A model generated the notes under the pieces. The model did no database searches, was not told the origin of the DNA, and worked only from the letters and a program-made list of their open reading frames with translations. A DNA stretch of 64,000 bases from the NCBI RefSeq assembly GCF_003336875.1, contig NZ_QGNJ01000005.1, positions 62,001-126,000 of the forward strand, given 5' to 3'. How positions within the stretch are numbered: position 1 is the stretch's first letter; every line of letters starts with the position of its first letter. Both the position numbers and the translations under genes were made by a program. This document shows, piece after piece, positions 1 to 64,000 of the stretch. Origin of the DNA: Oleisolibacter albus (GTDB taxonomy: Bacteria; Pseudomonadota; Alphaproteobacteria; Azospirillales; Azospirillaceae).

Positions 1-809
1 GTCTTCTTGCGCACCAGTTCGGCTTGGGTCCAGTCGTCCAGATCGCGCAGCGCCCGCATCACCGGGGTGCCCCAGGGCACGCCGCGCACCTGCGCGCGCT
101 GCTTCTCGTAGATGTGCGCCACCTCGGCGGCGGGCACGGCGGCGCTGTCCAGCCGGCGGCGCAGGCTGACCACGGCGTCGCCCGGATGCTGGGCGTAGAG
201 CCAATAGGCCCGGCGCCTTCCCAGCGGGTCGAACTCAATGCCCTGGACGATCCGGCCGCCATCGGCAAGATCGCCATTGCGCCCGGCATCCAGCAGGTCG
301 GCCTCGACCAGTTGGATCTGGAGCGGTACCGGCAACCCGTCAGCCGCGCGCCGGGGCCGGCGGCGCAGCAACACCTCGCCCGCCTCGACCATCTGGCGGC
401 AGGCCAGGGTTTGCAGCCCGTAGACATCCAGCTGCCCGTCGGCATCGCACCGTGCCGACCACTCCTGCCACAGGGCGTCAGTCACCTTGTCCAGCCGATC
501 GTCGCCCGAGGCGGCGCGCGGCATTATGCCGGAACCGACAATATTGTTGACCAGCACCGACACCGCCTTGGCGGCGTGCGGGTTGTTGCGCACCAGATCG
601 CGCATCCGGTCACGCAGCAGCGCCCCGGCCACGGCGATCTCGGCATCGGCCGAACTGCCTGGTGCCCGCCACCCGTCGGTGCGGCGTCCCTTGGCAGCAC
701 CGTCATAGCCGCGGGTCAGCCGGTCGAGGCTTTGGCGGGCCAGCACACGGCGCAGGGCCGCCTGCGGCGCCACCAGCCCCAGGGCGCGGTCGAGCCAGAG
801 CCCGGCCAT
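1..809 (-). CDS. phage portal protein, lambda-type, 3' end outside window
   Basis: This is the N-terminal 269 codons of a portal protein; the rest lies beyond position 1. Portal proteins form the dodecameric ring at one capsid vertex through which DNA is packaged and ejected. The reading frame is open to the window edge and contains lambda-family stretches such as RDLVRNNPHAAKAV near residue 70, the QLVEADLLD-like segment mid-protein and RGVPWGTPVMRALRDLDDW near residue 250. The ATG at 809 shares its A with the TGA stop of the upstream connector gene, so the two are translationally coupled. It follows terminase and connector in the usual packaging-module order. The family call is confident; the missing C-terminus cannot be assessed. 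Confidence 0.9.
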   Translation of the reverse strand, partial: MAGLWLDRALGLVAPQAALRRVLARQSLDRLTRGYDGAAKGRRTDGWRAPGSSADAEIAVAGALLRDRMRDLVRNNPHAAKAVSVLVNNIVGSGIMPRAASGDDRLDKVTDALWQEWSARCDADGQLDVYGLQTLACRQMVEAGEVLLRRRPRRAADGLPVPLQIQLVEADLLDAGRNGDLADGGRIVQGIEFDPLGRRRAYWLYAQHPGDAVVSLRRRLDSAAVPAAEVAHIYEKQRAQVRGVPWGTPVMRALRDLDDWTQAELVRKK

Positions 810-1018
810 CAGCGCTCCCCGCGGCGGAAGCCGGTGAAGCCCGCCACCGGCAGTTTGCTTGATGTGTTGCCAGCCAATTCCCGTTCGATGGTGCGGATGC
901 GCGACAGCAGGTCGGCGGCGGAGCCGTAATCGACGCTGCGGCCGTCATAGCTGACGCGCAGCGTGCCGGCGGCATAGGCGCGGCGCAGCGCGTCCAGTTC
1001 TCCCTGGGTCCAGTTCAT
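809..1018 (-). CDS. gpW-like head-tail joining protein
   Basis: A 69-residue protein starting MNWTQGELDALRRAYA, with a short tail ending in GFTGFRRGER. Small proteins of this kind between the large terminase and portal are gpW-family head-tail connectors, which plug the portal after packaging. Key features are the N-terminal LRRAYAAGTLRVSYDGRSV segment and a C-terminal helix (LLSRIRTIERELA). The start is fixed by an ATGA overlap with the terminase stop at 1015-1017. An in-frame ATG lies nine bases upstream but would extend the overlap. It is coupled to the portal downstream by a TGATG junction. Function is inferred from length, sequence style and position. Confidence 0.8.
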   Translation of the reverse strand: MNWTQGELDALRRAYAAGTLRVSYDGRSVDYGSAADLLSRIRTIERELAGNTSSKLPVAGFTGFRRGER

Positions 1019-2958
1019 CCCAACCATCCCTGATTGCGTCCACCCAGCCAGCCGCACCGGCGTTTCTCCCCCGCTGCGGTGGGGCGTTGAAGGTGACCGG
1101 CGGTCGGCCCCCCGGCGTCCGGCACCAGCGGGGCCGGGGTTGTACCGGCGTTGGGCGCCGGTCCGACCTGATCCTCCAGATCCCGCCACTTCGTCTCGGC
1201 CCAGCGGTCGATGCCGGCGATCCAGGCGGCGGCGCGGGCATAGACCCGGCAGTCCAGCGCCTCATTGCGTTCGCGCAGCTTCTGCCAGTCCAGCTTGGTG
1301 AAGCCGCGCTTGGTCTTCACCGTGACCAGCTGCTCGGCCACCAGCTGCTTGACCCATTCGGCCTCCACCCCCTGCGGCAGGTGCAGGCTGCCGGGGGGCA
1401 CGGTGATGCCGGCGGCGAAATCCTCGTCCGTCGGCCGGGCCAGCCGCAGGAAACGGTAGGTCTCACTCTTGAAGGTGGCCACCGCCACCGTCCACAGCCG
1501 CGCCCCGCGCCGCACCTTGCGGCCATTCTCTGTGGCGTCGACATAGGACGGGCCGACCACCGGTGCCGCGCGGTTGAAGCCCTCCACGCCCTTGACCGGC
1601 GCCACCTGCGCGAAGCCGACCGAGCGTGCCCAGGCATAGACCGCCGGGGCCTCATAGCCGGTGTCGATGGCCAGCCGCGCCAGCCCCAGCCGGCTGCCAT
1701 GGGCGTGCTGCCATGTCCGGCCCAGCAGCAGCGTCAACGCCGCCCAGGCTTCCGCCCGCTCGGGCCCACCTTCAATGACGATGTGGTCCACCAGCCAGCT
1801 GGTCAGTCCGCGGCCCCAGGCCCAGACCGACACCTCAATGCGGTCCTTCTGCACATCGGCCCCGGCGGTCAGGAACAGGCCACCGGTGGGCACAGTGCCG
1901 AAGCGGTAGCCGCCGCGCCGTTCATAGAGAAGCTGCCAGTCCGGGGCTTCACCGCTTTCCTGCCAGGTCTCCCCCAGCGAGGTGTTGACGAAGGTCTTCA
2001 TCGCCTCATCGCCGGCGGCCTTGGCCGACAGGAAAGTCCGCACCATGTCGGCCAGCCGAACCCAGGTGGAATAGATCTCATTCAGGTGAAAGCCGGCAAT
2101 GCCGGCGAACGGCGTCTCTGCCCGCCACTCGCCTTTCGCAATCGCCTGCCAGCGCCGGGCATCGCCCCAGACGGAAGCGCAGTGGATGCAGACATAGCGG
2201 GCGCTATCCGGCCGGGGTTCCGGGTCGCTGTCCCAGCGCACTTGCCCCCAGGTCAGCACCTGATGCTGGCCGCAATCCGGGCACGGCACCCAGAAGCGGC
2301 GACGGTCGCTTTCCTCGAACGCCGTTTCGATCCGGCTCGCCCCCTTCAGGGTAGGGGTGGAGACCAGCACAATTTTGCGGTTCCAGAACGTCACCGTGCG
2401 CTTGCGCGCCAGCTTGACCGGGTCGCCCTCCGCCCCGGCGCTGACCGGATAGCGGTCCACCTCATCGCAGAGCAGGATGCGGATCGGCCGGCTGGCCAGC
2501 CCGGACGGCGCATTGGCGCCGACGATGGTCAGGTGGCCGCCGGCAAACCGCTTGTGCAGGATCTTGTTGGAACCGTCGCGCGACTTCGGATCCGCAATCC
2601 GTCCGGTCAGGCACGGCGTGTCGCGGGCCATCGGCGCGAAACGGTCCTTCGACCAGGTCTCGGCATCACGCTCGGTGGGCATCACCACCATAATCGGTGC
2701 TGGATCCTGGTCGATGTGATAGCCGACCGTATTGTTCAGCACCTCCGTTTTGCCGACCTGGGCCGACGACATCACCACCACGGTTTCGATATCCGGGTCG
2801 GAGACGGCATCCATGATGCCACGCTGGTATTCGGCCCGGGCGGTGGACCAGCGGCCCGGTTCGGCGCTGGCCTCAGAACTCAGCCGGCGGTTGGCGTCCG
2901 CCCATTGGCTCACCGTCAGGTCCGGCGGCGGCGTCAGCATCTGCAACGCCGTCGTCAC
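1015..2958 (-). CDS. phage terminase large subunit (GpA family)
   Basis: ATP-driven DNA packaging motor and headful/cos nuclease. Visible motifs are a Walker A-like SSAQVGKTE, a Walker B ILLCDEVDRYP, a two-CxxC zinc motif (CPDCGQHQ, later CIHCAS), and nuclease-domain segments GADVQKDRIEV and DTGYEAPAVYAW. These are characteristic of the lambda GpA family. The frame is open up to an ATG at 3090, but that would overlap the small subunit by over 200 bp. Homologous sequence begins near LVTTALQMLTPPPDLTVSQWAD, so a GTG at 2958 or an ATG at 2940 is more likely. No convincing ribosome binding site separates them. The 3' end overlaps the connector gene by four bases. Confidence 0.93.
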   Translation of the reverse strand: MTTALQMLTPPPDLTVSQWADANRRLSSEASAEPGRWSTARAEYQRGIMDAVSDPDIETVVVMSSAQVGKTEVLNNTVGYHIDQDPAPIMVVMPTERDAETWSKDRFAPMARDTPCLTGRIADPKSRDGSNKILHKRFAGGHLTIVGANAPSGLASRPIRILLCDEVDRYPVSAGAEGDPVKLARKRTVTFWNRKIVLVSTPTLKGASRIETAFEESDRRRFWVPCPDCGQHQVLTWGQVRWDSDPEPRPDSARYVCIHCASVWGDARRWQAIAKGEWRAETPFAGIAGFHLNEIYSTWVRLADMVRTFLSAKAAGDEAMKTFVNTSLGETWQESGEAPDWQLLYERRGGYRFGTVPTGGLFLTAGADVQKDRIEVSVWAWGRGLTSWLVDHIVIEGGPERAEAWAALTLLLGRTWQHAHGSRLGLARLAIDTGYEAPAVYAWARSVGFAQVAPVKGVEGFNRAAPVVGPSYVDATENGRKVRRGARLWTVAVATFKSETYRFLRLARPTDEDFAAGITVPPGSLHLPQGVEAEWVKQLVAEQLVTVKTKRGFTKLDWQKLRERNEALDCRVYARAAAWIAGIDRWAETKWRDLEDQVGPAPNAGTTPAPLVPDAGGPTAGHLQRPTAAGEKRRCGWLGGRNQGWLG

Positions 2959-3463
2959 CAGCTTCGCCAGCCCCGGATGCCCGATCAGGCGCAGCGGCGA
3001 CGACAACCGGCGTCGCCGCGAGTTCGGCGAGCGCGTCGACGATCGCCGACCGCAGGAGGACGCGGACGGCGGCGGGGTTTGCGGCATCATGGACCAGGGG
3101 GGCCAGCTTATCCGGCAGGGCGATCAGGCGGGCGCGCAGCCGGGCTGTCACCGCCGCCCAGGCCAGTGCCGTCTCTGCCACTGGCACCAGATCGCCGCGC
3201 CGTTGCTGTGCGTCCAGTTCGGCAAGGTCGGCCTTGGCCTTGACCAGCCGGGTGCGTTCGGTGGGCAGGTCGGCGACGCCGCCCTGCGCCTTCTGTGCCA
3301 GATCGCGCAGGTAGCGCACATAGCCGCGCACGGCGCCCACCAGATCGTAAGAACCCCGCTCGGCCTTGGGGATCACCCCCTCGCGGCTGAGCTGCTGGAC
3401 CCGGCGTTCCGATAGGTCCAGCAGCTTGGCGATCACCGCCAGCGGCTGCCCGTTGCCGGCCAT
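2873..3463 (-). CDS. phage terminase small subunit (Nu1-like)
   Basis: A 196-residue DNA-packaging protein that recognises the phage packaging site and recruits the large subunit. The N-terminus carries a winged-helix/MerR-like DNA-binding segment (LAVIAKLLDLSERRVQQLSREGVIP), followed by a long helical region (YLRDLAQKAQ, TRLVKAKADLAELDAQQRRGDLV) typical of Nu1/TerS multimerisation domains. The last 30 or so residues are Ala/Gly/Asp-rich and overlap the start of the large subunit in another frame, so the natural C-terminus is only as sure as the stop codon. It is divergent from the DUF3489 gene at 3697. Confidence 0.85.
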   Translation of the reverse strand: MAGNGQPLAVIAKLLDLSERRVQQLSREGVIPKAERGSYDLVGAVRGYVRYLRDLAQKAQGGVADLPTERTRLVKAKADLAELDAQQRRGDLVPVAETALAWAAVTARLRARLIALPDKLAPLVHDAANPAAVRVLLRSAIVDALAELAATPVVVAAAPDRASGAGEAGDDGVADADAAAGPDGEPMGGRQPPAEF

Positions 3464-3696
3464 GGGCCTCGTCCTTCATTGGATAGAAAGGCAATCAAAT
3501 CATTGGTCTAGGCGCTTGGCTGCGGGGTCGGACAGCGCGATGACGGACGTCACCACGATGGAGGACGCGATGCCCAAGCCCCGCGACTGAAGGCAAGCCC
3601 GCCACCCCCAGCCCCGACCGGGTTCGCCCGGCGGGGCTCCGGCTGGTGGAAGCGCCCGGATCGGCCGGGCGAGCCCGCCACCCGACGGAGATCACC
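3464..3696. other. divergent intergenic region with UUCG-loop hairpin
   Basis: This 233-bp gap separates the minus-strand terminase operon from the plus-strand DUF3489 gene. It holds a strong hairpin at 3610-3638, with outer arms AGCCCCG/CGGGGCT and inner arms CCGGG/CCCGG closing a TTCG loop. There is no T-run, so it is not a standard terminator. A GGAG at about 3688 is the ribosome binding site of the next gene. No further gene is seen. Confidence 0.5.
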
Positions 3697-4176
3697 ATGA
3701 CGGCCCTGTCCGACCTGACCATTGCCGAACTCGCCGCAGCCTATGGCGTCATTGCCGGCATCCCGATGTTGCCTCGCAGCTTCAACACCAAGACCAAGGC
3801 AATCAACCGCCTCGACTCTCTGCTCTCCCAGCGCGGCCTGACCATTGCTGATGCTCTACAGGCCGCCGGCCGCGGACCGGTGGAGGCTCCAACGCGGACA
3901 GCAGACCTTGAAGCCGCCGTCACCGCCATCGAACAGACCCTGGCCGCCGAACCACCCCGAGCGGTTAAATGCCGCGCCGACAGCAAACAGGCCCAGGTGA
4001 TCGCGATGCTCCGCCAGCCGCAAGGGGCCACCATCGCGGAGATCGCGGCTGCCACTGGCTGGCAGGATCATACGGTGCGGGGGGTCCTTGCCGGGGCGCT
4101 GAAGAAGAAGCTCGGCCTCACCGTCACGTCAGAGAAGGTCGAAGGGCGCGGGCGGACCTATCGGATCGCCACTTGA
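3697..4176 (+). CDS. DUF3489 domain protein
   Basis: A 159-residue protein whose C-terminal half is a clear DUF3489 domain: SKQAQVIAMLRQPQGATIAEI, then GWQDHTVRGVLAGALKKKLG, ending EKVEGRGRTYRI. The domain has the look of a winged helix, and members are thought to bind DNA, but no function is established. The N-terminal part (residues 1-50) resembles a small SAP-like helical segment (PRSFNTKTKAINRLDSLL). The start at 3697 is supported by GGAG nine bases upstream; an earlier in-frame ATG at 3646 lies in the hairpin-bearing leader. It runs opposite to all surrounding structural genes, which is typical of a phage cargo gene. Confidence 0.85.
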   Translation: MTALSDLTIAELAAAYGVIAGIPMLPRSFNTKTKAINRLDSLLSQRGLTIADALQAAGRGPVEAPTRTADLEAAVTAIEQTLAAEPPRAVKCRADSKQAQVIAMLRQPQGATIAEIAAATGWQDHTVRGVLAGALKKKLGLTVTSEKVEGRGRTYRIAT

Positions 4177-4188
4177 AGGAGACATCTC

Positions 4189-4371
4189 ATGACGACCAGC
4201 GTTGATGTTCTCCGCGACGCCCTTGAACAGTTGCTCGCCGATGTCGAGGCGATCGCCGGCACGCCGAACGCCTATGGAATGCCGCTCGAGGATCCGGACC
4301 ATCCCTTCCACAGCAGTGCCATGGCCGCGCGGACGGCCCTGTCTATGACGGCAACGCCCAAATCTGAGTGA
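4189..4371 (+). CDS. small hypothetical protein in operon with DUF3489
   Basis: A 60-residue acidic protein beginning MTTSVDVLRDALEQLLADVEAIA. It lies 12 bp after the DUF3489 stop and has an excellent AAGGAG ribosome binding site, so co-transcription is near certain. The first 25 residues form an amphipathic helix; the rest is unstructured. No family is recognised. It ends two bases before the convergent methyltransferase stop. Confidence 0.6.
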   Translation: MTTSVDVLRDALEQLLADVEAIAGTPNAYGMPLEDPDHPFHSSAMAARTALSMTATPKSE

Positions 4372-4372
4372 G

Positions 4373-5629
4373 TCATCTCCCGGAGCCGCCGCCCCGTCCG
4401 GCGGCGATCTGGTCGAAACTGCCTTGACCGCCGTCCAGCACCGCCGCCTGTCCGGTTTGATTCTGCCAGCGGCCGACGATCACGTCGCAATAGGCCGGAT
4501 CCAGTTCCAGGGCGTAGCAGACCCGCCCCACCGTCTCGGCGGCGACCAGGGTGGTGCCGGAACCGCAGAACGGTTCATAGACGACATCGCCCTGCGCGCT
4601 GTTGTTGACGATGGGGCGGCGCATGACCTCCACCGGCTTCTGGGTGCCGTGGGGCGTGGCGGCATCCTCGCCGCCGGCCGGGGCGATCGACCACAGGGTC
4701 GACTGGTCGCGTGCGCCCTGCCAGTGGCTCTTTGCGCCCTTGCGCACGCCGTACCAGCACGGCTCGTGCTGCCAGTGGTAATCTCCGCGCCCCAGGGCGA
4801 AGCGGCTCTTCGACCAGACGATCTGGGCCCGGATGTCGAAACCACAGGCCGTCAGGCTTTCGGCCACGGTGGTGGCGTGGATGGCGGCGTGCCAGACATA
4901 GGCAACATCGCCGGGAAACAGTGCCCAGGCCTCGCGCCAGTCGGCGCGGTCGTCGTTTGCGACCTTGCCGGTGCGCTTCGTCTTCGCCACGCCCGCCTGG
5001 TTGCGCCAGGACGGATCATATTCCACGCCATAGGGCGGATCGGTCACCATCAGGTGCGGGCGCGCACCGGCCAGCAGCCGCTCGACATCGCCGGCCAGGG
5101 TGGCGTCGCCGCACAACAGGCGGTGCGGGCCGAGAAGCCAGAGATCCCCCGGTCGGGTCACGGGCTCGGCAGGTGGTTCCGGCGTGGCGTCCTCGTCCAC
5201 CAGCCCCGGTGCCGGATCGTCCAGGTTCAGCAGCCGGTTCAGTTCCCCGGCATCAAAGCCGAGCCCGTCCAGCGCGGTGCCTTCCTCGACCAGCCGCGCC
5301 AGTTCGGCCGACAGCAGCGCATCATCCCAGCCACCGTTCAGGGCGATCCGGTTATCGGCCAGGCGGAAGGCACGGGCCTGTGTCTCGGTCAGGTGGCCAA
5401 GCCGGATCACCGGCACTTCCGCCAGCCCCAGTCGCCGCGCCGCCAGCAGCCGTCCGTGACCGGCGATCAGCACGCCGCGATCATCAACCAGCACCGGGTT
5501 GTTGAAGCCGAACTCGCGGATGGAGCCCGCGATCTCCGCCACCTGCGCCTCGGAATGGGTGCGCGCGTTGGCGGTATAGGGCAGCAGCCGGTCCAGCGGC
5601 CAGCGTTCGACCTGGATGTCGTTCAGCAT
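4373..5629 (-). CDS. ParB-like nuclease domain / DNA methyltransferase fusion 1
   Basis: A 418-residue phage-type modification enzyme. Residues 1-110 are a ParB/Srx-like domain with the diagnostic GHGR at 57-60. Residues 165-405 are an N6-adenine/N4-cytosine methyltransferase of the beta class: catalytic DPPY at 197-200 and the AdoMet-binding FCGSGTT at 354-360, so catalytic motif IV precedes motif I. Such fusions methylate phage or host DNA and are thought to protect the phage from restriction. It starts four bases after the stop of a second, related fusion. DPPY favours adenine as the target base. The recognition sequence cannot be predicted. Confidence 0.92.
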   Translation of the reverse strand: MLNDIQVERWPLDRLLPYTANARTHSEAQVAEIAGSIREFGFNNPVLVDDRGVLIAGHGRLLAARRLGLAEVPVIRLGHLTETQARAFRLADNRIALNGGWDDALLSAELARLVEEGTALDGLGFDAGELNRLLNLDDPAPGLVDEDATPEPPAEPVTRPGDLWLLGPHRLLCGDATLAGDVERLLAGARPHLMVTDPPYGVEYDPSWRNQAGVAKTKRTGKVANDDRADWREAWALFPGDVAYVWHAAIHATTVAESLTACGFDIRAQIVWSKSRFALGRGDYHWQHEPCWYGVRKGAKSHWQGARDQSTLWSIAPAGGEDAATPHGTQKPVEVMRRPIVNNSAQGDVVYEPFCGSGTTLVAAETVGRVCYALELDPAYCDVIVGRWQNQTGQAAVLDGGQGSFDQIAAGRGGGSGR

Positions 5630-5633
5630 GGGA

Positions 5634-7049
5634 TCAGGCGGCGATGGCCAGGGTCACGCCCCGCGCGGCGGCGGTTTCCGCGAAGGTGCCGCCGCCCTCC
5701 AGCCGAGCCGGGTTGGTGGGGAATTGCTCGTTCCAGCGGCGCACCGCCACATCGACATAGGCCGGCGCCAGGTCGATAGCGCACACGCGCCGGCCGGTGC
5801 GCTCGCCGGCGATCAGGGTGGTGCCGGAGCCGGAGAACGGCTCATAGACGACATCGCCCGCATCGGCAAAGGCGGTCAGGACCAGTTCGGGCAGCGCCAC
5901 GGGGAACACCGCCGGGTGCTCCACCTCGATGCCGCGCGCCTTGTGCCGGCCGATGCGGATCACGCTGTCGGGGATGCGGTGGGTCTGGGTCGGCTGGCCG
6001 GCATGGGTCCAGGCCCCAACGGTGCCGTCGGCCTTGCGCATGGCGGTGGAATGGCCGTCGGCCCGCAGGTGGGTGTCGAGGCCGGCATATTTGCAGGGCA
6101 CGATCTTGTTGGGCTTGCGGCCCTGCCGGTTGAAGTGGAAGACGAACTCGAAGCTCGGTGCCAGCCGACCTCCCCAGTCACCGGGCAGCCCCGGTCCCTG
6201 GTCCCAGACATACAGCCCGAAGCGGCGCCAGCCCTGGGTCCGCATCCAGTCCAGCCAGTCCGACCAGTAGGGTAGCCATTCGCCGTCGCGGTGGATCAGC
6301 CCGAGATTGACCAGCACCTGCCCGTCAGGGGCCATCGGCAGTTGAGCGAAGACGCCCTGCATCAGCGCGTCCCAACGGGCGATGCCGCCGGTGGTGTAGT
6401 CGCGCTGCTGCCCATAGGGCGGGCTGGTGAAGCACAGGGCGGCACTGTCCCCGCCCATCACCCGCGCCACCGCCGTCGGATCGGTGCTGTCGCCGCAGAG
6501 CAGGCGATGCGGCCCCAGCAGCCACAGATCGCCGGGCCGTGTCACCGGATCGGACGGCGGCTCCGGGGTGGCGTCGGGATCGGCGCCGTCGGCGGCGTCG
6601 GTATCCTCGCCCCCTGCGTCGTCCAGTGCGGCCAGGATCTGGTCGATCTCGCCAACGTCGAAGCCGGTCAGGGTCAGGTCCACCGCGTCGATGCGCAGGT
6701 CTTTCAGTTCCAACGCCAGCAGCTCGTCGTTCCAGCGCGCTTCCTGGTGGCTGCGGTTGTCCATCAACCGGTAAGCCCGCGCCTGCGCCGGCGTCAGGTC
6801 GGTGGCCACATGCACCGGGACCGTCGCCAGCCCCAGCCGTCGTGCTGCTTCCAACCTTGTATGGCCGGCGACCACCACCATGTCCCGGTCCACCACGATG
6901 GGCTGGCGCCAGCCATATTCGGCAATGGACGCCGCCACCTTGGCCACCGCCTCGGCATTGTGCCGCGGGTTGCGGGCATAGGGGATCACCCGCTCGATGG
7001 GCAGGTCGATGAGCTCCACGATCTCTCCTGAAAGCGAAATGGGCGGCAC
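5634..7049 (-). CDS. ParB-like nuclease domain / DNA methyltransferase fusion 2
   Basis: A 471-residue second fusion, upstream of and co-oriented with the first. The ParB-like domain occupies residues 1-110 (GHTR at 62-65) and the methyltransferase domain about 175-450, with catalytic SPPY at 209-212 and AdoMet motif FSGSGTT near 410. SPPY is usual for N4-cytosine methylases, whereas the neighbour has DPPY, so the two probably modify different bases or sites. Both keep the linker RPGDLWLLGPHRLLCGD, which shows common descent by duplication or parallel recruitment. No cognate restriction endonuclease is encoded nearby, consistent with orphan phage methylases. Confidence 0.92.
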   Translation of the reverse strand: MPPISLSGEIVELIDLPIERVIPYARNPRHNAEAVAKVAASIAEYGWRQPIVVDRDMVVVAGHTRLEAARRLGLATVPVHVATDLTPAQARAYRLMDNRSHQEARWNDELLALELKDLRIDAVDLTLTGFDVGEIDQILAALDDAGGEDTDAADGADPDATPEPPSDPVTRPGDLWLLGPHRLLCGDSTDPTAVARVMGGDSAALCFTSPPYGQQRDYTTGGIARWDALMQGVFAQLPMAPDGQVLVNLGLIHRDGEWLPYWSDWLDWMRTQGWRRFGLYVWDQGPGLPGDWGGRLAPSFEFVFHFNRQGRKPNKIVPCKYAGLDTHLRADGHSTAMRKADGTVGAWTHAGQPTQTHRIPDSVIRIGRHKARGIEVEHPAVFPVALPELVLTAFADAGDVVYEPFSGSGTTLIAGERTGRRVCAIDLAPAYVDVAVRRWNEQFPTNPARLEGGGTFAETAAARGVTLAIAA

Positions 7050-7409
7050 ACGGGCGATGGCGGAAAACGAAACGGCCCGGCATCCGGCGTTTCGTCAATC
7101 GGCGGGGGCCGGATGCCATAAGCCCTTGGCTTTGCAGGTCCGGCCCGGTTGGCGAAACGAAATGCCCTGATTTTTCCGCGTCACTGGCGGAATGCCGAAC
7201 CTCTGCCGCCAGCATAGGGTATCGGCCAGGAAGGAACCGCGAGGCCGTACCATCATTGCCCGGTGGCGGCAGGGTCAGCAATGGAATGACCCATCGCGAC
7301 CACCCCGACGGCGAAGGGCGCGCCTGCGCACCTCGCCTGAGCTTGATGGGAATCTACCCTGAAACCGCCGTTTCCGTCTCAGCGAAAAGTGTCTGAACGG
7401 TTGATTGCG
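7050..7409. other. 360-bp intergenic region with GAAACGAAA repeats
   Basis: No gene is supported here. The segment carries several copies of a GAAACGAAA-like motif: at 7067-7076, the inverse TTTCGTC near 7090, and GCGAAACGAAATG near 7152. It precedes the second methyltransferase, so these repeats may be an operator or promoter element for the methylase pair. No clear terminator is seen. Confidence 0.35.
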
Positions 7410-7862
7410 CTACCCTGCGCTGCCGCACGCCGCATGGACCATCGCAATCACCTGCTGGCGCGACCGTTTACCCGGCACCCGCCGCCCGTTAAGTCGCCAG
7501 GCGATGACGCACAGCGCATAGAGCCAGTGCTGGTGGGCGGTGGCGCGGGCCAGACCGACCTTCCAGCACACGGTTTTCCAGCGTTCGCCACCGGCGCGCA
7601 GCCAGACAATCCGGGCATCCACCGGGTCCAGCCCGATGGTCCAGCCAAGGCTTTCCTCCATCCGGGTGATGGCAGCGGCGGCGGGCGGTGGTGGACGCCG
7701 CTGGGGTGGTTCGCGCCCGACCAGATCGCAGAATTCCGGCACGATCTGCGGCCAGGTGTTGAAATAGCCGCCGATCCGCCCTTCAGGCAGGCGCTTCAGC
7801 ACCTCGGCCGCCTCGGTCAGCCGTTCTTCGACCAGCAACGGGGTCCAGACGGGATCAGCCAT
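7410..7862 (-). CDS. DUF6362 family phage protein
   Basis: A 150-residue protein with the hallmarks of DUF6362: N-terminal WTPLLVEERLTEAAEVLKRLP, then GYFNTWPQIVPEF, and a C-terminal helix-turn-helix-like part with LDPVDARIVWLRAGGERWK, GLARATAHQHW and AWRLNGRRVP. Members sit in alphaproteobacterial prophages between replication and packaging modules. The C-terminal HTH and position suggest a late regulator or terminase-associated DNA binder, but this is inference. The start at 7862 is set by a GGAGGTG ribosome binding site eight bases upstream. Confidence 0.8.
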   Translation of the reverse strand: MADPVWTPLLVEERLTEAAEVLKRLPEGRIGGYFNTWPQIVPEFCDLVGREPPQRRPPPPAAAAITRMEESLGWTIGLDPVDARIVWLRAGGERWKTVCWKVGLARATAHQHWLYALCVIAWRLNGRRVPGKRSRQQVIAMVHAACGSAG

Positions 7863-8052
7863 GAGGCACCTCCCGGTCCGGGCGATCGCCATAAAGTTTG
7901 CGTCCCAGTTGGCGGACCAGTTCACGTTCCGGCCAGGACAGGCGGGCATCATCGGCGCTGATCACCAGGATGCCCTGGGCCTGCCAGCCGTCGCGCTTGA
8001 TGGCTTCGGGCGGCGTGCGGTCGCCACCAAACCCTTTGGGCAGGAAGCTCAC
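7855..8052 (-). CDS. small conserved phage protein
   Basis: A 65-residue protein starting MSFLPKGFGGDRTPPEAIKR, with a central GILVISADDARLSWPERELV stretch. Its start is tied by ATGA to the stop of the RuvC-like gene, and its 3' end overlaps DUF6362 by eight bases, so all three are one translational unit. I recall similar short proteins next to RuvC-like genes in related prophages, but know no function. Confidence 0.7.
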   Translation of the reverse strand: MSFLPKGFGGDRTPPEAIKRDGWQAQGILVISADDARLSWPERELVRQLGRKLYGDRPDREVPHG

Positions 8053-8588
8053 GACACACCTCCCGCCCGGTGCTGGAGGGCCCAGAGCAGCAGGGCGATG
8101 GCGTCGGCCTCGTTGTCGTCCGCCGGATTGAGCCCGCGCGCCCGGATGGCGGCAATCACCGCCTCCTTGCCGGCATTGCCCTTGCCGGTGGCAAAGCGCT
8201 TGATGGTGCCAACCGGCACCGCCTCATAGGCGACATTCCGGTCCTCGCACCAGGCGGTCAGCGTGGCGAGGAAGCCGCCATAGACGTGGGCGGCGTCGGT
8301 GCCGGCATGGCGGCGGACCTCCTCATAGACGATAAGGCCGATCCCGCCAGTGGTGGTGGCGATCTCCCCCAGCCAGCGCCGGAAACGCAGATAGCGCATA
8401 CCGCCGCCGGACCAGCGGTCCTGACGGAAGGCTTCGGTGCCAGAGACGATGGTGCCGTCACCGGCACGCAAGGCCCAGCCCATCAATGTGCCCAGGTCGA
8501 GAGCGAGGATGGACTGAGGTGGGCGGCTGGCCCCGCTGGGGGCTGGCCTGGGGTCCGGCGCTGCCGGAACAGGATGCAGGAGAAACAT
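8049..8588 (-). CDS. RuvC-like Holliday junction resolvase (phage)
   Basis: A 179-residue RNase H-fold resolvase. After a proline-rich leader of about 25 residues comes ILALDLGTLMGWAL, the first beta strand with catalytic Asp. A second acidic site is IVYEEVRRHAGTDAAHVYGG, and a third is the C-terminal ADDNEADAIALLLWAL, giving the D-E-D set of RuvC-type nucleases. GTIKRFATGKGNAGKEAV is the usual basic loop before the last acidic residue. Phage versions resolve recombination or replication branches before packaging. No strong ribosome binding site precedes the ATG, so the start could be further in. Confidence 0.85.
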   Translation of the reverse strand: MFLLHPVPAAPDPRPAPSGASRPPQSILALDLGTLMGWALRAGDGTIVSGTEAFRQDRWSGGGMRYLRFRRWLGEIATTTGGIGLIVYEEVRRHAGTDAAHVYGGFLATLTAWCEDRNVAYEAVPVGTIKRFATGKGNAGKEAVIAAIRARGLNPADDNEADAIALLLWALQHRAGGVS

Positions 8589-8697
8589 GATGAAGGCTCA
8601 CGCATGGGTGGGCCTTCGGCTTCGGTCAGGAGGATGGAATCACAGGCCAGCGGACGGCGCAAGAGGGTCGTTTGCTTGCTGCGCTCATCCCTCGACG

Positions 8698-9012
8698 GTC
8701 CCAAGCGTCCCATGTCCCAACGGGGGGTGCAAACATCCTATAGCAAAAATAATTTTAGCCATATTGTGCGTATAAATGGCAATTAACCACACCCCATGGG
8801 TGATTTTTCTCTCTCCATATTGCCTTTGCCAGAGGTTGGGACCGTTGGGACGGATGGGACAAAGCCGGGATTTCAGCGGCTTTCAGCGTGTCCCAACCTC
8901 CTGATGAGGTTGGGACGGTTGGGACATGTCGGGCGGGCTGAGTTGGAACTGGGCTCGGGGCTTGTCCCAACCTCAGCGGATATCAACGGAGTACTTGGGG
9001 GAAGGTTGGAAC
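8698..9012. repeat. GTTGGGAC octamer array with AT-rich core (putative origin/operator)
   Basis: Seven exact copies of GTTGGGAC occur on either strand: 8714-8721, 8835-8842, 8844-8851, 8890-8897, 8909-8916, 8918-8925 and 8964-8971. Single-mismatch copies lie at 8698-8705, 8853-8860, 8942-8949 and 9005-9012. Two pairs are tandem with a 9-bp period. The pair at 8890/8909 forms a hairpin with arms GTCCCAACCTC/GAGGTTGGGAC. An AT-rich tract at 8738-8790 sits between the first and later copies. Iterons beside an AT-rich tract resemble a replication origin, and the island encodes its own primase/helicase. A regulatory array is the alternative. Confidence 0.6.
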
Positions 9013-9472
9013 AGGATAATCATGGACGGACGTGAGCATTCTTACCCTCTATGGTGACAATGATCGTCGTAGCTTCGCTGAACCGAAGCACCTACACCCA
9101 GCGTGGTCCATACGCTCATTTCACAACGACGTTCAATAATAGATAGCGGCTGGACTTCAACCAAAAGGCGGGGCAGAGTGCCTCAAATTTGATTGATCGT
9201 AAGATGTTTACTCAGCCGCCAAAAAAGGTGGATGCCCGTCAGAATCTGGGGGGAGTGGGAAGTATCGTATTTCGTGTCAGCTCCCGCTGGCCACGCCACG
9301 CAATGACGGAGAAGCCCATGTGCCGGTTTGTAGGATGCATCTTAGTGACGGGATTTGCCTTCTACGGAGCAGTCCTTTTCGCCAGAAACCATGTCGTCCT
9401 CGTTGCGGGCGATGCTCGGAATCAAGGGATGGTATGAGCTTGATGCGTGAAATTGGTTGAAGATGGTCGGTC
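9013..9472. other. intergenic segment upstream of the WYL operon
   Basis: No convincing gene is present. A possible 44-residue membrane peptide could start at 9303 (hydrophobic stretch FVGCILVTGFAFYGAVLFA) and end at 9437, but it has no ribosome binding site. The promoter for the plus-strand WYL operon should lie in the last 100 bases; no consensus -35/-10 pair stands out. Confidence 0.3.
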
Positions 9473-10414
9473 ATGCCTCGAAAGCAATCTGACGCTTTGC
9501 CACGGGACAAGCTGCTGACTCTCTATCAGAGGTTGACGCTCGCTGGCGGTAAACATTTCCAAGCCGACATTGCCCGCGACCTGGGCTGCTCTCCTCAGAC
9601 GGTCAGCCGCCTGATCGCGGTCATTGAGCGGCACCTGGGCAAGGACGCGGAGATCGAGAGCGGACTTGAGGAGCGCCGCCGCTTCTACAGGCTGCGTTCC
9701 AAGGCCCAGGCTCACGCCTTGGGCTTCTCCTTCGAAGAGGTTCATTTTCTCGCCGTCTGCCGCGACTTGGCCGCACCCCACCTGCCGCAAGGCGTGGCCG
9801 AACGCATCGACCGGACCCTGACGTCCCTTGCGCTGCAACTGGCCGAAAGCCAGGGGCACCGGGCCGCACGCGATCCCGTCCTTGGAATCCGCCCGAAGGG
9901 CTTCATAGACTACGCACCTCATCTGCCGACTATCGCCCGTCTCCGAATGGCGATAGAGCGGCGGCAAGTCTGCCGCGTGATCTATAAAGCCACTGGCCGC
10001 GGACAGGCGCAGCCCTATCGCTACGCGCCCGGCCGCATCCTTGCAATGAGCGGGACCCTATACGCAGAGGGGTATCGGCTTGAGGAAGGCTCGTTGCTGA
10101 AAGACAGGCCGACCACCTTCTCGCTGCACCGGATCATCGACGTGACGCCCACAGGGGAGTATTTCAGCTTCGATGCCGGGGACGAAGACGCCCGCAGCTT
10201 TGGCCTAGTCTGGCACCAGCCGAAGCGCATCCGCATCCGCATCGCCTCCGAGGCCGCCGATTACGTACGCGACCGGATCTGGAGCGACGACCAGCTCATT
10301 GAGGACCATCCCGACGGCAGCATAACCCTGTCGGTCACCACAACAAGCGAGCGGGAGCTTAACACCTGGGTAAGAGGGTTCGGGGACTTGGCGATGATCG
10401 TCGATCCCCTATAG
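9473..10414 (+). CDS. WYL-domain transcriptional regulator
   Basis: A 313-residue regulator with an N-terminal winged HTH (about residues 10-60: HFQADIARDLGCSPQTVSRLIAVIE) and a WYL domain from about 158 (CRVIYKATGRG, YRYAPGRILAMSGTLYAEGY), followed by a C-terminal WCX-like domain (KRIRIRIASEAADYVRDRIWS, SITLSVTTTSERELNTWVRGFG). WYL proteins sense ligands, probably nucleic acid or nucleotides, and often control phage-defence operons. It heads four plus-strand genes and is separated from the next by only about 20 bp, so it is probably the autoregulator of this operon. The family call is firm; its ligand is unknown. Confidence 0.9.
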   Translation: MPRKQSDALPRDKLLTLYQRLTLAGGKHFQADIARDLGCSPQTVSRLIAVIERHLGKDAEIESGLEERRRFYRLRSKAQAHALGFSFEEVHFLAVCRDLAAPHLPQGVAERIDRTLTSLALQLAESQGHRAARDPVLGIRPKGFIDYAPHLPTIARLRMAIERRQVCRVIYKATGRGQAQPYRYAPGRILAMSGTLYAEGYRLEEGSLLKDRPTTFSLHRIIDVTPTGEYFSFDAGDEDARSFGLVWHQPKRIRIRIASEAADYVRDRIWSDDQLIEDHPDGSITLSVTTTSERELNTWVRGFGDLAMIVDPL

Positions 10415-10438
10415 GAATAGCTGCTGAGGGAGGACGTG

Positions 10439-10711
10439 ATGAAGTGCAAGGTATCGCAGCGTGTTTTCGTCGCCTCCGGTCGCGATGAGGACAACATCAA
10501 TGTCACATTGAACTGGTTGCTTGGATATTTTTCCAAGAAAAATAAGAATGTTCGTATGGTGTGTAGCCTTGCTGAAGCCGAGGATGCGCAGATTGATGTA
10601 GAGATCGAGGATAGCATTATCGGTAAGCTTGACGATAAGTTCGGTGAGCACGGCGATGCACTGATTTCCACATTGCTCGTGATCGCCTATGGCTTGGGAG
10701 GGGCGGAATGA
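10439..10711 (+). CDS. unrecognised small protein, WYL operon gene 2
   Basis: A 90-residue protein beginning MKCKVSQRVFVASGRDEDNI; a GTG directly upstream at 10436 would add one residue. It follows the WYL gene closely behind a GGGAGGAC ribosome binding site. It is acidic in the second half (AEAEDAQIDVEIEDSIIGKLDDKFGEHGD) and ends in a short hydrophobic run (LISTLLVIAYGLGG). Base composition is clearly poorer in GC than the flanking phage genes. No domain is recognised. The four-base ATGA overlap with the next gene indicates coupled synthesis, so it may be a partner or immunity-type protein of the 357-residue product. Confidence 0.7.
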   Translation: MKCKVSQRVFVASGRDEDNINVTLNWLLGYFSKKNKNVRMVCSLAEAEDAQIDVEIEDSIIGKLDDKFGEHGDALISTLLVIAYGLGGAE

Positions 10712-11781
10712 CGGACGTCGCTCGTGCGTGCCAATTATCGCTGTGTCAGCTTGATGACGTACAAAGTCGATTTGGCAAGCAGATAACTCCTGTAGAGCGC
10801 ACGCTTGGCAGCCTGGGGAAGATCTCTCCGCCTTCAAACGACCCGCGCAACTTCATTCTCCCCGTGCTCTACGGGGCGACGGGGGCCGCGATTTCAGCCT
10901 CCGATGCCGTCAAAGAATTTTCCAAAAAGATTCACGACATAGCGTCTAGTGGGAAGGCGCCGAAAACCGCGTTCGAACACATCATAAAGCTTCTCATGGG
11001 GCACAAGGATGATGCAATCGACGCTGTCAACGGCGAATACATTAACCGTGCTGGTGAGCGTGTGTCGTTTGGGATTCATCGCCTTATGTGGGGGCATGAC
11101 ATCTTCTCCATCGGACCGGACAACCCGTTTGCGCTTCTGATTAAGCAGGAAGGGAGCATATTCGGCGGAATCGCTCAGGTCTTCAGGCATCTCGTTGGCG
11201 ACACGTTTTCCAAGCAAGGGCTTCCTATCCCATTCCATTCTTTTTTCGACTATGTGCAAGACAACGGAAAGCTTGGGAACAGACTGTGGGATATTGCCAA
11301 ATCATCCACCAATGGCGGAGATGGTGCGGAGATCGTTCAGGCTTTTGGAAATCTCTTTACCATCAAGGCTGCTGATATTGGCGCGACGGGGCTGACTTCT
11401 ATGCTTTGCGCCGCCCACAATCGGGTCATGAACAGGGACGATGAGGCCGCGGCCAACCAAGTGAGGGTTATAGCGTATTCATCGCAATTCTTCGGTAAGG
11501 CCACCATCGGGGTCATGAAAACTGGTGTGCCATTTATCAGTTGGCCTACGGCGGTCATGACTATCAAGGAGATGTACTCGCTTTACCGAATCAACTACAG
11601 GGACATTGCTGAACTTGAGAAGGTGACAAAGCGGATTTATGACGAGAATGCCAGGCTGGAGGCGGAGGTGTTCGCCTCTGGCCGGGATCTGGTGAGTCAC
11701 GCGAGAGCCTCCGGCTACGTCCTTGAACTCACCGAATTCGATTCCCGCATGCGTTCCCTTGAAGATTTCTTTGATAGGTAA
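10708..11781 (+). CDS. unrecognised 357-residue protein, WYL operon gene 3
   Basis: The largest gene of the operon and the likely effector. No family is recognised. Visible features are an N-terminal Ser/Pro region, a Gly/Ala-rich segment (LYGATGAAISASDAVKEF, residues 54-71), and a striking His/Asp cluster: HRLMWGHD at 124-131, RHLVGD at 160-165 and HSFFDY at 177-182. This could be a metal or active-site constellation, but that is a guess. A mildly hydrophobic stretch (GKATIGVMKTGVPFISWPTAVM, 263-284) precedes a C-terminal helix (DIAELEKVTKRIYDENARLEAEVF). No signal peptide is seen. It is coupled upstream by ATGA and abuts the next gene with no gap. Confidence 0.8.
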   Translation: MTDVARACQLSLCQLDDVQSRFGKQITPVERTLGSLGKISPPSNDPRNFILPVLYGATGAAISASDAVKEFSKKIHDIASSGKAPKTAFEHIIKLLMGHKDDAIDAVNGEYINRAGERVSFGIHRLMWGHDIFSIGPDNPFALLIKQEGSIFGGIAQVFRHLVGDTFSKQGLPIPFHSFFDYVQDNGKLGNRLWDIAKSSTNGGDGAEIVQAFGNLFTIKAADIGATGLTSMLCAAHNRVMNRDDEAAANQVRVIAYSSQFFGKATIGVMKTGVPFISWPTAVMTIKEMYSLYRINYRDIAELEKVTKRIYDENARLEAEVFASGRDLVSHARASGYVLELTEFDSRMRSLEDFFDR

Positions 11782-12294
11782 ATGACCATGGCGCTTCCGT
11801 TCATCATTCCCCTCGTACTGACCGCCGCAGGCAGCCTGGCTGTCGGCGCGTTGTCCCGGCAGCCGGAAATCAACCGGCTCAAGGAGCAGGTCCGTATTCT
11901 TCAGAAGGAAATTGAAACTCTACGCCGAGCGATGCAGGAGCAGCAACGACAGATTGAGGAACTAAAGATCCGTTATAGTACATTAAAGGCCTGGAACTTT
12001 GCGGAGAAGCAGCGCACGCGTGGGATGACTCGCGGCTCTTTGATTCTACACTATGGACTCCGGGACTATGTCGAGCTGACTGTAGCCCAAGCAAGAGGAA
12101 AGACCCTAAAGGATGATGATTTGAGATTCTTTAACGTATTCAATGCAATGATTAACGACCAACCGGTTAGCGACGAGGACAAAGCGTTTCTAAAGGATTA
12201 CATTGTTGCACGACACCGCTATCAAATAGACAATCTTATTCCGATGAACGACCAGGATCAGAATTCGCTGGTCCGCTTGGTGGAGGCTGCCTGA
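11782..12294 (+). CDS. membrane-anchored coiled-coil protein, WYL operon gene 4
   Basis: A 170-residue protein with one N-terminal membrane segment (residues 5-24, LPFIIPLVLTAAGSLAVGAL), then a coiled coil of about 45 residues (INRLKEQVRILQKEIETLRR, continuing QEQQRQIEELKIRYSTLK), and a soluble C-terminal domain (LILHYGLRDYVELTVAQARG, LKDDDLRFFNVFNAMINDQP, ending DQDQNSLVRLVEAA). The start codon follows directly on the previous stop; an alternative ATG is two codons in. The topology suggests an inner-membrane tether or oligomerising scaffold facing the cytoplasm. No family is recognised. Confidence 0.75.
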   Translation: MTMALPFIIPLVLTAAGSLAVGALSRQPEINRLKEQVRILQKEIETLRRAMQEQQRQIEELKIRYSTLKAWNFAEKQRTRGMTRGSLILHYGLRDYVELTVAQARGKTLKDDDLRFFNVFNAMINDQPVSDEDKAFLKDYIVARHRYQIDNLIPMNDQDQNSLVRLVEAA

Positions 12295-12295
12295 C

Positions 12296-12541
12296 ATGCG
12301 CTTTGTCTGGTTCTTGGTTTACGTTCTGAAGTATCTACTTGTCGCAGCGATTATGGGGGCGCTCGTGGGATGGATATTCCCGTCTGTCGGCGGGTGGATA
12401 TTTTTGCTTCTGCTATTGGGTGGATTTTTTGCAGCCTGGGATGATGCGGGGGAAAAATCGAGATCTCATGAACAGCAGGGTGAAGCCGAGGGTTTCGATC
12501 AAGCTCTTCGCTCCATTCAACAAGAAATGAGACAGCCATGA
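12296..12541 (+). CDS. two-helix small membrane protein, WYL operon gene 5
   Basis: An 81-residue protein starting one base after the previous stop. Two hydrophobic segments are plain: residues 3-24 (VWFLVYVLKYLLVAAIMGALVG) and 27-47 (FPSVGGWIFLLLLLGGFFAAW), followed by a charged tail (DDAGEKSRSHEQQGEAEGFD) with a short terminal helix. It is the last gene of the run and could form a pore or partner the coiled-coil protein in the membrane. No family is recognised. Confidence 0.7.
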   Translation: MRFVWFLVYVLKYLLVAAIMGALVGWIFPSVGGWIFLLLLLGGFFAAWDDAGEKSRSHEQQGEAEGFDQALRSIQQEMRQP

Positions 12542-12610
12542 ATAATTTTGGCGTAAATAGAATAATGATTACTGAGATATAAATGTGACAATTATGGCAA
12601 AAACACTCAG

Positions 12611-12660
12611 AACCTCACCCGGAAAAATGTATGTAACGGCACGTACTTTCGGGTGAGGTT
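12611..12660 (+). terminator. long-armed hairpin after the WYL operon
   Basis: Arms AACCTCACCC (12611-12620) and GGGTGAGGTT (12651-12660) are perfect, extended by C-G and AAA/TTT pairs with one bulge, around a loop of about 20 bases. It lies 70 bp past the last WYL-operon gene in an AT-rich tract, between convergent operons. There is no T-run, so termination is probable but not proven. A second inverted pair, TGTAACGGC at 12632-12640 and GCCGTTACA at 12731-12739, spans to the VapE stop. Confidence 0.5.
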
Positions 12661-12739
12661 AGATTTAAATTCATCTGTAGAAAATAAATTAAGAAATAAA
12701 TGTTCCTACTTTTGTGGCATTCTGGGTGACGCCGTTACA

Positions 12740-15262
12740 CTAAAGCCACACCGGCCGCCGATACCGCCACTCCCGCCGTCCACCCGCCCCTGCCTTGTAC
12801 CGTTCCCACTGCCGGGCCTTCAGATACGCTGCCACGCGCATCTGGTCGCCCCGTGACCATTTCCCCGTTTCAATCCCCAGCGCTCCTTCCAGGATTTCAC
12901 CCACGGATACGTCACAGACCGGCTGGTCGCGTTCGACCTCCTCGTCGCGCCAGTCGTCATAGCCGAGGGCGCCCCGATTGACGCGGCGGCGTTCATGGGT
13001 CAGCCAGCGGTCGATGCGGGCGTCCCAGGCGTCGCCCTGGTAGCGGGCTTCCTGCTCCAGCTTGGCGGCGGCGATCAGGTCGGGATCGTCCAGCCACCAG
13101 ATGGCGCCATCGCGGTAGCGGGCCACCGCCTCGGCCCAAAGCTGGTCGCGGTCTTGGCGCAGGCCGTCAAGGTCGATACGGCCGCAGCGCAGGGGCCAGA
13201 AGCGGCGGTTACCGGTCTCGTCGCGCAGATAGGTGTCGGGGTTGACGGAGCCGGCGAAGACGCATTGTCGGGGCACGTCGATGACGTAGCGTTCATAGGG
13301 CGGGCGGTAGCGGTCGGTGGTGCGGGTCAGGAAGGCCTTGATGCGCTCGACCTCGGCCCGGCCGATGGCGTCCAGTTCGGCGATCTCGATGATCCAGACA
13401 CCGCGCATCTGCTGGGCGCAGTCCTTGCTGCCGATCTCCGCCAGTTCGTCGGTGAACCAGTCCTCCCCGGCCAGGATCTTCAGGGCGGTGGATTTGCCGG
13501 TGCCCTGCGGCCCTTCCAGGATCAGCATATGGTCGACCTTGGCACCGGGGTGCCGGATGCGGGCGACGGCGGAGATCAGCCAGCGGGCCCCGAAGGCGCG
13601 GTTGAGCGACGTGTCCTTGGCGCCCAGATAGCGGATGGCCCAAGTCTCCAGCCGTGGCGTGCCGTCCCAACGCAGATGGTCGAGATAGTCGCGGACGGGA
13701 TGGACGCGGATGTCGTTGGCCACCGCACCCACGCTGCGGCTGACCACCAGGGGCGTGACGTTGATCTCCCGGCGCTGGAGCCATTCGGCGCAGCGCACAT
13801 CGTCGGTGGCATTCCAGGGGCGCGGGGCTTGGAACGGGCCGCTTTCCCAGGGCAGCGGGCGGGCCGCCAGAATCTCCTGCCGGAATTCGTCGAAGACCAG
13901 GGCACCTGCAAAGGCCGGATCGTTGGACAGGGCGGTGATGACATTGGCCTCATTGCGCTCCGGCGCGCCGTCATCGCCGATGCGCAGCATGGCGGCCCAG
14001 GGCGGGCGGATCGCCGGTGCGTCACCCCCGCCGCCATTCAGCCGGCGGCGCAGGTCGCGCAACTGCTTCTCCAGCACCGAAACCGGGATGCGGGTGGTCG
14101 CCTTGATGGTGGTCAGCAGGTGCCGGATGGGCACGGGGTCGAGCCGCGCGGTGGCGATGGCCCCCAGCAGGCGGGCAAGGTCCGTCATGTCGGGCGGGTG
14201 GGTCAGCGCAAGGGCAGCGGCTTCCATCTCCGCCAGGGTGCGGGGCGTCGGGGCGGGTTGCCCGGCAGGCACCAGGCCATAGTCAGCGGTGGTCGCCCCT
14301 TGCCGCAGATCATCGTTGAAATCATCGCCGTGCAGCGGGACGACGATGGTGTTGGGAATGTCGGCCCGGTTCAGCCGGTCGGCCAGCGCGGCGGCGGCCT
14401 GGCGTCCGGCGTCGCCAGCATCCGCGAAGATGGTGACGTGACGCACGCCGTCGGGCCACTGGAACCGCCGCACGCCGTCGGCCGACAGCCCGGCCCAGGT
14501 GGGAATGCCGAAGATCGCTGTTGCCGCCAGGGCCGTCTCGATGCCTTCAGCCACGCCCAGATGACCGTCTGCGCCGAGGGGAGCCAGCCGGACATGCCCA
14601 TCCGCAATCGGCCCCAGCATCTTCTTGCCCGGCGGGGCCTTGCCCGATCCATCCTCCAGCAGGAACGTGCGGTGGATGCCACCGGTGGGTTGGCCGGCAT
14701 TGTCGCGTACCAGGGCCACCATGCCGGGCCAACCCCGCGCGCTGTCATAGTCCGTCAGGTCGTCATGGAAAAGCAGGTCGGGTGAACCGGGCTCCGACAA
14801 GCCCCGGCTGCGCAGATAGGTTTCCGCCACCGTGCCGGCCAGCGGGCGGCAGCCATCAAGGATGCGGGCAATTTCCAAGCTGTGGTCCGGTTTGGCAGCC
14901 GCGGGTCGGGCCACCGGCAGCGGCATATCCAGGCGAGCCAGCCGGGCCGCTTCCTCGAACAGCGGCGCGTCCTCCAGGCCGGTGGCGTAATGAATCAGGT
15001 CGATGGGGCCGGCACTTTCGCCCGTGGCGAAGTCGAAGCCCCAGCCGGCATGGCTGCCGGCCAGATGGATGACGCAGGAGCCTTCGTTGCGCGGCGGCCG
15101 GCCGGAGAGATCGGCACAGCGCAGGGTGCGGCGGTCGGCGGACAGGCGCCCCCTGGGGAACAGGGCCGGCAGCCAATCGGGTGCCGATGCCGCCAGCCGG
15201 TCACGGACCTGGCGCAGATCGAACCGGGGCGGCGGCTGCCAGACATCATTGAGGTCGATCAT
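12740..15262 (-). CDS. TOPRIM-VapE primase/helicase
   Basis: An 840-residue replication protein. An N-terminal CHC2-like/DUF7146 region (about 1-150) is followed by a TOPRIM domain near 235-290 (GVAEGIETALAA, TIFADAGDAGRQ). The C-terminal half is a virulence-associated E (VapE) AAA+ domain with Walker A LEGPQGTGKST at 581-591, Walker B WIIEIAELD, and the Arg-finger segment ETGNRRFWPL. Such proteins initiate replication of prophages and phage satellites. The start MIDLNDVWQPP is fixed by an ATGA overlap with the helicase gene. It is the last gene of the minus-strand replication operon and may act at the octamer array about 4 kb away. Confidence 0.92.
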   Translation of the reverse strand: MIDLNDVWQPPPRFDLRQVRDRLAASAPDWLPALFPRGRLSADRRTLRCADLSGRPPRNEGSCVIHLAGSHAGWGFDFATGESAGPIDLIHYATGLEDAPLFEEAARLARLDMPLPVARPAAAKPDHSLEIARILDGCRPLAGTVAETYLRSRGLSEPGSPDLLFHDDLTDYDSARGWPGMVALVRDNAGQPTGGIHRTFLLEDGSGKAPPGKKMLGPIADGHVRLAPLGADGHLGVAEGIETALAATAIFGIPTWAGLSADGVRRFQWPDGVRHVTIFADAGDAGRQAAAALADRLNRADIPNTIVVPLHGDDFNDDLRQGATTADYGLVPAGQPAPTPRTLAEMEAAALALTHPPDMTDLARLLGAIATARLDPVPIRHLLTTIKATTRIPVSVLEKQLRDLRRRLNGGGGDAPAIRPPWAAMLRIGDDGAPERNEANVITALSNDPAFAGALVFDEFRQEILAARPLPWESGPFQAPRPWNATDDVRCAEWLQRREINVTPLVVSRSVGAVANDIRVHPVRDYLDHLRWDGTPRLETWAIRYLGAKDTSLNRAFGARWLISAVARIRHPGAKVDHMLILEGPQGTGKSTALKILAGEDWFTDELAEIGSKDCAQQMRGVWIIEIAELDAIGRAEVERIKAFLTRTTDRYRPPYERYVIDVPRQCVFAGSVNPDTYLRDETGNRRFWPLRCGRIDLDGLRQDRDQLWAEAVARYRDGAIWWLDDPDLIAAAKLEQEARYQGDAWDARIDRWLTHERRRVNRGALGYDDWRDEEVERDQPVCDVSVGEILEGALGIETGKWSRGDQMRVAAYLKARQWERYKAGAGGRREWRYRRPVWL

Positions 15263-16581
15263 GCCAGGACCACCAGCCCCTTCTCGGCCCGGGTGATGGC
15301 GGTGTAGAGCCAGCGGGCGCGGTCCTCCGCCGTGCGGCCCAGCCCATCGTCCCAGACGATGATGTTCTCCCACTGGCTGCCTTGCGCCTTATGGCCGGTG
15401 ATGGCCCAGCCGAAGGTTGCTTCGACCAGACGCCGTTTCTCCTTCCAGTCGCGGTCGTGGCGGTCCTTGTCCAGGACATGGTGATCTTCGAAATGCCCCT
15501 TGTAGAGGCGCAACCGCTCCCGCTTTCCTTCCGGGCCGACGGGGCCGATGGCGTTGCCGTCCTCGTCGGCCACCGTGGCGGAGAAATACAGGCTGCCCTC
15601 ATCCACGATGTCATCCAGGGTCAGGAACATGCCGTTGATCAGGCCAAGGTCGTTGCGGTTCTTCAGGCAGACGATCTTCTCGGCAGGTCCTGTCGGCAAC
15701 CAGCCGCCATTGAGGCCGGCGGCACGGCGCAGGGCGTTGTTCAGGTGCAGCCGGGTGGCGTTCAGGCCGCAGATCACCTGTCCGCCGCGCAGGCACTGGT
15801 CCGGCGACACCGCCGTCTTGGCCAGCTTCCAGACGTGATCATCATGCCGGCCCATGGGGATCGGCCGGCCCTCCCGCGCCCAGGTGGCCAGCCGGATGAC
15901 GGCGCTCTCCGCCGCCTGCCGGTGGATCTCGGTCAGCATGATGTCGGGATCCTGTTGCGTGAAGGCGCCTTCGCCTTTGATCGGTGGCAACTGGCCGGGG
16001 TCGCCCAACACCAGGATGGGCTTGCCGAATGACAGCAGGTCGCGGGCCATGTCGGTGCCCACCATCGATACCTCGTCCAGCACGATCAGCCGGCAATGGG
16101 CGGCATCGCTGTCGGGGCTGAGGTCGAAACGCGGCTTGCGCATGTCCTTCAGACCCTGGCGCATGGCCTCAATCGCTGCATCGGCGGTGACACGCTCAAA
16201 GCCGGACAGGGTGCGTGCCTGCTGTTCGGCCTCGACGATCTTCTGCCGCGCCGCCTCGATCTCCTCCTCGGTTGCCTCGATCACCCGGTAGATCAGGCTG
16301 TGGATGGTGCGCGCGGGCGTGCCCTTGCGCCGCAGCACCAGCGCCGCCTTGCCGGTGAAGGTGGCCGTGACGACGCCCGGCACCATGGTGCCGCCCTCCC
16401 TGCCGGAGCGATGCGGGTCAAGGCCGAGATCGTCGAGCGCGAATTTCAACACGGTGCTCTTGCCGGTGCCGGCATAGCCAAACAGCCGGAACACCGGCTG
16501 TTCACGGGTGCGGTTCTCAAACCAGTCGCGGATGGCGGCGATGGCGCGGGTCTGGTTGGCGGACGGGGTGATGCCGGTCAT
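15259..16581 (-). CDS. RecD/Dda-like ATP-dependent helicase
   Basis: A 440-residue superfamily 1B helicase. Walker A is GYAGTGKST at 35-43, Walker B LIVLDEVSM, motif III LVLGDPGQLPP, and the C-terminal UvrD-C2 part has TGHKAQGSQW and WLYTAITRAEKGLVVL. The short form resembles T4 Dda and phage RecD2 types, which help start replication forks or recombination-dependent replication. The ATG at 16581 overlaps the upstream nuclease stop in an ATGA. An earlier in-frame ATG at 16629 would add 16 residues within the nuclease gene and is less likely. Confidence 0.92.
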   Translation of the reverse strand: MTGITPSANQTRAIAAIRDWFENRTREQPVFRLFGYAGTGKSTVLKFALDDLGLDPHRSGREGGTMVPGVVTATFTGKAALVLRRKGTPARTIHSLIYRVIEATEEEIEAARQKIVEAEQQARTLSGFERVTADAAIEAMRQGLKDMRKPRFDLSPDSDAAHCRLIVLDEVSMVGTDMARDLLSFGKPILVLGDPGQLPPIKGEGAFTQQDPDIMLTEIHRQAAESAVIRLATWAREGRPIPMGRHDDHVWKLAKTAVSPDQCLRGGQVICGLNATRLHLNNALRRAAGLNGGWLPTGPAEKIVCLKNRNDLGLINGMFLTLDDIVDEGSLYFSATVADEDGNAIGPVGPEGKRERLRLYKGHFEDHHVLDKDRHDRDWKEKRRLVEATFGWAITGHKAQGSQWENIIVWDDGLGRTAEDRARWLYTAITRAEKGLVVLA

Positions 16582-17375
16582 GGCGCAGGCCCCCAGCAAC
16601 GGTCCTGCCAGGCACAGGGCGCGTGGCATTCACCGCCGGTCCAGCCACCGCGACACAGGGCCGAGGTGCGGTGGGCGGCGGCACGGGGCAACAGTTCCTG
16701 CGCCGCGGATGCCCGCACCACCTCCACCGCCCGGTCGCTCATCCGCTGCGCCAGCGGCGCGTCAAAGGGCACCAGTTCGGCGTGCAGTTCCCAACTGTCG
16801 CGGTTGAGTGCCGTGAACAGGGCAGGTTCCGGCAGATCCATATAGGCCTGATACAGCGCGATCTGTGCTGCGTAGACAGGCCGGGCCAGGACGACGCCCC
16901 GCTTGACTACCTCCTTCCACGACGCCGCCCCCAGGCATTTATTCTCCCACAGGGCCGGATAAGCCATGGCGGCGGGGCCGGAGACAAGGCAGCCATCAAT
17001 ATGGCCACGGAACCGCCCGTCCAGAGCCGAAAAGCCGAACTGCCTTCCGTCCCGGCGGTGGGTGCGCAGGTCGAAGCCGGCAGTCCGCAGCCAGTCGGCC
17101 ACCACATCCTCGCCACGATGGCCGGCTTCGAAGATGCGCAGGGTGGCACCCGTGAAATCAGCCCCTGCATCCTTTGGCAGAACGAGATAGTCGTACTGGA
17201 TCTGGCGCAGGCATTCGCGACCGATGCCAGAGGTGCTGACATAGTGCCGGGGCGGCTGTGCCCGGTTGCGGGTGGCCAGGGCAGCATCGATGGCAGCGTT
17301 GATGGCGGCGGCAATGCCGGGGTCGCGGGCCGGTCGCTCATACTGGCAGCCGGAACCGTGGTTAAGGTCGATCAT
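16578..17375 (-). CDS. RecB/Cas4-like PD-(D/E)XK nuclease with probable Fe-S cluster
   Basis: A 265-residue exonuclease. The active site is GHIDG (124-128) and WENKC (143-147), the D-(E/K) core of the PD-(D/E)XK fold. Cys55 (GRECLRQ) and three or more cysteines near the C-terminus (CRGGWTGGECHAPC, DRC) match the four-cysteine iron-sulphur arrangement of Cas4/AddB nucleases. Next to a helicase and a Sak4-like ATPase it probably resects DNA ends for recombination-dependent replication. There is no cas gene or CRISPR array in the window, so this is not a CRISPR component. Confidence 0.88.
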   Translation of the reverse strand: MIDLNHGSGCQYERPARDPGIAAAINAAIDAALATRNRAQPPRHYVSTSGIGRECLRQIQYDYLVLPKDAGADFTGATLRIFEAGHRGEDVVADWLRTAGFDLRTHRRDGRQFGFSALDGRFRGHIDGCLVSGPAAMAYPALWENKCLGAASWKEVVKRGVVLARPVYAAQIALYQAYMDLPEPALFTALNRDSWELHAELVPFDAPLAQRMSDRAVEVVRASAAQELLPRAAAHRTSALCRGGWTGGECHAPCAWQDRCWGPAP

Positions 17376-17390
17376 GGCGGCAGCCCGGTT

Positions 17391-17756
17391 TCAGAACGGC
17401 AAAGGGTCGTCCAGCGCGGTACCGGTCCGCTCCTGCACGCCGGCTTGGCGCTGCATACTCTCGACATAGCCGGTGACGGCGGCCTCGATCAGGCGGTCGA
17501 TCTCGGCGGCGGTGCGATGGAAAAAGGGTTCCATCAGGCCAAGGTCGGTCAGCGCCTCGGCAAAGGGGCGGCGGGCGTCCTTCAGCGCCCGCATCTCCCG
17601 TGCGGTCTTGTCGATCATCCCGTTATTCTCCTTTGCCAGACGGGATCCTGCATCAAGGCAGCCCATGGAGCAGAAGCGGTGGAACAGCAGCGGATTGTGC
17701 CGGTGCAGGTAGAGGAAGCCGCGTCCCTCCCGGTGGCACAGTCCACAAGGGCCTAT
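17391..17756 (-). CDS. DUF6511 protein, start codon unclear
   Basis: The conserved DUF6511 part runs from CGLCHREGRGF through FCSMGC, NGMIDKTAREMRALKDARRP, AEALTDLGLMEPFFHRTAAE and a terminal DDPLPF. Two CxxC pairs suggest a zinc ribbon; the function is unknown. The normal start lies just before the first CxxC, but no ATG, GTG or TTG is in frame there. An ATA at 17756 overlaps the stop of the upstream gene and is the only in-place candidate. The frame stays open to an ATG at 17990, but this would be read entirely across the upstream gene. A palindromic repeat has inserted at this junction. Confidence 0.6.
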   Translation of the reverse strand: MGPCGLCHREGRGFLYLHRHNPLLFHRFCSMGCLDAGSRLAKENNGMIDKTAREMRALKDARRPFAEALTDLGLMEPFFHRTAAEIDRLIEAAVTGYVESMQRQAGVQERTGTALDDPLPF

Positions 17757-18004
17757 CCGAGCAAGAGCCGGGTCAGGTCCTGCCCCGGACCTGATCCGGG
17801 GTCCTGGCTGTCGTTTGGCTGGTCGCGAATCCTTCGGGCGGCCAGCACCACGAACCGGGCGACGGCGTTTGCTGCCATCGCTTCCAGCTCTGCCAGCGTC
17901 AGCACCGAAATGGGTTGATGCAGTCGGCCTCGTCCTTCCAGCCATTGTCCGATCGCCTTTGCCGCTTCGCGCGTTGCCAGCGCCTGCCATTCATCGTCGG
18001 TCAT
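17753..18004 (-). CDS. small conserved phage protein with repeat-derived C-terminus
   Basis: An 83-residue protein starting MTDDEWQALATREAAKAIGQW, with a helical LTLAELEAMAANAVARFVVL core. Homologues in related prophages, as I recall them, end soon after this core. Here the reading frame continues through the REP-like palindrome (SQDPGSGPGQDLTRLLLG), so the tail is probably acquired. It lies between the 241-residue protein and DUF6511 in the replication operon. Function is unknown. Confidence 0.6.
   Translation of the reverse strand: MTDDEWQALATREAAKAIGQWLEGRGRLHQPISVLTLAELEAMAANAVARFVVLAARRIRDQPNDSQDPGSGPGQDLTRLLLG
17774..17807. repeat. REP-like palindrome within the DUF6511 junction
   Basis: Arms CCCCGGA (17783-17789) and TCCGGGG (17795-17801) flank a short loop, inside a run matching the dispersed alphaproteobacterial intergenic palindrome whose core is CCCCGGA-(C/T)TGA-TCCGGGG. 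It encodes the last 20 or so residues of the 83-residue gene upstream. It sits where the DUF6511 start should be. Confidence 0.6.
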
Positions 18005-18023
18005 GCCGGTGGTGCCGGCCCGG

Positions 18024-18749
18024 TCAGCCGTTCAGCCATGCCGGCCCAGCCGGAGCGGCGGGCGGCGATGGCGGCGGCGTGGTCTGGCCCGCCCAGGCGG
18101 GGGCCGCATTCCAGGCAGTGCCGCTGTTGGCGGTGGCCGTTGGGTTGGCAGCCCAGGCGGGGCCACCTTGCGCCGCGGGTTCCGCTGCCTTGCGGGGCTT
18201 GGCGTTCACGGGTTCGGGCGGCACCGTCTCCCCGCGCAGCACCAGGGCGTGCTGCGGCTCATCGGGCGTCACCACGTGGGCCAGCTTGTTGGCATCCTTG
18301 TATTGCGGGTTGCTCGCCGGCTCGACCATGATGCGGGCGACAAAGGTGATGCCGTCCAGATCCTTCAGCCCGCGCAGGGTGCGCTTCGCCTTGGCGGCGT
18401 CGCTCATGTCCTTGGGATCCAGCCCCAGGGCACTGTCCACCATGGCGCGGAAGGCGGCCTTGGCGATGTTCCAGCCCTTGGACACGCCCTTGTCATCCAG
18501 CTTGCCGCCAGCCACGGTGAAGTTCTGCCAGAATTTCCGCCGGGCAAACGGCCCCTCGACGACGGTGAATTCACAATCCAGCATCTTGGCGTCGGAGGAT
18601 TTCGAGGCGGTCAGCAACCCGGCATCCAGCGGGCTGGAGCCGTTCGCGCCACCCGGGCGGATGGTCATGCGCACGCGGGCAAAAGTGCCGTCCGGGATCA
18701 GGTCGCCGGCCGGGGCCATCTGCGGCTGGGCATCGTTCAGATCATACAT
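18024..18749 (-). CDS. putative phage ssDNA-binding protein
   Basis: A 241-residue protein starting MYDLNDAQPQMAPAGDLIPD behind an AGGAGAG ribosome binding site. The N-terminal 150 residues look beta-rich (TFARVRMTIRPGG, MLDCEFTVVEGPFARRKFWQ, ITFVARIMVEPAS), resembling phage proteins that coat single-stranded DNA. The last 60 residues are an Ala/Pro/Trp-rich flexible tail. It sits immediately downstream of a Sak4-like recombinase ATPase, a pairing common for phage SSB-like proteins. The assignment rests on context and composition, not on a recognised motif. Confidence 0.55.
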   Translation of the reverse strand: MYDLNDAQPQMAPAGDLIPDGTFARVRMTIRPGGANGSSPLDAGLLTASKSSDAKMLDCEFTVVEGPFARRKFWQNFTVAGGKLDDKGVSKGWNIAKAAFRAMVDSALGLDPKDMSDAAKAKRTLRGLKDLDGITFVARIMVEPASNPQYKDANKLAHVVTPDEPQHALVLRGETVPPEPVNAKPRKAAEPAAQGGPAWAANPTATANSGTAWNAAPAWAGQTTPPPSPPAAPAGPAWLNG

Positions 18750-18760
18750 GGTGCTCTCCT

Positions 18761-19612
18761 TCAGGCGGTCGCGGCGGCAGTGCCGGGCGCGTTGATCTTG
18801 GTGAAAAGGGCGGTGAGGTCGGACGGCTCGGTCGGGTCGAGGCGACCGCTGCGGTCCTTGGCCGGCAGGCCCCAGGGATTGCCCGCGCGACAGACCAGCC
18901 GTCGGTGTTCGCCCTTCTCGTTGAAGGCAAATCCGCCATCGCTGGTGCTGTCGAAAAAGTGCATCGTCATGACCTGGTCGACGATGCCGGGCAGTTCGCG
19001 GCCGATCTTGGCGCCCTCCATCTGGGGCTGCCAGGTGACGGCGTTGAACTCATCGGTCACCTTCTCCAGCACCCCGACGAAGATCACCGTCTTGCCCGGC
19101 GCGTGCTGCAGCAGCTTCAAAGCGTGGATCACCTCACGCCCGAGCAGGCCATACGCCCCCCGCACATCGGGTTTGCCAGTACGCTCGGAAAATGCCTCGG
19201 GCTGCTGGCGGGCAAAGGTCATCACCTGCCGGGACAGGTCGGTGATGCTGTCGACGAACAGGATGGGCTTGGAGGCCAGGAACGCTTCCAGCCCGCTATC
19301 GGCATGGCTGGCCCGGACATGCTGGTAATGCGCCTCGCCATAGGTGGCGGTCGGGTGGACCGCCGGGTCGGGGCCGCTGATCAGAACGACGAGGTCACGG
19401 AAATCCAGATAGCTGCGGATCGGGATGCTGGCACCCCGCCAGTCCTGGACGGACTTCAGGCCCGCCTCCAGGTCCAGGCACAGAGTCCGGTCCGGCGGCA
19501 GGGTCTTCAGCAGCGAGGTCTTGCCGACACCGGGTGGTCCGAAAATGGCGAAGCTGGTCTTGTTGCTGGCGGTCGACAGGCGCTCGTCGGCGGTGATGAT
19601 GCGGATGGCCAT
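18761..19612 (-). CDS. Sak4-like RecA-fold ATPase (phage recombinase)
   Basis: A 283-residue P-loop protein. Walker A is GPPGVGKTS (25-33), followed by CLDLEAGLKSV, and a Walker B-like PILFVDSITDL near 115-125. The short RecA-core architecture with an AAA_24-type signature matches Sak4 proteins, which support single-strand annealing with an SSB partner in phage recombination. The partner candidate is the 241-residue gene directly downstream. The start has only a weak AGGGAT ribosome binding site. Confidence 0.82.
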   Translation of the reverse strand: MAIRIITADERLSTASNKTSFAIFGPPGVGKTSLLKTLPPDRTLCLDLEAGLKSVQDWRGASIPIRSYLDFRDLVVLISGPDPAVHPTATYGEAHYQHVRASHADSGLEAFLASKPILFVDSITDLSRQVMTFARQQPEAFSERTGKPDVRGAYGLLGREVIHALKLLQHAPGKTVIFVGVLEKVTDEFNAVTWQPQMEGAKIGRELPGIVDQVMTMHFFDSTSDGGFAFNEKGEHRRLVCRAGNPWGLPAKDRSGRLDPTEPSDLTALFTKINAPGTAAATA

Positions 19613-19727
19613 GATCTATGGATCCCTGAAAAGGCAGGTCGAAGGGGTGCGGCGGGGTGTTGACCAGGCGCCGAAGGGAAGCCCGCCCGTCCTTGCGGAT
19701 AGGGCCACCCCGCCGCGTCCGGGATGG

Positions 19728-20225
19728 TCAGCGCGGCGTCGGGCGCTCGATGCGGAAGCTCGGCTTGCCGAGCCGGACGGTGCGCGCCGGCTCGAACAGC
19801 CGGCGGATTTCCGGGGGCCAGGCGCCGTACTTCGTCTCGCTGACCTTGATCTCGGTGGTCACGTAGTCGTCGGGGTTGGAGCCCCAGGACCGGAGGGTGC
19901 CGACCGCCGCGCGGAGCTTCTCCTGGTCGTACTCGGGCCTCTTCGGCACGTCGCAGATGGCGACGAAGCCGTCGGCCTCCTCGATCCGGACGATGCCGGT
20001 GAGCTTGCCCTGATCGCGGCGCAGGGCCTGCGCGCGCTCGCCGTAGCGCAGGGCCAGCGCGCCGTTCAGCCAGTCGTCCAGCCGCTTCAGCCGGGCTTTC
20101 ATCTCGGCCAGATCGTCGAGCAGCAGGGCCAGCTGGTCGACCGGTAGGCCAGCGATCTCGCCGACCGGCATCGCCGTCAGGGCGTCCAGGGTGACCCGGT
20201 TGGTCGGCGTCGGGGTGGCGGTCAT
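19728..20225 (-). CDS. conserved phage hypothetical protein
   Basis: A 165-residue protein starting MTATPTPTNRVTLDALTAMP, behind a clear GGAGG ribosome binding site that overlaps the end of the previous gene. A helical N-terminal half (LALLLDDLAEMKARLKRLDDW, ALALRYGERAQALRRDQGK) precedes a beta-rich part (GIVRIEEADGFVAICDVPKR, VTTEIKVSETKYGAWPPEIR). This resembles small phage proteins that modulate host nucleases, but no family is recognised. Confidence 0.65.
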   Translation of the reverse strand: MTATPTPTNRVTLDALTAMPVGEIAGLPVDQLALLLDDLAEMKARLKRLDDWLNGALALRYGERAQALRRDQGKLTGIVRIEEADGFVAICDVPKRPEYDQEKLRAAVGTLRSWGSNPDDYVTTEIKVSETKYGAWPPEIRRLFEPARTVRLGKPSFRIERPTPR

Positions 20226-20662
20226 GGAAACCTCCTGCCGACCTTTCGGCCGGACGTCTTGATGGCGAGATAGGCCATGTGCCCGTCGGCGCGGCGGCGC
20301 TGTGCCGCCGTCAGCGTGTCGTCGGTGACCAGCGTCAGGACGCGGTCGGCCAGCCGGCACAGCGCCTCCCGCTGCGGGTCGGTGAGGCCGGTGGTGCCGC
20401 GCACACGGTCGGCGGCGAGGTGGCCGATGTGGTAGACGAATCGGTCACCTGGCTGCGCGGTCCGGAGCCAGTCCAGGAGTGCAGTTTCGTCGGCGACCAG
20501 GGTGCGGGTGGGATCGGGGGTCTGCATCCCCAGTGAAGTACAGAACGCGGTTCCCTGGACCAATTCGCGTGTTTTCGCCCGGTTTCGCCCGCGAACCGGG
20601 GAGAAAACAAAGTGACCGCTGCGGGATTCTGCGCAGGTGTCTGCCGTCATCGCCTGGGTCAT
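20222..20662 (-). CDS. hypothetical phage protein
   Basis: A 146-residue frame joined to its upstream neighbour by ATGA at 20662. The convincing part starts at an internal ATG (20527, MQTPDPTRTLV) and includes ALLDWLRTAQPGDRFVYHIG and LCRLADRVLTLV. The first 45 residues look unlike protein and may not be translated. Function is unknown; it couples to the next gene by a four-base overlap. Confidence 0.55.
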   Translation of the reverse strand: MTQAMTADTCAESRSGHFVFSPVRGRNRAKTRELVQGTAFCTSLGMQTPDPTRTLVADETALLDWLRTAQPGDRFVYHIGHLAADRVRGTTGLTDPQREALCRLADRVLTLVTDDTLTAAQRRRADGHMAYLAIKTSGRKVGRRFP

Positions 20663-20844
20663 GCGACCGCCTCCCGCTGCTTTTCAGCTTCGAAGGCTTC
20701 GATATCTTCCAGGCGGTAAACGACGCGGCCGCCGATCTTCAGGTACTTCGGCCCCCGTCCCAGCCAGCGCCACCGCTCCAGGGTGCGCGGGCTGATCCGC
20801 CAGCGCCGGGCCAGATCGGTCTGGGTCAAATGGCTGATTGCCAT
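20659..20844 (-). CDS. AlpA/excisionase-like HTH protein
   Basis: A 61-residue MerR-type helix-turn-helix protein: MAISHLTQTDLARRWRISPR, then TLERWRWLGRGPKYLKIGGR and VVYRLEDIEAFEA. This is the compact excisionase/AlpA fold that bends DNA or activates early phage transcription. AAGGAGAACGTG provides the ribosome binding site. As the first gene of the minus-strand replication operon it is a candidate early regulator or excision factor for the serine recombinase at 25.3 kb. Confidence 0.85.
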   Translation of the reverse strand: MAISHLTQTDLARRWRISPRTLERWRWLGRGPKYLKIGGRVVYRLEDIEAFEAEKQREAVA

Positions 20845-20942
20845 CACGTTCTCCTTCGGTCTTGCGTGAAAACCTGCGGAGAGGATGGCAAAGCCGGGGG
20901 GAGGAGCCGGGAAGGGCTGAGGGTAGGAGTCGCAGAAAGGGC

Positions 20943-20969
20943 AAAAAATAAGGCCGCCCGGAGGCGGCC
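20943..20969 (-). terminator. rho-independent terminator after the XRE/IrrE module
   Basis: Arms GGCCGCC (20952-20958) and GGCGGCC (20963-20969) with a four-base loop. On the minus strand they are followed by TTATTTTTT. It lies 15 bp after the stop of the 316-residue gene at 20984 and isolates that transcription unit from the phage replication operon. Confidence 0.85.
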
Positions 20970-20983
20970 GTCTGAGAGCAAGC

Positions 20984-21934
20984 TCAGGTGAATATCCAAC
21001 AGGATCCGCCGTCCTCGGCGATGAACTCCCGCCAGTCATCCCTTCCCGAGAAGGCCTTGGCGATCGTATTGACCGAGCTGTTGTAATTGGCCTCTTCCAG
21101 GACTTTTGCTGTCAGGCACCGCGGGGAGCCACGCTGAAACGCGTCCACAAGCTGACGGACAAGATCCCGCTGCTTGGCGCCGCGGAAGGGGTAGTCCTTG
21201 CCATGAACGGTGACGACCGTGAAGTCCGCGGTGTGGGCCAGAGGGCCATCGCTCCGATGGTCCCTGCCACCGACACGGGCCGCCAGGATCTCCGGGTGAA
21301 GGGCGACTCCGGCGTTGTGATCGATCACATCCGGTACGGAGATGATCTCATGTCCCGCCACCCCATCGTCCGGAACGCGGCGGAATGCGGTGCTGGTGAG
21401 CAACACGCGAAGCCCGGGCGCGGGTCGGGCCTGGGCCACGCCCTTGACCTGCCGCCATACGGCCTGATCATGGAGTCGGCGCGCGAACCACAAGGGCACC
21501 CGCTGAGGTCTGCGACCGAGGCGAACGTCTCCGACCTCCCACAAGAGTTCAGGAATGAGCGGCACCGTACCAGCTGGCCTCCGGTCGAGGGAGGCCAGCA
21601 ACAACTGCGCCATGAACATCGGAATGTCTACCCGATGCCGAGTCCTCAGTTCGGTGGGTACGGTGATCCACCCCGCCGTCGGGCTGAAGTAGCCGTATCC
21701 TCGGTGTTCCGCCGATCGGGTAAGGTTCACCGGGACATCATCGTGGTCGCTCATTGAGACCGCTGTCGCCTCATGCCCCGCCGGCTTCAGCAAACCCGCA
21801 GCGATCAGTGGTGCAGCCAGTCGGGGACCAAGGGCCTCGATGGCTGACGCCGTTATGAAGGCGTCGGGGGTCTCCATAATTTGGAGGAGCAGGTCGACCG
21901 CGGGGCGGTCGAGCCGCGGCGGTCGGTCAGACAT
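20984..21934 (-). CDS. unrecognised protein, XRE/IrrE module gene 4
   Basis: A 316-residue protein starting MSDRPPRLDRPAVDLLLQIM. The N-terminal 60 residues resemble a small helical or winged domain (FITASAIEALGPRLAAPLIAA). The middle is beta-rich (GYGYFSPTAGWITVPTELRT, TVPLIPELLWEVGDVRLG), and the C-terminal 90 look like a winged helix (YPFRGAKQRDLVRQLVDAFQ, SSVNTIAKAFSGRDDWREFI, ending CWIFT). No family is recognised. It overlaps the preceding 388-residue gene by eight bases and is followed by a terminator, so the two products are made together. A DNA-binding or sensor role is inferred only from the C-terminal fold impression. Confidence 0.75.
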   Translation of the reverse strand: MSDRPPRLDRPAVDLLLQIMETPDAFITASAIEALGPRLAAPLIAAGLLKPAGHEATAVSMSDHDDVPVNLTRSAEHRGYGYFSPTAGWITVPTELRTRHRVDIPMFMAQLLLASLDRRPAGTVPLIPELLWEVGDVRLGRRPQRVPLWFARRLHDQAVWRQVKGVAQARPAPGLRVLLTSTAFRRVPDDGVAGHEIISVPDVIDHNAGVALHPEILAARVGGRDHRSDGPLAHTADFTVVTVHGKDYPFRGAKQRDLVRQLVDAFQRGSPRCLTAKVLEEANYNSSVNTIAKAFSGRDDWREFIAEDGGSCWIFT

Positions 21935-23093
21935 CGCGGACGATGCCCCAGCGCCGGAGATACTTCTCGCCAATCAGGCGCTCGCGCTCGGTTCGGTCCT
22001 TCAGGTCGCACCCGTGCGGCATAGTGATGGTCAGCGGCAGGGTCTTCCCGCGGTTCGAGCCGGGTTCGGGGTGGAACCGGATGGTCAGTTTCGCCTGCGT
22101 CACGGTCCAGCCACCCTGCAGGGGATCGGCGTCTCCCAGCCGCCGGGCCGCCATCTCCCAGATGTTGGTGTCGGCACCCCGCATGCACTCCAGCGTGATC
22201 CGCTCGCCATTGGTGTCGAACGGCATCAGCCGCAGGTGATTCACGCGCACTGCCGCGATCTCGTCATCCTCATCGCTGTCGAACGTGCAGGGGCGGCTCA
22301 GAACCGACAGGTCGAACCGGCGCAGCGGCAGTCGTTCCTCACGGAACTCGGTCGCCAGAAGATCGCGGGCGAAGAGGCGGACGAGATCGGGCCGGCTTTC
22401 GCGGTCCCTTGCGACCACCTCGATCACCCCGGTTTCCGGCTCGTAGGTGAGCGCCGCCTCGAACACCGGCCGGCGGGGACGCCGGTCCAGCGCGCCGTCC
22501 ACGAACTCCAGGAAATCGTCCGGACGGCCCTCCCTGTACACCGTCACCTGGACCACATTGCGGTCGTCACCAACGAAAGTCGGGCGGTGTCGGTCGAACA
22601 CGTCGACCTGAACGTTGGGCGACTCGAAGCGCTGGCGCACGGCGTCCTTGAACACCTCGAGTGCCGCGGCATCCCGGCGAACCTCAAGGTTCGGGGTGGC
22701 GACGAAACCGTCCCACATCCGGCCATGGCGACGATCGTCGGTGTAGCGGACCTCTTCGGCGCGGCGGAACAGCTCCGCCTCGTTAACGAACATCCAGAGG
22801 GCGCGCGCATAGGCGTTGGGAAGCGCATCCAGGTACCCTGTGTCAGGGGCGACGCTGTAAAGGGCGGCCTCGCCGGCTTCGTCGGCCATCTCGCCGACCC
22901 GCTCGACATCGTTGGCGATGCGGGCGCGGGTCTCCGGGTCCAGTTCATCGACCGCGCGCAGCAGCGGGCGGACGATCTCACCTTCGGGACCGTCCCAGTT
23001 GACGGCCGGGGGGAGAACGATGCCCCGGGCGTCGAAGTACTGACGGAGATTGCTGGCAGGGGTCTTGCGGACGATGGTGGTAACGGACGGCAT
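21927..23093 (-). CDS. unrecognised protein, XRE/IrrE module gene 3
   Basis: A 388-residue protein starting MPSVTTIVRKTPASNLRQYF behind an AAGGAG ribosome binding site. The first half is alpha-helical (VRPLLRAVDELDPETRARIA, YARALWMFVNEAELFRRAEE). The second half is beta-rich and repetitive (FVGDDRNVVQVTVYREGRPD, PVFEAALTYEPETGVIEVVA, KLTIRFHPEPGSNRGKTLPL). There are no membrane segments and no known catalytic motif. It has its own promoter in the 113-bp gap after the protease gene, probably the site controlled by the XRE protein. Function is unknown. Confidence 0.78.
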   Translation of the reverse strand: MPSVTTIVRKTPASNLRQYFDARGIVLPPAVNWDGPEGEIVRPLLRAVDELDPETRARIANDVERVGEMADEAGEAALYSVAPDTGYLDALPNAYARALWMFVNEAELFRRAEEVRYTDDRRHGRMWDGFVATPNLEVRRDAAALEVFKDAVRQRFESPNVQVDVFDRHRPTFVGDDRNVVQVTVYREGRPDDFLEFVDGALDRRPRRPVFEAALTYEPETGVIEVVARDRESRPDLVRLFARDLLATEFREERLPLRRFDLSVLSRPCTFDSDEDDEIAAVRVNHLRLMPFDTNGERITLECMRGADTNIWEMAARRLGDADPLQGGWTVTQAKLTIRFHPEPGSNRGKTLPLTITMPHGCDLKDRTERERLIGEKYLRRWGIVRDV

Positions 23094-23111
23094 GAGTAGC
23101 TCCTTGGCAAC

Positions 23112-23170
23112 GACGTGCACGACACGTCAATCTGCTAAAGAGCGTATACAATCCTATCGATCGGAGTCAA
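23112..23170 (-). promoter_or_regulatory. promoter with inverted-repeat operator upstream of module genes 3-4
   Basis: On the minus strand TTGACT (23165-23170) and TATACG (23143-23148) are separated by 16 bases, a good sigma-70 promoter. Just downstream of the expected start, GACGTG-N5-CACGTC (23112-23128) is a perfect inverted repeat, well placed as a repressor operator. Confidence 0.6.
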
Positions 23171-23206
23171 TCGAAAAAATACGCAGTTCCGCGGATTCGC
23201 GGCCGC

Positions 23207-23926
23207 CTACCCGAACAGCGACGGCTGCTGGTCCGAGGCGGTCAGTTGGCCCAGCTTGAACAGCCGCACCCGGGCGGCATCCTCGGACACCTGGAACGTC
23301 TCCATGACGTGGGCTACGATCTGCCGTCCGTGCTCCGAGGCGACGGATACGGCCGCATGGAGGTTGCGAGGTCCGCAATAGTCCGACACTAGGCGACGGA
23401 CCGCCGTCACCGGCATCAGGATCGCCCCGCTTACATAGCCGGCCTGCCACTCCATCCAGTCGACATCGCGAGCGTTCAGGATGGTGTCGCGCTTGCAGAT
23501 GGCCTTGTTGTCGCGGCTCAGTCGGTCGAAGAGCCGGCGTGCGGCGAGCTTGTCCGCCCACAGATGCCGATGGAAGTAAAGATGGCCGAATTCATGCGCC
23601 AGCGTCGTGCGCAGCCGGTTCTCCCGGCGCTCGTCGTTGGCGAGGCGGTCGGAGATCAGGATTTCGGGGTCCCGATCCGGATGGAAGATGGTGACGCCCT
23701 CCACGTCGCCGCCGAAGTCGGACAGGTCGGCGTAGGCATCCAGACCGGCACCGCTCTGCTCGATCAGGATCGTGAGTTCATCCGTGGTGATCGGATAAAG
23801 GGACCCGCTGCGACGGCCCCGCAGCAGCCGGGTCACGATCCGCTCGCACTCCCGGTCGAGCTCGTCGGGCGCATAGTGGGGCCGCTCGGCAAATCGACCC
23901 GTCGTGTCCCGAACCATTCTCACCAT
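23207..23926 (-). CDS. ImmA/IrrE family zinc metallopeptidase
   Basis: A 239-residue protease with the zinc motif HEFGH at 111-115 and a downstream acidic/hydrophobic segment (DVDWMEWQAGYVSGAILMP) that provides the third ligand region. The C-terminal part (VASEHGRQIVAHVMETFQVS) is a helical tail found in this family. ImmA/IrrE peptidases cleave a partner XRE repressor upon stress, as in ICEBs1 ImmA-ImmR and Deinococcus IrrE-DdrO. The XRE gene lies 11 bp upstream in the same operon, so this pair fits that mechanism. Targets would be the operon itself and the downstream gene pair. Confidence 0.9.
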   Translation of the reverse strand: MVRMVRDTTGRFAERPHYAPDELDRECERIVTRLLRGRRSGSLYPITTDELTILIEQSGAGLDAYADLSDFGGDVEGVTIFHPDRDPEILISDRLANDERRENRLRTTLAHEFGHLYFHRHLWADKLAARRLFDRLSRDNKAICKRDTILNARDVDWMEWQAGYVSGAILMPVTAVRRLVSDYCGPRNLHAAVSVASEHGRQIVAHVMETFQVSEDAARVRLFKLGQLTASDQQPSLFG

Positions 23927-23937
23927 GCGGCCCGCCG

Positions 23938-24261
23938 TCAGTTGGATGCGTCGCGCCGGAAGTTCATGAAGGCATCGGCGGCCTTCATCAGATCCTTCAC
24001 GTTACGCCGGGTTTCGTCGGGAATCTTCCCGGCCAGGATGAACAGGATGTTGTCGTCCATGCCTAGTTCCGCCGCGAACTGTCGTATCAGATGATCGGAG
24101 GACGGGCTCCGACGGTCATGTTCGATGTCGTTCAGGTATTGTGGCGAGATGTTTCCGCCTTCGTCCTTGACGATGCGTGCCGCCAGTTCCTTCTGGCTAA
24201 GGCCTTTGGCCTTCCGAGCCTGAACGATTGCCTGTCCGAAGGTCGTCGGGGTCTGGGTCAT
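23938..24261 (-). CDS. XRE-family repressor
   Basis: A 107-residue helix-turn-helix protein: FGQAIVQARKAKGLSQKELA, then GGNISPQYLNDIEHDRRSPS, the classic XRE fold, followed by a C-terminal tail (RRNVKDLMKAADAFMNF) that may be the cleavage or dimerisation segment. The start MTQTPTTFG at 24261 matches the fold's usual N-terminus; an upstream ATG at 24342 would add 27 residues lying in the promoter. It is predicted substrate and partner of the ImmA/IrrE protease next door. Confidence 0.88.
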   Translation of the reverse strand: MTQTPTTFGQAIVQARKAKGLSQKELAARIVKDEGGNISPQYLNDIEHDRRSPSSDHLIRQFAAELGMDDNILFILAGKIPDETRRNVKDLMKAADAFMNFRRDASN

Positions 24262-24315
24262 AGCGATCTCATCGAGTGGCGTCCCGGCCTCACTGCACGT
24301 TGTTTCGCTGATTGA

Positions 24316-24342
24316 CGTATAGGGTTGGCTCAGCAAGGTCAA
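24316..24342 (-). promoter_or_regulatory. possible promoter of the XRE gene
   Basis: On the minus strand TTGACC (24337-24342) and TATACG (24316-24321) are 15 bases apart, slightly short. The same -10 hexamer TATACG is used at the promoter of genes 3-4, hinting at shared regulation. Confidence 0.4.
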
Positions 24343-24576
24343 GGACGGGGTGGTGCGACAGTCGCACCGGACCTACCGAGACCAACACGAGCAGTGAAGC
24401 CCCATGCCGTGGCGGGAGTACCGTTCAGTAGGCAGTCCGTCGGTCACGGCCGGGCGGTGCCGTCCCGCATCGTTTCCTTCTTCTTCGCTCCACCGCGATA
24501 AGCATCTGACTTTACTTCTATTTTTTGTTCCAGACGCCTACGGTCCGCTCCATCGATATCCGTTGCGGACAATCTC
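24343..24576. other. divergent intergenic region before the recombinase operon
   Basis: No gene is supported between the XRE promoter and the start of the plus-strand operon at 24577. A T-rich stretch near 24500-24535 could hold the operon's promoter, but no clear hexamers are seen. Confidence 0.3.
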
Positions 24577-24768
24577 ATGGCTAAGACGCTCAGCGGCCCC
24601 AATGCTCTCACTCCAGACCGCATGACAGCAGAAGACCGGTTGGCCGAGGTCGGCCGGTTGCTTGCTGCCGGACTGGCTCGGCTGCTCAGCAGAGACATTC
24701 GCCTGGACTTCCCGGTCGAACAGCGCGGTCGTGTCCACGAACCCCGCTCCTGGAGTGACCAGCGATGA
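24577..24768 (+). CDS. small protein preceding DUF2924
   Basis: A 63-residue protein containing MTAEDRLAEVGRLLAAGLAR and a C-terminal LDFPVEQRGRVHEP tail. Short proteins of this kind usually precede DUF2924 and a large serine recombinase in alphaproteobacterial islands. It ends in an ATGA overlap with DUF2924. The true start may be the internal ATG at 24622 (MTAEDRL). Role is unknown; it is probably an accessory of the recombinase. Confidence 0.65.
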   Translation: MAKTLSGPNALTPDRMTAEDRLAEVGRLLAAGLARLLSRDIRLDFPVEQRGRVHEPRSWSDQR

Positions 24769-25283
24769 TGAAGGCCCGGACGCGCAGACAAGGCGGGATC
24801 CCGATCGGCACGGATGCGAGCACCACTGCGGAAAAGGACGCAACCGTCCTGGCCCGATTGGCCGCTTTGAAGGAAATGAGCGTCGTCGACCTGAAACTGG
24901 AATGGCGCCGCCTCTTCGGCGTCCCTGCCCCCAACAACAGCCGTCCGTTCCTGGAACTGCGGCTGGCGTGGCGGATCCAGGAACTCGTCTATGGCGGCCC
25001 TTCGCGGGAAACGTTGCGCCTGCTGGACGCCCTCATCGATGAGATGCATGGCAATCCCATCCGCAAGACCATGATCACCGATCCGCGCAAGCCGGTGGCC
25101 GGCACCCGGCTGGTGCGGGAATGGAATAGCGTGGAGCACACCGTCACCGTCCTGCGCGACGGGTTCGAGTTCGAAGGACGGACATACAAGTCACTGTCGG
25201 CCATTGCCCGTGCCATCACCGGCGTGCGCTGGAACGGCTGGCGGTTCTTTGGCCTGCGCGAAATCACAAGGGACAAGGCATGA
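24765..25283 (+). CDS. DUF2924 protein
   Basis: A 172-residue protein with the DUF2924 pattern: LARLAALKEMSVVDLKLEWR, RLFGVPAPNNSRPFLELRLA, WRIQELVYGG, and the C-terminal GTRLVREWNSVEHTVTVLRD and YKSLSAIARAITGVRWNGWR. Members nearly always sit directly upstream of a serine recombinase, as here, and are presumed recombination cofactors, perhaps DNA-binding directionality factors. The last part resembles DUF4357-type DNA-binding tails. ATGA overlaps at both ends show tight coupling. Confidence 0.9.
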   Translation: MMKARTRRQGGIPIGTDASTTAEKDATVLARLAALKEMSVVDLKLEWRRLFGVPAPNNSRPFLELRLAWRIQELVYGGPSRETLRLLDALIDEMHGNPIRKTMITDPRKPVAGTRLVREWNSVEHTVTVLRDGFEFEGRTYKSLSAIARAITGVRWNGWRFFGLREITRDKA

Positions 25284-26608
25284 CGCGATCCCCCTCCCCC
25301 GCGCCCCAGCGCCGCCTGCGCTGCGCCATCTACACGCGCAAATCGACCGAAGAAGGGCTGGAGATGGAATTCAACAGCCTGGACGCCCAGCGCGCCGCCT
25401 GTGAAGCCTATATCGCCAGCCAGAAGGGCGAAGGCTGGGTGGCGCTGCGGGACCGCTACGATGATGGCGGCTATTCCGGCGGCACCCTGGAACGGCCGGC
25501 CCTGCAACAATTGCTGGCCGATATCGATGATGGGCTGGTGGATGTGGTCGTCGTCTACAAGATCGACCGCCTGTCCCGCGCCCTGATGGATTTTTCCCGA
25601 CTGGTCGAGGTGTTCGACCGCAACGGCGTCACCTTCGTTTCCGTGACCCAGAGTTTCAACACCACCACTTCCATGGGCCGGCTGACGCTGAACATCCTGC
25701 TCAGCTTTGCCCAGTTCGAGCGCGAGGTGATCGGGGAGCGGATCAGGGACAAGTTCGCCGCTTCTCGAGCCCGCGGCATGTGGATGGGCGGCTATGTGCC
25801 GATGGGATACGACCTCAAAGACCGCAAGCTGGTGGTGAATGAGGCCGAGGCAGACACGGTCCGCATGATCTTTACCCGATTCGTCGAACTGGGATCCGCG
25901 ACGGTGCTGGTGGGCCAATTGGCCGCCGACGGGGTCCGCAGCAAACGCGGCAAGCTTATCGACAAGGGCTTCCTCTACAAGATGCTGCGCAACCGCCTTT
26001 ATCTCGGCGAGGCGGTGCACAAGGGAACGCCCTACCCCGGCGAACATGCGGCCATCATCAGCCAGGATCTCTGGGACCGGGTACATCACATCCTGCAGGT
26101 AAGCCCGCGATCCCGCGCCGCGGCCACACGAGCCCAGACGCCTGCCCTGCTGAAGGGGCTGATCTTCGGGCCGACCGGGACCGCGATGACGCCTACCGCT
26201 ACAAAAAAGGGCAGCCGGCTCTACCGCTACTACACCTCCATGGATGTCATCCGCAGCCGGCCGAGGGACAGCACGGCGCCCCAGCGGCTGCCGGCAGAGA
26301 TGGTGGAGACGGCCGTGGTCCGGGAGGTGCGCCGGCTGGTGCGCTCGCCGGAAATTGTCGCACAGACTGTGGCCGCAGCCCGTCAGGAACAACAGCCTCT
26401 GACTGAAGGCGATGTGACGACCGCCCTCAACCGGTTTGACAATGTCTGGTCGGCCCTGTTCCCGGCCGAGCAGGCCCGCCTTGTCCGGCTGCTGGTCGAT
26501 CGGGTCACCGTGAGTGCCGAGGGCATTGCCATCGACCTGCGCACGGCCGGACTGGGGGCCGTAGTGCGTGACATGCTTACGCCACCCGCCCCGGAGGCCG
26601 CGCCATGA
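25280..26608 (+). CDS. large serine recombinase (island integrase)
   Basis: A 442-residue site-specific recombinase. The resolvase domain (1-150) has CAIYTRKSTEEG with nucleophile Ser22, LDAQRAACEAYI, YDDGGYSGGTLERP and KIDRLSRALMDF. The recombinase domain follows (GYVPMGYDLKDRKLVVNEAE, LIDKGFLYKMLRNRLYLGEA). The zinc-ribbon region lacks cysteines (GLIFGPTGTAMTPTATKKGS), which is normal for this DUF2924-linked subfamily. It is the best candidate for mobilising the island. Attachment sites cannot be fixed because the left end is outside the window. It is coupled by ATGA to the genes on both sides. Confidence 0.93.
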   Translation: MTRSPSPAPQRRLRCAIYTRKSTEEGLEMEFNSLDAQRAACEAYIASQKGEGWVALRDRYDDGGYSGGTLERPALQQLLADIDDGLVDVVVVYKIDRLSRALMDFSRLVEVFDRNGVTFVSVTQSFNTTTSMGRLTLNILLSFAQFEREVIGERIRDKFAASRARGMWMGGYVPMGYDLKDRKLVVNEAEADTVRMIFTRFVELGSATVLVGQLAADGVRSKRGKLIDKGFLYKMLRNRLYLGEAVHKGTPYPGEHAAIISQDLWDRVHHILQVSPRSRAAATRAQTPALLKGLIFGPTGTAMTPTATKKGSRLYRYYTSMDVIRSRPRDSTAPQRLPAEMVETAVVREVRRLVRSPEIVAQTVAAARQEQQPLTEGDVTTALNRFDNVWSALFPAEQARLVRLLVDRVTVSAEGIAIDLRTAGLGAVVRDMLTPPAPEAAP

Positions 26609-26997
26609 CCAGCGCACCCGATACCATGCGTGTGTTTGTGCCCCTCACCATCAAACGTCAGAATGGGCGGCCACGGATCCTGCCGCCGTCAGACCTCGAC
26701 AGGGCCGATCGTGATCCCACGGCTGCCGACCGGCGCCTGCTGCGCGCCCTCGCCCGCGCCTGGGACTGGCGTCGCCAGCTGGAACGCGGCCAAGCCGCAA
26801 CCCTGACCGACATCGCCGAGGCCGAAGGCGTGACCGTGGCCTTTATCAGCCGGTTCCTGCGGCTAGCCTATCTGTCACCCCTGGTGCTGGAGCACCTGCT
26901 GGTCCGCCGCCGCCCTTGCGCCCTGTCCCTGGAGCAACTCACCCTGGTGGCTCTGGCGCCCTGGTCCGAACAGCCGGCCAGGGTTTTCGAGGAGTGA
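26605..26997 (+). CDS. recombinase-associated HTH protein
   Basis: A 130-residue protein following the recombinase with an ATGA overlap. It has an HTH-like segment (ATLTDIAEAEGVTVAFISRF) and a C-terminal tail (SLEQLTLVALAPWSEQPARV). Proteins like this accompany DUF2924-type recombinases and may set recombination direction. Its last 111 bp recur beyond imuA, so the gene end is a boundary of some past rearrangement. Confidence 0.78.
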   Translation: MTSAPDTMRVFVPLTIKRQNGRPRILPPSDLDRADRDPTAADRRLLRALARAWDWRRQLERGQAATLTDIAEAEGVTVAFISRFLRLAYLSPLVLEHLLVRRRPCALSLEQLTLVALAPWSEQPARVFEE

Positions 26998-26998
26998 T
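26888..26998 (+). repeat. 111-bp direct repeat, left copy
   Basis: This is the 3' end of the recombinase-associated gene through its TGA. The same 111 bases, with about five substitutions and no gaps, occur in the same orientation at 33184-33294. Together the copies bracket dnaE2, imuB and imuA. Confidence 0.9.
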
Positions 26999-27051
26999 CT
27001 GGATATAAAGCGTTCGTATTTGGGGAATTCCGCCCCCAAGCCTCCTCGCGT

Positions 27052-30000
27052 TCAGCGGAAGTTGCGTCCGTCGGGGAAGATGCGGGCCAGGGTTTCCACG
27101 GCGTGGCGGCGGGCGATGGCCTCGCTGCGGGCGTCGGGCTGGGGGCGGCTGACCTCGTCGGCGCGGGCCAGGCCGCCGTCCATCTGCCGCGGCTGGAAGC
27201 GCTCCGGCGTTTCCGAGAGCTGGCGCAGCAGGGCGGTGTGGTCCTCCAGATGCTCGACGCGCAGATGGATCACCGGCGTGGCCCCCGGCTGGGGGGCCAC
27301 CACCTTCTCCAGCCGGCCCAGCGCCAGCAGCAGCCGGCTGCCCAGCACCGGACGGCGGTAGCGCTCGAAGATGTCGGGCATCAGCACCAGATTGGCGACG
27401 CCGGTCTCGTCCTCCACGGTGATGAAGACGACGCCGCTGGCGCTGCCGGGGCGCTGGCGCACCAGCACCAGCCCGGCCACGGCGAAGCGGCGCTTGTCCG
27501 GCCAGTCGGACTGGCGGTCGGCCGGCAGCAGGGGCCAGCGCCGGGCCTTGGGCGCATGCAGCGCCGCCAGCCGGTCGCGCAGCAGATGCAGCGGATGCGT
27601 GTTCAGGGTCAGGGACAGGCTGGAATAATCCTCCACCACCTGCTCTCCCGCCGGCATGGGCGGCAGGTCCACCGCCGGACCATCGCCCGGGTCCCCGCCG
27701 CCGGCGAACAGGGGGAGAGGCGTCGCACCCAGCGCCTCCACCGCCCAATGGGCCTGGCGCCGGTCCAGGCCGAGGGAGCGGAAGGCATCGGCCGCCGCCA
27801 GCCGCTCCAGCGTGGCCGTGGGCAGACCGGTGCGGTGCCAGAGGTCGCGCGGGCCGGCATAGGGGCCGCCGGTCTCCCGCGCCGCCACCAGCCGTTCCAT
27901 CTCCGCCGGCTTCAGCCCCTTGATCTGGCGCAGACCCAGGCGCAGGGCGTGGGTCGCCGTTCCCGCGGCCGTCGTCGCCAGCGGCTCCAGCGTACAGTTC
28001 CAGCCGCTGGCATTGATGTCGGGCGGACGCACCTCCACCCCGTGGTCGCGGGCGTCGCGCACGATCTGGGCCGGGGCGTAGAAGCCCATGGGCTGGCTGT
28101 TCAGCAGGGCACAGGCGAAGACGTCGGGATGGACGCATTTGATCCAGGCCGAGACATAGACCAGCAAGGCGAAGCTGGCGGCATGGCTTTCCGGGAAGCC
28201 GTAGGTGCCGAACCCCTCGATCTGGTGGAAGCAGCGTTCGGCAAAGGCGGGCTCGTAGCCGCGGGCCAGCATGCCGCCGATGAATTTCTCGCGGAAGCGG
28301 GCGACATCGCCGTTCTTTTTGAAAGTGGCCATGGCCCGGCGCAACTGGTCGGCCTCTTCCGGCGAGAAGCCGGCGCCGACAATGGCGATCTTCATGGCCT
28401 GTTCCTGGAACAGCGGCACGCCCAGGGTCTTGGACAGCACGGCTTCCAGTTCCGGCGAGGGATAGTCCACGGGTTCCAGCCCCTGGCGCCGGCGCAGATA
28501 GGGATGCACCATGTCACCCTGGATCGGGCCGGGGCGGACGATGGCCACCTCCACCACCAGATCATAGAAGCTGCGCGGGCGCAGCCGCGGCAGCATGGTC
28601 ATCTGCGCCCGGCTTTCCACCTGGAATACGCCCAGGCTGTCGGCCCGGCACAGCATGTCATAGACGGCGGGGTCCTCCGCCGGCACGGTGGCCAGACTGT
28701 AGCGGCGGCCGTAATGGGCGGCGATCAGATCGAAGGCCCGGCGCACGCAGCTGAGCATGCCCAGCGCCAGCACATCGACCTTGAGGATGTGCAATTCCTC
28801 GATGTCGTCCTTATCCCATTCGATGGTGGAGCGTTCGGCCATGCTGGCGTTCATCACCGGGCAGAGATCGGGCAGCGGCCCGCGGGTGATGACGAAACCG
28901 CCCACATGCTGGCTGAGATGGCGGGGAAAGCCGATCAGCTCGCGCGCCAGCTCCAGCGTGCGCAGCACCAGCGGCGCGTCGGGGTCGATGCCGGCCTGGC
29001 GGATGCGCTCCGCCTCCACCCCCTCCCGGCCCCAGCCCCAGACGGTGCCGCTCAGCCGGGCCACCATGTCCAGCGACAGGCCCATGGCCTTGCCCACCTC
29101 GCGCAGGGCACCGCGGGCGCGGTAGCAGATCACGGTGGCGGCCAGACCGGCGCGGTCGCGGCCGTACTTCCCGTAGATGTACTGGATCACCTCCTCCCGC
29201 CGCTCATGCTCGAAATCCACGTCGATGTCCGGCGGTTCGTCGCGGGCGGCGGAGATGAAGCGCTCGAACAGCAGGTTGCCCTGCACCGGATCGACCGAGG
29301 TGATGCCCAGGCAGAAGCAGACGGCGGAGTTGGCGGCGGAGCCGCGGCCCTGGCAGAGGATCTCCCGCGATCTTGCATAGGTGACGATGTCATGCACGGT
29401 CAGGAAATAGGGCGCATAGCGCAGCTGTCCGATCAGGGCCAGCTCATGCGCCAGCTGCGCCCGCACCGGGTCCGGAATCCCGCCGGGATAGCGCCAGGCC
29501 GCGCCCTCCCAGGTCAGGCGCACCAGCTCGGCCTGCGGATCGCCGCCGGGGGCAACCTCGTCGGGATACTGGAATTGCAGCTCGGCCAGGGAGAAGCGGC
29601 AGGCCTCGGCCACCGCCACGGTACGGGCCACGGCCTCCGGCCAGTGGCGGAACAGGCGCGCCATCTCCCGCGGCGGCTTCAGGTGGCGCTCGGCATTGGC
29701 CAGCAGGCGCCAGCCCGCGGTCTGGATGGTGGTGCCGGTGCGGATGCAGGTCAGCACATCCTGCAGCGGCCGCCGCGCGGAATGATGGTACAGCACATCG
29801 TTGCCGGCCAGGGTCGGCACGCCGTGGCGGGCGGCCAGCCCGCTCAGCCAGGCCAGGCGGCGGACGTCGTTGCCCTGGTAGCGATGGACCAGCATCAGAT
29901 GCAGCCGCGTCCCGAAGCGCTGGCGATAGTCGCGCAGATCGGTCTCGAACCCGGCATCCGCCCCCGCATCCGGTGGCGGGTCGGGGGGGATGAGGGCCAG

Positions 30001-30363
30001 GATCTGCCCCTCGGCGAAGTCCTGCACATCGGCGCGGGACAGGAAACAGTCGCCCTTGGGCGCCCGCATCTTGCCGCGGGTCAGCAGGTGGGACAGCCGG
30101 GCATAGGCGGCCTTGTCGGTGGGCCAGCACAGCAGGCTGGGGCCGTCGGTCAGGTCCAGCCGGCAGCCGATGACCAGCCGCAGCCCCAGCGCCCGCGCCG
30201 CGATATGGGCCCGCACCACCCCGGCCAGGCTGTTGCGGTCGGTGATGCCGATGGCCTGATAGCCCAGGGCGGCGGCCGTCCGCACCAGTTCCTCGGCGTG
30301 GCTGGCGCCTTCCAGGAAGCTGAAATTGCTGGTCACCTGCAGCTCGGCATAGGGAATGCTCAT
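27052..30363 (-). CDS. dnaE2: error-prone DNA polymerase DnaE2 (ImuC)
   Basis: A 1,103-residue C-family polymerase for SOS mutagenesis, usual length for the family. The N-terminal PHP domain is at 1-270 (TSNFSFLEGASHAEELV; IGITDRNSLAGVVRAH). The palm holds CQGRGSAANSAVCFCLG and the catalytic PDIDVDFEHERREEV. The fingers/HhH region includes FPESHAASFALLVYVSAWIK, and the C-terminal OB fold has VFITVEDETGVANLVLMPD. The start MSIPYAELQVTSNF is four bases after the imuB stop. An ORF extension to 31227 lies inside imuB and is not coding. It acts with ImuA and ImuB in translesion synthesis. Confidence 0.96.
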   Translation of the reverse strand: MSIPYAELQVTSNFSFLEGASHAEELVRTAAALGYQAIGITDRNSLAGVVRAHIAARALGLRLVIGCRLDLTDGPSLLCWPTDKAAYARLSHLLTRGKMRAPKGDCFLSRADVQDFAEGQILALIPPDPPPDAGADAGFETDLRDYRQRFGTRLHLMLVHRYQGNDVRRLAWLSGLAARHGVPTLAGNDVLYHHSARRPLQDVLTCIRTGTTIQTAGWRLLANAERHLKPPREMARLFRHWPEAVARTVAVAEACRFSLAELQFQYPDEVAPGGDPQAELVRLTWEGAAWRYPGGIPDPVRAQLAHELALIGQLRYAPYFLTVHDIVTYARSREILCQGRGSAANSAVCFCLGITSVDPVQGNLLFERFISAARDEPPDIDVDFEHERREEVIQYIYGKYGRDRAGLAATVICYRARGALREVGKAMGLSLDMVARLSGTVWGWGREGVEAERIRQAGIDPDAPLVLRTLELARELIGFPRHLSQHVGGFVITRGPLPDLCPVMNASMAERSTIEWDKDDIEELHILKVDVLALGMLSCVRRAFDLIAAHYGRRYSLATVPAEDPAVYDMLCRADSLGVFQVESRAQMTMLPRLRPRSFYDLVVEVAIVRPGPIQGDMVHPYLRRRQGLEPVDYPSPELEAVLSKTLGVPLFQEQAMKIAIVGAGFSPEEADQLRRAMATFKKNGDVARFREKFIGGMLARGYEPAFAERCFHQIEGFGTYGFPESHAASFALLVYVSAWIKCVHPDVFACALLNSQPMGFYAPAQIVRDARDHGVEVRPPDINASGWNCTLEPLATTAAGTATHALRLGLRQIKGLKPAEMERLVAARETGGPYAGPRDLWHRTGLPTATLERLAAADAFRSLGLDRRQAHWAVEALGATPLPLFAGGGDPGDGPAVDLPPMPAGEQVVEDYSSLSLTLNTHPLHLLRDRLAALHAPKARRWPLLPADRQSDWPDKRRFAVAGLVLVRQRPGSASGVVFITVEDETGVANLVLMPDIFERYRRPVLGSRLLLALGRLEKVVAPQPGATPVIHLRVEHLEDHTALLRQLSETPERFQPRQMDGGLARADEVSRPQPDARSEAIARRHAVETLARIFPDGRNFR

Positions 30364-30367
30364 GCCG

Positions 30368-32131
30368 TCACCCCAGGAACCCGTGCAGGAACCAGCGCGC
30401 CGGCTCGTCCGGCCGGAACAGCCCCAGCCGGTAGAGCCAGAAACGCTGCCCGTCCCCGGTCTCCACCCGGTAATAGTCGCGCAACGGCTCCTCCGGCTGG
30501 TCGGGGGCCCGCCACCATTCGGCGGCGATGCGCTCCGGCCCCTCGGCATGGCGGACGCGGTAGAGCCGGTCGCGCCAGCGGAACTGCAGCGGCGGATCGT
30601 CGGGCACGGGGGCAACCACCTCCACTGGCTCCGGCCGGGGCAGCAGCCGCACCGGGCGCGGCCGGTCGGCGGGCCACAGGGGCGGTTCCGGGCCGCTGGC
30701 GGGCGCATCGGCCGGGCACAGCGCCACCGCCCGCTCGGGCCACCAGCTCTCCCGCGGGCGGGGGCGCAGGATGCGGGCCAGACCCAGCCGGGCCCCCAGC
30801 TGGTCCACCAGCTCCGGCACCGGCGGCCCCTGATAGCAGCGAGGGGACCTCGGTTCCCGTGCCTTGGCCGGGGCGGGCCGCGGCGGGGTACCGCCCTGGA
30901 TGACGGAGAAGGCGGGGCGGTGGCGGAGGGTATTGTCCGCCTCCGCATCGGCCGGTTGCTCCGCGTCCCGTCCTCCCGCGACCAGATCCAGATCCGGCCG
31001 GCCGGCGGGGGGTGGGATGCGGGCCTGCGGCGGCGGCACGGCCAGGACCGTCTGCTCCTGCGCGAAGGGTTCAGCCGCAGGCACGGCCAGGGCCATGACC
31101 TCGAAGCCGGGGCCGGGTTCCAGCCGGTCCAGGCTGGGCTGGAACAGGCGCAGCAGATGGGCGGGGTCGCGGTTGGGGCGGCTGGTGCCCACGGCCAGGG
31201 TCTGGGGCGGCGCCTCCGGCCCGGCATCGCTGCGCCAGGCCAGCAGCTCCAGCCGCCGCGCCCCCTGTCCCGCCGCCGCCAGCCCGCGGCAGACCTGTCC
31301 CAGCAGATGCACCAGGACCCGCCGCAGATCCTCCGGCGTGCTCACCGGCTCGGCGAAGGCCTGACGCGCCTGATGGGCGGGCTGCGGCCGGCCGGGGGAC
31401 AGCGGCTCCTCCACCCGGCCCAGGGCCTGGTCCAGGCGCAGGCCGGGCAGCGGCCCGTAGCGGGGCACCAGGGCGGCCCGCGGCTTGTCCAGCAGAGCGG
31501 CAATGCTGCGCAGGCCCACCCGGCGCAGGGCGGTGATCATGGGGGGCGGCAGGCGCAGGGCCGGCAGCGGCAGCGGCGCCAGATGCTCCGCCTCCGTTCC
31601 CGGCGGCACGATCAGGGGCCAGGGCAACGGGCCGCCGAAACGGGCCATGGCCCAGGCGGCCCCGGTGGTGCCGGCGACGGCGGCGCGCGCCTCCAGCCCG
31701 GCCCGCCGCAGCCGCTCCACCAGATCCTCGATCAGCCCGGCCTCGCCGCCGAACAGATGGGCGCAGCCGGTGATGTCCAGCCAGAGGCCGCCGGCTCCCG
31801 ACAGCACCTGGGGGCCGGTATCCACCGCCGTCCACGGGGTCCAGCGCCGGGCCCAGTCGGCCAGCCGCTCCAGCAGCGCCGCATCCGCGGCCGGGTCGAC
31901 ATCCCGGGTCAGCACGCCCGGTTCCAGGGCGCGGGCATCGGCCAGCGGCTGGCCGGGGCTGATGCCGGCGGCCTGGGCCTGCCGGCAGGCGGCGGCCACC
32001 GTCAGCCGCCCCCGCTCCGCCGCCACCGCCACCAGCGGGCGCCCGGCCTCCGCCGCAGGCAGGCGGCGGCGCAGGCGGTCGGTGGCCAGACAGGGCAGCC
32101 AGAGCGACAGGATGCGGCGGGAGGACGGCAT
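30368..32131 (-). CDS. imuB: ImuB, inactive Y-family polymerase homologue
   Basis: A 587-residue bridging protein that links DnaE2 and ImuA to the beta clamp. The Y-family fold is visible (ILSLWLPCLATDRLRRRL; GLWLDITGCAHLFGGEAGL; AAVAGTTGAAWAMARFG), but the acidic catalytic residues of active Y-family polymerases are not in place, as expected for ImuB. The start at 32131 (MPSSRRILSLW) is preferred. An upstream ATG at 32191 would place the LexA box inside the gene. The stop lies four bases before dnaE2, so both are one transcript with its own LexA box. Confidence 0.93.
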   Translation of the reverse strand: MPSSRRILSLWLPCLATDRLRRRLPAAEAGRPLVAVAAERGRLTVAAACRQAQAAGISPGQPLADARALEPGVLTRDVDPAADAALLERLADWARRWTPWTAVDTGPQVLSGAGGLWLDITGCAHLFGGEAGLIEDLVERLRRAGLEARAAVAGTTGAAWAMARFGGPLPWPLIVPPGTEAEHLAPLPLPALRLPPPMITALRRVGLRSIAALLDKPRAALVPRYGPLPGLRLDQALGRVEEPLSPGRPQPAHQARQAFAEPVSTPEDLRRVLVHLLGQVCRGLAAAGQGARRLELLAWRSDAGPEAPPQTLAVGTSRPNRDPAHLLRLFQPSLDRLEPGPGFEVMALAVPAAEPFAQEQTVLAVPPPQARIPPPAGRPDLDLVAGGRDAEQPADAEADNTLRHRPAFSVIQGGTPPRPAPAKAREPRSPRCYQGPPVPELVDQLGARLGLARILRPRPRESWWPERAVALCPADAPASGPEPPLWPADRPRPVRLLPRPEPVEVVAPVPDDPPLQFRWRDRLYRVRHAEGPERIAAEWWRAPDQPEEPLRDYYRVETGDGQRFWLYRLGLFRPDEPARWFLHGFLG

Positions 32132-32174
32132 GGGGGGACTCGTTCCGGAACAGGCCCTGGACCAACAGGCCAGA

Positions 32175-32189
32175 GAACAAAACAAGAAC
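32175..32189 (-). promoter_or_regulatory. LexA (SOS) box before imuB-dnaE2
   Basis: GAAC-AAAACAA-GAAC matches the alphaproteobacterial LexA consensus GTTC-N7-GTTC exactly. It lies 44 bp upstream of imuB. A TTGACT about 30 bases farther upstream may be the -35 element. Confidence 0.9.
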
Positions 32190-32282
32190 ATAACGCAAAG
32201 GGGGCAGAGTCAAGCCGGTCATGTCAAGCCGGTCGATGCCGGGGTGGTCCGGTCCGCAAGGGGAACCTCGGACAGGCGGGAG

Positions 32283-33095
32283 CTATGCCGGGGCGGCGTG
32301 GCCGAGGTCCCCGGCCCCTTGCCCGTCCGGGGTGGAGGCTGCGCCGTAAAGCCGGCCCCCATGGCCATGCCAGACCAGATCCCAGCACCCCGGGCGGCCG
32401 CCGCGGCAACGCTGCAGTTCGGCCCGCCAGGCCGCGGCGGCAAAGGCGGAGCCGGCCGCGGGCGCCAGCGCGGACCGGGCTCCGTCGCCCGGCAGGGCGG
32501 TCACATGCCAGCGCGTCACCGCGGCGCTGGCCTCCAGCCTCTGTGGCCCCAACTGCAGCAGCAGGCCCGGCACCCCGCCCGTCTCCGCCGCCAGCTGCAG
32601 GCGCCGGCTCATGGTCAGATCCAGCTTTCCCGCCTCGGCCAGCACGGCACCCACCTGCGGGCAGCGCAGCGCCTCCTCCATGGCCCAGAGGATGTCGGTT
32701 TCCCCCGCCCGGTCCGGCCGGGCCTGCACCAGCACCAGATCCTGCGGGCGCAGCCCGTACCCGGCCAGGCCGGGGGCATAGAGGTCACGGGCCCGGGTCA
32801 GCCACAGCACCGGCCCGCGTCCCGCCGCCAGCCGGGCCAGCAGGACGGCGGCAAAGGCGGTGGCGCTGCCGGCATCCAGGGCCGCCCCCGCCACCTCATG
32901 CACCGCGCCCAGCGGCAGCCCGCCGCCGGGCAGGCCGGCATCCAGGTCCGGGATGCCCAGCGGCACCACGGCCCGCCCGTCGGCACCCCCCACCCCCTCG
33001 ATCCGGCGCACCCGCTCCCGCAGCTCGGCCAACAGCCCGGCCCTGTCCGTGGCGGGTATTGTGACGGCGGGAGAGGAAGGCCTGGAGCCGATCAT
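32283..33095 (-). CDS. imuA: ImuA (RecA-like SOS mutagenesis protein)
   Basis: A 270-residue protein of the ImuA/SulA-like RecA-fold family: VVPLGIPDLDAGLPGGGLPL, GAVHEVAGAALDAGSATAFA, GPVLWLTRARDLYAPGLAGY and RCPQVGAVLAEAGKLDL. ImuA regulates access of RecA to the ImuB-DnaE2 mutasome. The P-loop is degenerate, as usual. Some 150 bp separate it from imuB, with a second LexA box, so it is a separate SOS transcript rather than the first gene of a simple operon. Its leader is only about 20 bases and lacks a clear ribosome binding site. Confidence 0.92.
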   Translation of the reverse strand: MIGSRPSSPAVTIPATDRAGLLAELRERVRRIEGVGGADGRAVVPLGIPDLDAGLPGGGLPLGAVHEVAGAALDAGSATAFAAVLLARLAAGRGPVLWLTRARDLYAPGLAGYGLRPQDLVLVQARPDRAGETDILWAMEEALRCPQVGAVLAEAGKLDLTMSRRLQLAAETGGVPGLLLQLGPQRLEASAAVTRWHVTALPGDGARSALAPAAGSAFAAAAWRAELQRCRGGRPGCWDLVWHGHGGRLYGAASTPDGQGAGDLGHAAPA

Positions 33096-33116
33096 AGATA
33101 TTCACCGACGCAGGAT

Positions 33117-33131
33117 GTTCTTGTTATGTTC
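33117..33131 (-). promoter_or_regulatory. LexA (SOS) box before imuA
   Basis: GTTC-TTGTTAT-GTTC is a perfect LexA site. On the minus strand a TTGACA at 33152-33157 lies upstream, with a TACAGA-like -10 about 16 bases later overlapping the box, a layout suited to repression. Confidence 0.9.
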
Positions 33132-33183
33132 TGTATCGTTTGTCCTGGCTATGTCAAGCGCCTGCCATGGCACGGGCAGTCCA

Positions 33184-33294
33184 TGGAGCACCTGCTGGTC
33201 CGCCGCCACCCTTGCGCCCTGTCCCTGGAGCCACTCACCCTGATGGGTCTGGCGCCCTGGTCCGAACAGCCGGCCCGGGTTTTCGAGGAGTGAT
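33184..33294 (+). pseudogene. right copy of the 111-bp direct repeat: truncated recombinase-associated gene
   Basis: This encodes the last 36 residues of the protein at 26605-26997 (EHLLVRRHPCALSLEPLTLM and onward to FEE-stop), with no upstream part. About 95% identity to the left copy and loss of everything 5' of the break mark it as a relic of a duplicate or former element end. It lies just upstream of the imuA promoter. Confidence 0.88.
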
Positions 33295-33613
33295 GCCGTC
33301 GGGCGTTCCGCCACGGCCATCCGAAAGCCACTTTCGAACAAATACGCAAAGACCAAGCCGGATTATCTGAAATTATCAGCAATCACATAATTTATATCGC
33401 ATTCGATATTTCAACGCATACCAGCGCCAAATCAACAAAAAACACCAGAACATAATGCCGCCTAAAGCCGCACTAATTCTGGATATTTATTAACCTATAC
33501 TGACTTGATGCAGTTAAGATGGATGGAGACAGAGACACCCGCTGGGGCCGTTCAGGCCCAGGGGGCGGTTCTCCGCGGTGAAGCCACCCCGGCCAAAGGC
33601 TTTTGAAATCGCA
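33295..33613. other. AT-rich intergenic region between repeat relic and tRNA
   Basis: No gene is supported. From about 33340 to 33530 the composition is far richer in A and T than the surroundings, suggesting foreign or degraded DNA. It contains no recognisable repeat ends. Confidence 0.4.
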
Positions 33614-33637
33614 ATAAAAAAGGCCGCTTGCGCGGCC
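33614..33637 (-). terminator. rho-independent terminator of tRNA-Ser
   Basis: GGCCGC (33622-33627) and GCGGCC (33632-33637) with a four-base loop; on the minus strand they are followed by TTTTTTATT. It lies 25 bp past the tRNA 3' end. Confidence 0.88.
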
Positions 33638-33662
33638 CATGGTCTGGTCGGTACCGGGGTAG

Positions 33663-33755
33663 TGGCGGAGGGGATGGGATTCGAACCCACGATAGGTTGT
33701 TAAGACCTATGACGGTTTAGCAAACCGTTGCCTTCAGCCGCTCGGCCACCCCTCC
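33663..33755 (-). tRNA. tRNA-Ser (anticodon GCT)
   Basis: A 93-base type II tRNA with encoded CCA. The acceptor stem is GGAGGGG/CCCCTCC with discriminator G. The anticodon stem-loop ACGGTTTGCTAAACCGT has anticodon GCT reading AGC/AGU, followed by a long variable arm (CATAGGTCTTAACAACCTATC region) typical of serine tRNAs. The T-arm contains GGGTTCGAATCCC. No duplicate of its 3' end is seen elsewhere in the window, so there is no evidence that it served as an attachment site. Confidence 0.97.
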
Positions 33756-34045
33756 GTCCGTCGCGGCGTCGCTGTCGCAGCGCCGTGCCGGTGAGCCAGG
33801 GTGTTTAGAGATAAGCGGAGCCCTTGTCAACGCCCGGAACGAGGATCATGTTCAAAGCGCATCCGGCGCTTCGACCCGGATGTGCCGGGGCCAGGGGCGG
33901 CCCGGCCGTTTCGGGTGAAGCCACCCTGCCCAAGACCGGCACCGGCTGCTGTCCGGCACCGGCCGCACTGGCGGGACGGGTGCAATGTTGCAATCCGGCG
34001 GGACCAATCCGCCGACGGTGATTCCGAGCGAAGGAGACCGACGTC

Positions 34046-34717
34046 ATGTCGTTTTCGACCGTCCATCCGCGGCGCACGCGCAGCTTCCGGGCCGCCTGCA
34101 CCGCCATCTGCACCGCCTCTGCCCTGGCCCTGCTGGTCGGCGGCACCGCTCTGGCGGCCCCCGGCCGCGCCAAAGTCCCGGACCTGCCGACGCAGGGGCT
34201 GGTGGAGCAGGAGCACCCGCAGCTCGACCATGTGTTCGTGCGGCCCGGCGTCGATCTGGCGCGCTATGGCAAGGTGATGCTGGCCCCCATCGGCATCGAG
34301 GTCTATCGCGGCCCCGACGACATCATCCTCAAGGACCGCGACCGCAAGCACGCCACCGAGTATTTCAGCGACAAGCTGACGGCGGCCCTGGGGCCGGCCC
34401 TGACCACCCAGGCCGGACCCGGTGTGCTGAAGCTGGAGATCCTGCTGACCGAGTTCGTGCCCAACAATCCGTTCGACCCGGAGAAGCGATTCGGCGGCAC
34501 CATCTTCAAGAGCTACAGCGTCGGCGCCGCGGCCTTCCAGGCCACGCTGACCGATGCCAGCAGCGGCCAGGTGGTGGCGGTCATCGCCGATGCCGATGTG
34601 GGCGCCCCCTTCGGCAGCAACTTCAACCTGCAGACCGAATATGGCGATGCCGACCATTTCATCCGCCGCTGGGCCAAGCAGATCGCCAGCCTGCTGACCG
34701 AGCCGCCGCGGAGCTGA
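34046..34717 (+). CDS. secreted DUF3313-like protein
   Basis: A 223-residue exported protein. The signal peptide is residues 1-38 (ALALLVGGTALAA before cleavage). The mature part contains FVRPGVDLARYGKVMLAPIG, VLKLEILLTEFVPNNPF and VVAVIADADVGAPFGSNFNL, matching the pattern of DUF3313-type periplasmic or outer-membrane-associated proteins of unknown function. No lipobox cysteine is present. AAGGAG about 12 bases upstream supports the start. It is monocistronic, followed by a bidirectional terminator. The roughly 290 bp upstream, from the tRNA, holds no gene. Confidence 0.8.
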   Translation: MSFSTVHPRRTRSFRAACTAICTASALALLVGGTALAAPGRAKVPDLPTQGLVEQEHPQLDHVFVRPGVDLARYGKVMLAPIGIEVYRGPDDIILKDRDRKHATEYFSDKLTAALGPALTTQAGPGVLKLEILLTEFVPNNPFDPEKRFGGTIFKSYSVGAAAFQATLTDASSGQVVAVIADADVGAPFGSNFNLQTEYGDADHFIRRWAKQIASLLTEPPRS

Positions 34718-34778
34718 TCCCGCACGCTGGGCGGCCGGCCGCTTTCCCCGGCCGGCGCGCCCCTGATCATGGCCATGA

Positions 34779-34813
34779 AAAAGCCCCCGCCGACGGATCG
34801 GCGGGGGCTTCGT
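34779..34813. terminator. bidirectional terminator between DUF3313-like gene and gatB
   Basis: Arms GCCCCCGCCGA (34783-34793) and TCGGCGGGGGC (34798-34808), preceded by AAAAA and followed by TTCGTCTTTC. It serves the convergent genes on both sides. Confidence 0.85.
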
Positions 34814-34844
34814 CTTTCAGCGCCCGGCACGGAAGCGGGGCGGA

Positions 34845-36299
34845 TCAGCCCTTCAGCTTGGCCAGCAGCCGCTCGTTCACCAGAGCCGGATTGGCCTTGC
34901 CCTGGGTGGCGCGCATGACCTGACCGACGAAGAAGCCGAACAGCTTGTCCTTGCCCGACCGGTACTCCGCCACCTTGTCGGCATTGGCGGCCATGACCTG
35001 GTCGATGGCCCCATCGATGGCGCCGGTGTCGGTGACCTGGCGCAGCCCCTTCTCCTCGACGATCAGGCCCGGCGCCTTGCCGCTGTCCAGCATCTCGGCG
35101 AACACGTCCTTGGCCAGACGGCCGGACAGGGTGTTGTCGCTGACCAGATCGATCAGCGCCCCCAGATCGGCGGCGGAGATCGGCGATTCGGAGATGTCCT
35201 TGCCGGTCTTGTTCAGGGCGCCCAGCAGGTCGCCGATGACATAGTTGGCGGCCATCTTGCCGTCACGGCCCTTGGCCACCGTCTCGTAGAAGTCGGCGCG
35301 GGCCTTTTCCGCCACCAGGATGCCGGCGTCGTAGGGCGTCAGGTGGTACTGCGCGATGAAGCGGGCCTTCTTCTCGTCCGGCAGTTCCGGCAGGGTCGCC
35401 TTGATCCGCTCGACGAAAGCCGGGTCCAGTTCCAGGGGCAGCAGGTCGGGATCGGGGAAGTAGCGGTAATCGTGCGCTTCCTCCTTGCTGCGCATGGAGC
35501 GGGTCACGCCCTTGGCCGTGTCCCACAGCCGGGTTTCCTGCACGATGCTGCCGCCGGACTCCAGCACCTCCACCTGGCGCTGGGCCTCGTATTCGATGGC
35601 CTGCTGCACGAAACGGATGGAGTTGACGTTCTTGGTCTCCGTGCGGGTGCCCAGGGGCTGGCCCGGCTTGCGCACCGACACGTTGATGTCGCAGCGCATG
35701 GAGCCTTCCTCCATGTTGCCGTCGCAGGTTTCGAGATAGCGCAGGATGGTGCGCAGCTTGCGGAGATAGGCCGCCGCCTCCTCCGGGCTGCGCATGTCGG
35801 GCTTGGAGACGATCTCCATCAGCGCCACGCCGGCCCGGTTCAGGTCGACATAGGTCTTCGACGGGTGCTGGTCGTGCAGCGACTTGCCGGCATCCATCTC
35901 CAGATGCAGCCGCTCGATGCCGACGCTGCGCGTCTCCCCGTCGGCAAGGTCGAGGACGAGGGTGCCCTCACCCACGATCGGGTCCTTGAACTGGCTGATC
36001 TGGTAGCCGAAGGGCAGGTCGGCATAGAAGTAATTCTTGCGGTCGAAGATGGAGCGCAGATTGATCTTCGCCTTCAGCCCCAGACCGGTCTTCACCGCCT
36101 GCTCGACGCAGAAGCCGTTGATGACCGGCAGCATGCCGGGGAAGGCGGCATCGACGAAGCTGACCTGGGAGTTGGGCGCGGCGCCGAAGGCCGTGGCGGC
36201 CCCGCTGAACAGCTTGGCCTGGGAAATGACCTGGGCATGCACCTCCAGCCCGATCACGACTTCCCACTCACCCGTCTCACCCTGAATCCGGTAAGCCAT
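34845..36299 (-). CDS. gatB: aspartyl/glutamyl-tRNA amidotransferase subunit B
   Basis: A 484-residue subunit of GatCAB, which converts Glu-tRNA(Gln) and Asp-tRNA(Asn) to the amides. Motifs include [20 protein letters not shown] at the N-terminus, the zinc/kinase-like region with [17 protein letters not shown], and the GatB/YqeY tail ([20 protein letters not shown], ending [12 protein letters not shown]). The start [12 protein letters not shown] is the family's usual N-terminus; the ORF extends 40 codons further but without conservation. It lies 7.4 kb downstream of gatCA in the same orientation, separated by accessory genes. Confidence 0.96.
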
Positions 36300-36507
36300 T
36301 TCGCTCGTACTCTCTTCCGCGGAAAACCACCTGCCGGTTTTGGCCGGATTCACGGCGAAGGGCAAGGGGATTGGCGCGGCCGCAGGGCAGACCGCGGGAC
36401 ACCGCACGGGATGCTGCACGGGATGCCGCAGGCCCGGCGGGAGCCATCCCGCCTGCGGTGCTGCCAGGCCCGAGGCGGAGCCGGGCCGGGCCGGGCCTGG
36501 GCGGCTG

Positions 36508-37686
36508 TCAGCGCCGCTCGATTCTCACCAGCTTTCCCCCGGGGGCGGCATCATCCACCAGGGCGTAGAGCCGGCCGTCGGGCGCGGTGGCCACGGCGCG
36601 GGTGCGGCCCAGCTCCTGCTCCAGCAGGCGCTCGGCAGCGATGGGGCGTCCCCCCTCCAGGTCGATGCGGGCGATGCCGCCGGCCAGCAGTGCGACGACG
36701 ATGTCGCCGCGCCAGAAGGGCAGCGCCGCCCCCTCATAGACCGTCATGCCGGCCACGGCCAGCGACGGCACCCAATAGAGTTCCGGCTGGGCCATGCCCT
36801 CCTTCTCCGTGCCCTCGCCGATCCGCAAGCCAAGACCGTAGGTCTTGCCATAGGTGATGACCGGCCAGCCATAATTGACCCCCGGCCTGATGATGTTCAG
36901 TTCGTCGCCGCCCTGGGGACCATGCTCGGTCTCCCACAGCACCCCGGTTTCGGGATGGCGCACCAGCCCCTGGGGATTGCGGACGCCGTAGGCCCAGATC
37001 TCCGGCAGGGCATCGCTGCGGCCGGCAAAGGGATTGTCGGCGGGAATGCTGCCATCATCGTTGAGGCGGAAGATCTTGCCCGACCCGTCCAGCAGATCCT
37101 GGGCCCGGTCCTGTCCGCCGCGCTCGCCGATGCCGAAATAGAGTTTACCATCGGGGCCGAAGGCGAAGCGGCTGCCGAAATGATGGCGGCTGGCGACGAT
37201 GGTGCCGCGGTAGAGCACCTGCATGTCGGTGAAGCGGTCGCCCTGGTCCTTGAACCGGGCGATGACGGTGCGGTTGCCGCTGGCGGCATCGCGCGGCTTG
37301 CGCGCGGCGTCCTGGCCAGCGTCCGCCTTCTCGGCCCAGGACAGATAAACCCAGCGGTTGGCGGCATAGTCGGGGTGCAGGGCCACGTCCAGCAGACCGC
37401 CCTGCCCCATCTCCACAATCTCCGGCAGGCCCTGGATCGGCTCGGGACGCAGGGTTCCGTCCTTGACCACGCGCAGCTTGCCCGTGCGCTCCGTCACCAG
37501 GATGCGACCGTCCGGCAGGAAGGCCATGCCCCAGGGATGGTCCAGCCCCTCCACCAGGGTGGTGGCCTTGACGGCATGCCGGGCCTTGGGCGCCGGCAGG
37601 GTCTCGAACTCGGGCGGGGCAGCGAGCGCCGGGGCGGCCAGGGCGGTGCTCAGGAACAAGGCCGTCAGGCCGGCGCGGCGGGTCAT
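36508..37686 (-). CDS. PQQ-dependent sugar dehydrogenase-like protein
   Basis: A 392-residue exported beta-propeller of the soluble aldose/glucose-sorbosone dehydrogenase family. Signal peptide residues 1-22. Blade motifs include [80 protein letters not shown] and [20 protein letters not shown]. These provide the PQQ and calcium environment of the family; the catalytic His is likely in the ASRHHFG segment. The protein is periplasmic. Substrate is uncertain. Several proteins of this family use aldose sugars with PQQ, so it needs PQQ from synthesis elsewhere or uptake. Confidence 0.9.
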
Positions 37687-37758
37687 GCTCTAACTCTCCC
37701 GGTTCATTCTTGCCCGGCAGAGATAAGGGGTCCTGTGCCCGCGGGAAAGGGGTGGGCC

Positions 37759-38406
37759 CTACGCGCCGGGGGCGAAACCGGCCAGGGCGTCCAGGTCGCC
37801 GGTCATGATCGCGGGGATGGCGCGGGTGATCCGCTCCACCTCCCAGTCCCACCAGCGCAGCTCAAGCAGCCGCGCAACCATCGCCTCGGGAAAGCGCATC
37901 TTGACCACCCGGGCCGGGTTGCCCGCCACGACGGCATAGGGCGGCACGTCCGCCGTGACCACGGACCGGGCGGCGACGATGGACCCGTCGCCGATCCTCA
38001 CCCCCGGCATGACCAGCGCCTCATACCCGATCCAGACGTCATTCCCCACCACTGTGTCACCCTTGTGAGGAAAGCTGATCTGGTCCAACGGCACGCTGTC
38101 CCAGCCCTGGCCGAAGATGTTGAAGGGATAGGTGGATACCCCACCCTGGGCGTGGTTTGCCCCGTTCATGATGAACCTGGTGCCCCAGGCGATGGCGCAG
38201 AACCTCCCGATCACCAGTCGGTCGCCGGTGAAGTCGAAATGGTACAGGATGTTGTCGCGGAACCGCTCCGGTCCCCCGGGGTCGTCGTAGTAGCTGTAGT
38301 CACCCACCTCCACGTTGGACACGCCCGCCAGCAGCGGCTTCAGGAAGCCGACGCGGGGGTGGCCCTTCATGGGATGCGGGTCCATGGGGTTCGGACCGAA
38401 CGGCAT
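37759..38406 (-). CDS. Vat/CatB-type xenobiotic acetyltransferase
   Basis: A 215-residue left-handed beta-helix acetyltransferase. Conserved parts are VGDYSYYDDPGGPERFRDNI, IGRFCAIAWGTRFIMNGANH with catalytic His, and the hexapeptide segment VVGNDVWIGYEALVMPGVRI, then VVAGNPARVVKMRF. Members acetylate streptogramins, chloramphenicol or other hydroxyl compounds. The chromosomal setting does not prove resistance. The start MPFGPNPMDPHPMKG is preferred, with GGGGAGGG upstream; an earlier ATG is at 38460. It is in line with the GNAT gene upstream. Confidence 0.9.
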   Translation of the reverse strand: MPFGPNPMDPHPMKGHPRVGFLKPLLAGVSNVEVGDYSYYDDPGGPERFRDNILYHFDFTGDRLVIGRFCAIAWGTRFIMNGANHAQGGVSTYPFNIFGQGWDSVPLDQISFPHKGDTVVGNDVWIGYEALVMPGVRIGDGSIVAARSVVTADVPPYAVVAGNPARVVKMRFPEAMVARLLELRWWDWEVERITRAIPAIMTGDLDALAGFAPGA

Positions 38407-38426
38407 GGCTGCCCTCCCCTCGATAC

Positions 38427-38894
38427 TCAGGCCGCCAGGGCCTGACCCGTCCGCCGCCACATGGTGACGTGGGGGATGCCGCCGTCGCTGTAGGGGTCGC
38501 CCTCGCGCACGAAGCCGAAATCACCGTAGAAATCTTCAAGGTGGATCTGGGCGCTGAGGCGGACATCCTGGCGCGGATGGTGGATCGACAGCCAACGCAG
38601 CCCCTCCGTCACCAGCCGGCGGCCCAGACCGGTGCCGCGCGCCTCCGGCGCCACGACGATGCGGCCGAGGAAGGCCGGCTCGGCGCCGACAGGACCGCAG
38701 GCGCGGGCGCAGCCGATCAGCGCCCCGCCCGGCCGGTCGCGCACCAGCAGATGCCAGCAGGCGGCGTCCTTGCCGTCCAGGTCCATATAGGGGCTGGCCT
38801 GCTCGACGATGAAGACGCGCTGACGGAAGGCCAGCAGCTCATAGAGCTGGTGGAGCGGCAGCTCTTCGAAACTTGTCCAACGCAGATGCATCAT
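38427..38894 (-). CDS. GNAT acetyltransferase, ElaA-like
   Basis: A 155-residue protein of the ElaA subgroup: FEELPLHQLYELLAFRQRVF, IVEQASPYMDLDGKDAACWH, LGRIVVAPEARGTGLGRRLV (acetyl-CoA binding Q/RxxGxG/A) and FYGDFGFVREGDPYSDGGIP, VTMW. The acceptor is unknown. Start ATG at 38894; the ORF continues about 80 codons upstream without conservation. It lies between an ABC transporter and a Vat-type acetyltransferase, all co-oriented. Confidence 0.9.
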   Translation of the reverse strand: MMHLRWTSFEELPLHQLYELLAFRQRVFIVEQASPYMDLDGKDAACWHLLVRDRPGGALIGCARACGPVGAEPAFLGRIVVAPEARGTGLGRRLVTEGLRWLSIHHPRQDVRLSAQIHLEDFYGDFGFVREGDPYSDGGIPHVTMWRRTGQALAA

Positions 38895-38941
38895 GGTCTC
38901 CGTCCCCCCCCGGCGGCAGCCGATCGGCGCCACCCCTCCTT

Positions 38942-40810
38942 TTACTCCGCCGCGGCCAGGAACCCGCCGCTCTGCCGGTGCCAAAGGGCGGCATAGCGAC
39001 CGCCCAGCGCCAGCAGATCGGGATGGCTGCCCTGCTCCACCACCTGACCGCCCTCCAGATAGAGGATGCGGTCCATGCCGGTGATGGTGGAGAGCCGGTG
39101 GGCGATGGCGATCACCGTCCGTCCCTCCATCAGCGTCCACAGCGCCTCCTGGATCAGATGCTCGGACTCGCTGTCGAGCGCCGAGGTGGCCTCATCCAGC
39201 ACCAGAATCTTGGCATCTTTGAGAAGCGCCCGCGCGATGGCCACGCGCTGACGCTCCCCGCCCGACAGCTTGATCCCCTGCTCACCGACGATGGTGCCGT
39301 AGCCCGTGGGCCGGCGCAGGATGAAATCGTGGGCATGGGCCTGCCGGGCCGCCTGCTCCACCTCCGCCTGGGTCGCCTGCAGCCGGCCATAGGCGATATT
39401 GTCGCCGACGCTGCGGTGGAAGACACCCGGTTGTTGCGGCACCTCGGCGATGGCGGCGTTGAGGCTGTCCAGCGTCACCCGGGCGACATCCTGCCCATCG
39501 ATCACGATCGAACCGCCCTGCGGGTCGTACTGCCGGCGCAGCAACTTGACCAGGGTCGATTTGCCGGCACCGGAGCGGCCGACCAGCCCCACCTTCTCCC
39601 CCGGCCGGATGGACAGCGTCAGCCCGTTGAACACGCGGGTCCCGTCGGGAAAGGCGAAGCGCAGGTCGCGGATCTCGATCCCGCCCTGGGCCACGGCCAG
39701 GGGCCTGGCATCCGGCGCATCCACGATCTCATGCGGGGCCGAGACCAGCTCCAGCGCCTCCGACAATGTCCCCAGCTCCTCGAAGAAGTTCAGCAACCGG
39801 TCGGACAATTGCCAGACCGTGTTGGAGATCTGGAAGGCCAGGGTGAAGACCAGGGTGAATTCACCCACACTCATCTGCCCGGCCAGGGTGCGGCCGATGG
39901 CGATCCAGACCAGCACGGCCAGCAGCCCGATGATGCTGGCCATCTGGAACAGGCGCATCAGCACCAGGAACCAGCGCAGCCGGCGCGAGCGGAAGCGTTC
40001 GGCATTGAGCCAATGGCCGAGAAAAGTGCGCTCATAGGCCGTGCGGGCGAAACCGCGGATCAGATCGGCATTGGTGATGGCGTCGATGATGCGGCCCGAC
40101 GAGGTGGACACGGCATCCGACATGGCCTCCGACAGGCGGAAGCAATGCCGGGCCAGCCAACCCGACACGGCCACATAGACCAGCATCCACAGGCCCAGCA
40201 CCACGGAAAAGGTCGGCGCCGCCGTCCACAGCAGACAGAGCGCCACCAGGATCAGGACGACGACGCGGATGACGTCGAACATCAGGATCTCGATCACGCT
40301 GAGGATGGCGTTGGCCCCCTGCTTGATCTTCTGGCCCAGCTTGCCGGAGAAATTGTCCTGGAAATAGCGCGGGCTGTGCCCCATCAGCCAGCCGAACATG
40401 CGCTTCTGCGCCAGCGCCCGGATGGAGGGCGAGGTGTAGATGTCCACGATCTGATACAGCCGGTACATGCCGATGCTGCCGAACCAGATGGCCAGCAGCA
40501 GCCCGAACCAGACCGTCAGCCCCAGCCCCTGCTGCGGCTGGCCCCCGGTCGCCGCCGTCAGCGCATCCACCACCGCCTTCAGCGCATAGGGCTCGAACGC
40601 CTCGATACCCTGGCCCAGCACCACGGCCAGCACCATGAGTGTCAGCCGGCCGGCGAATTTCTCGCGGATCAGCCCCCACATGAAGGCGAAGGGCTGGCGC
40701 GGCAACGGCCGCACCGGCTCCGCATCCTCCCAGGCGAAGGCGCGGTCCTGGTCCTCCAGGCTGTCGATGCGGACGGTGCGCATGGCACCGCGCAGAAGGC
40801 TGCTGAACAT
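38942..40810 (-). CDS. ABC transporter, fused membrane and ATPase domains
   Basis: A 622-residue exporter half-transporter. An N-terminal six-helix ABC membrane domain (residues 50-335) precedes the nucleotide-binding domain: Walker A GRSGAGKST, Q-loop IAEVPQQPGVFH, signature LSGGERQRVAIARALL, Walker B ILVLDEATSALD and H-loop IAHRLSTI. All catalytic motifs are intact. The soluble N-terminal 45 residues are charged. The ATG at 40810 (MFSSLLRGAMRT) has GGAG nine bases upstream; an earlier ATG at 40837 lacks one. Substrate unknown (lipid or drug type by family). It may pair with itself as a homodimer. Confidence 0.92.
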   Translation of the reverse strand: MFSSLLRGAMRTVRIDSLEDQDRAFAWEDAEPVRPLPRQPFAFMWGLIREKFAGRLTLMVLAVVLGQGIEAFEPYALKAVVDALTAATGGQPQQGLGLTVWFGLLLAIWFGSIGMYRLYQIVDIYTSPSIRALAQKRMFGWLMGHSPRYFQDNFSGKLGQKIKQGANAILSVIEILMFDVIRVVVLILVALCLLWTAAPTFSVVLGLWMLVYVAVSGWLARHCFRLSEAMSDAVSTSSGRIIDAITNADLIRGFARTAYERTFLGHWLNAERFRSRRLRWFLVLMRLFQMASIIGLLAVLVWIAIGRTLAGQMSVGEFTLVFTLAFQISNTVWQLSDRLLNFFEELGTLSEALELVSAPHEIVDAPDARPLAVAQGGIEIRDLRFAFPDGTRVFNGLTLSIRPGEKVGLVGRSGAGKSTLVKLLRRQYDPQGGSIVIDGQDVARVTLDSLNAAIAEVPQQPGVFHRSVGDNIAYGRLQATQAEVEQAARQAHAHDFILRRPTGYGTIVGEQGIKLSGGERQRVAIARALLKDAKILVLDEATSALDSESEHLIQEALWTLMEGRTVIAIAHRLSTITGMDRILYLEGGQVVEQGSHPDLLALGGRYAALWHRQSGGFLAAAE

Positions 40811-40848
40811 GGGGGTAGGCTCCGGGCAGGCATTCATCCGGACAGCAA

Positions 40849-40878
40849 CGACAGCCCTTCCCGCGGGAAGGGCTGTCG
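40849..40878. repeat. 30-bp perfect palindrome
   Basis: Two 15-base arms, CGACAGCCCTTCCCG and its exact complement, abut with no spacer in the region between the ABC transporter and the nucleotidyltransferase. It is suited to cruciform or strong RNA hairpin formation. No T-run follows. Confidence 0.85.
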
Positions 40879-40900
40879 CCGATGTTCACGGTATATTCTT

Positions 40901-40937
40901 ATCGGATGCCGCCGCCAAGGCGGCAAATGCATCCGAT
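40901..40937. repeat. nested inverted repeat
   Basis: Outer arms ATCGGATGC (40901-40909) and GCATCCGAT (40929-40937) enclose an inner hairpin GCCGCC/GGCGGC (40911-40924). It lies 44 bp upstream of the putative nucleotidyltransferase start and could be a 5' leader structure or operator. Confidence 0.75.
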
Positions 40938-40980
40938 GTCGGAATAGATGATCTTGCCGTGCTGTTCTGTCAATTGAGAA

Positions 40981-41994
40981 ATGCCGGACCCGGTGTGGCG
41001 CACCGACGGCGCGACCCCGCCGACTGGACCAGCGGCCGAGCGGCGGGCCGGGCGGGAACCCCCGGCCCGCCGCGATGTTGCTGCTGGGCAGTATGAGACA
41101 GCCCACCGGACTCCCGTGGACCAAGCGCCCCCGCCCACCCCTCCTCCCATCCCGGTCAGCATCGGGTCCGCCCGGCTGCTGGAGGGTGTGCCACCGCCGC
41201 AATCCGATCTGGCGCCGCCCGATGCCGACCGCTTCTATGCCGAATCGCTGCGGCTGCTGACCGAGAGCGGCTATCCCTTCCTGGTGGCCGGCACCTTTGC
41301 CGTGAACTGCTATACCGGCATCAACCGGGCGACCAAGGATCTGGACATCTTCTGCAAGGCCGGGGATTTCCCGCGGATCCTGCTGCATTTCCGCCAGCGC
41401 GGCTTCGAGACCGAGATCGAGGATGAGCGCTGGATCGCCAAGGTCCGGCGCGGCGACTGTTTCTTCGACGTCATCTTCAGCTCCGCCGCGGCGGTGGTGC
41501 CCATCACCGACAGCTGGTTCCAGGAGGACCATCCCGCCACCTATTACGGGGTCTCGGTGCAGCTGACGCCGCCGACGGAGATGATCTGGTCCAAGGCGCT
41601 GCTGCAACTGCGCCACCGCTATGACGGCGCCGACGTGGCCCATCTGATCCTGAAACAGTCGGACCGCATCGACTGGACACGGCTGCTGAACCATATGGAG
41701 CAGTATTGGGAGGTGCTGCTGATGCACATCCTGAACTTCCGCTTCATCTACCCGTCGGAGCGGGAGAACGTGCCGCGCTGGCTTTATGACGAGCTGCTGC
41801 AGCGCGCCCGCGACCATGCCGACCTGCCGATCCCCCAGACGCGGATCTGCCGTGGCCGGCTGTTCAGCCCCAGCGACTATGAGGTGGACGTCACCCGCTG
41901 GGGCTTCGCCGACCTGATCGGCCCGGCCAAGCCGGCCGCCGACGCCGGGGAAGCCGATGCGGGAAAGGCCGGTGTCGAGGAGGACAGCCCATGA
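40981..41994 (+). CDS. nucleotidyltransferase-fold protein
   Basis: A 337-residue frame. The core, from about residue 78 (DLAPPDADRFYAESLRLLTE), has the minimal nucleotidyltransferase signature FLVAGTFAVNCYTGINRATK followed by DLDIFCKAGDFPRILLHF and a later acidic site, CFFDVIFSSAA. The C-terminal half is helical (WSKALLQLRHRYDGADVAHL, WEVLLMHILNFRFIYPSERE). The N-terminal 77 residues are Pro/Ala-rich and may not be translated; the real start is uncertain. An ATGA overlap with a metallophosphoesterase gene shows coupled expression. Substrate unknown. It could modify tRNA, protein or nucleotides. Confidence 0.8.
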   Translation: MPDPVWRTDGATPPTGPAAERRAGREPPARRDVAAGQYETAHRTPVDQAPPPTPPPIPVSIGSARLLEGVPPPQSDLAPPDADRFYAESLRLLTESGYPFLVAGTFAVNCYTGINRATKDLDIFCKAGDFPRILLHFRQRGFETEIEDERWIAKVRRGDCFFDVIFSSAAAVVPITDSWFQEDHPATYYGVSVQLTPPTEMIWSKALLQLRHRYDGADVAHLILKQSDRIDWTRLLNHMEQYWEVLLMHILNFRFIYPSERENVPRWLYDELLQRARDHADLPIPQTRICRGRLFSPSDYEVDVTRWGFADLIGPAKPAADAGEADAGKAGVEEDSP

Positions 41995-42722
41995 CCGACC
42001 AGACCGCGTCCGCCCCGCTGCGCGTGGCCGCCATCGGCGACGTGCACGCCGCCCCCAGCCACAGGGGCCAGTGGAAGGAGGCCTTCGCCCAGGCCTCGGG
42101 CGAAGCCGATGTGCTCTGTCTTTGCGGGGATCTGACCAACATCGGCACGGCCGCGGAGGCGGAGGCCCTGGCCGAGGATCTGCGCGCCTGCTCGATCCCG
42201 GTCCTGGCGGTACTGGGCAATCATGACCATCAGGGCGGCCATCCGGACGCGGTGCAGGCGGTGCTGGCCCAGGCCGGCGTCCGCTTTCTGGAAAATGAGA
42301 CGGTGCAGATCGGCGGTGTCGGCTTCGCCGGGGTCAAGGGCTTCGGCGGCGGCTTCGATGGCAAGATGCTGGACGCCTTCGGCGAAGCCGCCATCAAGCA
42401 GTTCGTGCAGGAGGCCATCGACGAGGCCCTGCGGCTGGAACATGCCCTGAAGATGCTGGACACCGACCGTATCGTGGTGGTGCTGCACTACGCCCCGATC
42501 TGCGAGACGGTGGTGGGCGAGCCGGAGGCGATCTTCCCCTTCCTCGGCTCCTCCCGTCTGGCCGAGACCATCGACCGTTTCGAGACCATCCGGGCCGTGT
42601 TCCACGGCCACGCCCACCGCGGCACCTATGGCGGCCAGACCCGGCGCGGCATTCCCGTCTACAATGTGGCCGCCCAGATCGAGAAGCCCGGCGGGCGGCC
42701 CTATGCCCTGGTCGAGGTGTAA
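41991..42722 (+). CDS. calcineurin-like metallophosphoesterase
   Basis: A 243-residue dimetal phosphoesterase with all motifs in order: AIGDVHA (15-21), CGDLTN, LGNHDH, then VVVLHYAPI and FHGHAHRGTYGG. It starts within the stop of the nucleotidyltransferase gene. A phosphoesterase paired with a nucleotidyltransferase suggests one adds and the other removes a nucleotidyl group, or that both act on the same nucleotide, but this is inference. No signal peptide; cytoplasmic. Confidence 0.92.
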   Translation: MTDQTASAPLRVAAIGDVHAAPSHRGQWKEAFAQASGEADVLCLCGDLTNIGTAAEAEALAEDLRACSIPVLAVLGNHDHQGGHPDAVQAVLAQAGVRFLENETVQIGGVGFAGVKGFGGGFDGKMLDAFGEAAIKQFVQEAIDEALRLEHALKMLDTDRIVVVLHYAPICETVVGEPEAIFPFLGSSRLAETIDRFETIRAVFHGHAHRGTYGGQTRRGIPVYNVAAQIEKPGGRPYALVEV

Positions 42723-42881
42723 GGGCCGGGATGCGCGACGGCTCGCTGCGCGGAGTTCTTTTCTGACACGGTGGAGCATAGACGAACGACATCCCTCAGC
42801 CGAACCGCCGACTTGCTCGAGCGCGCAATTTTGGGGTAGTTCACTGCCGTATTCTGTGCTTGGCCCGAGATGGGAAAATCG

Positions 42882-43556
42882 ATGTTGTTCCGACATGTAT
42901 TTCTCTTGAGTTTGGCCCTGCTAAGCGCCTGTAGTTCGGCAGCCCCAAAGACCGCGAAGGTCGATGAGACATCCGCCGAAGCCGCGGTGGTGCTGGAGGT
43001 CGACTACTACTTGCACCGGCTTGCCAGAGGTGTAACTCCCACGCTGGGACGTTTCGACGTTGCCGGATCGCGGTTCGACGGCAATCCGTTATCGGCGACC
43101 GTGGAGATGGGCGAACCCATATTGTCCGGGTCAGGCAAGACCTATGCCGTGGCCCTGGTGGAGCCCGGGATCTATGCTCTGCAACAACTCAAGGTTAAAA
43201 AGCAGTGGGCGGCCTGTTACGACGGTGGCAGCGTGGCATTCGAGGTGAAGCCAGGCACAGTCACCTATCTCGGACTGCTTGACCCGTTGCCGAGCTTCGA
43301 CGCCATCATAAGAAAAACTCCGCAGGAACTTCGGCTGGGGCAGGTGGGTATCGCCTTCGGCGAGCGCGCGCCCCTGAAGCTGCCCACAGAGGTCGGTGAG
43401 TGGCAAGCCCCGCTGGCCGCGTTCCTGACGGCCAACTTCCCCAACATCACGGCGGTACCGCAGCCCGCGACGACCGTGCCAGTGACGTTCAGGCCGGGCC
43501 GGACGTTGGACATGACCTTGAAAGTCTGCCACGGCTTCTATGAGGAGAATGAGTGA
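42882..43556 (+). CDS. putative lipoprotein
   Basis: A 224-residue lipoprotein: MLFRHVFLLSLALLSACSSA, lipobox LSAC. The mature part is beta-rich (GKTYAVALVEPGIYALQQLK; VAFEVKPGTVTYLGLLDPLP; VPVTFRPGRTLDMTLKVCHG) and has two further cysteines. An ATG at 42870 would add four residues; GGGA spacing favours 42882. No family is recognised. The 160 bp upstream holds no gene. Confidence 0.75.
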   Translation: MLFRHVFLLSLALLSACSSAAPKTAKVDETSAEAAVVLEVDYYLHRLARGVTPTLGRFDVAGSRFDGNPLSATVEMGEPILSGSGKTYAVALVEPGIYALQQLKVKKQWAACYDGGSVAFEVKPGTVTYLGLLDPLPSFDAIIRKTPQELRLGQVGIAFGERAPLKLPTEVGEWQAPLAAFLTANFPNITAVPQPATTVPVTFRPGRTLDMTLKVCHGFYEENE

Positions 43557-43630
43557 CGGTCGCCGGGGGCTGGGAGAGGCGTTTTTCGGATGCCCGCTGC
43601 CGCCCCTTGGCAGGACGGCTTTCACGAGGC

Positions 43631-43649
43631 GCCCGGGTCAAGCCCGGGC
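43631..43649. repeat. short GC-rich palindrome
   Basis: GCCCGGG-TCAAG-CCCGGGC in the gap between the lipoprotein gene and gatA. This type of dispersed palindrome is common between convergent alphaproteobacterial genes and may act as a weak terminator. Confidence 0.6.
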
Positions 43650-43716
43650 TGACCTCCGGATATTGGCATCGGCGGGGTAGTGTCGGGCCTTGCTTGCTCT
43701 CGGCCCGACCTACGGC

Positions 43717-45198
43717 TCACCCCGCATAGGGCGGCAGAGGCTGCGGGCCGGCGGCCTTTTCCATGACCTCCGCCACCTTCAGCACCGTGCCCTCGTCGAA
43801 GGGACGGCCCAGGATCTGCAGACCCAGCGGCAGCCCGTCGCTGCCCAGGCCGGCGGGGACGGAGATGCCGGGAATGCCGGCCAGGCTCGCCGGCACCGTG
43901 AACACGTCGTTCAGGTACATGGCGATGGGGTCGTCCTGCTTCTCCCCGATGGCGAAGGCGGTGCTGGGCGCCGTCGGTGTCAGGATGACATCGCACAGCG
44001 CGTAGGCCTTCTGGAAATCCTCGGCGATGCGGGCGCGGACCTTCTGCGCCTTCAGGTAATAGGCGTCGTAATAGCCGGCCGACAGCACATAGGTGCCCAT
44101 GAGGATGCGGCGACGCACCTCGGCGCCGAAACCGGCGGCGCGGGTGTTCTCGTACATCTCCTGCAGGTCCTTGCCCTCGACGCGCTGGCCGAAGCGCACG
44201 CCGTCATAGCGGGCCAGGTTGGAGGAGCACTCGGCCGGCGCCACGATGTAGTAGGTCGGCAGGGCGTACTTGGTGTGCGGCAGGCTGATCTCCACCGGCA
44301 CGGCCCCGGCGGCCTTCAGCCAGTCGATGCCCTGCTGCCACAGCCGCTCGATCTCGGCCGGCATGCCATCGACCCGGTATTCGCGCGGAATGCCGACGCG
44401 CAGACCGCGGATGTCGCCGGTCAGGAAGGACTGGTAGTCCGGCACCGGCAGATCGACCGAGGTACTGTCCTTGGCATCGAACCCGGCCATGGACCCCAGC
44501 ATGATGGCGGCATCGCGCACGGTGCGGGTCATCGGGCCGGCCTGGTCCAGCGAGCTGGCGAAGGCGACGATACCCCAGCGCGAGCAGCGGCCATAGGTCG
44601 GCTTCAGACCGACGATGCCGACGAAGCTGGCCGGCTGGCGGATGGAGCCGCCGGTATCGGTGCCGGTGGCGGCGATGGCAAAGCGGCCGGCCACGGACGC
44701 GGCGGACCCGCCGGACGAGCCGCCGGGCACCAGCTTGCGGCTGGCACCGGCCGGATCCTTGCCGGACCAGGGGCTGATCACCGGGCCGAAATGGCTGGTG
44801 ATGTTGGCCGACCCCATGGCGAACTCGTCCAGGTTCAGCTTGCCCAGCATGACGGCGCCGTCACGGAACAGATTGCCGGACACCGTGCTTTCATAGGGCG
44901 GAATGAAGCCTTTCAGAATGCGGCTGGCGGCCGTGGTCTGCACACCTTCGGTGCAGAACAGGTCCTTGATGCCCAGCGGCATGCCGTCCAGCGGACGGGC
45001 GGTGCCGGCGGCATAGCGGGCATCGGCCTCCTTGGCCTGACGCAGGGCGATCTCCGGCGTCTCGACGATGAAGGCGTTCAGGGGGCGCGCCGCCTCGACC
45101 GCGGCCACATAGGCGCCGGTCAGCTCGGTGGCGGTGAAATCCTTCTTGCGCAGGCCGTCCAGGGCCTCCGCCATGGAGAGGTGGGTCAGCTCGGTCAT
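43717..45198 (-). CDS. gatA: aspartyl/glutamyl-tRNA amidotransferase subunit A
   Basis: A 493-residue amidase that releases ammonia from glutamine for GatB. The catalytic triad is visible: Lys in [14 protein letters not shown], the cis-Ser/Ser pair in [16 protein letters not shown] and [14 protein letters not shown]. The start at 45198 shares its A with the gatC stop (TAATG), so GatC and GatA are coupled. Length and motifs are normal for the family. gatB is separated by 7.4 kb. Confidence 0.97.
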
Positions 45199-45485
45199 TA
45201 TTCGACCACCTTGGGCACGGAGAAGAAATGTTCGGCGGCGTCGGTGGCGTTGGCCACGACCGTGTCGGGATAGCCGCCATCGCTGACCACGTCGGCGCGC
45301 TGGCGCAGCGTCTGGGCGACGACGCTGGTCATGGGCTGCACACCGCTGGTGTCAACCTCGCTCAGTTGCTCGACCCAGCCGAGGATCTTGTTCAATTCCT
45401 GGGCAAGGTGCTCCTGATCTTCCTCGGGCACCTTGATACGGGCGAGATGGGCAATCTTCGCCACGGTGGCCTTGTCGAGCGACAT
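45198..45485 (-). CDS. gatC: aspartyl/glutamyl-tRNA amidotransferase subunit C
   Basis: A 95-residue stabilising subunit wrapping GatA and GatB. Conserved parts are [40 protein letters not shown] and the C-terminal LRQRADVV. It is divergent from ruvX, with a 114-bp intergenic region that must hold both promoters. Normal length. Confidence 0.95.
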
Positions 45486-45599
45486 GGTGCTAAGTCTCTC
45501 CGTCCTTGGAGCAATCGATCCGGGGGCGCGGTTGGTGCATCATTGCATGCCGGCCGCACCGGTCTCCTATAAAAACGGCACGGAAGCTAGCACCACGCC

Positions 45600-46154
45600 A
45601 TGGCGATCCGCAACCTCATGGAACTGAAGGACGTGCTGCCCAAGGGCATGCGCGTCATGGGCCTGGACCTGGGCGAGAAGACCATCGGCCTGTCGGTGGC
45701 CGATCCCGACCTGCGGGTCGCCTCCCCCATCGGTACCATCCGCCGCACCAAATTCACCGCCGATGTCACCGAACTGGCCCGCGCCATGAAAGACCGCAAT
45801 GTGCGCGGGCTGGTGCTGGGGCTGCCGGTCAACATGGACGGCAGCGAGGGGCCGCGCTGCCAGTCGGTGCGCGAATTCGCCCGGCTGGTGCTGCAACGCC
45901 CGCAGATCTTCGGCGTCGAGCCGGAGATCGCCTTCTGGGACGAGCGCCTGTCCACCAGCGCCGTGGACCGCATGATGATCGAATGGGACATGACGCGGAA
46001 GCGTCGGGACGAGGTGGTGGACAAGATGGCCGCCGCCTACATCCTGCAGGGTGCGCTCGACTTCATCCAGCGCGGCGGCGGCACGCTGCCGCCGGTGGGC
46101 GGCGGGCGCTGGACCCCGCCCGATGACGATGACGACAATGATGACGCGGTCTGA
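45600..46154 (+). CDS. ruvX: RuvX/YqgF nuclease (16S rRNA maturation)
   Basis: A 184-residue RNase H-fold protein. Catalytic elements are GLDLGEKTIGLSVADPDLR, LVLGLPVNMDGSEGPRC, FWDERLSTSAVDR and DKMAAAYILQGALD. It is implicated in processing the 5' end of 16S rRNA and was earlier annotated as a Holliday junction resolvase. The C-terminal tail is acidic (DDDDDND). The transporter gene follows nine bases later. Confidence 0.95.
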   Translation: MAIRNLMELKDVLPKGMRVMGLDLGEKTIGLSVADPDLRVASPIGTIRRTKFTADVTELARAMKDRNVRGLVLGLPVNMDGSEGPRCQSVREFARLVLQRPQIFGVEPEIAFWDERLSTSAVDRMMIEWDMTRKRRDEVVDKMAAAYILQGALDFIQRGGGTLPPVGGGRWTPPDDDDDNDDAV

Positions 46155-46163
46155 TCCGGGGCC

Positions 46164-47084
46164 ATGAGCGCCGTCGCCACCGCCCTGGCCCCCATCTTCC
46201 TGTTGATTGTCCTGGGCTGGACCCTGCGGCGGCGCCAGACGGTGCCGGACAGTTTCTGGGCACCGGCGGAGACGCTGACCTACTACATCCTGTTCCCCGC
46301 TCTGCTGGTGGACAGCACAGCCAGGGCCGATCTGGCCGGGCTGGACATCGCCGGCCTGTGCGGGGCGCTGATCCCGGCCACGCTGCTGGCCACGGGCCTG
46401 CTGTTGCTGCTGCACCGGCGGCTGGGCCGCAACGGCCCGGCCTTCACCTCGGTCTATCAGGGGGCCATCCGGGTCAACAGCTATGTGGGGCTGGCAGCCA
46501 GTTCCGCCCTGTTCGGGCGCGAGGGCACGGCGGTCATGGCCATCGGCGTCATCGCCATCGTGCCGCTGGTCAATGTGCTGAGTGTTCTGGTGCTGGACCG
46601 CTGGGGCAGCGCCGCCGGCCGGGGCGACTGGCGCCGCACCCTGCGGGGTCTGGCCGGGAATCCGCTGATCGTCGGGGTGCTGGTCGGCGCAGGCATGAAC
46701 GCCGCCGGCCTGCACAGCCTGCCGGTGCTGTCGCCGCTGCTGTCGATCCTGGGCGCCGCCTCGCTGCCGCTGGGGCTGCTGGCCGTGGGGGCCGGGCTGG
46801 ATTTCGGCGCCGCCCGCGGGGCCGGGCGCGATGTGCTGGCGGCCAGCGTGATCCGGCTGGGTCTGGTGCCGGGGCTGACGGCGCTGCTGGGCGGCTGGCT
46901 GGGGCTGGCAGCCCTGCCGCTGGCCGTGGCCGTGCTCTACAACGGCCTGCCCACCTCCGCCTCCTCCTATGTGCTGGCCCGGCTGATGGGGGGCGACCAC
47001 CGGCTGATGGCCGGGATCATCACCGTACAGACCCTGGCCGCCGCCGCCACCCTGCCCGTCTGGCTGTGGCTGCTGGAGCGGTAG
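46164..47084 (+). CDS. AEC-family (auxin efflux carrier-like) transporter
   Basis: A 306-residue membrane protein with about ten hydrophobic segments, beginning VATALAPIFLLIVLGWTLRR and ending LAAAATLPVWLWLL. Conserved features of the family are IRVNSYVGLAASSALFGREG, GNPLIVGVLVGAGMNAAG, and the Asn/Pro crossing near LYNGLPTSASSYVLARLMGG. Such proteins carry small organic anions such as malate or malonate. Substrate unknown. Confidence 0.92.
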   Translation: MSAVATALAPIFLLIVLGWTLRRRQTVPDSFWAPAETLTYYILFPALLVDSTARADLAGLDIAGLCGALIPATLLATGLLLLLHRRLGRNGPAFTSVYQGAIRVNSYVGLAASSALFGREGTAVMAIGVIAIVPLVNVLSVLVLDRWGSAAGRGDWRRTLRGLAGNPLIVGVLVGAGMNAAGLHSLPVLSPLLSILGAASLPLGLLAVGAGLDFGAARGAGRDVLAASVIRLGLVPGLTALLGGWLGLAALPLAVAVLYNGLPTSASSYVLARLMGGDHRLMAGIITVQTLAAAATLPVWLWLLER

Positions 47085-47241
47085 GCGCGGCCGGGCTCCC
47101 GCCAGTCCAGCGCCCCGCCCGCCGATTGCCGCCGCCATTCACCTTCCGCGGCAAAATCTTCGGAAAGATACGATGAATATTTGCAGAGATTGGTTGCGGG
47201 TATATGTTTATGGCAATTTCCCCTTGAATTGGATAACGGCC

Positions 47242-47391
47242 ATGGCCGCCGACCCTCAAAGCGTTCACCTGCCGCAGGACACCGCAGACACGGAAAAGAA
47301 GTCCTGGTCCCCACCGGCCGTCATCGTGCTCCCTGTCATCGGGACGATGGGTGACACGTCAGCGAATAGCGACGGCATTTACATGACCTGA
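47242..47391 (+). CDS. candidate RiPP-like precursor peptide (lasso-leader type)
   Basis: A 49-residue peptide: MAADPQSVHLPQDTADTEKK leader, then SWSPPAVIVLPVIGTMGDTS and ANSDGIYMT. The charged leader ending in KKSWSPP, followed by a hydrophobic ValIle/Leu run and a Gly/Thr/Asp/Ser-rich tail, resembles orphan peptides in alphaproteobacteria with lasso-type leaders. No cyclase or protease gene is adjacent. The frame is open upstream to an ATG at 47173, so an N-terminal extension is possible. The ribosome binding site is weak. The remaining gap (47085-47626) has no other gene, only an AT-rich promoter-like stretch near 47165-47230. Confidence 0.4.
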   Translation: MAADPQSVHLPQDTADTEKKSWSPPAVIVLPVIGTMGDTSANSDGIYMT

Positions 47392-47626
47392 GCATCTCGG
47401 GCGCCTCCCTCAGATGGCCGCCGGAGCGCGGGCTTGTGCCGGCGGAAGCCGGCCCATCCACCAGACGTCATGCAGCCCCAGGACTGGCGGGACATCGAGC
47501 GGCAGCGGTGCTGTCCGCGTGTTCCGTTCCCGTGCCAACGTCCGTTTGCTTCCTGACGGCGGCACGGGGCCCGCTGCAGCTATGACCGCTCTGTTGATCG
47601 ACGGTCACCTCACGGGGGCATCGACA

Positions 47627-47983
47627 TCAAATACGCTTGCCCTTGGCCGGCGCCGCCTTGGTCCGGTGATCGGCGACGGTATAGGCATCCCTGGCCTGTT
47701 CCGCCTGCTTCAGCCGCTCCATCAGTTGCAGGGCGAAGCGGCCCTTGTCGCCGCGGGCCTGAAGGAACTGCATGACGGCGTCGCGCGCCGCCTCCTTGTC
47801 ATAGGGCACCATGTCCGGCCCGGCATCGGGCGGTGTCCGGCCTGATCCGCCAACCATCCCGGCCGCCTTGGCCATGGGGGTGGTCTGCGCCGCGGCGGCG
47901 GCCTGGGACAGCACATCCGGATCGATGCGCTGGCGGATGGTGCGGATCTGGCGCAGCAGTTCGGTACGGGCATCGGCCGGCAT
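47627..47983 (-). CDS. conserved hypothetical protein
   Basis: A 118-residue basic protein starting [20 protein letters not shown], with an Ala/Gln linker, then [20 protein letters not shown] and [17 protein letters not shown], ending [10 protein letters not shown]. Two helical parts joined by a flexible linker are evident; no function is known. AGGA about eight bases upstream supports the start, and the frame extends upstream without sense. It is divergent from the dienelactone hydrolase gene. Confidence 0.7.
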
Positions 47984-48203
47984 GGTCGGTCCTGCGGTGC
48001 GGACGGGTCGAAGGATCATGCGATGCCCGCCCGGCCGACGCAACCTCCGGCGCCCGCCGCCCTGGTGCGGGCCGGCGTCGCCCGCGGCCCGCCGGTACCG
48101 GAAAAGCGAGGCGTACCGCCGCCCGCCCTGGCTTTCGCCGACGGCCGGCCCCATATCCGGCATCCCCCTCTTGTCACACATGCCCCAGGAGGTCAGCTGC
48201 GCC

Positions 48204-49076
48204 ATGGATACCCTGCCGCCCGATGCCAAAGGGCTTGTGCCCAACCCGACCCTGAGCCGCCGGAGTTTCGCCGTGTCGACCCTCGCCACCGGTTTCGCCC
48301 TCGCCACCCTGCCCGTGGGCGCCCAGACCATCACCACCCCCGCCGAGGGCCTGACCGCCGGAGAGGTGAAGATCCCCGTTGCCGACGGAACCCTGCCCGC
48401 CTATCGGGCCATGCCGGCCCAGGGCGGCCCCTGCCCCGTGGTGCTGGTGGTGCAGGAGATCTTCGGTGTGCATGAGCACATCAAGGATGTCTGCCGCCGC
48501 TTCGCCCGCGCCGGCTATCTGGCCATCGCCCCGGAACTCTATGCCCGCCAGGGCAATCCGGCGGCGCAGAGCGACGTGCAACTTCTGATCAAGGACATCG
48601 TCTCCAAGGTGCCGGACGCGCAGGTCCTGTCGGACCTGGACCGGACCGTGGCCTGGGCCGGCGCCAACGGCGGCGATGCCAAGCGGCTGGGCATCACCGG
48701 CTTCTGCTGGGGCGGCCGCATCACCTGGCTTTACGCTGCCCACACCCCGGCGCTGAAAGCCGGCGTGGCCTGGTATGGACGGCTGGCCAGCCCGCCGACC
48801 GACCTGCAGCCCATGGTCCCGATGGATCTGGCCGGCACGCTGAAGGCCCCGGTGCTGGGCCTGTATGGCGAGGCCGACCAGGGCATTCCGGTCAAGGATG
48901 TGGAAGCCATGCGCGCCGCCCTGGCCAAGGCCGGAAAGACCGACAGCGAGATCATCCTCTATCCCGAGGCGCCACACGCCTTCTTCGCCGATTACCGGCC
49001 CAGCTACCGTCCGGAACCGGCGGCCGATGGCTGGCAGCGCTGCCTGACCTGGTTCAAGCGCCACGGCGTCGCCTGA
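48204..49076 (+). CDS. dienelactone hydrolase family protein, Tat-exported
   Basis: A 290-residue alpha/beta hydrolase. A twin-arginine signal occurs at residues 20-45 ([20 protein letters not shown]). The DLH nucleophile is Cys in [14 protein letters not shown], with the Asp in [13 protein letters not shown] and the His in [16 protein letters not shown], so the C-D-H triad is complete. Substrate unknown; family members open lactone rings. The ATG at 48204 has AGGAGG 11 bases upstream. The ORF extends farther upstream only as a frame without sense. A long hairpin terminator follows. Confidence 0.92.
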
Positions 49077-49080
49077 ACCG

Positions 49081-49112
49081 GACGGGGCCATGCCGCCCGG
49101 CATGGCCCCGTC
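49081..49112. terminator. bidirectional hairpin terminator
   Basis: Fourteen-base arms GACGGGGCCATGCC (49081-49094) and GGCATGGCCCCGTC (49099-49112) with a four-base loop, between the hydrolase and the convergent DUF4142 gene. No T-run follows on the plus strand. Confidence 0.75.
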
Positions 49113-49175
49113 CCCCGCCGCGCTGGCACACCGGCGCCGACACGGCGACATCAAACCGCTGTCTGCACCGGCGCA

Positions 49176-49769
49176 TTAGCGGGTGGAGGCCGTGGGTTCC
49201 AGGTTGGCCTGCAGCCCCTGCGCCATCACCAGATGGTGCTGCAGGATCGGCAACTGCTTCTGCGCCAGCTCATGCAGCGGATCGCGCGGGGACGCCTGTT
49301 CCGCCACCTCGGCCTTCAGCGCATCCACCACCAGCTGATGCTCCGTGACATTGACGCCGACATACTGCCGGTCGAAGGCCGCGCCGTTCAGCGTGGCCAG
49401 GGTCTTGGCCGCCTGCTCCTGGCGTTCGGCGGGGCGGGCCGGCAGGTCGATGTCATAGCGCCGCGCCAGCTGCTGCAGCTGCTGGTGCGCCACCTCGTGG
49501 TCCGTGATCATCTGCTGGGCGTAGGCCTTGACCTCTGGGCTCTGGGCGCGGTCCAGGGCCAGCTTGGCGATCACCGGCTCGGCCAGGTTCGACTGGGCCA
49601 TCATGCGGACAAGGGTCCGGTCCTGTTCGCTGAAGATGAAGCCCGCCTCGGCCGGGACACCGGCCCCGGCCGGCACCTTGGCATCGGAGCCTCCGGCTCC
49701 GGCCGTCTGGGCCATGGCCGCCGGGGCGAAAAGCAGGCAGCCCGCGGCCATCAGGGCAAGAGTGCGCAT
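49176..49769 (-). CDS. exported DUF4142 protein
   Basis: A 197-residue periplasmic four-helix protein: signal peptide 1-21 (TLALMAAGCLLFAPAAMAQ), then the DUF4142 core (TLVRMMAQSNLAEPVIAKLA; SPEVKAYAQQMITDHEVAHQ; FDRQYVGVNVTEHQLVVDAL). DUF4142 is a ferritin-like fold of unclear function. It is monocistronic; its start fits the signal peptide and the extended frame to 49910 does not. Confidence 0.9.
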   Translation of the reverse strand: MRTLALMAAGCLLFAPAAMAQTAGAGGSDAKVPAGAGVPAEAGFIFSEQDRTLVRMMAQSNLAEPVIAKLALDRAQSPEVKAYAQQMITDHEVAHQQLQQLARRYDIDLPARPAERQEQAAKTLATLNGAAFDRQYVGVNVTEHQLVVDALKAEVAEQASPRDPLHELAQKQLPILQHHLVMAQGLQANLEPTASTR

Positions 49770-49921
49770 GATCCGTCTCCGTGATCCGTGAAGGTGAGCC
49801 CCCAACAGGCCATGGGCGGGAATGTCCCCTTGCGCACCGTCCCCGCCGGACGCATCCTGCGCCCGCCCGGCCAAGGCAGCGCCCTTGCGCGGGGTTCCCG
49901 CCGCCCCCATAGTCCCGGCCC

Positions 49922-50917
49922 ATGATGAACAGCCCCGCCCCCGCCCCGGTGCATCCGCACGACCTCGACGGCCGCGCCGCGGCCCTTCCCCACCGCCACC
50001 TGCTGGGAATCGAGGGGCTGACGGCCCCCGAGATCAACCTGATCCTGGATCTGGCCGACGGCTATGTGGAGCAGAATCGGGGCACCCGCCCGAAATCGGA
50101 CGTGCTGGCCGGCCGCACCGTGGTCAACCTGTTCTTCGAGAACAGCACCCGCACCCGCACCAGCTTCGAGCTGGCCGCCAAGCGGCTGGGCGCCGACGCC
50201 ATCAACATGTCGGTGGATGGCAGCTCGGTGAAGAAGGGCGAGACGCTGATCGACACGGCGATGACCCTGAACGCCATGCATCTGGATGTGCTGGTGGTGC
50301 GGCATCAGGAATCGGGCGCGCCGAAGCTGCTGGCCAGCAAGGTCAACTGCGCCGTCATCAACGCCGGCGACGGGCAGCACGAACATCCGACCCAGGCGCT
50401 GCTGGATGCGCTGACCATCCGCCGCCACAAGGGAGCCTTGAAGGGGCTGACCGTGGCCATCTGCGGCGACATCCTGCACAGCCGCGTGGCCCGCTCGAAC
50501 ATCCACCTGCTGAACATCATGGGGGCGCAGGTGCGGGTGGTGGCCCCGCCCACCCTGCTGCCCAGCGCCATCGACCGCATGGGCGTCGAGGTGCACCATG
50601 ACATGAAGAAGGGGCTGAAGGATGCGGACATCGTCATGATGCTGCGCCTGCAGCTGGAGCGCATGCAGGGCCAGTTCCTGCCCAGCCAGCGCGAATATTT
50701 CCACTTCTTCGGCCTGGATTACGACAAGCTGGCCCTGGCCAAGCCCGACGCCCTGATCATGCATCCCGGCCCCATGAACCGCGGGGTGGAGATCGACAGC
50801 CTGGTGGCCGACGACATCCACCGCAGCGTGATCCTGCAGCAGGTGGAGTTGGGTGTGGCCGTTCGCATGGCCTGCCTGGATCTGCTGACGCGGCCGGACA
50901 GCCGCCCGAACCTTTGA
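49922..50917 (+). CDS. pyrB: aspartate carbamoyltransferase catalytic subunit
   Basis: A 331-residue enzyme of pyrimidine synthesis joining carbamoyl phosphate and aspartate. The phosphate loop is [19 protein letters not shown]; active-site loops are [16 protein letters not shown] and [18 protein letters not shown], and the C-terminal [13 protein letters not shown]. Length is normal. It runs directly into the pyrC-like gene (10-bp gap), the usual alphaproteobacterial pair in which the partner stabilises ATCase rather than catalysing. Confidence 0.97.
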
Positions 50918-50927
50918 GCCCGCCGCC

Positions 50928-52223
50928 ATGACCCAGCGCACCATCTATACCAACGCCCGCCTGCTGGACCCGGCCAGCGGGCTCGACCAGCACGGCTCCC
51001 TGCTGGTGGAGGGCAACCGCATCGCCGAAATGGGGCCGGGCCTGTTTCCCGACGGCGTGCCGGAGAGCATCCAGGCCGTGGATTGCGCCGGCGCCTGCCT
51101 GGCGCCCGGTCTGGTGGACCTGCGCGCCCAGATCGGCGAGCCGGGGCTGGAGCACAAGGAGACCATCCCCAGCGCCAGCCGCAGCGCCGCCGCCGGCGGC
51201 ATCACCGCCCTGGCCGCCCTGCCCAACACCGATCCGGTCATCGATGATGTGGCCGGTCTGGAATTCGTGGCCCGCCGGGCCCGCGAGACCAAGCTGGTGA
51301 AGATCTTCGCCTATGCCGCCGCCACGCGCGAGACGGCGGGCCGGGAAATCACCGAAATGGGGCTGCTGGCCGAGGCCGGCGCCGTCGGCTTCACCGACGG
51401 CACCAGCGCCCTGGCCGATCCGCTGGTCATGCGGCGGGCCCTGGCCTATGCCAGCACCTTCGGCCGCACCATCTTCCAGCGGCCGGAAGAGCCGCGGCTG
51501 GCCAGCGGCAGCATGAATGCCGGCGAGATCGCCACGAGGCTGGGCCTGGGCGGCATTTCCGCCATGGCCGAGATCATCATGCTGGAGCGCGATCTGCGGC
51601 TGGTGGAGATGACCGGCGGACGCTACCACGCCAGCGGCATCAGCACCGCGGAATCGGTGGAGGTCATCCGCCGGGCCAAGGCCAAGGGGCTGAAGGTCAC
51701 CTGCGACACCGCCCCGCCCTATTTCGCCCTGACCGAGGTGGATGTGGGCGATTACCGCACCTTCTTCAAACTGTCGCCGCCGCTGCGCGGTGAAATGGAC
51801 CGGCGCGCCATCGTCGCCGGTCTGGCCGACGGCACCATCGATGCCGTCACCAGCGACCACCAGCCCGAGGATGTGGACAGCAAGCGCGTCCCCTTCGCCC
51901 AGGCGGCCTTCGGCGCCGTGGGGCTGGAGACCCTGCTGCCGCTGACGCTGGATCTGGTGCAGAAGGGCGCGCTGCCGCTGCTGCGGGCACTGGCCGCCGT
52001 CACCTGCATCCCCGCCGATATCCTGGGCCTGCGGCATCTGGGCCGGCTGACCAAGGGTGGTCCGGCCGACCTAGTGATCTTCGATCCCGACCGGCCCTGG
52101 CGCGTGGATGGTGAAAAGCTGCAGTCGAAGTCCAAGAATACCTGCTTCGACAAGCGGCCGGTGCAGGGGATGGTGCTGCGCACCGTCGTCGATGGCCGCA
52201 GCGTCTACGCCCGCACCGAGTAA
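50928..52223 (+). CDS. dihydroorotase-like protein, probably inactive (PyrX)
   Basis: A 431-residue class I dihydroorotase homologue. The usual metal site DxHxH after PGLVD is replaced by LRAQIGEPG, so both histidines are lost. The later VTPHH position reads CDTAPPYFALTEVDV, also without histidines. TSDHQPED is retained near the end. Loss of zinc ligands with kept fold and pyrB linkage matches the non-catalytic partner that assembles ATCase. A catalytic dihydroorotase should then be encoded elsewhere in the genome. Confidence 0.88.
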   Translation: MTQRTIYTNARLLDPASGLDQHGSLLVEGNRIAEMGPGLFPDGVPESIQAVDCAGACLAPGLVDLRAQIGEPGLEHKETIPSASRSAAAGGITALAALPNTDPVIDDVAGLEFVARRARETKLVKIFAYAAATRETAGREITEMGLLAEAGAVGFTDGTSALADPLVMRRALAYASTFGRTIFQRPEEPRLASGSMNAGEIATRLGLGGISAMAEIIMLERDLRLVEMTGGRYHASGISTAESVEVIRRAKAKGLKVTCDTAPPYFALTEVDVGDYRTFFKLSPPLRGEMDRRAIVAGLADGTIDAVTSDHQPEDVDSKRVPFAQAAFGAVGLETLLPLTLDLVQKGALPLLRALAAVTCIPADILGLRHLGRLTKGGPADLVIFDPDRPWRVDGEKLQSKSKNTCFDKRPVQGMVLRTVVDGRSVYARTE

Positions 52224-52235
52224 GGGAGCCCCGGG

Positions 52236-52838
52236 ATGAGCTGGTCCGTTCTGCTGGCCGCCTTCGCCGGCGGCTATCTGCTGGGGTCCATCCCCTTCGG
52301 TCTGGTGCTGACGCGGCTGGCCGGTTATGGCGACATCCGCAGCATCGGCTCCGGCAATATCGGTGCCACCAATGTGCTGCGCACCGGCAACAAGCCGCTG
52401 GCCCTGGCCACGCTGCTGCTGGACAGCGGCAAGGGCGGCATCGCCACGCTGCTGGCCCTGGCCCTGCTGGGACCGGACGCCGCCATCGCCGCCGCGGCCG
52501 GCAGCATGCTGGGACACGCCTTCCCGGTCTGGCTGGGCTTCAAGGGCGGCAAGGGCGTGGCCACGGCGCTGGGCGTGCTGCTGGCCATCGACTGGCCGGT
52601 CGGCCTGTGCGCCTGCGGCCTGTGGCTGCTGACAGCCCTGCTGTTCCGCATCAGCAGCCTGTCGGCGCTGGTGGCCCTGGCTCTGGCCCCGGCCTTCGCC
52701 TGGTGGTGGAGCGGCCCGGCCGTGGCCGGGCTGGGCGCCTTCATCGCCGTGCTGGTGTTCATCCGGCACAAGGACAATATCCGCCGGTTGCTGGATGGCA
52801 GTGAGCCGAAGATCGGCACCAAGAAAAAGGCGGCCTGA
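52236..52838 (+). CDS. plsY: acyl-phosphate glycerol-3-phosphate acyltransferase
   Basis: A 200-residue inner-membrane enzyme that transfers the acyl group from acyl-phosphate to glycerol 3-phosphate. Motifs are [54 protein letters not shown], then the C-terminal [18 protein letters not shown]. At least five membrane segments are visible. It follows the pyrX gene by 12 bp. A hairpin (CCTTCCGCCGC/GCGGCGGAAGG) lies just after it. Confidence 0.96.
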
Positions 52839-52841
52839 AGC

Positions 52842-52867
52842 CCTTCCGCCGCGATTGCGGCGGAAGG
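52842..52867. terminator. GC hairpin after plsY
   Basis: Eleven-base arms CCTTCCGCCGC (52842-52852) and GCGGCGGAAGG (52857-52867) with GATT loop. It lies between plsY and the convergent lysozyme-like gene; no clear T-run. Confidence 0.7.
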
Positions 52868-52907
52868 TGCGGCGGAAGGTATTGTCCAAGAGCGGCGCGG
52901 GCCGGGC

Positions 52908-53546
52908 TCAGGCCACGGCGGCGGTGCCGTGCGCCTCCAGCCCCTGCTGGAACATCTCGGCTTCGGCCACACGCCGCTTCTGCAGTCCCGGCAGGCGCGG
53001 CCATAGCCGCATCATGGCCCGGAACTGGTCGGGCACCTCCTCCGGCCGGCCGGCCTGGATCAGGCTGCGGATGCGCAGCATCTCCACCCGGTTCGGCCCC
53101 GCCAGCGACAGGCCGCGGCTGTAGACGAGGCTGACCAGAGCACCGACACAGAGCGGCGGAAGCCCGGCCGCGCCGGGGAAGGCCGCCAGCACCTGCGCTT
53201 CCAGCGCCGGCACCGTCACCTCCCGGAAGACCTGGGTCGCCGCGGTCCAGGGGATCACCACATCGCGCAATTGCCGGGTCAGCCCCTGCAACCGGTAATG
53301 TCCCGCCGCATCATCGCCGCGCAGACCGATGGCCGGCACCAGCCGGCCCAGGGTTTCCGGTGTCAGCAGGCCGTTCCAGTCCCGCGTCAGCCGCGGGGCG
53401 TCGATCTGGCCCAGATCATACCCGATGCCGATGGTGATGCCGGCGGGGCCACCGTGCCAGGCGGGGCGGCTGGCGAATTCCTCATAGAAGGTACGGCCAC
53501 CACTCTGCTGCACCAAAATATAGTCAACAGACTGCTCCGGAATCAT
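52908..53546 (-). CDS. lysozyme-like glycoside hydrolase (GH24/pesticin type)
   Basis: A 212-residue protein. The segment FYEEFASRPAWHGGPAGITI followed by GIGYDLGQ resembles the T4-lysozyme catalytic pattern E ... T-x-G-x-G-Y-D. A downstream LVSLVYSRGLSL and NRVEMLRIRSLIQAGRPEEV, RLPGLQKRRVAEAEMFQQGL match the back half of the fold, including the typical GLxxRRxxE motif. No signal peptide is present, so it either leaks by phage-type lysis or acts on imported substrate. It is isolated from prophage genes here; its role is unclear. Confidence 0.75.
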   Translation of the reverse strand: MIPEQSVDYILVQQSGGRTFYEEFASRPAWHGGPAGITIGIGYDLGQIDAPRLTRDWNGLLTPETLGRLVPAIGLRGDDAAGHYRLQGLTRQLRDVVIPWTAATQVFREVTVPALEAQVLAAFPGAAGLPPLCVGALVSLVYSRGLSLAGPNRVEMLRIRSLIQAGRPEEVPDQFRAMMRLWPRLPGLQKRRVAEAEMFQQGLEAHGTAAVA

Positions 53547-53666
53547 TGTTTCCTCCCGTCACGTGGGCCTGACGCTATCATGGTCATTAAGCCCAAACCA
53601 TTGTCATACAACTGAAAAGAGATTTGGGCATTGACCTACCGCACATCTCTGGGCATGCTTCCGTCC

Positions 53667-54788
53667 ATGACCGAGAAATCATGCACACTTTCTCCCGCAG
53701 ATCGACTCGATTGGCTACGGCTGACCCGGACCGAGAATGTAGGTCCGGTCACCTTCCGCCGCCTGCTGGAGCGCTGCGGCAGTGCCGGCGCCGCCTTGGC
53801 GGCACTGCCGGAGCTGGCGCGGAAGGGGGGGCGCAACCAGCCCCTGCGCGTCCCCACCCGGTCCGAGGCCGAACGGGAGATGGAGGGGCTGCGGCACCTG
53901 GGCGGAACGTTCGTCTTCGCCGCCGAACCGGACTATCCCGAGGCGCTGGCCAGCCTGGACGATGCGCCGCCGGTCCTGGCCCTGCGCGGACATCCCTCGC
54001 TGCTGCGCCGGCCGGCCGTGGCCGTGGTCGGCGCCCGCAATGCCAGCATCGCCGGACGTCGCATGGCCGAACGGCTGGCCATGGATCTGTCCAGCGCCGG
54101 CTTCCTGGTGGTGTCCGGCATGGCCCGGGGCATCGACACCGCCGCCCATGGCGGGGCGCTGGAGGCGGGAACCGTGGCCGTGCTGGCTGGCGGAATCGAT
54201 GTGGTCTATCCCCCGGAAAATGGAGGGTTGTACCGGGAGATCGCCGAGCGCGGACTGCTGGTGGCCGAGTCCCCGCTGGGCACGGAGCCGCAGGCCCGCC
54301 ATTTTCCCCGACGCAACCGCCTGATTTCCGGCCTGTCGCTGGGCGTGGTGGTGGTGGAGGCGGCACTGAAATCGGGCAGCCTGATCACGGCACGGCTGGC
54401 GCTGGATCAGGGGCGCGACGTTTTCGCCGTGCCCGGTTCGCCGGTCGATCCCCGCGCCCAGGGCTGCAACCGTCTGATCAAGGACGGCGCCGTGCTGGTG
54501 GAGACGGCCGAGGACGTGGTCGCCGTGCTGCGGCAGGCCACGCTGCGCCCGCTGGCCGAGCGGGAGCGCGACCTTTTCCGTGTGCCCGCCCCGGTCCTTC
54601 CCGGCGAGCAGGAGCTTGAACGCGCCCGAGCCCTGGTGGTGGAGAGCCTGTCCCCGACCCCGGTTCTCATTGACGAAGTGGTCCGGGGCTGCCAATTGTC
54701 TGCCCCTGTGGTGTTGACCGTGCTGCTGGAACTGGAACTGGCGGGACGGTTGCAGCGCCACCCGGGCGGACAGGTCAGCCTGATCTGA
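53667..54788 (+). CDS. dprA: DNA processing protein DprA
   Basis: A 373-residue (start-dependent) protein that loads RecA on incoming single-stranded DNA. A SAM-like N-terminal domain (TENVGPVTFRRLLERCGSAG) precedes the Rossmann core: AVVGARNASIAGRRMAERLA, VSGMARGIDTAAHGGALEAG, VAESPLGTEPQARHFPRRNR, KSGSLITARLALDQGRDVFA and PGSPVDPRAQGCNRLIKDGA. A C-terminal winged helix follows (IDEVVRGCQLSAPVVLTVLL). Start candidates are TTG 53631, ATG 53655 and ATG 53667; none has a strong ribosome binding site. Confidence 0.94.
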   Translation: MTEKSCTLSPADRLDWLRLTRTENVGPVTFRRLLERCGSAGAALAALPELARKGGRNQPLRVPTRSEAEREMEGLRHLGGTFVFAAEPDYPEALASLDDAPPVLALRGHPSLLRRPAVAVVGARNASIAGRRMAERLAMDLSSAGFLVVSGMARGIDTAAHGGALEAGTVAVLAGGIDVVYPPENGGLYREIAERGLLVAESPLGTEPQARHFPRRNRLISGLSLGVVVVEAALKSGSLITARLALDQGRDVFAVPGSPVDPRAQGCNRLIKDGAVLVETAEDVVAVLRQATLRPLAERERDLFRVPAPVLPGEQELERARALVVESLSPTPVLIDEVVRGCQLSAPVVLTVLLELELAGRLQRHPGGQVSLI

Positions 54789-54842
54789 TCGGGCCTGTCT
54801 GGCACCGCCCGTCCCGTTCGTGTTCAGAAGGCGGATGTCCCC

Positions 54843-57569
54843 GTGGCTGGCAGCAGTGTCCTCATCGTCGAGTCCCCGGCCAAAGCCAAGACGATCAACA
54901 AATATCTGGGTTCCGACTTCACGGTCCTGGCCAGCTTCGGCCATGTCCGCGACCTGCCGCCCAAGGACGGCTCGGTGCGGCCGGAGCAGGATTTCGAGAT
55001 GGACTGGGAGCTGGGCGACCGCTCCAAGCGCCATATGGACGAAATCGCCAAGGCCGTGCGCCATGCCAGCAAAGTCTATCTGGCCACTGACCCGGATCGC
55101 GAAGGGGAAGCCATCGCCTGGCATGTGAAGGAACTGCTGGCCGAACGCCGCCTGCTGGGCAAGGCCGACGTCAAGCGCGTCACCTTCAACGAGATCACCA
55201 AGAGCGCGGTCCAGGACGCCATCCGCCATCCGCGCGACGTCAACCAGGAGCTGGTACAGGCCTATCTGGCCCGGCGTGCCCTGGATTATCTGGTGGGCTT
55301 CACCCTGTCGCCGGTGCTGTGGCGCAAGCTGCCCGGCTCGAAATCGGCCGGCCGCGTGCAGTCGGTGGCGCTGCGTCTGGTCTGCGAGCGGGAATCGGAG
55401 ATCGAGAGTTTCCGGCCACAGGAATACTGGACCATCGAGGCCGAGTTCAAAACCCATGACGGCCATACCTTCACCGCCCGCCTGACCCAGCTGGACGGCA
55501 AGCGGCTGGAGAAATTCTCGCTGGGCGACAAGGGGGCGGCGGACGCCGCCCTGGAGCGCATCCGTCCCATGCTGTTCCGCGTCGGCCGCGTGGAGCGCAA
55601 GGAGGTGCGGCGCAACCCCTTCCCGCCCTTCACCACTTCCACCCTGCAGCAGGAGGCCAGCCGCAAGCTGGGCTTCGGCGCCACCAAGACCATGCGCACG
55701 GCGCAGAAGCTGTATGAGGGCGTCGATATCGGCGGTGAGACCGTCGGCGTCATCACCTATATGCGAACCGACGGCGTGTCGCTGAGCCAGGAGGCCATCG
55801 ATGGCGCCCGCGCCCTGATCGGCGGCACCTGGGGCGACGCCTATGTGCCGGACAAGCCGCGGATCTACAAGACCGCCGCCAAGAACGCCCAGGAGGCCCA
55901 CGAGGCCATCCGCCCCACCGACATGAGCCGGCGGCCGGACCAGATGGCCCGCTATCTCGACCGGGACGAGCTGCGGCTCTACGAGCTGGTCTGGAAGCGC
56001 ACCGTGGCCAGCCAGATGGCCAGCGCCATTCTGGACCAGGTGACGGTCGACATCATGAGCAAGGGGGCCGAGGCCGTATTCCGCGCCACCGGCTCCGTCG
56101 TCCGCTTCGACGGTTTCCTGAAGGTCTATCAGGAGGACCGGGACGATGACGGCGAGGATGAGGAGCATCGCCGCCTGCCGGCCATGAAGGACGGCGACGA
56201 CCTGACCCGCGGCGCCCTGAAATCCGACCAGCATTTCACCCAGCCGCCGCCCCGCTACACCGAGGCCAGTCTGGTGAAGCGCATGGAGGAGCTGGGCATC
56301 GGCCGCCCCTCCACCTATGCCTCGATCCTGCAGGTGCTGCAGGACCGCGAATATGTGCGGCTGGACAAGCGCCGCTTCGTGCCGGAGGACCGTGGCCGGC
56401 TGGTCACCACCTTCCTGGAGAGCTTCTTCCCCCGCTATGTGCAGTACGACTTCACGGCGGATCTCGAAGAGAAGCTGGATGACATCTCCGGCGGGCGCAT
56501 CTTCTGGAAGGAGGTGCTGCGCGACTTCTGGCTGAACTTCTCCAAGGCCATCGACGGGACCAAGGACCTGACCATCACCCAGGTGCTGAACGCCCTGGAC
56601 GAGGCCCTGGGGCCGCACTTCTTCCCCGCCGTGACCACGCCCGACGGCAAGGTGGTGGACACCCGCGCCTGCCCCCATTGCGGCAGCGGTCGGCTGGGGC
56701 TGAAGCTGGGCAAGACCGGCGCCTTCATCGGCTGTTCGCGCTATCCCGAGTGCAAATATACCCGGCCGCTGGCCGTGGCCGGCGAGGAGGGCGAGCAGGC
56801 CGAGGGCGACCGCGAACTGGGCAATGATCCGGAGACGGGCCTGCCGGTGGCGCTCAAGCGCGGACCCTATGGCGTCTATGTTCAGCTGGGCGTTGCCGCC
56901 AGCAAGGAGGACAAGCCCAAGCGCGTGTCCCTGCCCCGCGGCATGAACCCGGCCGATGTGGACCTGGAGATCGCGCTGAAGCTGCTGGCCCTGCCCCGCA
57001 GCCTGGGGCCGCACCCCGAATCCGGGGAGGAGATCCTGGCCGGCATCGGCCGCTTCGGGCCATACCTCAAGCATGGCGATGCGTACAAGAACCTGCCGCC
57101 GGATGATGATGTGCTGACCATCGGCCTCAACCGGGCCGTGGTTCTGCTGGGCAACGCCCCGGCCAAGAAGGCGGTGCAGGGCCGCGAGCTGGGGGCCCAC
57201 CCCAAGGACGGCAAGCCGGTGAAGGTCGGCTCCGGCCGCTTCGGCCCCTATGTCCAGCACAACAAGCTGTTCGCCAGCATCCCCAAGGCCATGAACGCCG
57301 ACGAGGTGACGCTGGAGCAGGCGCTGGAGCTGCTGGCCGCCAAGGCGGCCAAGGACACGGCGAAGAAGGGTGGGGGCACGGCGGAGGAACCGGCGGCCGA
57401 CGCGGCCAAGCCGGCGAAGAAGGCCACGACGCGGAAGACCCCGGCCAAGGCCGCGGATGCCGGCAGCAAGGCGGCGACAGCCAAGACCGGCAAGGCGGCG
57501 GCCAAAACAGTGGCGGCCAAGAGCACGACCCCGCGCAAGAGCACCACGAAGGCCAAGACCAGCGCCTGA
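54843..57569 (+). CDS. topA: DNA topoisomerase I
   Basis: A 908-residue type IA topoisomerase starting with GTG. The TOPRIM domain has LIVESPAKAKTINKYLG and TDPDREGEAIAWH; the active-site Tyr is in VGVITYMRTDGVSLSQ. One four-cysteine zinc finger (CPHCGSGRLGLKLG...CSRYPEC) is followed by diverged repeats without cysteines and a Lys/Ala-rich tail of about 60 residues, which is common in alphaproteobacteria and probably binds DNA or polymerase. A 28-bp hairpin (57575-57602) follows. Confidence 0.97.
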   Translation: MAGSSVLIVESPAKAKTINKYLGSDFTVLASFGHVRDLPPKDGSVRPEQDFEMDWELGDRSKRHMDEIAKAVRHASKVYLATDPDREGEAIAWHVKELLAERRLLGKADVKRVTFNEITKSAVQDAIRHPRDVNQELVQAYLARRALDYLVGFTLSPVLWRKLPGSKSAGRVQSVALRLVCERESEIESFRPQEYWTIEAEFKTHDGHTFTARLTQLDGKRLEKFSLGDKGAADAALERIRPMLFRVGRVERKEVRRNPFPPFTTSTLQQEASRKLGFGATKTMRTAQKLYEGVDIGGETVGVITYMRTDGVSLSQEAIDGARALIGGTWGDAYVPDKPRIYKTAAKNAQEAHEAIRPTDMSRRPDQMARYLDRDELRLYELVWKRTVASQMASAILDQVTVDIMSKGAEAVFRATGSVVRFDGFLKVYQEDRDDDGEDEEHRRLPAMKDGDDLTRGALKSDQHFTQPPPRYTEASLVKRMEELGIGRPSTYASILQVLQDREYVRLDKRRFVPEDRGRLVTTFLESFFPRYVQYDFTADLEEKLDDISGGRIFWKEVLRDFWLNFSKAIDGTKDLTITQVLNALDEALGPHFFPAVTTPDGKVVDTRACPHCGSGRLGLKLGKTGAFIGCSRYPECKYTRPLAVAGEEGEQAEGDRELGNDPETGLPVALKRGPYGVYVQLGVAASKEDKPKRVSLPRGMNPADVDLEIALKLLALPRSLGPHPESGEEILAGIGRFGPYLKHGDAYKNLPPDDDVLTIGLNRAVVLLGNAPAKKAVQGRELGAHPKDGKPVKVGSGRFGPYVQHNKLFASIPKAMNADEVTLEQALELLAAKAAKDTAKKGGGTAEEPAADAAKPAKKATTRKTPAKAADAGSKAATAKTGKAAAKTVAAKSTTPRKSTTKAKTSA

Positions 57570-57574
57570 TGTCG

Positions 57575-57602
57575 GGGGCATGGGGGACCCTCCCCATGCC
57601 CC
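57575..57602 (+). terminator. hairpin after topA
   Basis: Arms GGGGCATGGGG and CCCCATGCCCC with a six-base loop, six bases past the topA stop. No T-run. Confidence 0.65.
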
Positions 57603-57767
57603 GCAGTCCCCAGCCGGACAAGCGGGATGGCCTCCCGCCTGCGGGACGGCATGACGTGTGGTGGTGTGCGTCGCCGCGCCGCCACCCAGGGTTAGCGCAG
57701 GTTTCAAACTGAATTTTACAAGTTCTCCGGCATAGTCGGCGGCGTTCCCCCACCGTCGAGGCCCGGC

Positions 57768-58052
57768 ATGTCGCCCGGAGATCTTCCCAAGATCGCCCTT
57801 ACCCCCGAACTCCTGGCCACAATCAAGCAGGTCGTGGCTTCGGGTGAGTACAATTCGTCCAGTGCGGTCATCCGCGAGGCCCTGGAGCAATGGAAGGAAC
57901 GGCGGGATCTGCTGGGCCATTCCATCAACAGCCTGCGCCTTCTCTGGGAGGACGGGCTGGCCAGCGGCCGCGCCGAAGAGGGCGAAGGCATGCTGGAGGT
58001 GCTGGTCAAGCGCTACCGCGTGCGCGGCAACATGCGGGGAGAGGCGCTGTGA
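57768..58052 (+). CDS. ParD-like antitoxin
   Basis: A 94-residue ribbon-helix-helix antitoxin: PKIALTPELLATIKQVVASG, EYNSSSAVIREALEQWKERR, with an acidic flexible C-terminal half that neutralises the toxin. It binds its own promoter in known systems. It overlaps the ParE gene at GTGA. The promoter is presumably in 57700-57760 (AT-rich). Confidence 0.92.
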   Translation: MSPGDLPKIALTPELLATIKQVVASGEYNSSSAVIREALEQWKERRDLLGHSINSLRLLWEDGLASGRAEEGEGMLEVLVKRYRVRGNMRGEAL

Positions 58053-58351
58053 GCTACCTTCTGACCCCCCTGGCCCAGGCCGATATCCAGTCGCTGGGCG
58101 AGGAAGCCGCCGCACGCAGCACCAGCGATGCCGCCATCCTGATGGAGCAGCTGCACCGCCGCTTCCAGCTTCTGTCGGAATTTCCGCGATCCGGCGTCGC
58201 CCGCGACGATATCCGCCCGCGCATGCGGATCATCACCAGCGGCGATCTGCTGATCCTGTACCGCATCCGCGACCGTTTCGGGGACGAGGATGTGGAGATC
58301 ATCCGCATCAGTCCGGCCCAACGGCTGACCGGCGCCATCGGCCTGTTTTAA
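58049..58351 (+). CDS. ParE/RelE-type toxin
   Basis: A 100-residue toxin starting at GTG 58049 (read as MSYLLTPLAQADIQSLGEEA), coupled to the antitoxin stop by GTGA. The fold signature is LTPLAQADIQSL, helices QLHRRFQLLSEFPRSGVARD and the C-terminal strands MRIITSGDLLILYRIRDR and DVEIIRISPAQRL. ParE family toxins inhibit DNA gyrase; the sequence shows ParE superfamily, exact target not proven. Confidence 0.9.
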   Translation: MSYLLTPLAQADIQSLGEEAAARSTSDAAILMEQLHRRFQLLSEFPRSGVARDDIRPRMRIITSGDLLILYRIRDRFGDEDVEIIRISPAQRLTGAIGLF

Positions 58352-58412
58352 GCGACAGGGAATGGCGCGGCCCGCCGTACAAGAAGGAGATCCCGGCTCG
58401 AGGAGCGCCCCC

Positions 58413-58844
58413 ATGCGCCTTATGCTCGCCACCCTGCTGCTGGTCCTGCCCTTCCTGCCGGTGGTGGCCCTGGCCGCCGGTGAGGAGGCCAAGTCCAACG
58501 GATTCGTGCTGCTGACCCCGCAGACGGCCGCCCTGCCGGCCGGCGCAAGCGGATCCGTCCATTCCCTGGCGGCCGGAACGGACGATCCGTCCGACAAGGC
58601 GGCCGGATGCAGGACGGTACGGACCGTCGAGGCGGGCGTGGCCATGGGCGGCGTCAGCGGCCATTACGGCGCCGCCCGAGTGGATTACGGCCGCGACGAC
58701 AGGGCCTTGCGCGCCGGGGCTCCGAACCCCTGCCCCTCCTCGGGATTCGCCGCGTCGGTGGCCGTGTCCCAGTCCGACACCACGCTGCATGGCAACCACA
58801 ACGACCGGCCGGCCGGCCCCTCGCCACGCCCCCCGCCGCGCTAG
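58413..58844 (+). CDS. exported hypothetical protein
   Basis: A 143-residue protein with a signal peptide (MRLMLATLLLVLPFLPVVAL, AA cleavage). The mature part is low-complexity: repeats of Ala/Gly, RTVEAGVAMGGVSGHYGAAR, two cysteines and a Pro-rich tail (PAGPSPRPPPR). A GAGGAG ribosome binding site supports the start. No family recognised. Confidence 0.6.
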   Translation: MRLMLATLLLVLPFLPVVALAAGEEAKSNGFVLLTPQTAALPAGASGSVHSLAAGTDDPSDKAAGCRTVRTVEAGVAMGGVSGHYGAARVDYGRDDRALRAGAPNPCPSSGFAASVAVSQSDTTLHGNHNDRPAGPSPRPPPR

Positions 58845-58975
58845 GACGCCGGCACAGCCGGAGGTGCGACCGGCTGACGGGACATGGCCGGGACAAGATT
58901 TCCGGCGGTTGATCTGTTATAGCCAGATCAGAAGGCGCCCCCGGCCCGTGGCCGGGCGGCACCGCTTCCCCGTGG

Positions 58976-61255
58976 ATGATGCTGACCGCTGTGCCGAAGA
59001 AAGACGCCCCCTTCCCCACCAAGGACCAGGTCCTGGAATTCATCAAGGACAGTCCCGTCCCCGTGGGCAAGCGGGAGATCGCCCGCGCCTTCCATATCAC
59101 CGGCGACAACCGCGTGCTGCTGAAGCATCTGCTGAAGGAGCTGGAGCAGGATGGCACCATCGAGAAGGGCGGCAACCGGCGGCTGGCGCCACCGGCCAGC
59201 CTGCCCGAGGTCGGCGTGCTGATCGTCACCGGCATCGACCTGGACGGGGAGACGCTGGCGCGGCCGGTCAACTGGACCGACGAGGAGAACGAACCGCCGC
59301 GCATCGTGATGATGCCGGAACGGCGCGGCCATCCCGCGCTGACCCCCGGCGACCGGGTCCTGGCCCGGCTGCAGCGCACCCATGACCGGCTGTATGAGGC
59401 CCGCACCATCCGCAAGCTGGATGGCGGCGCCGAGGCGCGCATCGTCGGCGTCTATGAGCTGGGGCGCGAGGGCGGACGCCTGCGCCCGGCCGACCGCAAG
59501 ATGCGCAGCGAGTTCGTCATCCTGCCGCAGAACAGCGAGGGCGCGCGGCCGGGTGAACTGGTGGTGGCGGAGGTGCTGCCCTCGTCCCGCATGGGGCTGA
59601 AACAGGCCCGTGTGGTCGAACGGCTGGGCGGCATGGACGAGCCGCGGGCCATCAGCCTGATCGCCATCCACCAGAACGGCATTCCCACCGCCTTCCCCCG
59701 CACCGCCATCGAGGAAGCCGAAGCCGCCGCCGAACCGACGCTGGAGGGCCGCAGCGACCTGCGCGACATCCCGCTGGTCACCATCGACGGGCCGGATGCC
59801 CGCGATTTCGACGACGCCGTCTTCGCCGAAGCCGACCCGGACAATCCCGGCGGCTGGCACCTGCTGGTGGCCATCGCCGATGTCAGCTTCTATGTGCGGC
59901 CCGGCAGCGCCCTGGACCGCAGCGCCTTCGACCGCGGCAACAGCTGCTATTTCCCCGACCGGGTCGTGCCGATGCTGCCGGAAGCCCTGTCCAACGAGCT
60001 GTGCAGCCTGAAACCGCAGGTCAACCGCGCCTGTCTGGCCGTGCATCTGTGGATCGACAAGGACGGGCAGTTGAAGCGGCACCGCTTCGTCCGCGGGCTG
60101 ATGCGCTCGGCCGCGCGCCTGACCTATGAGCAGGTGCAGGCCGCCCATGACGGCGCCCCGGACGAGACGACCGGGCCGCTGCTGGAGCCGGTGATCCGCC
60201 CGCTCTACGGCGCCTTCGCCCTGTTGCAGCGGGCGCGGGAAAAGCGTGGCACGCTGGAGCTGGACCTACCGGAACGCAAGGTCAGCATCGGCGCGGACGG
60301 ACGGGTCGAGGCCATCACCGTGCGGGAACGCCTGGACAGCCACCGGCTGATCGAGGAGTTCATGATCGCCGCCAATGTGGCGGCCGCCGAAGCGCTGGAG
60401 GCGCGGCATGCGCCGGTGATGTACCGCGTCCATGCCGAGCCGGCCCGCGACAAGCTGGAACCGCTGCAGGACTTCCTGAAATCCATGGGCTACACCCTGG
60501 CCAAGGGCCAGGTGCTGACCCCGTCGGCCTTCACCCGCATTCTCGATAAGGCCAGGGATACCGCCGAAAGCGAGCTGATCAGCACCGTCATCCTGCGCAG
60601 CCAGGCCCAGGCCGTCTATGCCCCGGACAATATCGGTCATTTCGGGCTCGCCCTGACCCGCTACGCCCATTTCACCAGCCCGATCCGCCGCTATGCCGAC
60701 CTGGTCGTCCACCGGGCGCTGGTGCGCGCCTACGGGCTGGGCGATGGCGGGCTGGAGGAACAGGAGGCGGCGTCGATGGAGAAGATCGCCGACCATATCA
60801 GCATGACCGAGCGGCGCGCGGCGGATGCCGAGCGCGACAGCCTGGACCGCTATGTGGCCGCCTATCTGGCCGACCGCGTCGGCGCCACCTTCAGCGGCAA
60901 GATCGGCGGCGTCACCCGCTTCGGCCTGTTCATCACCCTGGACGAGACCGGCGCCGACGGGCTGGTCCCCGTCTCCACCCTGCCTGACGATTTCTATGAC
61001 CATGACGAGGCGCGGCACTGCCTGGTGGGACGGCGCACGGGGCGGATGTTCCGCCTGGGCACGCGCGTCCAGGTCCGGCTGCTGGAGGCCGACCCCATCG
61101 CCGGCAGCATGGTCTTCCGGCTGCTGGACGAGAGCGGCGCCGACCTTCCCCCCGGCCGCGGCCCCGCCCGTATGGGGAACCACCGGCGCAATGAAGGCCG
61201 GCGGCTGCCGCCGCCGAGCCTGGACCAGCCCAAGCCGCCGCGGCGCCGACGCTAG
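58976..61255 (+). CDS. rnr: ribonuclease R
   Basis: A 759-residue 3'-5' exoribonuclease. The N-terminal winged helix (PFPTKDQVLEFIKDSPVPVG) precedes OB folds, the RNB catalytic domain with IDGPDARDFDDAVFAEADPD and AIADVSFYVRPGSALDRSAF, and HFGLALTRYAHFTSPIRRYA. The S1 domain is near 640 (GKIGGVTRFGLFITLDETGA). Normal length for alphaproteobacteria; a basic tail ends PKPPRRRR. It degrades structured RNA. Follows topA in the conserved order. Confidence 0.96.
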   Translation: MMLTAVPKKDAPFPTKDQVLEFIKDSPVPVGKREIARAFHITGDNRVLLKHLLKELEQDGTIEKGGNRRLAPPASLPEVGVLIVTGIDLDGETLARPVNWTDEENEPPRIVMMPERRGHPALTPGDRVLARLQRTHDRLYEARTIRKLDGGAEARIVGVYELGREGGRLRPADRKMRSEFVILPQNSEGARPGELVVAEVLPSSRMGLKQARVVERLGGMDEPRAISLIAIHQNGIPTAFPRTAIEEAEAAAEPTLEGRSDLRDIPLVTIDGPDARDFDDAVFAEADPDNPGGWHLLVAIADVSFYVRPGSALDRSAFDRGNSCYFPDRVVPMLPEALSNELCSLKPQVNRACLAVHLWIDKDGQLKRHRFVRGLMRSAARLTYEQVQAAHDGAPDETTGPLLEPVIRPLYGAFALLQRAREKRGTLELDLPERKVSIGADGRVEAITVRERLDSHRLIEEFMIAANVAAAEALEARHAPVMYRVHAEPARDKLEPLQDFLKSMGYTLAKGQVLTPSAFTRILDKARDTAESELISTVILRSQAQAVYAPDNIGHFGLALTRYAHFTSPIRRYADLVVHRALVRAYGLGDGGLEEQEAASMEKIADHISMTERRAADAERDSLDRYVAAYLADRVGATFSGKIGGVTRFGLFITLDETGADGLVPVSTLPDDFYDHDEARHCLVGRRTGRMFRLGTRVQVRLLEADPIAGSMVFRLLDESGADLPPGRGPARMGNHRRNEGRRLPPPSLDQPKPPRRRR

Positions 61256-61402
61256 GCCCGGGGAGATGGCGGAGGGCTTTACCTGGGCCACCAACCTGTA
61301 GCAGAGTTGCCGCATGGTCATAGAGCCGCCGCACGTTCCCCCGTCCGCTCCCCGTGCTTCCGGCGCACGGCGGGCGGCGCGTTGCGTGCGTCCGGGGGCG
61401 GC

Positions 61403-62983
61403 ATGCTGAGGGGCTGGGCTGCGGCGCTTCTGCTCGGGCTCGGTCTCACCGGTGCCGCGACCGCGGCGCCGCCGGACCGGGACAAGGCCGTCCAGGAGAA
61501 CCCGGCCGCACGGAGCCGTGAACATCCGGCCGCCAACAGCAGCGGCGTGGCCCTGTTCACCAGCGGGTTCACCACCATCGAGGAGACCTTCCTCGATCCC
61601 GTCGATATGCGCAGGCTGACCCTGGATGGATTGAGGGGCCTGCAAAGCCTGGACCCCTCCCTGCGGTTCGAGGTCGATGGCCCCTCCCTCCAGCTTGTCA
61701 GCGGCGCGGCGGCCCTGGGGCAGTTCACCCTGCCGCCGAACAACGACCCCCGGGCCTGGGCCCTGGTCACGACACGCATCATCGAGCGTCTGCGCGCCAG
61801 CGCGTCGCCGCTGGGTGCCATCGACCGGGAGGACATCTATCAGGCCGTCTTCACCGGCATCACCGGCGATCTCGACCCCTATTCCCGCTACACCAGCCCG
61901 AAACAGGCGACCGAGGAGCGGTCGATGCGGGAGGGGTATGCCGGTGTCGGGCTGACCCTGGAGCATGTGGGGCGCCAGCACCGCATCGCCGAGATGGTCA
62001 CGGGCGGGCCGGCCCAGCGGGCCGGTCTGCATGTGGGGGACTTGCTGCTGGCCATCGATGGCGAGAGCACCGTCCCCCTGACACCGGATGAGATTTCCGA
62101 CCGGCTGCGCGGCCAGTCCGACACGGTGGTGCAACTCAGCATCGGCCCGTCCCTGCATCAGGCCCGGCAAGTGACGCTGCATCGCGCCTGGATCGTTCCC
62201 GATACCGTGAGCAGCGAGGTCATCGGTAAGGTCGGGCTGATCCGGATCAGCCGCTTCAACGCCTCCACCGCCGACGGGGTGCGGACGGCCGTGGCCCGGC
62301 TGCAGGCCCGCCTGGGCCGCGACGTCCATGGCTATATCCTGGATCTGCGCGGCAATCCCGGTGGCAAGCTGGACCAGGCCACCGCCGTGGCCGATCTGTT
62401 CCTGCGCGACGGTCGAATCATCAGCACCCGTGGCCGCCATCGCGGCAGCCTGCAGGAATTCGATGCCCATAGCGACGAGATCCTGGACGACAAGCCGCTG
62501 GTGGCGCTGATCGACGGACGCTCGGCCAGTGCAGCGGAAATCGTGGCGGCGGCCCTGCTGGACAGCGGCCGGGCCGTGCTGGTGGGCGCCTCCACCTTCG
62601 GCAAGGGCAGTGTCCAGACCGTCACCACCCTGCCGAACGGCGGGGAGCTGTTCCTCACCTGGTCGCGGATGTATGCGCCGAGCGGCTATACCCTGCACCG
62701 GCAGGGCGTGCAGCCCACCGTCTGCACCAGCAACGGCTTGCGCAGCGTGGATGAGGCCATGGCGTCCCTGCGTGCCAACCCGACGGTGCCGGCCTCGACC
62801 CTGGCCTTGTGGCGGATGCAGGCCCCCGAGAACGAAACGGCCCTGGCCGCCCTGCGCCAGACCTGCCCATGGAAGGAGCATGCTCCGACCCTGGATGTGG
62901 ACATCGCCCGGGCGCTGCTGGACGATCCCCCCCTCTATAACCGCGCACTGGCCCGGTCGCGGACGAATATGGCGGAGCGCTAG
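61403..62983 (+). CDS. S41 C-terminal processing protease
   Basis: A 526-residue periplasmic protease. A signal peptide lies at the N-terminus (MLRGWAAALLLGLGLTGAAT). The protein has an N-terminal S41 domain, a PDZ domain (YAGVGLTLEHVGRQHRIAEM; GPAQRAGLHVGDLLLAIDGE), and the catalytic core: YILDLRGNPGGKLDQATAVA, LIDGRSASAAEIVAAALLDS with Ser, and FGKGSVQTVTTLPNGGELFL with Lys. Length is typical. Substrates unknown. The ATG at 61403 fits the signal peptide; the frame extends farther without sense. The last 100 residues are poorly conserved. Confidence 0.93.
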   Translation: MLRGWAAALLLGLGLTGAATAAPPDRDKAVQENPAARSREHPAANSSGVALFTSGFTTIEETFLDPVDMRRLTLDGLRGLQSLDPSLRFEVDGPSLQLVSGAAALGQFTLPPNNDPRAWALVTTRIIERLRASASPLGAIDREDIYQAVFTGITGDLDPYSRYTSPKQATEERSMREGYAGVGLTLEHVGRQHRIAEMVTGGPAQRAGLHVGDLLLAIDGESTVPLTPDEISDRLRGQSDTVVQLSIGPSLHQARQVTLHRAWIVPDTVSSEVIGKVGLIRISRFNASTADGVRTAVARLQARLGRDVHGYILDLRGNPGGKLDQATAVADLFLRDGRIISTRGRHRGSLQEFDAHSDEILDDKPLVALIDGRSASAAEIVAAALLDSGRAVLVGASTFGKGSVQTVTTLPNGGELFLTWSRMYAPSGYTLHRQGVQPTVCTSNGLRSVDEAMASLRANPTVPASTLALWRMQAPENETALAALRQTCPWKEHAPTLDVDIARALLDDPPLYNRALARSRTNMAER

Positions 62984-63121
62984 ACAGCTTTCTCCTTGAC
63001 AGGGCGGCGCACATGACTAGATTGCCGCGCTACGCCGCAGCGATGCGGCACGGATTCGTAGTCACTTTTCGGCCGCGCGTGGTGCTGTGGCCGTAGCAAG
63101 GCCGCAGGTAGGGCAGGTATC

Positions 63122-63289
63122 ATGGCGAAGCAGAATACCGTACTGATCAAGCTGGTGAGCTCCGCGGACACCGGCTTCTTCTATGTGAAGAAGAAGAACC
63201 CCCGCAAGACGACCGAGAAGCTTGAGTTCAACAAGTACGATCCGGTCGCGCGCAAGCACGTTCCGTTCAAGGAATCGAAGATGAAGTAA
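63122..63289 (+). CDS. rpmG: 50S ribosomal protein L33
   Basis: A 55-residue protein: [55 protein letters not shown]. It is a zinc-free L33 (no CxxC), standard in alphaproteobacteria. AGGGCAGG sits nine bases upstream of ATG. A terminator follows within 35 bp. It closes the conserved topA-rnr-rpmG neighbourhood. Confidence 0.97.
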
Positions 63290-63319
63290 GCTCTGCGTTC
63301 CGCGAGCTTCTCACGATGA

Positions 63320-63348
63320 AAGGCCGCCCATCCGGGCGGCCTTTTTGT
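63320..63348 (+). terminator. rho-independent terminator of rpmG
   Basis: GGCCGCCC (63322-63329) and GGGCGGCC (63334-63341) with a four-base loop, followed by TTTTTGTTT. Confidence 0.95.
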
Positions 63349-63591
63349 TTATGGCCTCGCGCCATCGGAGCGGCGTCCGCCATCCGGCCCGCATAGAAAA
63401 AACAGACCAGCAGAGTCTGAGCCATAGTCCGCCCGATTTGACCCACCGGCTCCGAACGGCCATTTTCATGACCACGCCCCGTAAACACCCGTCAATCATT
63501 CCCACAGGGAAGACAAGATGATGGCAGGGCAGTTTTAAAGTCTTTCCTTACGACACATTGATTATTAGACCTTCACGGGAGACACCGAGAC

Positions 63592-63930
63592 ATGACCCAG
63601 GATTCTGTCAATGTTTTGGATCAGGCGCGCAAGCACATTGAAGAAGCTCTGATCAAGAAGGCCGGCGAGGATGCCGGCTTCCGCGCACGCCTGCTGGCCA
63701 ATCCCCATGCCGCCATCAAGGAGATGATCGGCATCGATCCCATCCCCGCCACCAAGCTGACGGTGGTCGAGGAGAAGCCCGGCGAAGTGGTCATTGTGCT
63801 GCCGGCGGCCCTGTCGAACGTGGAACTGCCGGACGATCTGCTGGACCTCGCCTCCGGCGGCACCAGCTTCAGCGCGTTCCTTCCAGCCGATTACTATATG
63901 AATCCTGAGAAGTATCGCCGGAAGAAGTAA
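63592..63930 (+). CDS. RiPP precursor with NHLP-type (nitrile hydratase-like) leader
   Basis: A 112-residue precursor. Residues 1-90 match the nitrile hydratase-alpha-like leader of NHLP precursors: ARKHIEEALIKKAGEDAGFR, ARLLANPHAAIKEMIGIDPI and VVIVLPAALSNVELPDDLLD, ending LASGG, the double-glycine cleavage site. The core is the remaining 22 residues, TSFSAFLPADYYMNPEKYRR and KK, with several aromatic residues and no cysteine, so lanthionine chemistry is unlikely. Modification and export genes should lie beyond the window's right edge. GGGAG 14 bases upstream is a plausible ribosome binding site. AT-rich promoter DNA lies at 63530-63570. Confidence 0.82.
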   Translation: MTQDSVNVLDQARKHIEEALIKKAGEDAGFRARLLANPHAAIKEMIGIDPIPATKLTVVEEKPGEVVIVLPAALSNVELPDDLLDLASGGTSFSAFLPADYYMNPEKYRRKK

Positions 63931-64000
63931 TCGGACAGCGGGACGTCACGCCTGCCGTTGGGAATGCCACCGACCATGGCCCGCCATGGATCGAGGTCGC
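63931..64000. other. unannotated right edge of window
   Basis: Seventy bases after the NHLP precursor stop with no start codon of a recognisable gene before the end of the window. Confidence 0.3.

Follow-up and report, generated by a model that had tools for sequence, protein, structure and literature searches.

What does the open reading frame at the right edge of the window (the whole 64,000-nucleotide stretch analysed here, C40:62001-126000 of its assembly) encode, and what would act on its product? The earlier note had read it as a RiPP precursor whose NHLP leader ends in a GG site, and this reading holds. The protein, p1, matches the NCBIfam model TIGR03793 ("NHLP leader peptide family RiPP precursor") with 52.5 bits (E 3.2e-14), above the curated cut-off of 50.9; the match spans residues 13-90 of 112 and runs to the last position of the model, which falls at the GG. 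Pfam NHase_alpha scores 25.4 bits, slightly below its cut-off of 27.2. In the whole genome (4.69 Mb), TIGR03793 is found in exactly two places, p1 and a second gene past the window, p2, while 14 control genomes gave no match. The score above cut-off and the conservation in relatives rule out a chance ORF. The AlphaFold model of p1 is poor (pLDDT 63).

Variable cores and a wide range of modifications are typical of NHLP peptides. The core of p1 was described beforehand as unusual, rich in aromatic residues and lysine and free of cysteine; its 22 residues indeed include five aromatic residues, three Lys, two Arg and no Cys. Lanthipeptide or Cys-based azole chemistry is ruled out for both precursors, as neither core contains cysteine; the ORFs listed for the following 20 kb also include no gene resembling LanM. 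The placement of p1 after housekeeping genes is likewise borne out: an S41 peptidase with PDZ domains is followed by an ORF reading as ribosomal protein L33 (Table 1). A scan for promoters and terminators gave nothing above chance; it revealed no sigma-70-like promoter, a negative that means little in this group. Further upstream, ParD-like (RHH) and ParE-like ORFs in tandem (57768-58351) form a likely type II toxin-antitoxin pair.

Table 1 Features of the precursor locus. Positions are those of the window; past its end, contig positions are given with the extended window numbering.
Feature	Position	Strand	Basis
S41 peptidase with PDZ domains, upstream of p1	61307-62983		Pfam search
ORF read as ribosomal protein L33, upstream of p1	63122-63289		Reading of ORF
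p1, NHLP-leader RiPP precursor, 112 aa, ATG start	63592..63930	+	TIGR03793 above cut-off; 75% identity to p2 over whole protein
p1 leader, residues 1-90, end ...LPDDLLDLASGG	63592..63861	+	Alignment: invariant G89 G90; HMM match stops at residue 90
p1 core TSFSAFLPADYYMNPEKYRRKK, 22 aa, N-terminal FSAF conserved, tail diverged	63862..63927	+	Nucleotide identity to p2
TSFSAF, conserved core motif, last block common to p1 and p2	63862..63879	+	FSAF invariant in 11/11 aligned precursors
p2, second NHLP precursor	C40:126190-126525 (64190 onward)		TIGR03793 51.6 bits, cut-off 50.9
Tandem GNAT, 320 aa	C40:126615-127577 (to 65577)	same as p2	Acetyltransf_1

The second precursor gene starts about 260 bp downstream of p1, and its core, TSFSAFILYGPPYPDRKPKRG, also has no cysteine. 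A gap of 89 bp separates p2 from the gene of a tandem GNAT, 3' of which we find a GGDEF response regulator, a DinB-type polymerase, an EipB-like protein, aspS and rnd (names come from Pfam matches where tested and otherwise from reading the ORFs). The earlier note expected a biosynthetic cluster to begin just beyond position 64000. A second precursor and a GNAT are there, but the locus comprises just three genes with housekeeping genes next to it; a large gene cluster was dropped as a candidate, only two further genes being present. The search of the next 20 kb that the note called for thus returned a maturase candidate, the GNAT, but in the ORF list neither a radical SAM nor a transporter gene. 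The note's refuting condition, that maturation and export genes be absent from the following region, therefore applies by half, to export only. We now propose, at a probability of roughly 0.6, that p1 and p2 are the two precursors of a minimal, split, selidamide-like RiPP pathway, in which the GNAT would N-acylate the core and a distant exporter would cleave at the GG.

C39 peptidase domains occur in only two places of the genome, both on contig C23. This contig carries a complete NHLM operon by family membership: HlyD (TIGR03794, 315 bits against a cut-off of 156), the peptidase ABC1 (TIGR03796, 1002 against 853), ABC2 (TIGR03797, 775 against 709) and a cNMP-binding protein related to TIGR03896 (133 bits, below the cut-off of 161). 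It adjoins a divergent pair, a C39-ABC and an ABC gene. A Rhizobiales cluster (L131) has the same exporter set beside its precursor, with identities to the C23 proteins of 53% for ABC1, 40% for ABC2, 55% for the cNMP protein and 33% for the second C39-ABC. Exporter and precursor are linked in Niveispirillum irakense, Shinella and Rhizobium, but not in this genome. As the exporter genes are present on another contig, their absence nearby does not refute a RiPP; more generally, precursor and exporter can be unlinked, and an NHLP gene that looks like an "orphan" at the edge of a contig or window deserves a genome-wide check. One point against the proposal is that the unlinked C23 exporter could serve other precursors, such as the Nif11-like one on contig C12. 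There (~72.7 kb; L088:9712-10662 and 10698-11711), a second tandem GNAT has directly upstream of it a Nif11-like precursor ending in VAAGFPPRVESKMPTHTPDNSVTYGR.

Co-occurrence across genomes is consistent with the three parts working together. The close GNAT family (E < 1e-40) is present in 8 of 99 relatives, and all eight carry the precursor subfamily of p1 and p2; the two genes are adjacent in six genomes and on different contigs in two. NHLM_ABC1 passes its cut-off in 8/8 genomes with the precursor and in 14/91 of the others (Fisher 1.9e-6). Within the genus, the figures are 4/4 and 0/7 (p 0.003); in one of the seven, a fragment at a contig edge may be a true member, and counting it in gives p 0.015 (by hand). 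A precursor-only scan of species-representative contigs returned 25 loci. They come from Niveispirillum, Azospirillum, Novispirillum, Magnetospirillum, Pleomorphomonas, Pannonibacter, Rhizobium, Shinella and an Azonexus MAG. Among genomes recovered in this way and then tested, the GNAT family is present in 13/13 and NHLM_ABC1 exceeds its cut-off in 13/13; class-wide, the GNAT family is seen in 4 of 385 genomes. As the genomes are related to one another, none of these counts is fully independent.

In the sister species N. irakense (L134/L090), GNAT, precursor, ABC2, ABC1 and HlyD lie within ~9 kb, and the cluster continues with a regulator-like gene, a second GNAT and a Nif11-like precursor. 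A Shinella plasmid has an annotated NHLP bacteriocin exporter in the same gene group, and in the Rhizobiales clusters L131 and L123 the recognised genes are precursor, GNAT and exporter only. One NHLP core is fixed between orders, with a tandem GNAT as its sole recognised maturase. On the Shinella plasmid, a B12-type radical SAM gene (L114:9370-10830) stands between NHLP and Nif11 precursors; its best NCBIfam matches are BchE and PhpK-type, far below their cut-offs. A Nostoc plasmid NHLP locus has no GNAT of the p2-linked family within 12 kb on either side.

The enzyme itself is predicted to consist of two GNAT domains (AlphaFold, pLDDT 92.6). The closest PDB folds to the model are tandem GNATs, among them VipF, the clavulanic-pathway tandem GNAT and mycothiol synthase; the best-matching entries include 2wpw, 5kf1 and 7q3a. 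Acetyltransf_1 matches in the N-terminal half (Pfam, 42.7 bits, cut-off 20.7), and the P-loop residues R79 and G82 of the N-terminal domain are invariant in the family alignment. In NpuN, a Lys-acylating RiPP enzyme, the P-loop is also reported in the N-terminal domain of a tandem GNAT (PMC13060382). Fold and genomic context together suggest kinship with the selidamide GNATs, and an association of GNATs with such precursors is partly known already. Most GNAT relatives in our set adjoin NHLP- or Nif11-like precursors; the enzymes of Azospirillum sp. RU38E and Niveispirillum sp. SYP-B3756 are exceptions, with precursors on another contig. No precursor was found beside the paralog of the same genome at C12:106 kb, nor in two distant genomes. 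This paralog (L089:9229-10365) is a third tandem GNAT, on a long tree branch.

In the GNAT tree, 20 enzymes from NHLP-precursor genomes fall on one side of a 100/100 branch, with Nif11-linked and other enzymes opposite. The split follows the leader type of the partner precursors and suits a leader-guided maturase. It thereby speaks against a role of the GNAT in self-protection, by which the enzyme would acetylate and silence the peptide within the producer, the exported active form being unmodified. GNATs do act as self-resistance enzymes in other systems, and acylation by NpuN left bioactivity unchanged (PMC13060382), yet the authors of that study judged self-protection unlikely for NpuN (PMC13060382), and the Rhizobium and Pannonibacter clusters hold two divergent GNATs beside multi-precursor arrays. 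We regard this explanation as quite improbable.

The pathway that we favour would run as follows. Both p1 and p2 would be made with an NHLP leader; the tandem GNAT encoded 3' of p2 would bind the precursor and N-acylate its core, most likely on a Lys in the K-P-K segment at the C terminus, with acyl-CoA or acyl-ACP as donor and probably a fatty acyl as the transferred group. The C23 NHLM exporter, through the C39 peptidase of ABC1, would then cut after the GG and secrete an acylpeptide of 21-22 residues, Cys-free and basic at its C terminus. Selidamides carry the fatty acyl on a Lys or (hydroxy)Orn side chain, with which the conserved C-terminal Lys is compatible: in each of the 20 listed GNAT-linked cores of FSAF, FSSF or FTAF type, one or more of the final five residues is Lys.

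Could the same system acylate another group instead, namely the N-terminal amine exposed once the leader is removed, or the hydroxyl of a Ser or Thr in the FSAF block? GNATs acylate the new N-terminal amine in lipolanthines and goadvionins. Such GNAT-like enzymes have been reported for several RiPPs, and N-terminal acylation was proposed for the NHLP peptide PflA (PMC12636437); moreover, the FSAF block is conserved more strictly than the Lys tail. However, cleavage is expected at the exporter, after the cytosolic GNAT has acted, and FSAF-type cores differ in their first residue (T, I or V) while all of them keep a C-terminal Lys. These sites, which together with self-protection are the main rivals, appear unlikely, and acylation of the C-terminal Lys remains our preferred reading. 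PflA and PflB of Pseudomonas resemble our locus in pairing an NHLP-type leader with a neighbouring GNAT; unlike here, the PflA logo lacks a typical GG site and HEXXH and MNIO-type enzymes are encoded alongside (PMC12636437). PflB had no activity on full-length peptides (PMC12636437).

The selidamides (phaeornamide PhaA/PhaN, kamptornamide and the nostolysamides NpuA/NpuN) offer the closest comparison. They share with the p1/p2 system an NHLP or Nif11 leader, a peptidase ABC exporter with a GG-type site (PMC9505594, PMC13060382) and a GNAT encoded beside the precursor, which in NpuN is a tandem with the P-loop in its N-terminal domain (PMC13060382); one of them is from an alphaproteobacterium (PMC9505594, PMC13060382). 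Here, too, GNAT and NHLP precursor are encoded together. In contrast, we found no lanthionine synthetase, arginase or hydroxylase at the p1/p2 locus, exporter and precursor genes are not linked in this genome, and the p2-type core is more conserved than its leader. The known selidamide sites, Lys1 and ornithine, differ from the C-terminal Lys proposed here: the p1 and p2 cores have no Cys and no Lys1, and Lys only near the C terminus.

A further enzyme encoded elsewhere (radical SAM, LanM, YcaO or peptide arginase) might act on the core, with the GNAT step secondary, but we give this little likelihood. UPF0489 (PF12640), which we take to be the peptide-arginase family, matched in 0 of 8 genomes; no control genome matched either, which makes this a weak test. 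Related selidamides do carry lanthionine or ornithine as well (PMC9505594), and the radical SAM gene in Shinella adjoins a precursor. Nevertheless, the core is without Cys, and neither the 20 kb downstream nor the L131 cluster shows any of these enzymes.

With the NHLP (proteusin) family as described by Haft, Basu and Mitchell (2010), the system shares the TIGR03793 leader and the TIGR03794/03796/03797 exporter families, over curated cut-offs, and their co-occurrence across genomes (PMC2887384). It departs from the hypervariability after the GG that was described for these cores (PMC2887384): although the core of p1 does vary, that of p2 hardly changes from one order to another. Alpha- and betaproteobacteria (Niveispirillum, Novispirillum, Azonexus) share the p2-type core, TSFSAFILYGPPYPDxKPKK, at 86-100% identity, against 43-58% for the leaders. 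Compared with the corresponding precursors of Azospirillum sp. RU38E, N. irakense, Novispirillum and Azonexus, p2 has a core identity of 86-90% and a leader identity of 47-54%; between N. irakense and Novispirillum, the values are 100% and 43%. In these comparisons dN is 0.08-0.22 for the core and 0.42-0.58 for the leader, rough values given the short cores, and synonymous change is large or saturated in most. Variants of the core are ILYGPNDAPPKPKK in Azospirillum and VLYGPNDAPPKPRR in Shinella. A literature text search for the core sequence returned no paper.

At the DNA level, p1 and p2 are 84% identical through the leader and TSFSAF and 37.5% identical in the remaining core. This split identifies p1, as far as sequence comparison goes, as a recent duplicate of p2, or a gene-converted copy, with a new, diverged core tail. 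Is p1 then merely a decaying, non-functional duplicate? The tail has strongly diverged (37.5% nucleotide identity, core dN 0.54), but leader, GG and TSFSAF are intact, with a leader dN/dS of ~0.3 relative to p2, and the tail keeps the frame, is aromatic and has Lys as its last residue. RU38E and SYP-B3756 likewise keep one conserved and one diverged core each. We consider decay very improbable.

For p2, the best explanation is that it makes an ancestral, strongly conserved peptide. A partner core this close to invariant, unusual for a hypervariable class, points to a dedicated role. Tentatively, and with the odds rather against so specific a reading, these loci may represent a GNAT-only class of acylated RiPPs, in which FSAFILYGPPYPDxKPKK is near-constant while leader and enzyme diverge. 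Since the product would stay constant amid this divergence, it would probably serve as a conserved signal, or as a factor acting on the envelope, with a single fixed target, rather than belong to a combinatorial antibiotic library; some species would add a fast-evolving second version such as p1. One precursor and one enzyme make a small, testable system for leader-guided acylation and for conserved RiPP function.

Other arrangements were noted in further genomes. In Pannonibacter and Rhizobium (L128, L130, L132, L135), several NHLP precursors in tandem stand beside two divergent tandem GNATs; their cores are variable, often with one Cys and a C-terminal CPKK or CPPK. A distant genome of the same class (L151:8864-10121) combines three Nif11-like precursors with core Cys, a tandem GNAT and a full NHLM exporter. 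Finally, large NHLP precursor arrays in relatives give 8 to 21 matches per genome, most of them in one array (G023:C7, G031:C3, G039:C14, G042:C277, G054:C2 and G091:C42).
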